Source: Xiphias gladius (taxonomy: Eukaryota > Chordata > Actinopteri > Istiophoriformes > Xiphiidae). From it: 64,000 nt of DNA. This document shows, piece after piece, positions 1-64,000 of this stretch. Under the pieces are notes generated by a model. That model ran no database searches. It was not told where the DNA came from and saw only the letters and a program-made list of their open reading frames with translations. The stretch covers positions 14,899,501 through 14,963,500 of the forward strand of contig NC_053413.1 of assembly GCF_016859285.1 (NCBI RefSeq), written 5' to 3'. Every line of letters begins with the position of its first letter. Position 1 is the first letter of the stretch. Position numbers and translations under genes: made by a program.

Positions 1-1900
1 AATAAATATTTGAAAGTCTCATGTAATAGGAGCAGCACCCCAGAATCAACTGCAACAAATTATAGTGCAGAAGTTCTTTGTACTGTGGATGGAAACAAAA
101 GGAACACACCACATTTAAAGAAAAAGATCATTCTGAATTTTTTCTGAAAATGTTGTGGCAGTAAGGCTGATTCGGATTCTTAATTTCATGCTTTTAGGAT
201 ATTCTTACTCAAGCTGTAAAACATCTTTTCATTTTCCTGCTAGGGATGCATTTTAGATTGCCTGGTGTACTGGTCATGTGTTGTACCTCAGAGACTACAT
301 TGTCTTCTAAATGAAACAGGACAATGGTTGTATAAGGATGAGAGATTCTAAGGACTTTAAACCAGTCCCTTAACAGGCAGGACAATGGAGGTGGGATCTG
401 CACAGACAAAGTCTGAAGCACATGGTTGTTGTTACAGCTTTTTAATGAGAGGCAGCAATTCACCTTTTTTCCTTTGGAGTAAGCAGGTGTCGCCATTTCA
501 CACAGTTCTTTATGTGGACAGTTGGTGGTGGTAATGTGTCTTAAAACACAACAGTTCCCCAATAAACGAGGAGAAGAAGAAGACCATTTATCAATGTAAC
601 TAACAGGTTACAAAGCGGGTTTCAAAATACTCACATAAGCTTTGCAAATGTTTACCGAGGTAGGAAATGCTGTCAGTATGTTAGACTCTACAGATTAAGA
701 AGTCACTTCACAATTAACCTTACAGTTGTTGCAGTTAGTTCTGCTGAGAAGCTGCTTCCTTGTTAAAAGTGCAAGAGATGTGCACTGCCACTTTGCTAAT
801 ATCAGAATAAGCTGTGAGGTAAAATGTCCGCTTGAATCACATGCTATTCAAATACACGTTTGATTACAGAAATTAAATTCATGTTTTATTTTCCCTTTGA
901 GATGAGGGCCCCTACTGACAATAGTTACAGTGTCTGTACGGGGCAACGGTCAGAGTTGAAAGAAAAGGACTTGCAGCTGTACAAGCAGATGAGGACACTG
1001 ACTCCGTTTCACTCCCCTTGCTATGTGGATACTACAGTACATGAAGGGCATTCATTCACCACCTGTTTTTTGTGCGTGTGTGTGCAATGGACAAAGAGCG
1101 GGTGAGGAGAAATATGCTGACAAAGGGGGTGTACTGAACACATTTCCCCCATTAATCAAAAAAAAAAAAAAAAAAAAAATGGAACTCTGTTGCCCTGATT
1201 GGGCATTTCACACACAGAACATCGTGCCAAACAATTTTGCATTTTTTGCGTGGTAGCATCTCGAATTTAAATTTGAGATTGTTCCACGTACAAAATCACA
1301 GGTCAAAATGTTAACTTCAAATCAGTGAACTACTCAAAATTGTTATGGGTAGCTTACACTTGTATGCTTGTTTTAGTGTTTTGCAAATTTTGGAGCTCGT
1401 AGGAGGTAAACCCTTTTAAAATCCGGCATTTCATATAAGACTTAAATTTAATGGCCAGTGCTGAAAGGTTAATGAGGGTACCAAGACAACAGCCTCAGAC
1501 TTGGTTTGTTTGACGGGTTGCATATTTCATAAGAAGGATGATGACCCTAGTCATCCATTGACCTTTCAGCTAGTTCTCAGAATGAAGTCAATGGAAGTTA
1601 ATATGTGATCAGTTAGCCATCAGGGCACTCCATTGATTTAACACAGTCTTTGAAAACAGTTGTATAACATCCTCCGTGGCTCTGGAAGAGCTTGTCAAAG
1701 TTTGAAAAAATAACCCTAATCATGTCATCAGGGTTATTTATTATGGGCTTGAGTTTTGAAAATAGGAAGACTAGAAGTGTGGGGTTTGAAAGAAGTGAGC
1801 TTTTAGTAGGGTGGGGTTTTTGAAAGATGCTATTGAGTTGCATCATGGGAAAAGTAGGATCCTATGCTTTTATGCCTCTGCGCTGACGACAGCCGTGGCC
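1..1900. other. gene-free left flank
   Basis: No exon series, conserved protein or RNA gene is visible. The short open frames on both strands have no recognisable domain and no splice partners. There is an A-run at about 1159-1179. I see nothing else to annotate. Confidence 0.5.
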
Positions 1901-1904
1901 GGAG

Positions 1905-2340
1905 GCGTCATGTTTTCGGGTTTTTCGTCCCATTCTCGTGAACGCGATATCTCAGAAATGCCTCGAGGGACTTTCATCAAATTGGGCCCAAACGTTCGCT
2001 CGGACTAAAGAATGAATTGACTAGAGTGTGGTGGTCAAAGGTCAAATGGCAAGGTCACTGTCACCTCACAAAACATGTTTTTGGCCATAACTCGAGAATT
2101 CATACGCTAATTATGACAATATTTCACACAAATGATTAACAGGGTAAAAGGATGACGTGATGACAATTACGTTAAATCCAAAAGGTCAAAGGTCAACGTC
2201 ACTGTGATGTCATAATGTTCTGCAAAAACAAATTTCTGGCCATTATTAAACGGCGTAACTCAGGAACAGAAGGGAAGTTGTGACCATATTTCACATTTGG
2301 TCGGATACTGAATTGGTGACATTAATCTCAGGTGCCAATC
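1905..2340 (+). repeat. teleost interspersed repeat with AGGTCA half-sites
   Basis: The stretch runs from a segment reading 'cattctcgtgaacgcgata' through repeated 'aaaggtcaa' and 'ggtcactgt' modules. This is the layout of a very common fish interspersed repeat whose consensus carries repeated 'ggtcaaaggtcaaggtcac' blocks. Two direct repeats of AGGTCA-type half-sites spaced by one base lie inside it (2032-2044 and 2183-2195). The family name is not certain to me; recognition is from memory of the consensus. Confidence 0.55.
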
Positions 2341-2992
2341 ACCCAACTGTGGTGACGGTATAGATCTTCTGTGCTGCCGGATTGAAGATGATTGCGAAGC
2401 ATCAATGTTTTACAATTTGTAGCTTTTTCTCAGCAACGTCCATATTTGAAGCACTGTTGACTGTCCTGGCTAAAACTCTGTGTTCTATCAGAATCTGTTT
2501 TATTGGCCAAACATTGTGAACACATACAAGGAATTTGACCGGACAGTCATGGATGTTAACTGCAACTTGACAGGTTGGCGGAGGCATACAACCGCGAGGC
2601 AGTGGTTTTAGTTCGATCGTAGCCCACACTGGAGACCAAAAGGCAGCATATTTCCACCTCTGCTGCATTGATTTTGACGTTTCTTTTTTTCAACTTTATG
2701 AAAGTGCAATGGTAAATCACAGGAGTATCCCCTAATACACACAGATGACAGGGGCCTGTAGTTTAGAGAAGCACGTTTGTGGACGGAAGAATAGAACTAT
2801 CAGAATGGCTGGTAAAATATATTTGGGCACTTTAACTTCCTGCAAAAATATCTGTAAGTATAAATAAAATAGGATCGCTTAAAGCCAACGACCTATGACA
2901 GAAAAGTATTTTGAGCCATTTTATTGAGTTGATTTAGGGGTTGGATCAGCAAACATGCCACCCTCCCCTCATGCTTCAAACTACTAAAGTGC

Positions 2993-3062
2993 AGTGGTTG
3001 AAAGCAACTAAGTACATCTACTCAAGTAAAATACTCTAACAGACTTAAAGTATCTGAGTATC
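2993..3062 (+). repeat. fragment of hAT-like MITE (CAGTGGT... end)
   Basis: The segment contains 'gcaactaagtacatctactc' and 'aaagtatctgagta', which match the terminal part of the complete element at 5345-5871. It is one of at least four copies of this family in the first 8 kb. Confidence 0.5.
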
Positions 3063-4077
3063 ATCTCCAGCAGTGCATAGGTTTGGTAAAAACTCACCAT
3101 TGCTGTTACTGTAAATAACGTTGTAACATTATGAATAACCCTGACCGGCAGTGTCTGTGTTTCCTGATGTGTTTTTTTTTTTTTATCCCCAGAAACTGTC
3201 CCTGATCAAGAGTGAAATCACCATACGTGGGTATCAAGTGAATCATCACCCGTTGAGCATTATGTCACGGTTAACTCCTACAGTCAGACTCGACTTTTAT
3301 CTCTTTGTCAAATGCAAAATACACAACGGTGCGCCTCGACAGCACTTTCCCTTCTCATAGTAGTACATTTGCAGTTGCTTTGGACAATATTTCACCTCCA
3401 TCTGAAGGGGTAGCGGCTTGTATGATTAAACAGAGTCCCTGCTCTGCATATTTCAGCAAAACAATCATTGATGTTAAGCTTATCTGCTCTGATTTAGCAC
3501 AGTCAGGATTGACTGACTTGCGGACTATCATCACCTGTGTCCCTGTGGTATTTCAGGAAGCTGGATAACAAACTTACGATTGTTTGAAATTAGTGCGAGT
3601 GGCATGCTTAAATATTCACGTTTACTAGTGGAAATATGAATCCAAAACCGGACCTTATATCCACACGATTTCATTTTCTGGAATTCAACATATTTTTAGC
3701 TTAAAAACACACAACTAATTTTTAAATTCACACGGCCAATGTGTTTGTCTGGTGCCTCCAGCAGAAAGCCCTGTCATTTTAACAGAAACAGCTCAGCATG
3801 AAAAAAAACAAACAAAAAACGTGCCGGTTTTTGTATAAATAATGCACGTAGGGGATATCAACTTGTGCACATTTGCAGTGACTCACCTCAACATCAGAAT
3901 AACTAGCTGACATCAAAGTAATCATATTAATTAACTAGCTAAATCCTTGATCTAGAGGCGAGGACTTAAGCAGTGCCTCTTTTTTTTTTTTTTTTTTTTT
4001 TAAACTTTTTTTTTTTTAACTTTTTTAAAATCACATAATCAAAGAAAGAAAGACATGCAAAGAGTTTGTGAATTGGA
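3063..4077. other. gene-free stretch with poly-T tracts
   Basis: No coding exon is supported. A T-run of about 22 at 3979-4000, followed by a second run, lies just before the start of the 855-bp duplicated block. Nothing else is recognisable. Confidence 0.4.
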
Positions 4078-4932
4078 GAGTTTTTGACTTAGTTCAACTG
4101 GCCCATTGTTCTCACTGTGAATTCCCCTTTACTGTTGCTAAAATCCACTTAAGATTAACATGCAAATATTTGCTTTACAGGGCAAAATGGTTAAAAGCAA
4201 TGTTTCCACACAGATTCCATAGTCGCTGATTATTCCTTCACGTGAATCCCCTGCTACATCTGAATCTCACAGAATCCCACTCATACTTTTAGCTTTCACT
4301 GATTTATTACTAACTTTGTTCGTTTAACCTCCGTTTACCCTGGTAAATCCCATCGGCTTTAAAAAGTCCGTAGATAAGTGTTAGGACAGTGGCAGCACAG
4401 AAAGATGCAAACAGATGCAAAAAAAAATCACAAATATAAAGAAGTACAAAGCAGTACGAACAGGGTAAAAGAGATGTCCACAGAGAAAAGGCTGTAGTGA
4501 AAGATAAAAAATACTTGGGAACATCTTTGCCGTCAGTTATGACTTATAAACACTTTGGCTTTGGAGGATGGTGCCGTCCTCTGATCACCAGGCAGGGCTG
4601 TGGCTAATAAAAAGATTTTATCGGTTATTTCAGGAAACTTCCGCCTGAATTGTAATTTACACTTTGGTTCTTAATTCCGCCAGTATCAAGTCGGTCTGAT
4701 ACCTGCCACACGAACCCTTCTTCTTATCTTACATTAGAGGGTCAGGACAGAAAGGATAAAATACAAGGCCATTGTCCTCAAAAGTGAAATCCATCCACTC
4801 ATCCAGTATCACATCTTGGTTCTTCTAAACTTAGACAGCCAAAGGCAGCTCAAAAAAACACATGAGATCTATTGTAAAGTTATTGGAAGATATTTCAGTA
4901 CTCGGCAGAGGACAACAAAGGAGGAGGTGTTA
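4078..4932 (+). repeat. duplicated block R1 (copy upstream of tf)
   Basis: This 855-bp block recurs in the same orientation at 18104-18918. The two copies start at 'gagtttttgactt' and end at 'gaggaggtgtta'. They are nearly identical over long runs and differ by a few substitutions and two main indels, near 4415-4460 and 4860-4905. It shows no terminal inverted repeats, tail or coding frame, so it looks like a locally duplicated segment rather than a mobile element. The two copies flank the transferrin gene. Confidence 0.85.
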
Positions 4933-5344
4933 TTGGTTTGATTTACAAATCAAGATGAACCTTAGCTCTTGTGTTGGGTAATATTGACTCTGTAAACATG
5001 ACTCTTATGTGGGTCACACACACTGCAACTTTTGCAAGTGAAATACTTTGATAAATGCAATGTTTTAAAATAATTTTGCCTTTTTCTTCTGCTGATCACA
5101 GTAACTGATGTGGCAGATCCGTCGCAGGGCCAGTCACCTGTCTGCCAGAAGCGGCTGAACAATTACCAAGAAATATACTATATCATTTCGGATTTTGCAA
5201 TACTTAATCCCCCCAAAACTGCAATTTTCTGCCGTGATAAGATGGTTACAGTACAGGGTCTCACTATCAAATCCTGCAATTTTAGGATAAGAATATTACG
5301 CAATAGAAGAAGAGAAGATAGCATTTGCGAAAGTTTGTCAATGC

Positions 5345-5871
5345 CAGTGGTGGAATGTAACTAAGTACATTTACTCAAGTTCTGTACTTATGTACAATTT
5401 TGAGCTATTTGTACTTGAGTATTTTCATTTTCTGCTACGCCATACTTCTCCTGCATTTCAGAGGGGAATCTTGTACTTTTTACCCTGCTACATGTATCTG
5501 GTAGCTATAGTTACTGCTTACGCTGTAGATTACGATTTTACTTACGATACATAATGATGCATTTATTAAATATGATGCACCGCTATAATTGAAACCACCC
5601 AAAACTATATACAATAGTTAAGATAAGCTCCGCCTCAACCAACATGAGTAAAATGCTACTTTCACATTAATAAAATAGTAATGATAATACAACAATATCC
5701 TGAAGCCATTCTGTTCCATAATGAGTACTTTCACTTTTGATACTTTAAGTATATTTTGCAGATAACATTGTACTTTTCCTACAGTAAGATTTTGAAATAA
5801 GGACATTTTTGTGATGGAGTATTTTTACATGGTGGTATTAATAAAAGACCTGAATACTTCTTCCACCACTG
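5345..5871 (+). mobile_element. hAT-like MITE with CAGTGGTGGAA termini
   Basis: The element begins CAGTGGTGGAA and ends TTCCACCACTG, which are inverted copies of each other. The interior has the 'actaagtacatttactcaag' and 'gtacttttacc' modules of a very abundant teleost non-autonomous element. No transposase frame is present. I do not see an 8-bp target duplication at the two edges, so the exact ends may have drifted. Confidence 0.75.
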
Positions 5872-6420
5872 ATTAATTCTGTGTGGAGTAGCAGATTACT
5901 TGGGGAAATGGATTAGGAAAATTACAAGATTTAAAACTCTGAATCAGAGACGAGTCATTCTATTAAATGCACTTGTTGTGTACTTCAAATTCTTTTCTTG
6001 TTCATTTTATTTTTCTTTATGACCAACAAAGATTTATAGCCTGATAAACAGCTAATAGATCAATTTATTTGTCCTCAAGGGGCAGAAACACAGATTAAAA
6101 CACAAGGCACATGGGAACACCAAATGAATATGAGGCCTATTAAGTCAAAATGTGGGAAAACAGATTGAAAAAAAAAAAAAATCTGAAAACTATTTATAAT
6201 TTGGAGCCTGAAAGGGGTAAATGGGCTAATGGCAGCTTTTGCTTTGTGCCTCGTGGCGTGTTACTGATGATTACAGATGGTTAAATCGTTTCAAACGAGA
6301 AGTCTGTGACTTTCCATTATGAGGAAATTTCAGAAATGTACTCTCCGTTGTCTCTGCCAACCCGTGTACCGGCACACAAAGGTACACACGGACACATTAG
6401 GAAACCTGAGTAAACTGTTG
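5872..6420. other. upstream flank of tf
   Basis: No exon is seen. The stretch is AT-rich, with an A-run at about 6168-6180. Liver-type promoter elements may lie here, but none can be assigned from sequence alone. Confidence 0.35.
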
Positions 6421-6428
6421 CATTTTTA

Positions 6429-6480
6429 TCTCTCTCTCTCCCCCCCCCCCCTCGGTCCAGTCTGAGGTTTGCTATAAAAG
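6429..6480 (+). promoter_or_regulatory. tf: tf core promoter: (CT)n/C-run and TATA box
   Basis: TATAAAAG lies at 6473-6480, 58-65 bases before the tf start codon, the spacing expected for a short 5' leader with transcription starting near 6505. Just upstream, 6429-6451 is a pure pyrimidine tract, (CT)n followed by a run of about 12 C, capable of forming triplex DNA. Single TATA-driven promoters are usual for liver-expressed transferrin genes. The transcription start itself is inferred. Confidence 0.75.
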
Positions 6481-6537
6481 CCTGAGCTCCCTCCCTGTCA
6501 CTCTGCTCTACTGACCCGGGAGACCCCACCGTTCAAC

Positions 6538-16155
<9,618 letters not shown>

Positions 16156-16475
16156 TGGTGACCATGGACCGTGTGTTTGCTCAGATGGCTCTCATTGATT
16201 CGAGCACCTAACCCACACTTCCCACACTCAACCCAGAAATTGCATTGAGTAATTTCTTACCGATCTTGTCGTAGTCCTGGTTTTAGAAGAACAAACAGAT
16301 GCATTGCATCACGACCCACAAATCAATGAGTATTCGACCATTCATGTCCACATGTAGCTATTTTCATGCTGTTAAAACAAAATGTCGCACTGTCTTTGTT
16401 ATTAGATCAACTAGTGCCTCACTTTTCTCAAATAAAACAGTTTCAATGCTCTTTTGTGGTGACTGTATGCTTATT
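16156..16475 (+). promoter_or_regulatory. tf: tf 3' UTR and poly(A) signal
   Basis: AATAAA lies at 16431-16436, 276 bases after the stop codon. A GT-rich stretch follows at 16452-16470 as expected for a cleavage-stimulation site. The end at about 16450-16475 is inferred. Part of this terminus is repeated at 19037-19130. Confidence 0.8.
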
Positions 16476-16514
16476 TTTTTATTTTTTATTATGAAATGTC
16501 CGAAGCATTAATGA

Positions 16515-16815
16515 GTTTGAGCCCCAATTCGTCCGGGGCGTTTCTGTGTGGATTTTGCATGTCCTCCCCGTGCCTGCGTGGGTTTCCTCTTTCTCTGGGT
16601 GCTCCGGCTTCCTTCCACAGTCCAAAAACCTGCAGTTTAGGTAAAGTGGCAACTCTAAATTGCCTGTAGGTCTGAATGTGAGTGTTGTTTGTTTCTAATT
16701 GTCAGCCCTGGGATAGACTGGCACAACCAATCCAGGATGTACCCCGCCTCTCCTCGGGGATTGGCTCCAGCCCCCCCACGGCCCTCAAAAGGATAAAGGG
16801 TATAGCTAATGGATG
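16515..16815 (+). mobile_element. L2-type LINE/SINE 3' tail
   Basis: The words 'gtgcctgcgtgggtttcctc', 'ctccggcttcc', 'ccacagtcc', 'gcaactctaaattgcc' and 'gtaccccgcctctc', ending in 'aatggatgga', are the familiar 3' portion of an L2-clade retroposon found throughout teleost genomes. It is diverged and non-coding. Confidence 0.75.
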
Positions 16816-18103
16816 GACTGTTGTAGTGAATGTCAACTTGTGCAATGAGCACACAATAGTAATGTTATTGCCTTGCTGACTGTTCTATTGGGAGGTGTTG
16901 TTACACTAGCACTGCTGAGTGAAGTGTCAGCGTAGATTAACAAAGGCACAGTAATCTGGCCTCAACTGTAATTGATCAGAGGCAAAATAGTTTTTAATCA
17001 GTCTTAAATCAACGATACAGTCGTTCCTGTGAAGCCAGCAGACGAAAGCAGTGGCTAAAAGCAAACAGGCGGATCTCCAAAAATGGGCAAGTGGCCAAAC
17101 ACTCAGGGAGGTGAAACAAAATCTGGGCTGGAAATTCAAAACAACATAGATAATCTGGTAAAGAGGAAAATGCTGGTTGAGGAGTATAAATACTGGGTCT
17201 GATGACAGTCCAGACCCTGTCAGTCCTCACCTGTCCACCAGTTGTCCTCAATGTCCTCCGTAGCTCATCGCCTGACCGGTCTCCTCCCTTCACACCTTTA
17301 TACAATTATAGCCAGCACAAACCTCTCCTTCACCTGTACAAAGATCTCTTCTCCCCCCAAGGCAAACTTGCTGTACTTAGCTGTGTTTAAACACAGTAGC
17401 AACAGACAAAATACTACCCATACTCCTTCAACAGTGGATCAAGAAGCAGTACGACACACAAATGTGTCATACTGCAGCCTGGTGTGAAGATCACCAACCA
17501 AGTATGAAATATGCACCGAGAGACTGTCCAGTTTAACATAAGCTTTTTAAAAATGTCCTCTGTAATAGTCATTACATTTAGCTCCTGCAAAATGTCTTCT
17601 ATTATAAGTGTATTAATACCAAGTGACATGTCAAAAAAATGTTGACTGGAATAAGAAAGAGAAACTGAGTCAAATTAGATGCGATGATGTCAGTAAACTA
17701 AACCCTTTAATGCTTGTATTCGGTCACAAAATGCGCCGCATAGTACAGGTTATTGTCATCGTTTAATTAGGCAAACTTCAGCCTTTAAAATGAAATGAAG
17801 TACTTATTTGCCCATGCAGTAAACATGTTCAGCTAACTAAGAATGAAATCAAGAATCTACTGTAAGTTAAATGTTAAATCCTGATAGTCTGCATACTACC
17901 TAGCGACAGTCTGTGTCACTAAAACTACTAATGTGATACAAAATTGCGGAAAGAAGTTTATGTATGCTCAGTGCCTCGTTTTATCTCAGTGGACTGAGGT
18001 AAAAATAAAGTTTTAGTCATGTTACAAACTCTGCAATGACTGAGCAAAAAAGTGTCTGGAGCATCTACTTTATGATCCGATCAACATTCAGCTTTCCTAA
18101 AAA
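16816..18103. other. gene-free stretch
   Basis: No exon, RNA gene or named repeat is recognised. Small open frames on both strands lack domains. Confidence 0.4.
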
Positions 18104-18918
18104 GAGTTTTTGACTTGGTTCAACTGGCCCATTTTTCTCACTGTGAATTCCCCTTTACTGTTGCTAAAATCCACTTAAGATTAACATGCAAATATTTGCT
18201 TTACAGGGCAAAATGGTTAAAAGCAATGTTTCCACACAGATTCCATAGTCGCTGATTATTCCTTCACTTGGATCCCCTGCTACATCTGAATCTCCCAGAA
18301 TCCCACTCATACTTTTAGCTTTCACTGATTTTTTTTACTAACTTTGTTCGTTTAACCTCTCTTTACCCTGGTAAATCCCATCGGCTTTAAAAAGTCCGTA
18401 GATAAGTGTTAGGACAGTGGCAGCACAGAAAGATGCAGACAGATGAAGTAGTACAAAGCACTGTATTGAACAGGGTAAAAGAGATGACCACAGAGAAAAG
18501 GCTGTAGTGAAAGATAAAAAAAATACTTGGGAACATCTTTGCCGTCAGTTATGACTTATAAACACTTTGGCTTTGGAGGATGGTGCCGTCCTCTGATCAC
18601 CAGGCAGGGCTGTGGCTAATAAAAAGATTTTATCGGTTATTTCAGGAAACTTCCGCCTGAATTGTAATTTACACTTTGGTTCTTAATTCCGCCAGTATCA
18701 AGTCGGTCTGATACCTGCCACACGAACCCTTCTTCTTATCTTACATTAGAGGGTCAGTACAGAAAGGATAAAATACAATGCCATTGTCCTCAAAAGTGAA
18801 ATCCATCCACTCATCCAGTATCACATCTTGGATCTTTCACACTTGGACCACCAAAGGCAGCTCAAAAAAATAATGAGATCTCAGTATTCGGCAGAGGACA
18901 ACAAAGGAGGAGGTGTTA
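18104..18918 (+). repeat. duplicated block R2 (copy downstream of tf)
   Basis: Direct-orientation copy of 4078-4932, 815 bp long here. The shared start is 'gagtttttgactt' and the shared end 'gaggaggtgtta'. Similarity stops abruptly at 18918, after which a fragment resembling the tf 3' end follows. Confidence 0.85.
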
Positions 18919-19130
18919 CTATCACAGTTCATCTATGGCCTCGCTTACCCTTCCTCTGGACTTATCATCCAGTCTCACTATTCCTGTCTCAGCAATGTTT
19001 ATTTTGGCCTCTGTTTCCTGCCACTCTCCATTCGCCCACCAGTTTTAATGCTCTTTGGTGGTGACGGTATGTTTTTTTTTCCGTTTTTTTTTTTTTTTAT
19101 ATTAACGTGTAATGTCTCAAGTATTTATCT
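18919..19130 (+). pseudogene. possible remnant of a second transferrin 3' end
   Basis: The segment 19037-19075 reads almost the same as 16437-16477 at the end of the tf 3' UTR: both contain CAGTTT-N-AATGCTCTTT-N-GTGGTGAC-N-GTATG. The following 'aatgtctcaagtattta' parallels 'aatgtccgaagcatta' after the tf poly(A) site. Upstream, 'ctattcctgtctcagcaatg' weakly resembles the last tf exon, 'ccattcctgtcagcaaaag'. Order and orientation (R2 then tf-like 3' end) repeat the R1-tf order. This suggests a tandem duplicate of tf deleted except for its edge. The 3' UTR match is seen directly; the gene-loss reading is inferred. Confidence 0.45.
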
Positions 19131-19950
19131 TAAATACCAAAAAAAGTCAAATTATCTTTCAGTGTCAAGAACAGTCTGGAGCAAGCTCTTACTCATTGGT
19201 TGTAATGTAAGTTACTAATGCAAGTTTTTGTCGTAAAACGCTCCTGCACTCTGAAAGAGCTTGGACACAAAGGACACGCATTTAATAAACATAACATACA
19301 AGGCAAACAGACATGTTTCAGAGTAGTGTGTGATAACTGGTATCGTAAGAGATAAATCACCATGAAAAAGATGCACTACAAGCCTAATTAAAACTAAATC
19401 GTCCCTAAAATAATAATCAGTTAATAGTCAGTATTACAAATTGGGAATTAACTTCATAAAAAAATAGGATTGCACATGAATGCACCATTCTTGCAGCCCT
19501 CTTCAGTCTGCAACTTCAGCTACAGTTCCACAGACTTTGGAAGTGAAAACATAAATAAATAAACCTGTTTTGGAGATAATCTGTTTGAGTGGGGTGCACA
19601 AACAATATGGGGAATGGTGCTTTTTGGGTGCTCTGAAAAGCCTCGACAAAATCTCCTTCCAATTCAAAATGTATTAATAGAGAGTTTTCACGGTACATAG
19701 ACCCAATCCAAATCAATTATTAGACAAACAGACGAACACATTCTCATGAGCTGAGGCTGCTGGCATGGCTGGATTCATTTGCTAGGCCCGGGGAAGAAAA
19801 GGTGTGGGCTTCCATTAAAATTCATTTTTGGTAATTTTGTTAGACTCAAATGTATTTAGAAATAAGCACCATATCAATTCTGATACCAGTCCCTCTACAT
19901 ATCCGGTAGACTGCACAGGTAATAATGCAGGAAAAACCTTAAGACCTTTA
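19131..19950. other. gene-free stretch
   Basis: No exon or recognisable repeat. It is AT-rich with simple low-complexity runs. Confidence 0.4.
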
Positions 19951-19964
19951 TCTTTTCAGTTTAT

Positions 19965-20265
19965 AATTGTTTTGGGCAAATGATTATTGATTAATCTGCC
20001 AATTATTTTTCTCAATCAATTGTTTTGAGTATAAGATATCAGAAAATAGTAAAAAATTGCTTGTTAAAATTTCCAACAGCCCAAGGTGATCTATTTCGAT
20101 TGCTTCATTTATTTGACTAACAGCCAAAAGCTGAAGGATATTCAGTTGTCTGTCATATATAACAAAGAAAAGCATCAAATCCTGACATTTGAGAAGTGAG
20201 ATCCAGCAAATATTTGGTGTTTTTCCATGAAAAAGTTAGTAAAACAGTTGATCGGTTTTCACGTA
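19965..20265 (-). mobile_element. hAT-like MITE of the 'ttaatcgattaatcg' family
   Basis: The words 'gattattgattaatctgcc', 'cagcccaaggtgat' and 'aacaaagaaaagcatcaaat' belong to a teleost element present five times in this window (also 20975-21290, 21955-22320, 51228-51545 and 54150-54475). It is non-coding and degenerate. Confidence 0.65.
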
Positions 20266-20269
20266 CTTT

Positions 20270-20705
20270 AAGTAAGTACTTTATTGATATAGCATCTTTC
20301 AAGAGCAGACACGTCACAAAGTGCTTCACAGAACAGATAAAACAAAGACATACTTACAGACATAAAGCATAATAATATTTTTTTTTAAAACAGAAGAAAA
20401 TAGAGAAATTACACAAAGAAAAGCTTAAACAGGTCTTGAGCTGCTTTTTACAGGTGTCCAGGGTGTTTACAGATCTTAAATCCCGAGGGAGAGTTCCAAA
20501 TTTTAAGAGCCACGACATCAAAAGTGCAGTCTCCTTTGGTTTGAAACCTCGTTCTAGGAACAACCAGCAAACACTGATCAGAAGCCAGTAGAGACCTGCT
20601 GCTAACATAGGGGCAGAAATTAAGGAATCAGCATTTAGCTGTGAGAAATTAGCAGCCATCAAGCCTTTTATAGCGTTTAGGCAGGTATTTAAAACTGACA
20701 ATTTG
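20270..20705 (-). repeat. teleost retroposon-derived repeat
   Basis: The text 'tttattgatatagca', 'cacaaagtgcttcacagaac' and 'atcccgagggagagttcc' matches a common fish interspersed repeat, probably a LINE-derived 3' segment. A short minus-strand frame (20354-20701) falls within it and is not a host gene. Confidence 0.5.
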
Positions 20706-20974
20706 GCTATGTTTTCAGGTTGGAATGAGACTTATAATTACATAACAATTTAATAATCAAAATAGTTGCTGATTTTGGTTTGTAATGCATACTCCCAGAC
20801 ATATTAGCTGTTAATCAAGTTGTCACAAACTACCTGACACAAAAATTATTATGGGGCCATCTGAGGACCCTGAGTAGCCACTTTGCCTGATTGGTTGGTT
20901 GAGTATTTAGTGTCCTGTTTGTCTCTTACACACCACATTTATAATTTCCAGATCTGGACTGGATAATCCAGCAT

Positions 20975-21290
20975 CCAATTGATACTGGATTAATCGATTA
21001 GGCCTAGTTGATCAACATAAAATTAAACAGCAACTGCTGATAATCTATTAATCGATTCTGTCATTTTTCAAGTAAAAATCTAAAACATTTGCTTGATCCA
21101 GCTTCTCAAATGAGGGGATTTGCTCTCTTTCAACTCATACGTGACAGTTTACTCAATATCTTTGGGTTTTGGACTGTTTGGTGGGACAACAAGCGATTTT
21201 GTATACATAACCTTGGACTACGAGACTCTCACATTTTATGGAAAAAAACAATTAATCGATCAGTAAAGAAAATAATCATATTACTAGATA
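20975..21290 (+). mobile_element. hAT-like MITE of the 'ttaatcgattaatcg' family
   Basis: Opposite orientation to the copy at 19965. Contains 'atctattaatcgattctgtc', 'gatccagcttctcaaatga' and 'atatctttgggttttggact', ending 'aacaattaatcgatc'. Confidence 0.7.
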
Positions 21291-21954
21291 ACCAAAATAA
21301 CTTCCTGTTGAGACGTTTCATTTCCACTGTCAGTATTCCCTTATCTATTAACCGTGGGTACAAATGAGCTGTTCTTTCTATCAGGCAGAAGCAGAGTACA
21401 ATATGTCTATTGCATGGCCCATTTCATTAGCTACATCATACTTTACGTGACATGATAAAGGACAGACTTTAGCACTCTTCAAATGTGATTTTTTTTTTCA
21501 GTTTACTGTGGTTGGGGAGATCAAAACTGCTCTGTAGATGAGGCAGAAGAGTGATAAAAAACAACCTCACAACTAGGAGTTGGCAGATAAATCCCTAAAG
21601 TACTGATACCAGCGATACAAAGTCTTGTTTTGAGTATCAATACCAGTGTCAGTGGGATCATTACCAAAAACATGGATCCATCACATGTTAGATCATATCC
21701 TGAGCACGTGAACACTCTCTTTGGTGCTGCAATATCGGCATCTCTGCTGCTGGCTTTAGTTCACAGAACTCACACAATAAACTTTAGCTATTTACCATTT
21801 AAAAACTGTCTTGTGTTTAAACGTAGATGTGATTAAATAATTAACAGAGAATAGTAAAAAGAAATGCCTTAATTCTGGGATTTATTTGGTGGTATTTAAA
21901 ATACATGCAGAAGTAGTTTATCCATAAGGCAACGACTTTGTAAATCATGACATC

Positions 21955-22320
21955 ACGGCTGCAACTAACAATTACTTTGCATATTGATTAATGTGATTAT
22001 TGATGAGTAATTTCCAGATTAACCCATTATTCATTTAGTTTAGAAAATGTCAACAAGAAGTGAAAAGCACAGATTCAAACTTTTCACAGCCCAAGGTGAC
22101 ATCTTAAAATATTGTTGATTTGTCTGTCCCTCAGGCCAAAACTCAAAGATATTTCAAAAACTATATGACAACGGAAAAAGCAGCAAATTCTCACACTTGA
22201 CGCCTTAAAACCAAGCAAATGTTTGACACTTATGCTTGAAAAGTGGCAAAACGGTAAATTGATCATAGGATTAGTTGCAGATTAATTTTCTTTCGGTCAA
22301 AAACTCCTTGCAGCTCTACA
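21955..22320 (-). mobile_element. hAT-like MITE with GGCTGCAACTAA / TTGCAGCTCT ends
   Basis: Starts 'cggctgcaactaacaatta' and ends 'gcagattaatttt...cttgcagctct', giving recognisable inverted termini. The interior 'cacagcccaaggtgacatct' identifies the same family as at 19965. Confidence 0.7.
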
Positions 22321-23250
22321 TGACATATACGTGGCCTTTTTTACATTAATATTATTTAAAGCAACTTTATTTATAATATATAGAAGGTAAGAACAGTGAC
22401 AAACTCAGTGCCCTACAATTCAAGTAAGGTTTCTTGTCCTAAACAGAATCGCAGCTCTTAAAAAGAAGTTTTCAATTTATTCAATTAAACAATCAATTAC
22501 TTATAGGCAATAAAAACAAAATAGACTGCAATGTTGAAATAACAAAATAACTATAAAATGAATATACATTGGCAAAAGCGAAATTTATGTCTACAGTATT
22601 TTGTTATGATGACGATATTAACTAGAAATTCAATATGTTTGTTCTTCAAGATTACTCCTAAATGGATAGTTTTGAAAGAGAAGAAATCTTTATTTATGGA
22701 CTTGGAGCTCAGACAATCATGAAAGAATCTGCGTAATTTTTGGATCGTGTCACAGGTACAAAACAGTTGTTGCTCTGTTATTTTTACATTTGTGTAGCAC
22801 GGCTGACAATTATCTACATCAAATTTAAATCCTTTTATGACGAATTAAATTGAAGGACAAAGCTCGTTTACAGTTTTAAAATCGGCTTCTTTATGTTCAG
22901 GAGGAATTTTAGGAGTTTTGTGCCAACAGCCACTCCACACCTCGGTCATCAGATTATTGTGAGGCCTGGGTTGACAAACTGACAGAAGATCCTGTATCAC
23001 ATGACCAAGGAAACGGCATTAAATTTTAATTTTCCCGGAAGTTACCCATGCGACCTGGAGGCGCACCGGCTTCACAGACTAGAAACACCGCACTATGGCC
23101 TCGCTCTGAGACTCCTCACACGACAGTGGTGTACGTACCGAACCGGCAATCCGTCACCATCGACGCCTGATCATGGACCTGCGGTCCAGAGGCTTTTCCC
23201 GGGGCCATCGGAGTTGTCAGTAGTACTCCCAAAGTACTATATTGTTTGAT
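22321..23250. other. gene-free stretch upstream of eif4g1
   Basis: No coding exon is supported. Composition changes to GC-richer sequence from about 23000, marking the approach to the eif4g1 promoter. Confidence 0.4.
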
Positions 23251-23489
23251 TTTGAGCACTGTCACTTTTGCACGCCCGGGGATTTAAACCGAAGTGACAG
23301 CAACAGCACTCACCCCGGCTGCCGGTTAGCTAACTAGCTCGCTAAGTCAGTAGCCAAGAAAAGGGCATCACTTTTCTTTTGGAGTAAACGGACAAGGAAT
23401 TTACAACACCACTACTTTCATTAACAGAAGACTGATCAGAAGCCGATCCCCGAGTTCACATCTTACAAAATATTCACTACTGATTCCCG
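23250..23489 (+). promoter_or_regulatory. eif4g1: eif4g1 promoter region and untranslated exon 1
   Basis: A donor site 'gattcccg|gtaagc' at 23489/23490 ends the most plausible 5' untranslated exon. It sits in a locally GC-richer zone with no TATA box, as expected for a housekeeping gene. The first translated exon begins 2 kb downstream at 25490. The transcription start is not determined; the left border is arbitrary. Confidence 0.45.
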
Positions 23490-25516
23490 GTAAGCCTAAA
23501 AACATCTGACGGTGCTAGGGGTAGTGCTAGCTTGAAGTGCACCGGAGCCTGGTTTCATTTTTGTCAAAGGCACACAGGCTAGTTAGTGTTAGCTGGTGTT
23601 AGCAGGCCCCGCCGGCTGTCAGTCCACACACTGGGAGGGCTAGCCATCTTATCTTGGCCGGAATATGATAAGGGATAAAACAAGTGTAATCTGAACGTTT
23701 TAACGTCTTTTTGGTGGTTGTTGTATCTTGTACGGTGCTTGGCTGAAGTTAACCTAACATTAGCTGAAGTGACAGCCAGGGTTACTCGCTCTCGTGGCTA
23801 ATGGTCACCGTTGTCACCGCAGGCTCAGTGAGGTAACGGCAGTTAGCCCTAACGCTAACGGATTTATAGTTTAAAAACGATTTTCACTGTGTTTTTATAC
23901 CTAGCGACACTTTGATTCAAACCCTGAACTTAATCGCCCTTTTCGCATGATATTAGCTCCAGATGTATGTCAGGCTGATGGTTTGTGCCCGCGGAGCTTG
24001 TTGGGCCCGTAATTAAATACACCTCGGAGGACAGGGTTGGGCTAAACCCAACAATAGCTCAACTGTAACCTAATCGTTGTCAAGTGTTGCAACATCACTG
24101 CCACAACCGGGTTATTTGTTGTCCTTGAGATTTTATTAGTAAACACACCGTCCATCGGCACGGCAAAAAACCACCTGGGCTCTGCGCAAGTTAAGGTTAA
24201 ATGTGGACTCAGCGTTGAGCCACGTAGCGTAACTAAGAGAAGTGTCTATGATAGTGGGACACGTAACGTTAGCCGGCTGTTAGCTAACGATTTAACCAGC
24301 TTCGATCGGGAACGCTGCCACGCTAGCGGGCCAGTAAAATGCCTTTTATTGTATAACTTGGGTAAGACACCGTTGTAATCTTTTCCTAGAGTACTTGTCA
24401 TATTTAATGCCGGCTCATAAGGCTGTTGGCCATCACTGCTGGCAGAACCATATGGTAGCTTTTTGCATTGATGCCTCGTCTAAAAGAAGCATGGCACTAA
24501 CTAGCAGCTAACGGCAGTTTCTGTGTCAGCAGGTGGATGGTGTATGACACGTCTGCTAGTAATATTCATCAGTCTATAAAAATCATACCATGTCTCCACT
24601 ACTCGAGCACCTGTAAAACAATAATTTCTCATATTAGAAAGCTGTATTCAGGTTTTGAAATGGTTATCGATTTAAGGTTATTTGAGTGGATTATTTGCAC
24701 ATGTAGCTAGCACATCCAGGGGGCAGTAGCCACTGTTAACATAGTAAATGAACTTTGACCTGAGGTATCCATTTTCTTAAATTCACTCAAAACCGAACCA
24801 GCCCAAGTGGTTTGGTGGCAGTCACATGAGCTAAAAGTAGATCCACAAACCACTGCAAGTCATCTCCATTAGTATTTGCTTTTTGCTGTTTGTCCAGGGC
24901 ATGATGTTTTTTTTTTTCCGTTTTTTTTTTTTTTTCTTTTTTTAACGCACCATCTGTTCAGTAGTTGATTTCAAAGGGGGTCTGGAACAATTGTTAAGGA
25001 TTGTAAGTCCAATGCCCCTCCTTTGGAGTGATTTAGTAACCACCACGACCCTTTTTCTACATAAACAATAGGCAGTTTTCGGTGGAGGGTAACACACACT
25101 GTTGCAATCTGATTTCAGCAAGGAATCCGCGAAGGGTATTAACACTAACTGCTCAAAAGACTACATGCATGACCTATGCAATTTAGAAGTGAACAAGATT
25201 GTGAGAGGTGGGAGTGTTATCATAGGCGAAACCACAGACCACACCCTCACTGCTTGGTTAGATGTTGCCACACTAATGGTTCATGTCTTCATACTGTGTT
25301 GTCTGATATCTGACCTGCAATGCTGCAATTATTATTTGTAATGGAGATGAGCTACACCACTGTCTGCTGGTAAAACATTTTTAAAATCAATTTTGAATTG
25401 AAAATAATTTAATCTTATTGCCTTTGATTATACTTGGCTAACAGCTAGTTGTTGTTGTTTTTTGTATTTATTGCTCCTCTCTTCCTCAGAAAGGCTGGCA
25501 ACACACCGCCACCCTA

Positions 25517-25540
25517 ATGCAGAACCATAAAAGAACGTGA
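25517..25540 (+). promoter_or_regulatory. eif4g1: upstream ORF in the eif4g1 leader
   Basis: An upstream ATG opens a 7-codon frame (MQNHKRT) whose TGA ends one base before the eif4g1 start codon at 25542. It lies in exon 2, which is needed in the mRNA because it carries the main start. Such a close uORF could limit or permit reinitiation at the main ATG; the effect is inferred. Confidence 0.7.
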
Positions 25541-25541
25541 A

Positions 25542-28500
25542 ATGAACAAACCACCACAGCCTATAACGGGACCCACTTCTGTCCCAAACCCTGCCCCTTC
25601 CCCTGGATTGACACAGGTGAGAGTCACTGACCTTGTAGAATTCAAGTTGTTTAGGGAGTTTAAAGTTTGGTAACATCTATTTTTGCTCTATTCTCTCCTG
25701 TCAAGGCTGCCTACGGCCCTGGGCAACCCCCTTCTCTTGTTTTTGCCACCCCTCCACCTCCACAAATGAACTCTGCACCACAGCCAAGACAGGTATTGTG
25801 CATCGCATGTTTTTTACCTCTTTGCTAAGGTTTTTGCATTCAGAGTCTAAGTATGTGATATGTTTTGCCTTGTTTGAGAACCCTCCCTTTCCTGCTATTT
25901 CACAAAGATCTCTGACATGGCTTCTCCTGCTATAAGGCTTTGGCTAAATCTGTGTATGTGTTTGCTTGTTATAGCCTATTTGTCATCTTTCTCCTTGAAT
26001 GTCAATCTTGACTTCTTTCCTCTCTTCTGCTGTCCTCCCAGTTTGCTGCAGGGCCCCGTACTTTACACCAACAGGTACTAACACCCCTCTCTTTTCCTTA
26101 CATCCCCTCTGACTCCTTAGTTTAATGCATGCTTTAAGTTCCACATGTTGGAGAATTGGACGAGAACGCAGTAGTGTCTGTGAGATGAGTTAACTTTTCC
26201 TGAGGTCCAGTAATGCTTCCATATCTCATTCTAGAAATGTGTATTTCTCCATAAGACCCATTGTGCAGGGTCACAATGTTTTAAAAGCAGAGCCCACCCA
26301 GGCCTAGGGCTGGGCGATTTTATTGTATTAAAATTTTTGTTTTTGAACAATTGAAAATGCCTAAAATGCAAAATTGAGATGATTATTCTGCTGCCACTCA
26401 AATGCCAGCACCAGCAGTTCTCTGTAGTTACAACACAATCGTAGGCTTTCGCTGTATCCTTGGGCATACCTGCATGTCTGAGCTTTGCTGGTCAACAACA
26501 AGTTTGAGTATTGGCAGCCGCAGTCACTGAAGACAACGAAACAAAAGTAGTCATGTTACCTCACTGATATGGAAATAGTTTGGTTTTGCAAGGCCCGATG
26601 TGGAGCAGAGAACCTTGCTGTGTGAACTTTCTGAAAACTCTTATTAAAATTAAAAGTAAGCACGACAGACCTGTTCCAGCACCTGAAACAAAAGCATTCT
26701 GTGGAATGGGAGCAATTTGTGTCTCATGCTATCCCCCGTCACAATTCCAAAACCACATCTGAAAAACAGTCAACTTAAGCTGCCTGATTTTTCCACCTTC
26801 ACAATGAATGGCAAAACAGGTAATTGTTATTGTTTGTTGATAATGCACAGATACAGCTATAGTTCTTAATAAAGAAAAGTATATTTTTGAATTGCATCTT
26901 GTCTTGAATTCATGTAGGCAGAAAAAAAATCAATTGAAATCGTGACTCATCCGTAACAAGGGGAAAAAAATCGAGATTTAATTATTTGGCCATATCGCCC
27001 AGCCCTACCCAGGAATTATTTATTCACTTCATTCGTCCTGCATCTGCATATACCTGCAGTATATTATATATTATAGTATTTTATTTTTTTTTACCCCCCT
27101 GCTTCTCTGCAAAACATCATACCAAACTTGTCATATTGACAGAGTAACTGACTGTACAGTGTACTGTCATTTTTTTTTTTTTTTTTAATCATTTTGTGGT
27201 CACGTTGAAAATCAAAACTGGAACTGGCTTATTTGCAACTTTAGATAACCCTTACATGCATTGACACTGTTGACGCCTGACTGGGGGTCAGCTTAAAATT
27301 TTAATGTTAAAGTGAATTGAATTTTGGTACTTGCAGCATTCTAACATGAGTTTCTGCATGCGCCTGCAGCCCTTAAAACGATTCTCTAATCACTCAAAAC
27401 TGGGATTGACGAGACTTGAGGGGATCCTACGTGTATGCAGACCTGTAGAGTTGCATGTGCCGCTAAGATTGTTTGAGCTCACTGTTCATGACTCAGAGAT
27501 ACACTGCTGCCTTTCATCCCCTTCCTTCTTACACCTTGTAATCTCAACCTTCCTCATTGTCTGTTGTCCTCAATCTCACTCCCTCTCTTGCTCTCTGCTC
27601 ATGTGTTGTGCGGCTGAAGGGTGGATACAGAGCATTACAGGTAACAGCTTTTTTTCTTCGTTTCGCCCCCCCCCCTTAACCTTGGCTAACCTCAGTGTGT
27701 CAGGGAGACATGACACCCAGTACAATTTAGACTCTGTGTAACCCAAGAACTGAACTTGCTGTACACATTGGCAGTTGCTGTGAGTGCATTGCTTCCAGTA
27801 AAGACACTAAGTGCACAAGCAGAACAAGAGGCTTGGCCGTGCTAAAATACATTCTTCATCGTTCTTTCCCTCCGTTTCTTCTAATCTGTTCTCCAGAGTT
27901 ACTATCCAAACCGACCGGCCATGGCAACCAGTGCTCCAAGGGTACAGACAAGTAGTGGCCCTCGACCTGTTGGACCTACTCACGTCTACCCGCCCAGCTC
28001 CCAGATGATGATGATTTCCCAGCAACAGCTGTCTTTCGCTGGCTCCCCTCAGGGCTACTTCATCACCCCCCCTGGACAGGTTGGTTCACATTAATAATCA
28101 TCAGTTCGTTAAAATGGCACTCTCATTACTGCTCTACCCAACAACCTGCCCATATAATACTGTGTGCCTGCTCCTTATACTAGGCTACTGAGTTCCTTAA
28201 TGTGGTGTCTTTTAGACTTAGTCAGCCCTACAATTATTTAGGAATCCCTATTTAACCTACTGGATTTTCTGAGGGCTCATGTAATGTGTTTTGCTGCCAC
28301 AGAGGACTTCAGTTCTTCAGGGATCAGATCAGGGTATAAATCATCTCTTCAGCAGCCCAGAATTACTGGTGTCACAGAAAGTCATGATGGGAAGCATAGA
28401 AAAACTGTGTAAAAAATGCTAACAGCCAGAGAAAATGATTCTGACCGCTTCCAAGAGCCTGACAGGAGAGTGTGTGAGCATGTGACTGATAGAAACAAAT

Positions 28501-31500
28501 GAAGAATTAGCTACATTTGAAAACACATTTGGACAAACTACACAAATGTTATAGGTTCTATTCTTCCAAAAACAGGTGTTTTGAAAAGGTGGGTCATCTT
28601 TCATTAGTGTCAGTACAGTACCTTACTGTGGGAGATGGCAGAGATAGACCTGAAGCTCCCGTATCTCAATTATTCCCTATATTGTAGTTTTTTCTGACTC
28701 TTTATTTTGTGTCTGCAGTACCGGGCCCCATACATGCCTCCTACTCAGCAGTATCCCGTGACCAGCGGTACAGCAGGCTTCTACCCGGGAACCAGCCCTG
28801 CTGAATACCCCACTTATGGTGAGGGGTTTTTACCCAAGACCAACAACAACCAAGCACAACCATAAACATGATAATTATCTTTCAAAAGAGGTTAAACCTA
28901 TCGTAAGCATCAAAAACCCAAATTTATTTTAAGTTGAAGCATCTGGTTTCAGTCCACACCCATTTGCACACCTCTTTGCCCACTACATGTCGCTGGATGT
29001 GTCATGGTTTTGCCTGGCGGGTTGCTGTGTTTTAATGTTTCTCTGGGTCAAAACACTACTATATGTGGTGAACTGCCACTTGCATGTGGTCTGGCTTAAT
29101 TCTGCTTTGGCCTGTGTTCTCTCTATCTGCAGTCTCACCTGATGCTGCCTCACAGGTTCCATGAAATGGCTTTGAGACTTTTGCTTCTGCTTCTTTTTTG
29201 TTCTTTAGCTGGATATATGTCCATATGAAACAGGATGTTGGGGTGGGATTTAATGATAAGATGGAACTAATTTGAATATTAATGACTTTTAAAAGATTAA
29301 GCAGGACAAAGAGTCCAAAATGAAAGGCAAGCATTTATTTAAGTATGATCGTAACCACTGCGCTTTTTTCAATTTATTTATACATTTATTTTTATTTATT
29401 TATTTTGAACATTATTGGAAAATGTCTCCCTAAACAGACCTGTGTTACTGGTGCAAATGCTCATGTTCATGACAAATGTTGTTCTGCAGATTTTTTTATT
29501 TTTTTTTTCTCCCCCCCATGAAGGATCAAACTAAAACCTCACATTTTATTGGCTTATACAATACACACCCCTGAGTGCAAAATGGTACAGTGATGAAAAC
29601 TTTAAACTCTCCAGGCAGAAGAGAATGATTTTGATTTTAATTATTTGCAAAAAAGCTGATATTTGTTTGGCATAAAAGAACAAGATGCAGCCAGGAACAT
29701 GAGGAAAGAGTGCAGTAAAGGCATTGTTCATTTCATGGGACCTTTTTTAACACCCTGCTTCCTCTGGATCCTCTCATTAACTCATTCTGCATCTGTCTCT
29801 TCCTGCCCTCTCTCCTTCTTATCTTCCTCTCCCGTCCCTCACTCCCTTCCTCTCCTTTGCTGCGTTGGTTCAGAGCCCTCTCTTGCTGCGAGGGAGAGGC
29901 GGGGTGGTGGAGGGAGAGGAGGCGGGCGAGAGAACGGCCGTCTCTCTCTCCACGGTGCTCCTCTCACCTCCCAGCGCTACCCCGGTGAGTAGTGTGTGTG
30001 TGTTGGTCAGCAGGCTTCGGTGGCAAAAATCTCTGTAGCACTTCCTGTCTCTAGTAGTGTTGTTAATGTGTTTTTCTTTTTGCAACAGGTATACATTTTA
30101 CATGTAAATGGGATGCAAAGTGTAGGCCACATACACAAAATAAAGGGGTGATATTCTTAATTTCAAGAACTATTCGCAAGCACCAAAAAAAAAAATTCAC
30201 ATGCTAAATATTTTTAATAAAATGGTGGAGCGTTAGCAAAATGAATAATGGCACACTTTACCATCCTCTGATCCATGAAATCAGCTGACTTAAATTTTCT
30301 GCTGACAAGCAGCCTGCCTACACAGTGCCGATGTTGAGCTGAGAAGTCCGGTACAGTGTGCTGCTGCCGGCCAGCAGATCTCCTGCTAGCTGGGTACTCT
30401 ACGCACATTTCCTAGCCACGGTCTGGAATTGAAGGTCATTACTTCAAAAGCTTGCGTCCTAACCGATGGCATTCTGAATATGGAAGTCACACAGGCTAGC
30501 TTCTTCTGTAGGAGGGGGCAATTGCATACTAAACTCCCATGGTTTCATAGTTTCAAAGGTTATATTTGTATGTATCTTGAGCCACACAGCTCATATAGGC
30601 TCTCAGTGCGGACCCTAGTTTTTGTGTTCCTCCAGGAATCTCCACTCTGTAACTGCAAAATCTGGGTTTTTTTGTGTATGCGTGTTTGTCGATCATCAGT
30701 AGGGCTTCCAGCTGTGGAGACACTGATATGGATTTTTAGCAAACACAGAAGTTTTCAACAAGCAAACGTGTATATATAGCGGCACCTTGAAGCCCTGTTT
30801 ATGACAGTTACACACGTAATTGCATGCCAAACATGCCAAATACAGAATTTTTGGTCATAACCACAGGAACAAAAAATCTTGTGAATCTTGGCTGGATAGT
30901 CATTTAATCTAAAATTGCACTTGAGTATTGTTTTCTTTTCATTAATGCTTTTTGTTTCATTCCAACCTTACAGCAGGAGCATACTATCCAGCTCAGCCGC
31001 AGTACTCTCCATCTGTCCAGCCTGCACCGGTCATGATCAACCCCGCCCAGCAACAGCAACAAGCCCCCCCTCCTCAGCAACCACCGGCACAGTCACAAGG
31101 CCCACTAAAGAGGGAACGCAAACCGGTAGTGTGTCACAACAAAAGAGCAGCATATCTCTTGTCTGGGGTCAAAAAAAAAATTGAATGGAGAGAGAGTGTA
31201 TTGTCTGTTCAATGTGGAACTTTCCCTTTTACCTCAAAATAACAATAGTATTTATTATGGTGGGTGGCAGCTATAGATCAGGATCGTTACATACTGTTTG
31301 TACTTTATTGTTGCATACGTGTTTTGTGGAAACGTAACCAATATTTGCGGTTTCTCTCGATAGATAAGAATACGGGACCCCAACCAGGGTGGGCGTGATA
31401 TCACAGAGGAGATTATGTCAGGTGGAAGGTCCACTACCACACCAACTCCCCCACAGGTAAGAATGCTTTGGGGAAGACCACTTTCTGTTGACTTAATGAA

Positions 31501-34500
31501 ACTCTGATCTTAAGTACACAAGGTTATGTACATAGTTGAAGACAGAATTGTTTCATAAATTATATCACTGATTGTAAGTAAAGTTTTTCTTATTTTAGAA
31601 ATATAAACTGCTGTCAGCTATTCTTTACTGACTTAAGGTACTGTTGTGTGGAAAATTAAGTAATGAAAAGCACAGTAAAGGACAGAGCTCTAACTGGTGA
31701 AACTGGACATGTAAAAGAACATTTTCAGTTTGCAATTCTGACTTAAACTGATAGTTGACTTTCCAACGATGCAGCAATTTTCCTAAATTTGAAGCAAGAA
31801 ATATGAGTATTGTACAGTTTAAGGTCTTAAGATGTAACTACATGTAAGGAAATAACTAACAAAACATATAGCTTTAGTAGGAGATCATTGCTTTAATCCA
31901 TTTTGTAAGAAAAGCCCGTGCTGATGGAGAGAGAGCGCGCCCCCCCCCCCCTTCGGAATTCTCTACATACTACCCCCGAACTTATTTATTTTTCACAAAG
32001 GTGGTTGCATGTTTTCACATCTCTATGGTAACATCTCATAATTAACAACTCAAATCTAACATGGAGTTTCACAGAACAAGCAGAAAGCCAAAGGAAGTGT
32101 ACACAGTTATGCACTGTTGTTGTTTTATTTGAGCTATGGTTACATTTTTAGGCTTGTTTGCATTAACTTGCAACTGCATTGAGTTGCCAGAAGGGAAAAA
32201 CCAGGAAAAATACGAGAAGCACTTTTTTAAATAAAAAAACACTACAGCATTCAAAATAAGCACTGAGTTGAATCAGTACCTCTTTGATGCAGTCTCTAAA
32301 AGTAAAAATGCCATTTTGTAATGAATTGTATTGAATATGTGTAGGGGTACATAACAAGCTGGCAACTTGGTGTTTTTCCTATTGAATCGGTGGTTTAAAA
32401 ACAGCTATTTTATGATTGTAGGCCTCCATAGCAGATGTAAGTCCTGCACAGACCAACGGTGAAGTTGTACAGCCTGTCACTACAATGACGAGAAGAGGTG
32501 AGTACATTTTTCTCATTTTGGTTTGCACAAAAATACAAGCTTCCCATGTTCCCCATTTTCCTTTATGACTGATATGTGACTATTTCATGTCTTTCATTGG
32601 GCAGATGAAAATGTGGAGCCTCCTGTTAGCACTGAAACCCCTCCACCTCCTGTCACAGCAAACACAGAGCCTGTGGTGGAAGCCAAACAGGAAATGGACA
32701 GCCAGATGACACCATCTGCCGAATCAGCTACACAATCTGTAGGCCCCACAGCTGCTACTGAGGTGCCATCCCCGTTGATAAAGGACCAGCAGTCTCCCTC
32801 TTCCCTCTCTCCTGCAGTAGCATCTACTACTACTCCTGATGAGGTGGTAAATAAAGACGATACTAAAGTCAGTGACACAGTAGACGCTCCTGTTGGCCCT
32901 TCAGCATCAGTAGCAGACGCACCTGCCAAAATGGAGGAACCACAGGCCTCTCCCCCAGCTCTAGCTGAGAGGGGACCAGAAAAGGTGGAAAAGAAATCAG
33001 AGCAAGTGAAGAAAACTGAAAAAGAGGGGCAGGTCACCAGCTCCAAGTTAGAGCATGCAGTTGAGGTTGCAGCAGTAGTTACCCCTGTTAAAGTAGCAAA
33101 AGAAGAAACAGCTACAAAGACAGAAGATGAAATGTCGCAGCCTCCACTCTCTACACAGGAACCGGCTGCTCCACAAACCCAGAATGCTGCCCCGAGCTCT
33201 GGCCCCGAACCTGAATTCACACCGGTTGAAACAGCAAAGCCTCTTCTCTCAAACGGCCTTCCTCAGGACATTGAGGAATTATCTGTGGGCAGGGGACTTT
33301 CACACACTACACCCCTTGACCAGCCCGACGCTTCTCAATCTCAGGAATCCACACCTGTAGCTAAAACAGCAACGCCAGCTGAGGAGAGGGAAGAGGAGGG
33401 AGGAGAGGGAAGAGGAGAGGGAGGAGGAGGGGGAGGAAAAGGAGGAGGAGGAAAGGGAGGAGAGGGAGGAGGAGGAGAGGGAGGAGGAGGGGGAGGAGAG
33501 GGAGGAGGAGGAGGAGAGAGAGGAGGAGGAGAGAGGAGGAGGAGGAGGTGAAGGAGAAGGAAAAGGAGGAGGGGGAGGAGGTGGAGGAGGTGGAGGAGGT
33601 GAAGGAGAAAATTGAGGAATCTCCTCCCGCCTCTGTAAGCTGCCCTACAGAGGAATCTACTATGCAAGGTAGTTGATTCTCAGTTACATTTATGATTGTC
33701 ATTTTTATCATTCTGCTGTTACGTGAGATTTTTAATGTCACCAATTTATCCTTTCTTTGAAGCTGCTATGTCTGTGCCAAAGAAGAGGAAGAACATGAAG
33801 GAACTCAACAAGAAAGAGGCCATTGGGGACCTCCTGGATGCCTTCACAGAGGTGTGTATCAATCCAGATAGAGCTTAAGAGTCTCAGCAGTTTCAGCTGA
33901 ATAAATACTATTTTTGAGGATATGACATTCTGTCTATTCATCTCTTCCTGTTTTGTTTGCTGCAGGAGCAGGGTTCCAAGCCTGCTTCTGAACCTTCGTC
34001 CACTCAGGCCGACCCGGTCCCTGTTGCTCCAGCTGAACCTCCCGTCGAGGCTGCAGATGAGACCTGGGAGGAGAAAGAGGACAAGCAGAATGCAGAACAC
34101 GACGGGCCCAAAGCCACACCTAAGCCAACTGAGCAGAAATACCAGTACAAAGAAGGTAGTGTGTTGTGTATAGTTGAACAGTAACAGCAACTGTTGCTAC
34201 AATGATTATTTTAGGTGTGCGTGCACCCTAAAGTTAAAATTTTAGGGGTAAATTTAAAAAAAATGAAAGGGTACACGATAAATGTGAGGTCGGATGAAGA
34301 TTTCTTTGCGGCTTAGGTCTTCAAGTTTCAGAAAGAACTATATACAGGTCCTCTTTTTTAAGAACACAATTGGTTAACAATTCAAATCAGCACTGGCAGT
34401 GTGGAATATCAGGAGCGAGATTTGGAGAAACCGACTCACTGTACGACAAGTTTGTGCCTCTTCACGTGTCCCCTTTAAGGCTCATTACAAAGTTTTCCTA

Positions 34501-37500
34501 CCCTCCTCAGTGCTACAAAGCTGTACATAACTCTAAGCTCCTTTATGTTTAAGAGACGATGTGTCCTCAAGAATATGTTTTCCACATTACATTTAATCCT
34601 CTGCATTTTCACGTCTCTTGTACATCCCTCAGAACAATGGAAGCCGATAGACCCAGAAGAGAAGAAGCGGTACGACAGGGAGTTCCTCCTGGGCTTCCAG
34701 TTTATCAGCGCCAGTATGAACAAACCCGAGGGCCTGCCTGTCATCAGTGATGTGGTCCTGGACAAGGTAAGTGATGTTTTGCCTAATGCGGCTGTGGAGT
34801 AATAGGCGCTTTGGTTGCATTTGTATCTGCAGTCTATAACATTTAACTTCTATTATGCTGAAAACTTACGAGTCATAAAGAAGTAGAACCGTATATTAAA
34901 ATGGCTGGTAAGGATTAAGCTGATGCTGCGGGAGGCATATTCCCCTTAAGCTGATATTTTATTACAAGTTAATATGTAAATAACATTGCGCTGTGATAAT
35001 TAGTCAGTGGCTGTTAAATATCCTCTCTTCTGAGCAGGTTGAGTAAACCCACAAATATAAAGATCATTTAGGCGTTTTAATAATTTGTTACCATTACTGT
35101 CACAAATAGATGCAACTGATGACAGAAAATTAACTTTGCCAACATCTTTCCTTAAACTTGTCCATACAGCGTAGCAGTCTCCCCAACCTTGGTGTATTTG
35201 TGTTAATGGTGGCATCTCTTTTCTTGTAACTGTGACTGTAGAACATCACATTATAGAAAGCTCATGCTTGCTTCACAAGTACCCACTATAAAACTATTAT
35301 TCTAATTAGACTTTGGAACTTCAAAATAGAGGTTGGCATCCTTTTGGAATATTCTGGTTTTCTGCATTAACTGGTCATGAAATGTTATCTGATTTTCAGC
35401 TCAGTATAGACAGTATAGACAAACGTGTTGTGATTATGTTAATAACACCGAAACAGTTATAATCCTTTGTCTTTATTGAACATACCTCACAGTGCTGGTG
35501 GAAAAAGTAAGTGAATCCTCACTCTTCAGGTCATTCCACAGCATCGCTATTGGGTTAAGGTCTGGGCTCCAAATCTAAAAGCCAGAGTTCCTTTGTTTGA
35601 AGTCATTCTGTAGCAGATTTACTTTGATGTTTTGGGTCATTGTCCTGCTGCATCTCCCAACTAAAGATACCTTTGGGTACTTCACCTATGGCATTATGTT
35701 TTCATCTTCCCAAAAAAATCAACCTTAGTTTCATCAGTCCACAAGACATCCTGTCAATATTGTTGTGGAGTGTTAAGCTGCTCTTTGGCAAACTTTGGTG
35801 TGCAGTGATGTTTCTTTGAAGAGCACCAGCTTTCTCCGAGGTGTCCTGCCATGGACACCATGCTCCATTGCAACCATGCACCATGATTTGTGCAAGGTAG
35901 ACCCATGAATAGAGATGTTATCAACCTCGGATGATTCCTTTAAGCCTTTAGCTGTTACTGAGTTTCTTTTTGACCTCACTGATCATTCTGCATTGTGCCT
36001 TTTGTAGTCATCTTAGCTGGGAGCCCACTTCTAGGGAGAGTATTCACAGAAATAAATCCTCTCCATTTATAGACAGTTTGTCTGACTTTGGACTGATGAA
36101 TATCTAAACTCATCAAGATGACTTTGTGATCCTTTTGCAGCTTTATGCAAATCAACAATTCTTGATCATGAATCTTTTTTGTGAGGCATGGTTCACATCC
36201 TCAAATGCTTCTTCTGAATAACAAACTCGCACCTCCAATCTCGTTTCCTTGACTGGACTCCAGGTTTGCTAACTCCTGACTCAAATTAGCATTTGTTATT
36301 GTCATTAGCTGAGGGATTCACATACGTTTTCCAACCCACACTGTGCATGTTTGAACGATGTATTCAGTTTGGACAAGAACAATACAATGATTTGTGTGTT
36401 ACTTAAAATAAATAGTTTGTACCCTAAAGAGATGACCATATATTAAGACACATTATTACATAAATGCAGGTAATTCCAAAGGATTCACTTACTTTTTTTC
36501 AATTACTCGTTTCTTTTTTTGCATATTGAAGAGACTTTTTCTTAAAACTACTTGATGCGTAATAATTTAGTACTTTCAGTGTTGTTTGTGTGTGAACTAG
36601 ACACAATGACCACTCGGTGGTCACTGACATAGAAGCTGCAAGGAAGTATGTGTGTCATTTTACTTCTTACTGTACCTTCAGGTGAACAAGACTCCCCTTC
36701 GGCCTGCTGACCCAGCTCGACTGATGAGCGTTGGTCCTGATTTTACTCCCTCGTATTTGGGGAATCTTGGGAGCAGATCAGTGGGAGGACCACGAGGCCC
36801 AGTGAGTGAATTTGTTTGTTCCCTTTCCTGGGTGGTTTGTTGTTAAAACGAAAAAGGGACAAGAATTTCTGTTAGATTTGTTGAGGTTTATTTCTACAAA
36901 CATTTCCAAATATGTATCCCTACTACTCCCTTCAGCCTCCCGGGCCACGTCGCTCCCAGCAGGGTCAGCGTAAAGAACCCAGGAAAATCATCAGCAGCAT
37001 GTCCCTAAATGATGACGTACAACTCAACAAGGCTGAGAAGGCCTGGAAACCCTCGGCGAAGAAGTCCACTCGCAGCCGCGGCAGTGAAGAAGCTGAAGAA
37101 GACGATACAGAACAGGGCAAGACTCGAGAGCTGTTCAAGCGTCTGCGCAGTATCCTCAACAAGCTGACTCCTCAGAAGTTTCAGGAACTGATGAAACAGG
37201 TGACAGAGCTGACAATAGACACGGAGGAGAGGTTGAAAGGAGCCATTGACCTCATCTTTGAGAAGGCCATCTCAGAGCCCAACTTCTCTGTGGCCTACGC
37301 CAACATGTGCCGCTGCCTAATGGGAGTAAGTCATGTGATTGTGTCTGAATCTTGTGCCTGTATTATTTGCTCCAATGATGACTTCTGTTTTGAGCCACGT
37401 GTCTGGGCCACTGAAAGTTCATGATGGTATTGAGGAACTGAAGGAGCACACTCTAATCACTGTAAACTTTCATTTTCTGTTAAATAATTTTAACTTTTTA

Positions 37501-40500
37501 TGCCATATAATTATTAGTGAGATGAAAAATGTATATTCATTAAAAGATACTAATTGCACTCAATGTTTTCCTCCTTCAGTTGAAAGTTCCTACTTCGGAC
37601 AAGCCCGGAGTTTTTGTCAACTTCCGTAAACTGCTGCTCAACCGGTGCCAGAAAGAGTTTGAGAAGGACCAAGATGATGATGAGATCTTTGAGAAGAAGC
37701 AAAAAGAGATGGAGGCTTCCAAAGATGTAAGAAAAGCAATCCTCCACGTCCCAACCACCACAGCCTGTTGTTTATTTAGACTAAACTGATTATTTAACAC
37801 CCAAAAGTAAGCATAAACATCTACTTGTATCTGACCTCAGGAAGAAGAGCGTGAGCGCTTGAGGGTGGAGCTGGAAGAGGCCCGAGACCAGGCCCGCCGC
37901 CGTTCACTGGGTAACATAAAGTTCATAGGCGAGCTCTTTAAGTTGAAGATGCTGACAGAGGCCATTATGCACGACTGTGTAGTGAAACTACTTAAGAATC
38001 ATGATGAAGAGTCTCTAGAGTGTCTCTGCAGGCTGCTCTCCACTATTGGCAAAGACCTGGACTTTGAGAAGGCCAAGGTAAGAAAAGCATGAACTCAGAT
38101 GGATGAAGGGTGAATTGTGAATTACGTCTCCAGTGATGACTTTTATTTTTGTGCCACGTGTCTGGGCCACTGATAATTAGTGATGGGATTGAGGAGCTGA
38201 GGAGACAAACACATAAATCAATCATTTATTCATATACACTCACGGTCCATAGCCATGACTAAAAAGCCGCTTTTTTTTCTGTCCCTGTCAGCCTCGTATG
38301 GATCAGTATTTTAACCAGATGGACAAGATCATCAAAGAGAGAAAGACCTCATCCAGAATCCGCTTCATGCTGCAAGACGTCCTGGACCTCAGGAGGGTAA
38401 ATATTAATTCATCCATAACAGTATATTGAAATAAAGAGCTGATAAGAGTCTAAAGGTAGTGACTAATACTCAGAAGTATTTCTGATTGAGCAGAATTGTG
38501 TTATACTGTGTGTGAAGTGAGAGATTATAAATCACATGGGAATCTTGAATGTTGATATCAAACGACTGGTGTTGGAACATTTCAAACTGTTTTATAACCA
38601 TCTTCCGTCTGTGATCCACAGAGTAACTGGGTGCCTCGTAGAGGAGACCAGGGTCCTAAAACAATCGACCAAATCCACAAGGAGGCAGAGATGGAGGAAC
38701 ACAGGGAACAGATCAAAGTCCAGCAGCAGCTCATGTCCAAGAAAGAGGGAGGTGGAGGCAGGATGGGAGGCAGCATGGGGGGCCGAGGCCCTCACACACC
38801 AGGAGGTGGCCGGCCTACCCAGCCTCAGGATGAGGGGTGGAACACAGTGCCCATCTCCAAGAACAGGCCCATCGACACCACCCGCCTTAGCAAGATCACA
38901 AAGGTAATGGAAGTTTTCACGAAAATTCTTGCCTAAAATCTTGGTGCCTGGAACCCTAAGCTTCAGCTTTTCATTCCGTTTCTCTCATGGCCTTGATGCT
39001 TCTCAGCATAGTCACATATAGTGTTTGAAGTCTTGATTTCTTTTGCTAAGTTTTTTTTTTTTAGATTTAAATTTTCTTAAGTTTAACTTGATGATTTGAG
39101 ACTTGGCCGAATGTAAATGTAACTGGTTTGTAAATGTAACTTTTTCTGTTTCCATGCAGCCTGGTGCTCTAGACTAGGAAGCAGGACAGAGGAAGCAGGA
39201 CAGAGGAAGCAGGGACAGAGGAAGCAGGACAGAGGAAGCAGGGACAGAGGAAGCAGGACAGAGGAAGCAGGACAGAGGAAGCAGGACAGAGGAAGCAGGA
39301 CAGAGGAAGCAGGACAGAGGAAGCAGGACAGAGGAAGCAGGACAGAGGAAGCAGGACAGAGGAAGCAGGACAGAGGAAGCAGGGACAGAGGAAGCAGGAC
39401 AGAGGAAGCAGGACAGAGGAAGCAGGGACAGAGGAAGCAGGGACAGAGGAAGCAAGGGACAGAGGAAGCAAGGGACAGAGGAAGCAGGGACAGAGGAAGC
39501 AAGGGACAGAGGAAGCAGGGACAGAGGAAGCAAGGGACAGAGGAAGCAGGACAGAGGAAGCAGGGACAGAGGAAGCAGGACAGAGGAAGCAGGGACAGAG
39601 GAAGCAGGGACAGAGGAAGCAGGGACAGAGGAAGCAGGACAGAGGAAGCAGGACAGAGGAAGCAGGGACAGAGGAAGCAAGGGACAGAGGAAGCAGGGAC
39701 AGAGGAAGCAAGGGACAGAGGAAGCAGGACAGAGGAAGCAGGACAGAGGAAGCAGGGACAGAGGAAGCAGGGACAGAGGAAGCAGGACAGAGGAAGCAGG
39801 GACAGAGGAAGCAGGACAGAGGAAGCAGGACAGAGGAAGCAGGACAGAGGAAGCAGGACAGAGGAAGCAGGACAGAGGAAGCAGGGACAGAGGAAGCAGG
39901 ACAGAGGAAGCAGGACAGAGGAAGCAGGACAGAGGAAGCAGGACAGAGGAAGCAGGACAGAGGAAGCAGGGACAGAGGAAGCAGGGACAGAGGAAGCAAG
40001 GGACAGAGGAAGCAGGACAGAGGAAGCAGGGACAGAGGAAGCAAGGGACAGAGGAAGCAAGGGACAGAGGAAGCAGGACAGAGGAAGCAGGACAGAGGAA
40101 GCAGGACAGAGGAAGCAGGGACAGAGGAAGCAGGGACAGAGGAAGCAAGGGACAGAGGAAGCAGGACAGAGGAAGCAGGGACAGAGGAAGCAGGACAGAG
40201 GAAGCAGGGACAGAGGAAGCAGGGACAGAGGAAGCAGGACAGAGGAAGCAGGGACAGAGGAAGCAGGACAGAGGAAGCAGGACAGAGGAAGCAGGACAGA
40301 GGAAGCAGGGACAGAGGAAGCAGGGACAGAGGAAGCAGGACAGAGGAAGCAGGGACAGAGGAAGCAGGACAGAGGAAGCAGGACAGAGGAAGCAGGACAG
40401 AGGAAGCAGGACAGAGGAAGCAGGGACAGAGGAAGCAGGACAGAGGAAGCAGGGACAGAGGAAGCAGGACAGAGGAAGCAGGACAGAGGAAGCAGGGACA

Positions 40501-43500
40501 GAGGAAGCAAGGGACAGAGGAAGCAGGGACAGAGGAAGCAGGACAGAGGAAGCAGGGACAGAGGAAGCAAGGGACAGAGGAAGCAGGACAGAGGAAGCAG
40601 GGACAGAGGAAGCAGGACAGAGGAAGCAGGACAGAGGAAGCAGGACAGAGGAAGCAGGGACAGAGGAAGCAAGGGACAGAGGAAGCAGGGACAGAGGAAG
40701 CAAGGGACAGAGGAAGCAGGACAGAGGAAGCAGGGACAGAGGAAGCAAGGGACAGAGGAAGCAGGACAGAGGAAGCAGGACAGAGGAAGCAGGGACAGAG
40801 GAAGCAAGGGACAGAGGAAGCAGGACAGAGGAAGCAGGACAGAGGAAGCAGGACAGAGGAAGCAGGACAGAGGAAGCAGGACAGAGGAAGCAGGGACAGA
40901 GGAAGCAGGGACAGAGGAAGCAGGACAGAGGAAGCAGGACAGAGGAAGCAGGGACAGAGGAAGCAAGGGACAGAGGAAGCAAGGGACAGAGGAAGCAGGG
41001 ACAGAGGAAGCAGGGACAGAGGAAGCAGGACAGAGGAAGCAGGACAGAGGAAGCAGGACAGAGGAAGCAGGACAGAGGAAGCAGGACAGAGGAAGCAGGG
41101 ACAGAGGAAGCAGGACAGAGGAAGCAGGGACAGAGGAAGCAGGGACAGAGGAAGCAGGACAGAGGAAGCAGGACAGAGGAAGCAGGACAGAGGAAGCAGG
41201 GACAGAGGAAGCAGGACAGAGGAAGCAGGACAGAGGAAGCAGGGACAGAGGAAGCAGGACAGAGGAAGCAGGGACAGAGGAAGCAAGGGACAGAGGAAGC
41301 AGGACAGAGGAAGCAGGGACAGAGGAAGCAAGGGACAGAGGAAGCAGGGACAGAGGAAGCAGGGACAGAGGAAGCAGGACAGAGGAAGCAGGGACAGAGG
41401 AAGCAAGGGACAGAGGAAGCAGGACAGAGGAAGCAGGACAGAGGAAGCAGGACAGAGGAAGCAGGACAGAGGAAGCAGGACAGAGGAAGCAGGGACAGAG
41501 GAAGCAGGGACAGAGGAAGCAGGACAGAGGAAGCAGGGACAGAGGAAGCAAGGGACAGAGGAAGCAGGACAGAGGAAGCAGGGACAGAGGAAGCAAGGGA
41601 CAGAGGAAGCAGGGACAGAGGAAGCAGGGACAGAGGAAGCAGGACAGAGGAAGCAGGACAGAGGAAGCAGGACAGAGGAAGCAGGACAGAGGAAGCAGGG
41701 ACAGAGGAAGCAGGGACAGAGGAAGCAGGACAGAGGAAGCAGGACAGAGGAAGCAGGACAGAGGAAGCAGGGACAGAGGAAGCAGGACAGAGGAAGCAGG
41801 ACAGAGGAAGCAGGGACAGAGGAAGCAGGGACAGAGGAAGCAGGGACAGAGGAAGCAAGGGACAGAGGAAGCAGGGACAGAGGAAGCAAGGGACAGAGGA
41901 AGCAGGGACAGAGGAAGCAAGGGACAGAGGAAGCAGGACAGAGGAAGCAGGGACAGAGGAAGCAGGACAGAGGAAGCAGGGACAGAGGAAGCAGGACAGA
42001 GGAAGCAGGACAGAGGAAGCAGGACAGAGGAAGCAGGGACAGAGGAAGCAAGGGACAGAGGAAGCAGGACAGAGGAAGCAGGACAGAGGAAGCAGGACAG
42101 AGGAAGCAGGACAGAGGAAGCAGGACAGAGGAAGCAGGACAGAGGAAGCAGGGACAGAGGAAGCAGGACAGAGGAAGCAGGACAGAGGAAGCATGACAGA
42201 GGAAGCAGGGACAGAGGAAGCAGGGACAGAGGAAGCAGGGACAGAGGAAGCAGGGACAGAGGAAGCACGGACCGAGGAGCCAGAGACAGGGGTCCAAGCA
42301 AAGATCTCGCAGGTATAAAGCCCAAACAGTAAAAGCAAAGATTTAAAATGGATATAATAGGAGAAGAAAGAAGTTAGAAGTAGAAGTAGAATTGTGTATA
42401 CTAATGAAATGAACATGCAGGAATGAGGAGTACTGCGCTTTGACTTGCATTGTTACCTTACTTTTCTGCAGCTAAGCGTGAGAGTGCCCCCACTCCTCCT
42501 CCTTCTCTTCCTAAACCTGCTTTGACTGAGGAGGAAGTGGAGAAGAAGACGAACGCCATCATTGAAGAATATCTCCACATCAATGACTTGAAGGTACAAA
42601 CATAACACCATGCACACATGCATCCCAACACTGAATTTTACTTAAACACATGCATGTTAACAGGTTTGCAAGGAAATGCTTGGATTATAAAGCCACTCTG
42701 ATGGCCAGCATCTCTCCTTGTTGTTCTGGTGCTGTAGGAGGCGTTGCAATGTGTGGCGGAGCTCAACAGTGCCTCTCTGCTCTATGTGTTTGTGCGGAAT
42801 GGCGTGGAGTCGACACTTGAGCGCAGCACCATTGCTAGAGAGCACATGGGCCTGTTGCTACACCAACTTATAAAGGCAGGGACATTGCCCACACAGCAGT
42901 ACTACAAAGGGTGAGTATTTAACAGGAAACACATCACACTGTGTTCCCAATGCCTGAAAGGTTTTTTTTTTTTTTTTCCTTTTCCCACATCGAGTGCATT
43001 TTCTGAACTCTTGACGGTGAGATTTGAGAAAATGAAACTAAAGAGCATTTAAAGTGAGATTGATTGCTTTGTGTTTTTGGGGTTGTAGGCTACAAGAGAT
43101 CCTGGAGGCAGCAGAAGACATGGCCATAGATATACCTCACATCTGGCTCTACCTGGCTGAACTCATTACCCCCATGCTCCATGAGGGCGGCATCCCTATG
43201 GGAAAGCTCTTCAGGTGAACTTCCATGCTGGAACTCAGCAAAAAAGGATTTAATCAAATAAGTCTAATCAAGCCTAGTTCCTTTTGATTAAGGATAGAGG
43301 CTGACGGACGTTGATACCTCTGACTGATGGCTCCCTGTCTGTAAATAGCATTTGATCCTTTGTTTGCATAGATTGAGCAAGATACGTCCTTAATTTTTTT
43401 TGTTTTTATTTATTTTTTTAATGTATATGTCAGTAGGATGTAAAGCAGCATTTTCAGGGTTTTTGGCAGTTCTTGAGGCCTAAACACGCAACTCGAAAAC

Positions 43501-43784
43501 ATCAAACCTGAATCAGTAGGATAACTCGGACAACCTTTTATCAGCTTCTCACAAATGTTCCGAATGTCTGAGTCAGATTTATGGACATATTTAATACATC
43601 TTATGGTCAGTTCACGTATCCTGGCACAGATGTTACAGAATCACACTCTTTTTACTGCAGGAACTCAAAGTTACTCAAATGTCACTGAGCCATCTACCAT
43701 CTGCCGTCTGAAATAAGGAAGTTTGCAAGTCAAACATAAAACTAGGTCACTTATTAGCAGTTGGACCACTTTAAAAAAAGGGCT

Positions 43785-43819
<35 letters not shown>

Positions 43820-46800
43820 ACATCAAATATTTAGAACAATCTTGCTTTTTTTTACCCTGAGTGTAACTATGGCTTTATTAATAATGGCAGTAAATAAAAC
43901 AACAGAATAATAATTTGGTTTAAAGAAAGTGAAAAGATTAATTTAGTATAATTGTGTTTTCAGGGAGATCTCAAAGCCTCTCGTGCCTCTGGGGAAGGCC
44001 GCCGTGCTGCTGGTACAGATCCTCAAGTTGCTCTGCAAAGGAATGGTGCGTCCTACTCCAATCTCAAAAATCCGATCCTGGATGCTTTCACATGCATACT
44101 GAGCTCTCATTTAAACAGCTCTTTCGTCACGGCCTGTTGTACTTCAAAAAACTCCCTCATACTTTGTAGAGATTTCAGAATGACTGGATTTAAATTATTT
44201 TTTTTTCTTTCCCCCTCATTAGACCCCTAAGAAGGTCGGAGCCATGTGGACAGAGGCTGGGCTGAACTGGAGCGATTTCTTGCCTAAGGATGAAGACGTC
44301 AACAAGTTTGTCACAGAACAGGTGTGTAGGAATTGGTACTGGACGATATAACACAAATAACTTAAGACAACCACTCAGGCTGGGTTGGGAGCGTTGGGAA
44401 GAAGCTTTTCTTGATGGGGATAGATGGTTCTCTGATTTGTTTTGTTTGTTTTTTGTTTAACATAAGGAGAGACTGTAAGCACTCATATAGAGAAGGCACA
44501 CTCCATAATTAACAGCATACAGTCTAATAGAAAAATTACACAATTTGCCAATATTTGTCTTAAATATTTATAATATAGAAATAAATGCTGCAAATCATCG
44601 ACACAAATGCAGACCTAATGCGCTATTAGGGGTATGATATTTTCAAAAAGATCCAGGTCAAACGATTTTGAACTGGCACATAATTCATTTGAAATAATTT
44701 GAACGAAATCCACAAGTCAGTAGGGCAGAAATAGGTTGAGCCCTCAGCCTCCCCACAAGGCGAACTACTTGAAGTGGCCTGTTGTGCCTATAGACTTTAA
44801 ATATTGAATTCGAACAGGTCAGAACAGTTTGGAATTTTTTTTTTTTAAATTGTTTTTTTGTTGTTTTTTTAAAACCATGTTCAGAAGAATGTTCACATTT
44901 CACATAAAAAGTAACAGCTCTATGCCCTATAGCTGTAACTCCATGGTTGCAGAAAAGAATAACAATAAATAAATATAACTCTAATATATTACAATGAAAT
45001 TGTGACTATTATGGTGCTGTTTTTTTAATTTTTGGTTTGGTTTGTTTCTGTGTTGGATTTTGGCGGTAAAAATTAAAGCCAAAAACAAAAAAAAACTTGT
45101 TTCAAGAAAAGATTGCTGCAATATTTAAAAGTAAACAACAAGTCAATTACTTACAAGAGTATCCTCAAGCTTTCTTTTTTGGTTACGTATTTCAGAAAGT
45201 GGATTTCACCACAGGAGAGGAGATGGAGTCAAAGGAGGTGGGTAAGAAGAAGGTCCTGAGTGGAGAAGAGCTCAGCAAACAGCTGGACAGACTCCTTCAG
45301 GACAAGGCCAACAACCAGCGTATCAGAGACTGGGTTGAGGTGTGTGACAGTACTAGCGATGTTGCTCATGTTTTTCTCAGTGGGTTTTACGTCACACTGG
45401 AATATTCCATGCAAGTTTTTTAATAGTTATAAAAGTTACATTAGTAATTTAAGTTCCCCCGTTAAACTTTTTTTTTTTTTTTTTTTTGGGGTGCGGGGGT
45501 TCTCAGGCTAACTTGGATGAACAGCAGATGGCTTCCAACCAGTTTGTACGGGCATTGATGACATCAGTGTGCCAGTCTGCCATCATATGTAAGTATGACT
45601 GATGCAGCAAGTTAGAAGTAAGAGCTGCCTTGTTAGTCACCACTGTCGAAACTGTTTCAGTATTGCTGATATACCAGTATCACAGAACACCAATCACAAT
45701 ATGTGGTTGATTTTTGCTGCTCAGGAATTAAATGTTTATAGTGGCAAAAGAGAAGTTTGATCTCTGATCGTGGTTTGTCCTGCAAATGTTTGTTACTCCT
45801 CTCTTCAGGCGACAACCCGTACAGGGTGGATGCACGGCAGATCAACCAGAGGGCCAGTCTGCTGCAGAAATACCTGTGTGACGAGCAGAAAGAGCTGCAG
45901 GCCCTTTACGCCCTCCAGGCTCTGATGGTGCACATGGAGCAGCCTGCAAGTCAGTGTCCTGCTATTAGTCTACGTCTGCTAGGAGTAAAGTTAGAGCTAG
46001 ACATAGGTAGAAGTAGACAGAATAACAAATACCATACAATACAGTAGACCTATAAGAAATTGATGGAGCTCCTAGTTTTTTGAGTATTGATTTTTAGGAT
46101 TCAGTCAAATATGCTTTATTATTGAGACCTTGCAAACGTTGTGATATTTGTGACTAAATAAGCAAAAAACCGTTTAAATGAATCTTCTTTATAACTTAGG
46201 TTTTTTTTTTTTTTAAACTCTCAAAACTGTCAAGAGAGTGAAGCTGCAAAAAAAGTCTTCCTGCCGTTTTATTTGTGTCCAAATTCTGAATGTGACATTT
46301 ATGCAGTACATTAAAAAAAAAAAAAAAATAATGCCGCAATGCTACAACAAAAGTGGTTTCCATGACACGTTCACTACTCTCTGCTCACTGTCCAACGATG
46401 CAATGCTTCCATTTGATAGATGCAACACTACACCTGTGATCCCTATATTAAATTCTGATTGGTTGGAGGAAAAGTGATTTTATTTATTTATTTATTTAGC
46501 CAACTTCAAACCATTGAGAAGAGCGGCGATAAAAACACTGACAGAGAGATAAACAGTATTGTTCTAAATTCCGCAGAGGGTAGTAGGTTCATGTGATGTT
46601 TAGGGCATTTCATCAAATATGATAGTAATAGTTAAACATCCACTTTTGGTAAGGATCTGTTTATTTCTTTACCAGCCATTAAGACTCCCATCCACACTAA
46701 GTAGATGCTGTTTTCGTGTGAAAACGACTTGTCTCCACACGAGTGTTTCTAGGTCATTTTCATAGAGACCTCTGCTCGTGGTGAAACACCTGAACCACAG

Positions 46801-47803
46801 ACAAACAGAATACAAAATCAACATGAATGGAAGTTAATGATTACTACTGTAATCGACTACATCAATGTTTAATATGAGAGATCCAAAAAAGTCAGAAGCA
46901 ACAGGAAGTTCTATTTACTGCTACACAGCTCTAGACAGTGACTGGGCAGTCTGCGTGAGCATTTTTGCAAAAGCTTAGTTTTCCCTGCATACACTGAAAC
47001 ACCAAACCAGCGTTGTAAGACTCATCCACTCCAGAGAGCATTCTGAAAAACCCAAAAGCATTTTTTTAGGTGAGAAAAATGCAGTTTCAGCCTTTCATCC
47101 AGTCTAAAACAGAGAGAGAGAGATGCATTTTTTTCAAATTTAAATAGCTTAATGTGGACATAATCTCAGAAGATCTCTCAAGACTTCTCTAAATACTGAC
47201 ATTTGTTGAAAATTGGTATTTGACAAGTGTAGCTGCTTTTGCAATTGGTTAATTGTGGTCTCTTTTATTTTTAAGTAGGAAATAATGAACTGTGGCAAGA
47301 CAAAAGTCTGCATTATGATGCCATTTGCCAAACACAGGAGATATGCATTAGCAAAAATGACTTTGCATTGACTGAAGGACATTGGTTATTTGGTTAAAAA
47401 CAGCCCAACCAGACAAACCTTCAACATGCAGCAGACACTGAGCCTGTATGAGCCTGTATTTATTGCAGGGCTGTTGTATCGTATAGTTTGTGTTACTTTT
47501 TGTTCTTCCCCCCCAGCAACAAAAATCGGGTGCGGTCTAATTTGCTGCAACAGAACCGTCAGTTATTTCATTATCAACGTCAGATCGGAACTGACCTGAC
47601 CTGTGTGTTCTGTCTCTGCAGACTTGCTGCGGATGTTCTTCGACGCCCTGTACGATGAGGACGTTATTAAAGAGGAGGCTTTCTACAAGTGGGAATCCAG
47701 CAAAGACCCTGCGGAGCAAACGGGCAAAGGTGTGGCCTTGAAATCCGTCACCGCCTTCTTCACCTGGCTCCGCGAGGCCGAGGAGGAGTCTGACAAGGAC
47801 TAA
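25542..47803 (+). CDS. eif4g1: eIF4G1 translation initiation scaffold (two reading-frame breaks)
   Basis: Scaffold of eIF4F. Exons (exon 2 onward): 25542-25616, 25706-25792, 26042-26074, 27620-27640, 27897-28079, 28719-28818, 30974-31125, 31364-31456, 32422-32497, 32605-33668, 33763-33851, 33966-34155, 34633-34766, 36682-36801, 36936-37325, 37580-37726, 37841-38077, 38292-38396, 38622-38903, 39160-42312, 42472-42593, 42738-42910, 43089-43214, 43964-44045, 44223-44321, 45196-45339, 45507-45588, 45809-45949, 47622-47803. Seen: PABP-binding segment ([15 protein letters not shown]) at the 31125/31364 junction; eIF4E motif YDREFLL at 34671-34691; MIF4G domain in exons 16-20; MA3 in exons 22-26; W2 in exons 28-30, ending EEESDKD. 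Phases join everywhere except exons 11 and 21. Exon 27620-27640 is a 21-nt microexon, less certain than the rest. Teleosts often keep two eif4g1 paralogues; which one this is cannot be told here. Confidence 0.93.
26305..27007. mobile_element. hAT-type MITE in eif4g1 intron 4
   Basis: The ends are inverted: TAGGGCTGGGCGAT at 26305 and ATCGCCCAGCCCTA ending at 27007. The flanking 8-mers are CCCAGGCC and CCCAGGAA, matching at 6 of 8 positions as a decayed 8-bp target duplication, typical of hAT. The 703-bp interior has no transposase frame. Confidence 0.8.
27008..27619 (+). other. rest of eif4g1 intron 4
   Basis: Contains a T-run at 27171-27186 and no recognised element. A minor open frame at 27331-27741 overlaps the microexon at 27620-27640 but in itself shows no domain. 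Confidence 0.4.
28819..30973 (+). other. eif4g1 intron 7 with candidate cassette exon
   Basis: A 2.2-kb intron. Its one notable content is an exon-like segment at 29874-29984, described separately. The rest is AT-rich with poly-T and no identified repeat. Confidence 0.5.
29874..29984 (+). CDS. eif4g1: candidate alternative cassette exon of eif4g1 (RG-rich)
   Basis: The segment is preceded by a long pyrimidine tract (29812-29870) ending 'ggttcag' and followed by the consensus donor 'gtgagt'. It is 111 nt, a multiple of three, and in the phase imposed by exon 7 (ending 28818, phase 1) it has no stop. It reads [18 protein letters not shown] and continues with an Arg/Ser/Leu-rich stretch, then rejoins exon 8 in phase. 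Composition is strongly GC-rich compared with the surrounding intron. I do not recall this exon in mammalian EIF4G1. It could be a facultative exon adding an RGG-like patch just before the PABP-binding segment, or a chance open segment. Confidence 0.5.
32605..33668 (+). CDS. eif4g1: eif4g1 exon 11, acidic tract with frame break
   Basis: The large exon between the PABP and eIF4E regions encodes a Pro/Ser/Thr/Glu-rich linker that is poorly conserved in the family. It enters and leaves in phase 1, so its length should be a multiple of 3; it is 1064 (2 mod 3). The frame open from 32607 reads through '[11 protein letters not shown]' and then glycine-rich text to a TGA at 33549-33551. The downstream frame, one base earlier, reads [19 protein letters not shown] and joins exon 12 correctly. 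The break therefore lies in the pure purine tract 33375-33550, where a middle portion is Glu-rich in yet another frame. Confidence 0.8.
33375..33610 (+). repeat. GA-rich purine tract within eif4g1 exon 11
   Basis: About 235 bp of almost uninterrupted G and A built from GAG, GGA and GAGAGG words, coding for a polyglutamate-type segment. It is prone to slippage and to sequencing or assembly error. Confidence 0.95.
34671..34691 (+). other. eif4g1: eIF4E-binding motif of eIF4G1
   Basis: The seven codons give YDREFLL, the YxxxxL-phi motif that docks on the dorsal face of eIF4E. It is identical to the mammalian motif as I recall it and is surrounded by the conserved EEKKR and GFQF residues in exon 14. 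Confidence 0.95.
34767..35335 (+). other. 5' part of eif4g1 intron 14
   Basis: No exon or named repeat is seen before the Tc1-like relic. Confidence 0.4.
35340..36500 (-). mobile_element. degraded Tc1-like transposon in eif4g1 intron 14
   Basis: Long inverted ends are visible: 'ggtggaaaaagtaagtgaat' (about 35490) against 'attcacttactttttttc' (about 36483-36500), and an outer pair near 35345 and 36470 containing 'ggaat(t)a(c)ctg' words. The minus strand carries fragments of a Tc1/mariner transposase, including a helix-turn-helix piece at about 35985-36158 and a DNDPKH-type catalytic-region remnant near 35600-35650. Frameshifts and stops show it is dead. Confidence 0.85.
35520..36200 (-). pseudogene. 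Tc1-like transposase remnant
   Basis: Minus-strand translation at 35985-36158 includes [16 protein letters not shown] and [11 protein letters not shown], matching the DNA-binding domain of Tc1-like transposases in order. Further downstream on the minus strand, 'gacaatgacccaaaacatca' corresponds to the D-N-D-P-K-H block. The frame is broken in several places and the middle third is lost or unrecognisable. Confidence 0.8.
37369..37447 (+). ncRNA. snord66: C/D box snoRNA, SNORD66-like, in eif4g1 intron 16
   Basis: C box ATGATGA (37375-37381), D' box CTGA (37411-37414), C' box ATGATGG (37421-37427) and D box CTGA (37438-37441) are in the right order. A perfect terminal stem GCTCC/GGAGC closes a 79-nt unit. 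The guide before D', CCACGTGTCTGGGCCA, is the SNORD66 guide as I recall it and can pair with the 18S rRNA segment GGCCCGGACACG with one G-U pair; the fifth base upstream of D' pairs with a C (human 18S Cm1272). Human SNORD66 is also hosted by EIF4G1. Confidence 0.9.
38126..38206 (+). ncRNA. snord66: second SNORD66-like C/D snoRNA, in eif4g1 intron 18
   Basis: C box GTGATGA (38133-38139), D' CTGA (38170-38173), C' GTGATGG (38180-38186) and D CTGA (38197-38200) are closed by a perfect GTCTCC/GGAGAC stem. It has the same D' guide as the intron-16 copy, so both should direct the same 18S modification. The two copies differ elsewhere, which argues for an old duplication kept by selection on boxes, guide and stem. 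Confidence 0.9.
39160..42312 (+). pseudogene. eif4g1: eif4g1 exon 21, coding exon expanded and broken by a minisatellite
   Basis: The acceptor 'tccatgcag' and donor 'gcag|gtataa' are intact. The 5' edge encodes PGALD, as expected after KITK in exon 20, but the next codon is TAG (39175-39177), exactly where the tandem array begins. The 3' edge reads (RDRGS)n, then [15 protein letters not shown], joining AKRESAP of exon 22 in phase 1. The exon should be 1 mod 3 long; it is 3153 (0 mod 3). The family's roughly 100-150-residue segment (NNQL...NRFSALQ region) is absent. Skipping this exon would also shift the frame and stop early in exon 22. Confidence 0.8.
39176..42285 (+). repeat. 3.1-kb minisatellite, 14/15/16-bp units
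   Basis: About 210 tandem units of three discrete kinds: GGAAGCAGGACAGA (14), GGAAGCAGGGACAGA (15) and GGAAGCAAGGGACAGA (16), in irregular order. The + strand is T-free throughout except one T at about 42195 ('gcatgacag'), so no stop codon exists in any + frame inside it, and the complement has three long spurious open frames. The 15-bp unit translates as RDRGS. Confidence 0.97.
43215..43963 (+). other. eif4g1 intron 24
   Basis: 749-bp intron with a T-run at 43788-43815. No snoRNA or repeat recognised. Confidence 0.4.
44322..45195 (+). other. eif4g1 intron 26
   Basis: AT-rich intron with T-runs near 44830; nothing else recognised. Confidence 0.4.
45950..47621 (+). other. eif4g1 last intron
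   Basis: 1.67-kb intron holding poly-T and poly-A runs (46200, 46312). No exon, RNA gene or named repeat is seen. Confidence 0.4.
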
Positions 47804-49065
47804 AAGACTGAACTGAAAGCTGCCGCCCCCCTTTGGCAAAGCGGGGGCTCTGCCGGCGGCTGTGGAGAGTTATGGACAATATTGCCAGAGAGGCAGACTC
47901 AAATCAATCCTCAGTGAGGATAAATCTTTATTTCTTCTTTTCTTTGAGGGATGAACTCAGAAAACAATCATTTCTCTCTACCTTCCCTCTCTTGCTTCCT
48001 CATTATTTCCCCCACCTGCTTGTCACAGCAAGTGTCCTAATCAAATAAACTTGAAAACTGATTCAGCAGGATTGCTTGTTAACAAGGTGTGAAGTATCCC
48101 ACATCACTACGAAACTTTTTCCCCCACAATAATAGAAACCAACAGGCTCCTTTTCTATGTTTCCAGATACTTATAATGCCTAACATCCTATCTGATCTGC
48201 AAGAATAAACAGCAGGGCGTTTGGTGTAGTGGGTTCCCTGATACGTGGGTATCATCATGCCATAATGTGTGTTCAATCCAAACACAGCTCTTCTATGTCT
48301 TTGTCCCTTACTGGAGTGTGCAGCATGACCGAAGTGTGTTTCTATTAATTATACAGGGGATGAAGCCTTGCTAGAAAAAATGTACATGAACTAATCTTAA
48401 TTTGATGGATGGAGTTTTTAAAGCAAAGGTTGTCTATTTTCTCTTCCTGTTTCTTATCATGAACCTACAGAGAACAGAAACATGGAGGACTGTTGTTGAC
48501 CTTTGACCTTGACTACTAGGGGGTGGTCTTAATGCTTCCTCTAAGCCATCCTCACCCATCCCCAGTAGTGAACCACACTGACTGACTCTTCATCTTTACC
48601 TCGTAGAGGACACTTAATGACCCAATCACCATTAAAACTTGAAATCTACAGAAAATTGACTTGATGAAATATATAAAGTTTAAAAAAAACAAAAAACAAA
48701 AAAAAAAAACCACAGAAATGATCCGAAAGCCTTTTCTACTTTAAGTGGAAACTCATTTCAGGAGCGTTCTGTAAATATATGATAATAATAATTACAAAAA
48801 AAACACTTTTTTTTTTTTTTTTTTTTTTCCAGTTTTATTTTTCAGAAACGATAAATTGCTGATGTAATTGCAGTGTATCCTTTTCCAACAGCAGTTGTCC
48901 AGATGCAGAGAGGTGCTTTAGATAATCCATTGATTATTAGTTTTATTGGAATTTTGTAAATATTTTTTTGCTTTCTTTATTTAAGAAATTATTGCTTCTT
49001 TTGCATCGGAAACTGGAAAGATGAGGTAACGGAACATTGCAAATAAAGGACTTATTAAGTTGCTG
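47804..49065 (+). promoter_or_regulatory. eif4g1: eif4g1 3' UTR with poly(A) signals
   Basis: AATAAA at 48044-48049 and again at 49042-49047 offer a short and a long 3' UTR. The second is followed by a T/G-rich stretch. AT-rich words and a T-run at 48810-48828 lie in the distal part. Which signal is used is not determinable. Confidence 0.6.
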
Positions 49066-50160
49066 AGCAGAGTTTTGTATAAGTCTGTCTGAAACATGTT
49101 GGATGTCCACGTTATTTTTTCAAGTTCCGCATGACGTGGTTATGGGTTTTTTTTTTTTTTTAGGGAAGCATCAATCTGACACTGACCTTATTAAGCAGAT
49201 CGGGTATCAGCCATGACTTTACCAATCCACATTAAATACAGTTTCTGTGCCACAAAACTTCAGTGTGACCAATATCAGCTACATTTATTCATTCACAGCG
49301 AGCTGCTCATAGTACAGTTCATAGACTTGGAACAGGAGGGCACTGGTGTCCGATCGGTTTAGGTAAGATTGAATATGTGCACCTGTATGTTTTACCGAAA
49401 AACCCAAAGAATCTTCACAATTGAGAAAGTAAAACCAGTGACAGCTGGAGTCATCTGACAAGCCAAAAATGTTTTCATTCAGTTTGCCTATTGATTCATT
49501 GACTAGTGGTTTCAGCTACTGTAATATGTCTGCAGTTGTATGCCGTAACACTATCTGGACCCTGGTCGACTGCACAACATATTATTCTGTAGTAATGTGA
49601 TTTAGAAACACGCTCCATTTATTTAAAAAAAAAAAAAAAATCACCACAAACCCGCCCTCAAAAAAAAAAATTGACTCAAAGTGCCTCCAAAAGACAGAGC
49701 CTCAGTTGTATTTGATAATTTGCTTTTAAGGCCTTCGTCATTTCAGTTGATATTGTGATTTTGTGGTGTGTGTTTGCACTGAATCAGATTACACACACCC
49801 ACAGAGAGAAACCAACTGATACCGAAGCGTCATATTCACTGTGTGGCCCCTGGAGGTCCGGGCCCCCAGGGCTTTCGGCCGCTGTGCGGCTTTGGGTGGT
49901 GCGCATGTGTCCCGTTATGCCATTGCACTGCAGGTTACATAGCTGAACAAATCGGGTCAAATTGTCGTGGCATCCTGCTTTTCTTGACACCGGGCTGTAC
50001 TAGATTTCCCATCCCGCATGCGTCCGGTTGAATCTGTTCACAACATTACCGCTGATGAGTGGGATAAAATATATCTTAAAGAAAGAAAGAAAAAAAAAGA
50101 GATGGCAAGTACACGCTGCAGTGCTTTTCTATGAGCAAAGCTGCAGGTTACTGTATCTTG
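49066..50160. other. intergenic stretch between eif4g1 and fam131a
   Basis: No exon is supported. A-runs occur at about 49623 and 49660. GC content rises after 49840. Confidence 0.4.
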
Positions 50161-50680
50161 ATGTTGGCTGCAGGGCGGGGGGTGAGGGGGGGGCGGGGGG
50201 TGACACCGCCTCGCGTTGATGACGCTTGCCATCGGGAGACATTTGGACAGCCTATGTAACCCACATACCGAGCAACAAATGGTGCGTGTGTGCTGGGGAT
50301 GTAACGCGCTGGGGTGAGGAAGATGTCTCCGCCGACTGTGTGGCATTAACGCTGCACCGCGGGGGCCCTGCGGCACGAGGACCGACGGCGCGGTATCATC
50401 TGTTGATCGGATCGGAGACAATTAAGCGCATTGTCATGAGCCGGCGCGGTCCGACCCGCAGGTGAGTACCGCGAGCCGCCGTGCGGGAAAAAACATGTAC
50501 AGCCAGGCGAGCATCGGTAGCGCTGCCAAGGTGGGTAGGAGGCGCAGGGGTTCCCGAGCCGTTTGTCCGATGCAGGTAGGGAGCCATTGGTATGCAATCG
50601 GAGACTTCAGAGGCTGCCGGGAGACCCGCCGCTGCCTCCGCGCCTGCCGCGCGTTATTTTTCCCCGTAATTGCAGGGCTA
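50160..50680 (+). promoter_or_regulatory. fam131a: CpG-rich promoter zone and candidate first exon of fam131a
   Basis: This is the most CpG-dense stretch of the window outside gene bodies. It contains a consensus donor, 'cccgcag|gtgagt', at 50460/50461, so an exon ending at 50460 is plausible. A G-run cluster at 50173-50200 could form a quadruplex. Link to fam131a is by position and strand only. Confidence 0.45.
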
Positions 50681-51227
50681 CAGGCCTGCACCCATCAATG
50701 GCGGGGTGATGTGTTATTCAACCGCTTCTGTTGCATGAATGCACCATTTCCAGAAAAAAAAAAAAAAACTGCTGCAGCTCCCTCCATTCATGCCGGATAC
50801 AGGCTCAGGGCTGAAGATGTCTGGATGCAGACTCTCTGACTCAACTCGCTCCCACTTGTTGGTCCCATAAGTCACATCACTGGCTCCGAGGGATGTCAGC
50901 GGAGGCATCACTCCGGTTAGACATGTTTAGTAACATCACGTTCACGCCGGTCTGGCTCTGCGGGGAGCAGACAAGATAATCCAAACACTGCAAGGGGAAA
51001 GGACTTCAAGGAACTTGGTAGTAACTGCAGACGCCGCTGCGCATGCGGTTGTTACCAGGATGAATGCCAATTAGCAGCAGTTGTCGGCTGCTAAAGAGGT
51101 CTGGCCAAGAGCACGGCGAGGTGTGAGTTTTTAAAAGCAACATCACGCAGTTAAATTAAATTAAAAAAAAGTAAAAATATCCATCAAGGCGAACAGTCTC
51201 AAAAATCCTGACAAATTGAATGTCTAA

Positions 51228-51545
51228 CAGACTGGGGCTGCAACTTCCATTTAGTTTTTTAGTCTCTAAAGAGTAGAAAATAGGAGAATCAGTCTCCCAG
51301 AGCCCAAGGTGATATCTTTAAATTACTTATTTTCTCCAATCAACGGTCCGTAACACCAAAATATTCAATTTACAGTTCTTTAAAACAAAGAAAAGCAGCA
51401 AATCTTAGATTTGAGAAGCCGGGACCAGTAACTGTTTGGCCTTCTTGCTCGTTAAATGACTTAAACAATTATTTGCAACTATCAGCAAAACTGTTTGACA
51501 TCTATGTCATTCAAATAATTGACTAACTGTTTCAGGTCTAAAATA
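51228..51545 (-). mobile_element. hAT-like MITE of the 'ttaatcgattaatcg' family
   Basis: Begins 'ggggctgcaacttccattta' and contains 'agcccaaggtgatatcttta' and 'cagcaaatcttagatttgag'. Same family as 21955-22320; lies in the presumed first intron of fam131a. Confidence 0.65.
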
Positions 51546-52818
51546 GAAAAGTGCATCAACTGACCAGCAACAGTCACAAGTGTGCACCAAAAGGAAACTA
51601 AAGGGATGTGACTTATATACTGTTTACTGTATCCGGGTTCCCACCCTGGGGACGGACCTTTCCAATGGGTCTAGAGATGAATCTGAGTGGCGGCGAAGTA
51701 ACTAATGGGATAGGAAAGAAGAAGTAAACATTGTTCCTCAATATAAATTTCTATTTTGTCTCAAATTGGATAGCGTGTCTAGTGGCTACACATCATTCAA
51801 ATGAAACTCATGAGCTCATAGACGCATGCAAGCGGCGACGAGGGGTCGCAAGTGGATACTGCTGAGGACACCAACCAAAGAGGCGATGGGGCTTGACAAT
51901 TGCTGCCGCCTGGATACGTCTACATGTGTAGCAGTGTTTGCAGTTGCGAGGAGCAAAGGCCATTCTCCGTGGAGCCTCTCGTTTTGACTGCCTGCTCGCA
52001 ACGAGATTCTTCAAAAGGCGAAACCCGTGCGTCTGAGATTCAGGAGGGAGCCGTGCAGAGCTCCACATGCTCCACATGCGTTGTGTTTATCGTCTTTTGG
52101 GCATGAGGGACATCTGCAGAGGTGACATCTCACAGGTGTGTTTCGCAGCTTAAGCTCTCCTCTGAGGAGCGCTGAACGTCACAAGGGCGGTGGTAGCTCT
52201 TCACTCCCTGCCTGCCCGTTTGCCTCTGACACACATTTACTGTCATCTTTGGCTCTATCATAAGCCTTTAACCACAGTCAGGAGACTCTTCTTTCTTAGC
52301 TGCTTTGGGAGCAAATCTGCTTAAGGATATCTGTCAAGTCATGCACGTGCTCACGGTTGTGTTGAGGCAACAGTTTTCCTGCTTGGTGAAAGACTCACCT
52401 GCCCTAAAAAAACACAATGTATTTCAAGCCTATCCCATGTACTGCTGGCACAGGTTCGGCCGACCCACGAGACATGCGGCCATACGTGTATTTGTTTCGG
52501 ACATGGAGAGAGTTATGCAGTGCTATCACTTTTAATAGGGATCAGCAGCTTCGGGGTGAGCAGGCCCGGCTGGAGCTGCTTACCGGAGCTGGTCACACGC
52601 CATGTGTTAGCCCGGTTGCATGGAGAATGTCACCACTGCCCTCAACTCCCTCAACCCCCAACCATTTTAACTGGTTTCACCGGCTTACCGTGGCTTTAGC
52701 ATCTGTGCAGTATATTTAGGGCATAGCTGTTTGCTTGTCTGCCCGGTGGTTTAAACCGTCAAACCCAAGCTGTGACTCTTAGTTGTGTTGGTCTGCTGCG
52801 CTGTGACACCATCTCTGC
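51546..52818. other. presumed fam131a intron, no recognised feature
   Basis: Several short overlapping open frames exist on both strands (51800-52100, 52300-52720) but none has a domain or paired splice sites. Confidence 0.35.
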
Positions 52819-56335
<3,517 letters not shown>

Positions 56336-57300
56336 TGTGTTGTCCACCTTTATGTCTCTTCGAGTCAGTGTTGATTCTGGATATGACATAATCTATTCTG
56401 CTTTCACCGTAAACCTCTCTCCACCTCCTCCTCCTCTCCTTTCCTTCCTCTGATCATCTCTTCCCCACTCGCTGCCTTCTGTCTCATCCTCCAGAGCTTT
56501 CATGTACTGATCTCGCTCCACCATTTATCGCTGCTGTAAACAGTATGTACATTGGAGAGTTACACCAGAATGTAAAGCTGTTGTTCAAACTGAGTTTTGT
56601 ACATTTTTTGTGAAGAGTCATGTGCTGCTATTGCATTGGTTTTCTATGGATATTTTGTAGTGTTGTTTTATTCTGGGTCATGCTGCGTCACGTGGGTCGG
56701 GCTATGTTTGATACTGAATGTCTGAATGTTCTGCATATATAAATATGATTTTTTTTGAAAGAACATTCTTTGTCTTTTTTTCCCCCCACAAACACAAAGT
56801 AAACACATGAGGAAGAAACACAATTTTTCAACTCGTCTTTTAAAGGTGTTTTCCTTTGAATTTAATTGTTCACTCATGTACAAAAACAATTTCATGTTCT
56901 CTGAAAAATAACAATGGCTGTTGGATTTCAAATGCATAATTCTCCTATGTACAGAGCATGTACTTAGATCTCGTCCGTGTATTTTCATATGTACAAAGCA
57001 TATACAGGCCAGTGCCATATAAAGGGAGATACTACAGACTTATTGCTTAACTAGATACGCTGCAAATTAGCTTATACACTCTCTACATTTAACTCCTTAT
57101 ACATTATCTTATATGGCGAGCACTACTTCACATTCTATATGCAAACAAAAAGACGTTAATAATTTGTTGCACAAATGTTTACATAGACAAAAAAAGAGAC
57201 TGACTTGGTGTGCTGCAGAGATATCACATAAGGTTGAAAAATGGCTCAAAATTGTTGCGTGAAGCTAAAATACTTACACCAACTTGAAGGTCGTAACAAG
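56336..57300 (+). other. fam131a 3' UTR and downstream flank
   Basis: No canonical AATAAA is evident within the first 400 bases; the transcript end is not placed. No further gene is seen. Confidence 0.4.
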
Positions 57301-57302
57301 GA

Positions 57303-57306
<4 letters not shown>

Positions 57307-57333
<27 letters not shown>

Positions 57334-57336
57334 ACA
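57307..57336. repeat. (CA)n microsatellite
   Basis: About 15 CA dinucleotides, uninterrupted. Confidence 0.95.
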
Positions 57337-59450
57337 TTGCTCTACAACAGCTTTTGGACGTGTGGTTTCATACAGTAGTTATGCTTCTCAACACTGCTTT
57401 AGAGGCCAGGCTGGATTTAATGTACACTGTCATTAGATATGTATAACATATCACCGTGTAAATATCTACAGGCCGCATACAGTATATGTGTGTGTAAGAG
57501 TGTGTGTGTGGGTATGTGCGCTCTGTACAACAGCCAGTATCTTGCTGTCACTCGGAGCTCAAGGGTTGTTTCTTTATCATGCTAGAAATACGTTAAACAC
57601 AGTAAATTCACATAGAGTATGTAGATGAAGAGACTGACAGTCTACATTGCCCTTATTGGATCAGCCTCAATGAAGCCAAACAAGGCTACATGTGCAGTAA
57701 ATTATGTTCATGGTAATTACACTGTGCTTCACTGTATTTGGAGCCCTGTACTAAGCTTGGTGGACCTTTGGAAGCTGCCTTGGTCATCGTGTGAATAGAT
57801 CCCAGCTGATGGTGGATTTTTAGGGCTGATATGGATACCAATATTTGACAGTAAAATGTAAAAAGCATGCTGCTAATGATGCAGAGCCTGCAGAGTTAGT
57901 GGCAAACTAATGATGATACTGTTGCCATTCAGTTACCTTTTACTGCATTATTACTGTATAACCACATATAAACAACACAAATATATCTTAATAATATTAG
58001 CCAACAATTCTGTGTCAACAACCCTCTGATGCATTAGTCCAGTGCTAGTAAATAGGTAGTTGTATAAATTCATATCATCATGTGCTCATTAGAATAATTT
58101 TCCATGTCTTTGTTCTTCTGTGCTTTCTTCTCCATTATTTGCTCCTTTTATTTGTCACCCCCCCCCCGTTATTTGCATGCAACTTATTTCTCTCCTCGTA
58201 ATATCTGAAGTCACGTTTACAGGATGTTTGTTTGGCATTAAGCCTCAAAAGATGATTAAGAGGCTTGACCGGATTTGAGCATGGCGAGGAAGGTGTCAAA
58301 AAGTCTCTCACACAGATATACGCACACACACACACACACACATCCACATGCAAACACATTTAAAAGATAAAGCTTGGAATATTCCATATTTCTTATGGTC
58401 ATCAAATGCCCTGAATAGACCACACTTGTGTTTTTCTGTGTAAACAAAGCCTGATATAGTTTATTCCTCTGCACCATAGACCTCCATTGTTGTCCAAAAA
58501 CAATTAAAAACACAACCAAATACATTGTTGCACTGGTTGATATTATCCCCAATTACAATAAACATGGGCACTGTAGCACCGCATTTCAAAAGTCAATTGC
58601 AATTTCATATTTTTAGCAAACATTACTTATTTCAGTAACGTTTGCTAAAAACCACAGCGCCCACCAATTTAAGATATTATTTTGTAGTTTTTTTTTTTAA
58701 TGGGGAGCCACATTGCTGCACTGGGTGACATGTTCATGATGAATTTGGGAAATATCCCGAATACAGTCCTGGAACGTCCTGGTTCTGTAAATAGTTACTT
58801 GAGGAGAAGATGAGTATTTTTCCATGGCTGAAAATAGTCCTGAACAAATGCACTGCTCTTGTTTGAGTGAAATTTGCTAAAACCTACAGTGCCCAGCTGT
58901 TTTAGAAAATTACTTTTTACTTATTTATATATTTATTTTAGAAAAAAATGAAACTGTATTGACAACATAATCTCACCTTAAGGTCCTTTTAGTTGCTGTC
59001 CCCAAGCTTTCAATTATTCCACATGAGCAGAGTTTGCTTAATTGCCATGAAACTGAGTTTCCAAGGGCATTCTTGACCTTGGAAACTGCAGTTTCAACTC
59101 AAACTTAATGCAAACGTGGGTAAGGAGTCCTTAAAGTGCTGAGAATAAATGAAGATTTGAAAATCTACAATTAAATTACAACAGAGAAAACTATCTGCTG
59201 ATGAAGATCATGTGATATGCTCGAAAGCTCCAAAACAGCAATTACGTGGTATGTGTGGTGTGACTGTTTTGCTAACTGCTGGTTCCAAGGTCAAGAATAA
59301 ACCGTCAAACTCAGTTAAGCCAAATATTTACCAGCTGTGACAGCGTGGCTGGTATTGTTTTCACCTTGTGAGTCTGTGTGTGGGCCTGTTTTACTATATT
59401 TGTGGGGTCCGACAATTTTGTTGTTTAAAATGCTGTTTGAGGGTTAAGAC
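57337..59450. other. gene-free stretch between fam131a and clcn2
   Basis: No exon is supported on either strand. It holds a short (CA)n at about 58322-58342 and a hairpin at 59050-59094. Confidence 0.4.
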
Positions 59451-59455
59451 TTGGT

Positions 59456-59540
59456 TTTAGGGTTCAGATTAGAATTAAGTTAGGGGTAGGGTAAGGGTTG
59501 GGGTTAGGCATTGAGTTTTAATGGTCACGGTTAGGGTAAG
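59456..59540 (+). repeat. degenerate telomere-like GGGTTA/GGTTAG repeats
   Basis: Words 'ttagggtt', 'ttaggggtagggtaagggtt', 'ggggttagg' and 'ggttagggtaagg' recur over 85 bp. Similar interstitial telomere-like sequence is frequent within fish repeats. A smaller patch is at 13407-13421. Confidence 0.6.
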
Positions 59541-59611
59541 GAGCAAGGGAAGGCATTATGACAATGACGTTGACACAAATATAGTAAAACAAAGATGTGG
59601 GTCTGTGAGTT

Positions 59612-59632
59612 TGTGTGTGTGTGTGTGTGTGT
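59612..59632. repeat. (GT)n microsatellite
   Basis: About ten GT dinucleotides. Confidence 0.85.
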
Positions 59633-59849
59633 CATCATGGCAAAATGTGGTCCTGGAGACACCTACCGTAGCAGGAAGTACCACAGATGTGGTTTTGAGT
59701 ACTTTGGGAGGTGTCTCTCTGTCTCTCTGTCTGTGGACAGAAATCGTCACCGTGATAGCGTCACAAACGTGCAAGATGCAGTTCCAAAACTTACAGGTGT
59801 GTACTTAAGATGGGCGAGGTCCGACCAATGAATGCTGAGCAAATGGACT

Positions 59850-59909
59850 GAACTTTTCTAGTCTTATTGACCACTCAAAGCGCTTTACACTACATACCAT
59901 TCGCCCATT

Positions 59910-59944
<35 letters not shown>

Positions 59945-60100
59945 TCATACATATCATTCATACACACTCACGCGTGCACAGCCATCAGGGGCAATTTGGA
60001 GTTCAGTATTTTGCTCAAGGACAGCTCAACATGCGGAGGAGCCAGGAATCAAACCACCGACCTAGTTAGTGGACACTCCGCTCTACCTCCTGAGCTGCCC
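59850..60100 (+). repeat. teleost retroposon-derived repeat with internal (CA)n
   Basis: The text 'ccactcaaagcgctttacac', then a (CA)n run at 59911-59942, 'tttgctcaaggacagctcaa', 'ggaatcaaaccaccgacc' and 'ctctacctcctgagctgccc' is a well-known abundant fish repeat in this module order. Confidence 0.7.
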
Positions 60101-60946
60101 AACTCATGTAATAACAGTAATGACTTCTGAGTATTCATGTGTCTGAACATCAACATGTTGACAGGCGTCGCGGCTGGGTTGATCCCATCGCAAGATGGTC
60201 TCTGGTTGTTACTTGTTTTTTAAAAGGGTATTCCAACAATTTAACATTACACTCCTTCAACACTGGTAAACTCATGATGGACAGTTTAAGAGCAAAATGT
60301 TCAAAATTGGTGCAGCAGAACCAGAGTTGCTGTCTTTTTCATTCCACACATTCGTCTTCCTTGTCAAAACCTGGCACCTACATTACCCGCGACACACCTC
60401 GACCATCGACAATCTGGTCGAAGTTTCGGGTGTGTTATGCTAGTAGCGGCTAATGTAGCCTTGCGCTGCTAGCCTCAAGCAGAGATGAGGAGCGGGCTAG
60501 AACAGGTCTGGTGAACTCACTATTTTCTGACTCCACACCCTCCGATTGTTTTCATTTTCAAACTTTTAGTCTTCAGACCAAGCCGAGTTCAAAGGTTCAC
60601 GTCTTCAATAGGAACGAATGAGCTTGGGGCTGAGAGCCACAGGCATGGCAGGGATGTCAGAAAGTGTTAGTAGACAGACAAACCCATCGTTGCTTTTTGT
60701 CTTTTCACAGGATTTGTTGACAGTAATAAAAAATGTAGAATAAAACTGGATTTATCCTTTAAAACAGGCATCAACACAGTTTGAAACACAATACTAAATG
60801 TCACATCTACTCATGCTCACTCTCACTCGCTCACTCAGACCACAACAACGTTAGAAACTCAGGTATTTAGGCTGGTCTTGGAGGTGAGTGTGACCCCTAC
60901 AAACGTAAGAAACGCCATCCTTCATGAGGCGACAGTATGGATCTGA
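60100..60946. other. downstream flank of clcn2
   Basis: No exon seen. It should contain the clcn2 3' UTR (minus strand), but no clear AATAAA on that strand is recognised. Confidence 0.35.
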
Positions 60947-61400
60947 TCATTCTGATTGATCCTCAATGTTGGCGGGGCTACCCTCTCCCGCAGGTTCTGA
61001 TTGGTCCTTGTTTAGAGATGGACGGCCCTGTTCTTGCTCTGTTTCATCCGACTCAGGAGTTTGGGTGGGGGGGTCATAGTCACAGGCCAGCTCTGATTCC
61101 TCAGTGTGGGAGGGACTGCAGTCAAAAGTAAACTCTGATTGGTCCTCGGTGAACGAGGGGCTTTCCTGGAGCACCAACTCCGACGACTGATTTGTGATGT
61201 CACTGGGGCTGGTTTCAAACTGCAAATTGGTTTGGTCCGAGAAGTTGATAGGGATCTCTTTGTATGGGAGATCAGGCTGGTCCTCCACGTCAGGAAGGTT
61301 GGGTTCCCGTGGCAACGAGAGCCCCCTGTGACGGATGCACAGCTTGTGTAGTTCAGTTACCTCGGATACGTTTGTGCTGTTCCCACTGTCACGGAAACTG
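60947..61400 (-). repeat. degenerate protein repeat in the clcn2 tail
   Basis: The tail carries imperfect units of about 16 residues with a DQ(S/T)..SPS pattern: [46 protein letters not shown] and [15 protein letters not shown], then DQSE. At DNA level the units are recognisable by 'ctctgattggtcc' and 'tctgattggtcct' type words on the + strand. Confidence 0.75.
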
Positions 61401-63582
61401 GCCAGAGGAGGGCGCACTTTCACTCCAGTCACTGTCACTGAGCCCTCGATGGCCTTACGCAACTGGAGAGCCAATAGCCAGCAGGAAAAAAGAAAGAACG
61501 CACAGCCAGTGGAAGCATAAGAAGAGGTAAAAAAAAAAAAAAAAAAGGGAATAGGGAGAGAGAGGGTGAGGTTTAATGATCATATACAAAAAAACATTCT
61601 TCATCAGATCTCAACACCTGAAGGAAACACACATATGCACACCTCTTTGAGCGAGACCACTCCAACCAGACGTCCCATGCTGGTCACATAGGCGTGATCC
61701 AGACCCAGCAGAGAGAAGATAGTGTGAGTCTGTGGAGGAGGAGAGATGGGTCTTGGCCTGGATACAGACTCAGAGAGGGGGTTCATTTGCATTTTGGAAT
61801 GGGCTAATACTGGGATCAGACTGCATAATATTTTTGCCCCTCAAGATGGTCGTTGTGCCAGACTAAGCAATCCTAGAGTCAAAAAACTCTTGCTCTTGTG
61901 AGACATGGCAGACTACACTTTGGATATCAATCAATCATAGATTGCTGTATTTTATGATCTTCGTGACGTTCAGAGGTGATCGCAAAGGAGTTGCCATGGA
62001 CCTGTCAACACAAAAACCCAAGGTTTTAGTGTGTAAATCAAAGTTTTATGAATGAAAGTGAAACTGAAACAATTCACAGTCATTCAGCGGTGACGGTGGG
62101 CTTTGTCTTTTTCCTTCCCAGCTGGCAGAAAGAGGGTGAGTGTGTGGGTGTGCAGAGGTTGATGCTGTATCCACAGGTATGATTGATTTGGTGCAACGCT
62201 CCCTACCCAAGGGGGACAGTCAAATGGTTGCAGGTTCACTGGAATGCAGTAAATCGTCATTCCTCCCTTGCTTTGCTGTGTTTACAGTTGTATAAATAAG
62301 ACAGCTCTGTATTCCTATGGGTCAAGGTAAAGGTAAACAGGAAAAGGAAAAAAAGCATGTCTGAAGCTATTTTTGTTCCCAACACCTCACATCTGTCCAG
62401 TCAGGGTATTACTAGGCTGATATAGTTTAGTCTGATCCCAGCATTAGTAAAGGCACGGAAACCACAGTGAAGAATTGACCAGAAACATGTCATGCGATGG
62501 ACACATTCATTTGATGCACTGTTCACGGACTTCATGAGACCTGCAGTGTTAGTGTCTGTTCTGTACATTAGGTTGTAACACCAGAGAGGTGCCATTTAAA
62601 CTAGGCTTACTCTAATGGTTACACTCATAATGAAACTACATTTTGAAAGCATCGATTTTGGGTAATTTGACATATTTCCACTATTTCCACAAGACTTAGT
62701 GAGTTAAGTGCTAAAATATATTAACAGAAATTAAAAAAACCAACAATGCTTAGCACATTTTTCTGGGAATTTATTGTTAAATATTCCTATTTTATGATGA
62801 GGAAAATGACCAACTACGCTGAAAAGATCGATTTCATTTTACAGCGTGTTCAGGGCTTTTTTGTTGATATTTTACCTTATGTAGAGATGTCTGCTCCACC
62901 AGCTGGAAGGGCGCAGGATCAATCTTGCAGTTCTTGAAATCCACCGGTTCATCGAGCTGCTGCTCCTCCCACTCTGCTATCTGAGATGAGAAGGATGACG
63001 AGACACTGAAAACTTCTAAACTGTGAAGTGGAAAACTCAATTTTGTATATTTTTTACTTGTGTAGGTCTCACCTCTGATGGTGTCATGCAATCTTCCACT
63101 TCAGTAGAGTCCTAAAGGAAAAAAAAAAAAGAAAGACATACATTGTCCCACCAAGTACACAAAGTGAGACTGTACACCAGAACTACACACCATTATGTAC
63201 ATGCAGTGTACCAACACATTACACCTTAAACTAGGAGCAATCTGAGGGGTGTCTGCCTGTGCTTGTACAGTATGTAAAATACACAACTGTAAACCAATGA
63301 AACATTTATATATCTTATGTCTACTGGAGTTTCTAAGGTAAAGGTCGGGGAGAAGGTTGGTTTACTGGTCAAACAGTGCACCCAGTACCCAGAACATCAT
63401 ACTGACAGCACCAATTACTTTAAGAATCAACCACCTTCAAATAAAAACATAGAACATTTTTTTTTTCCACAACACAAAACCACACACAGAACAAGCATTA
63501 ACAGCAGTTTAGCCTGACAGCTGATGAAACATTTGGTTTATCACTAGCAATTAAACCTTCACCACTTAACGAAATCCCCCAC

Positions 63583-63649
<67 letters not shown>

Positions 63650-63850
63650 TCTCTCAACCTCTCTGCAAAGCCACTCTAATGCTTTGGTTGTAGCACCACA
63701 AATATTTTGGTCCAGCACTCACTACGTGAGTGTCGCAAGGCAACGGTTACTAGGCAACAGTTTCTAGGCAGCGGACAATCTTACCGCCATGGAGATCCTC
63801 ACTCGTTTGGGCTTGGGCTTTCTTTTTTCAGGAGGAGCCGGCCCAGCCGG
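60947..63850 (-). CDS. clcn2: chloride channel protein 2, C-terminal exons (partial)
   Basis: Cytoplasmic tail of the ClC-2 inward-rectifying chloride channel. Minus-strand exons in transcript order: about 63850-63785 (upstream edge uncertain), 63111-63073, 62980-62876, 61729-61643, 61462-60947 with stop. The first reads [14 protein letters not shown]; then [53 protein letters not shown]; and LRKAIEGSV...VRPPLASF. The middle exons form the second CBS domain, which gates the channel together with CBS1. All junctions are phase 0 with GT/AG borders. Channel pore and CBS1 exons lie beyond the right edge. The final exon gives 171 residues, much longer than the roughly 60 I recall for mammals. Confidence 0.92.
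61463..63784 (-). other. clcn2 introns in this window
   Basis: Introns lie at 61463-61642, 61730-62875, 62981-63072 and 63112-63784. An A-run (61530-61547) and a (CA)n (63592-63647) are the only features. The short open frames in them are unsupported. Confidence 0.6.
63592..63647. repeat. (CA)n microsatellite in a clcn2 intron
   Basis: About 27 uninterrupted CA dinucleotides preceded by a short (CT) run. Confidence 0.97.
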
Positions 63851-64000
63851 GCTCTTCCAGCCGGGGAGAGAAGGCATCAACACAGCACAACATTAACACA
63901 ACATCAGTGACACTGAACAGTTTTATCCCCTTAACATGGTGTCGCTGCAACATTGGATCCCAGTCTGACTTCTATAGAGAGAATTATCAGTGATGTGAGC

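Follow-up and report, generated by a model that had tools for sequence, protein, structure and literature searches.

Can a tandem array of more than 3 kb, almost devoid of thymine, be a coding exon of a translation initiation factor? The question arises from 64,000 nucleotides of the swordfish (Xiphias gladius) genome, the whole of which we call the window, where the initial annotation had placed such an array inside a coding exon of eif4g1. Judged from protein matches, the gene is indeed swordfish eif4g1a: the best relative among the 120 matches listed was the public swordfish protein P0121 (Xiphias gladius eif4g1a), which has MIF4G, MA3 and W2 domains (Pfam), and the intact exon directly upstream of the array (38622-38903, forward strand), 100% identical to P0121, also matches human eIF4G1 in PDB 6zmw (E 5.8e-27). 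In an exact spliced mapping without mismatches, P0121 residues 1-1146 fell at 25542-38903 and its C-terminal part, beginning with KRES, at 42474-47800, the intervening piece being placed at the array edges; the tblastn mapping of the same protein used pieces above 85% identity only. The coding span thus extends from 25542 to 47800 on the forward strand with GT-AG borders at 27 of its 29 joins (17 of 18 in one mapping, both joins beside the array exon, and all 8 in a mapping restricted to GT-AG), and both exceptions fall at the gene's two repeats. At the array, the P0121 model skips 3014 bp from PGAL to RKHDRGS (39172-42185, forward strand, with an alternative one base to the left) over a join that is not GT-AG, and a GT-AG intron hiding the array inside this model was ruled out, no such placement being present among those enumerated. 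No uninterrupted reading frame passes through all eif4g1a exons, with a TGA at 33549 and a TAG at 39175 in the entering frames.

The repeat itself is plain. Tandem Repeats Finder (TRF) reported it at 39176-42278 with a period of 14 (score 5013) and at 39176-42289 with a period of 29 (score 5120), and because the score exceeds 5000, chance is no serious explanation. Parsing the minisatellite at 39176-42289 (forward strand) into units gave 212 segments, namely 106 exact 14-mers (GAGGAAGCAGGACA), 76 exact 15-mers (GAGGAAGCAGGGACA), 27 exact 16-mers (GAGGAAGCAAGGGACA) and 3 others, so that the description of about 210 tandem units of 14, 15 or 16 bp over 3.1 kb holds. Equally accurate was the statement that the strand is T-free save for one base: the T-free run from 39176 is 3018 bases long, the next longest in the window is 168 bases, and the sole T inside the array lies at 42194. 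Among the 205 core units a single site is variable, leaving aside the first unit, which the flank truncates. The stretch is not purine-only as had been claimed, since it contains 429 C in 3114 bases (86.2% purine).

This composition bears on the idea that the array acts as a DNA or RNA structure (R-loop, triplex or G-quadruplex) regulating the gene. The GC skew of the sense strand, about +0.5, only suggests a potential for R-loops, and a G4Hunter value of 0.71 together with 105 two-tier G2 motifs points in the same structural direction. The triplex that had been proposed is unlikely, because the longest purine run is 8, below triplex scale and far from a long homopurine run; G3 motifs with loops of 1-7 number 0 in the array, and an array of such size was not seen among the fetched proteins of relatives. 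A regulatory structure is thus hardly credible as the explanation of this locus.

The splice sites and the reading frame around the array are more informative. On its left an AG acceptor (..ATGCAG before CCTGGT) starts an exon at 39160, and on its right a GT donor (..TCGCAG before GTATAA) follows 42312, so that acceptor and donor do flank the array, as the initial annotation had it; by comparison with relatives, however, they come from two different ancestral exons, here called A and C, rather than from one preserved exon. Positions 39160-39175 (forward strand) correspond to the opening 16 bases of ancestral exon A (PGALD plus T) with its own acceptor before them, where relatives read PGALDFNNQLLAPGG.., and positions 42180-42312 (forward strand) comprise the 3′ edge of the array and the end of ancestral exon C, assigned from sequence and relatives' protein ends, with in-frame 15-mers and then the exon C donor. 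The upstream exon closes in phase 0 at ..RLSKITK (followed by GTAATG), and the frame entering from it reads PGALD and then TAG at 39175-39177, a stop whose T comes from the unique flank and whose AG lies in the array. The second forward frame of the exon carries a TAG at 39170 and a TGA at 42194, and the third is the only one open across the whole of 39160-42312, so that the claim of three open forward frames does not hold for the exon; in the array by itself two of the three forward frames are without stops, the TGA in the remaining one being made by the lone T. Moreover, the exon is 3153 bp long, 0 modulo 3, and the intact eif4g1a exon directly downstream (42472-42593, forward strand, by sequence and spliced mapping; CT followed by AAG CGT..) requires one carried base, and therefore the start frame and the end frame disagree. 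The open frame (ORF 39123-42332) leads correctly into (A)KRES, but the upstream exon does not feed it, and an exon of 4 bases, with the GT at 39164 as its donor, was considered but seemed too small. It follows directly from the sequence that the array stretch as written is unreadable from the upstream exon, and in this form it is not a coding exon.

What stands at this place in other species was read from 273 relative proteins, fetched through three protein searches with the best 120 matches each. Both flanking anchors were found in 153 of them, a set that counts P0121 itself and some proteins from outside the fishes, and in which a species may be represented by several isoforms, and the other 120 were left out where the script found no ordered anchor pair. 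Most full-length relatives among the matches listed are about 1650-1770 aa long. The relatives' stretch starts as given above for exon A, with small changes between species, and UniRef models that run into introns break repeatedly near the ends of KPASG(E/D)Q and RRVPQR and the start of SSSS (21 hand-picked models, 6 of which gave no segment); from these protein models A, B and C appear to be three separate exons in relatives. A normal single exon with an expanded middle was accordingly rejected, and because the three appear separate, the array lies between the acceptor of one exon and the donor of another. The normal exon of about 500 bp, which the initial annotation had named as the alternative to the array, is similar to the relatives in coding length, but there this length is split over three exons. 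All three landmarks of A, B and C occur in 110 of the 153 segments, two in 24, one in 9 and none in 10, and the 110 complete segments span 184-255 residues with their anchors. P0121 belongs to the 10 without landmarks and alone among them has repeat units; of the remaining nine, several are evidently incomplete models. By the count of Toxotes, about 146 residues after PGALD are missing between the acceptor side of exon A and exon C, and a tblastn search of the window with residues 1-150 of the Toxotes stretch gave no convincing match (best E 0.60).

The same proteins indicate where the array comes from. Toward the end of exon C, before PSKDL, many fishes carry a few in-frame 15-bp units encoding GSRDR, so that, as read in the proteins, the units belong to a coding exon of the relatives, and their copy number varies: 0-11 repeat-like units were counted in the 110 complete segments, which represent different species and isoforms, by a loose pattern over the last 120 residues that undercounts eel P0256 (15 by another loose pattern). 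On this sequence evidence, descent of the array from the native GSRDR repeat is close to certain. Could the expanded form then be real and translated, as a charged linker of about 1000 residues in mixed frames between MIF4G and MA3, with only the left join wrong? As the units contain no T, indels within them make no stop, which would let the array reach about 210 units while changing frame freely, and the one frame open over the whole exon exits correctly into the downstream exon. However, the entering frame as assembled stops at the TAG, the T at 42194 gives a TGA in one frame, the open frame had no Pfam match at E 0.001, and the shifted-frame peptides expected from 14- or 16-bp units gave a pattern match in 0 of the 273 fetched proteins. 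Given the junctional stop, the disagreement of start and end frames and the absence of exon content, the giant basic/acidic repeat that had been envisaged is not supported, and we hold a translated array to be very unlikely.

We therefore turn to the origin of the damage, and consider an assembly or consensus error more likely than a giant new protein segment. Our preferred reading, to which we would give a probability of about 0.6, is that of a native coding minisatellite, possibly truly expanded, whose left join is wrong and whose unit lengths cannot be relied on, the damage lying in the assembly. The evident seed of the array is the exon C unit of 15 bp for GSRDR described above, which many fishes carry in frame. 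In the assembly the array is fused straight to the first 16 bases of exon A and occupies the place of the remainder of that exon, of exon B with the two introns on either side of it, and of the beginning of exon C, and half of its units measure 14 rather than 15 bp. Most likely, both the wrong join and the unit lengths would reflect error of assembly and consensus in a purine-rich tandem repeat, and the genuine gene would retain exons A to C together with a frame-preserving repeat, whose copy number may be large.

Several lines of sequence evidence argue for such an error. The relatives' segments are predominantly complete (the 110 of 153 above), shifted-frame peptides are absent from the fetched set, and the array is entered through a stop and left in a mismatched frame. 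A decayed pseudogene should show damage elsewhere, and the other exons read exactly as P0121, which counts for assembly error. Conserved exon content is absent from the window beside a repeat in an otherwise intact gene, although a real deletion would look identical. Furthermore, both purine-rich repeats of the gene are broken. The second one, a GAG-type acidic coding repeat at 33381-33607 (forward strand; assigned by TRF, a frame check and relatives rich in E and poor in G), lies in an exon whose upstream frame ends in the TGA at 33549 and whose downstream coding frame differs, and P0121 crosses it by a 119-bp jump that is not GT-AG in any placement found. Over a 40-residue stretch at this repeat, 24 relatives have 17-72% E and 0-7% G, and P0121 has 42% E and 28% G.

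The order of the units speaks on both sides. The longest repeated block comprises 11 units, a length reached by 115 of 300 plain shuffles and by 207 of 300 first-order Markov strings. The Lempel-Ziv count of 38 was as low in 3 of 300 shuffles and in 140 of 300 Markov strings, and given that it is low against shuffles and ordinary against Markov strings, the unit order is neighbour order and nothing beyond. In simple simulations of tandem duplication (60 runs per setting, duplication without gene conversion), the observed disorder was reached in 3 of 180 runs without type change, and in 19, 82 and 156 of 180 when 10%, 30% and 60% of copied units, respectively, changed type. The lack of long copied blocks and the rarity of this disorder in simulated duplication with little or no type change, in units that differ at one site only, are further points for assembly error. 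Against it, the array is more ordered than plain shuffles, and random read error should affect every unit position, whereas the variation is confined to one site with three discrete types. Moreover, a 16-mer never follows a 14-mer (0 of 27), and none of 20000 shuffles (0/20000) lacked such a pair; this exclusion is not explained by simple noise and looks like real linked variants. Assemblers shorten repeats more often than they invent 3 kb of them, and a long array is therefore likely to be present in the reads, which also counts against assembly error, and the replacement of two introns and more than one exon's equivalent would be an unusual error.

In the main rival reading, a break in the unstable exon C minisatellite was healed by joining to exon A and followed by expansion. 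The result would be a real null allele, both deleted and expanded, which the fish might carry in the heterozygous state or with a paralogue compensating for it. GAC is common to both sides near the join (read by eye), the discrete unit types and the missing 14-to-16 succession suggest true DNA variants, the native repeat number differs between species, and the units of the 3′ edge are degenerate and native-like; in addition, P0121 joins PGAL to these edge units, which would fit a transcript without the exon content if the model is RNA-based. On the other hand, such an allele would need the frame break at 33549 in the same gene to be independent, would disable a core initiation factor whose remaining gene is intact, and should have left the long copied blocks expected from growth by duplication, which were not found. 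We regard a real null allele as possible but doubtful, and retain the native repeat with a faulty assembly as our reading.

The locus illustrates that a striking exon can be read from raw assembly text even though the entering frame stops at the first repeat, and it draws attention to the public model P0121, which in this stretch is about 146 residues short of a relative such as Toxotes. The comparison also indicates that the GSRDR coding repeat between the MIF4G and MA3 domains of fish eIF4G1a is unstable, and a paper on an eif4g1 repeat in fish was not among the literature matches listed. If the array is real, a core translation factor would have a naturally occurring allele that either abolishes its function or gives it a giant linker.

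Among known systems, the frame-shifted alleles of the MUC1 VNTR carry one inserted base in one unit. The swordfish array is like them in that a coding VNTR is thrown out of frame by indels in its unit, and unlike them in that 133 of its 212 segments are exact 14- or 16-mers (106 + 27) and that flanking exon content is missing. Exonic VNTRs in general, such as those of mucins, FLG and ACAN, as treated in the parts of a review considered here (PMC12776774), resemble the present case in having units in coding exons, a copy number that varies between species and an in-frame repeat in relatives. According to the same parts of the review, which cites Kirby et al. 2013 for frame-shifting mutations in repeats, functional coding repeats have unit lengths in multiples of three, whereas the swordfish array is made mostly of 14- and 16-bp units, exact 15-mers being only 76 of 212, and its frame is broken. 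For fish genomes it is also documented, with Atlantic cod as case study (PMC6868369), that tandem repeats give rise to errors of assembly and annotation, a further point for assembly error at this locus. The cases in the sections of that study drawn on here comprise gaps, missing or masked genes, PCR repeat inflation and artificial fusions, none of them a 3-kb array replacing exons, and the swordfish locus is like them in its repeat-linked gene damage and in a public model bent around the repeat.

The coding span of eif4g1a contains a second repeat whose reading frame is broken in the assembly, a GAG-type acidic coding repeat at 33381-33607, where the frame entering the repeat meets a stop, TGA, at 33549, and the public swordfish protein passes the repeat by a 119-bp jump that is non-GT-AG. 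Within the array, at 39176-42200, the succession from a 14-bp unit to a 16-bp unit was found in 0 of 27 cases, and order beyond neighbouring units was looked for in the same interval and none was seen.

Upstream of the gene, 6500-15000 holds open reading frames with an appearance that we take to be transferrin-like, a candidate identity exemplified by a 14-residue string at ~11.1 kb, and a TG/TATATG-type microsatellite of ~200 bp lies at 15356-15582. Downstream of eif4g1a, a FAM131-family exon is located at 55441-55836 (Pfam PF15010, E 2.1e-12). Among the matches listed, one fish model (P0157) has both eIF4G1 and FAM131 domains assigned to a single protein, which is perhaps a fused annotation.

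In the eIF4G1a protein of Anguilla anguilla (P0256), the position that corresponds to the swordfish array is occupied by a long GSRDR/GTQDR array in frame, comprising 15 units under a loose pattern, and this eel array is a frame-preserving expansion.
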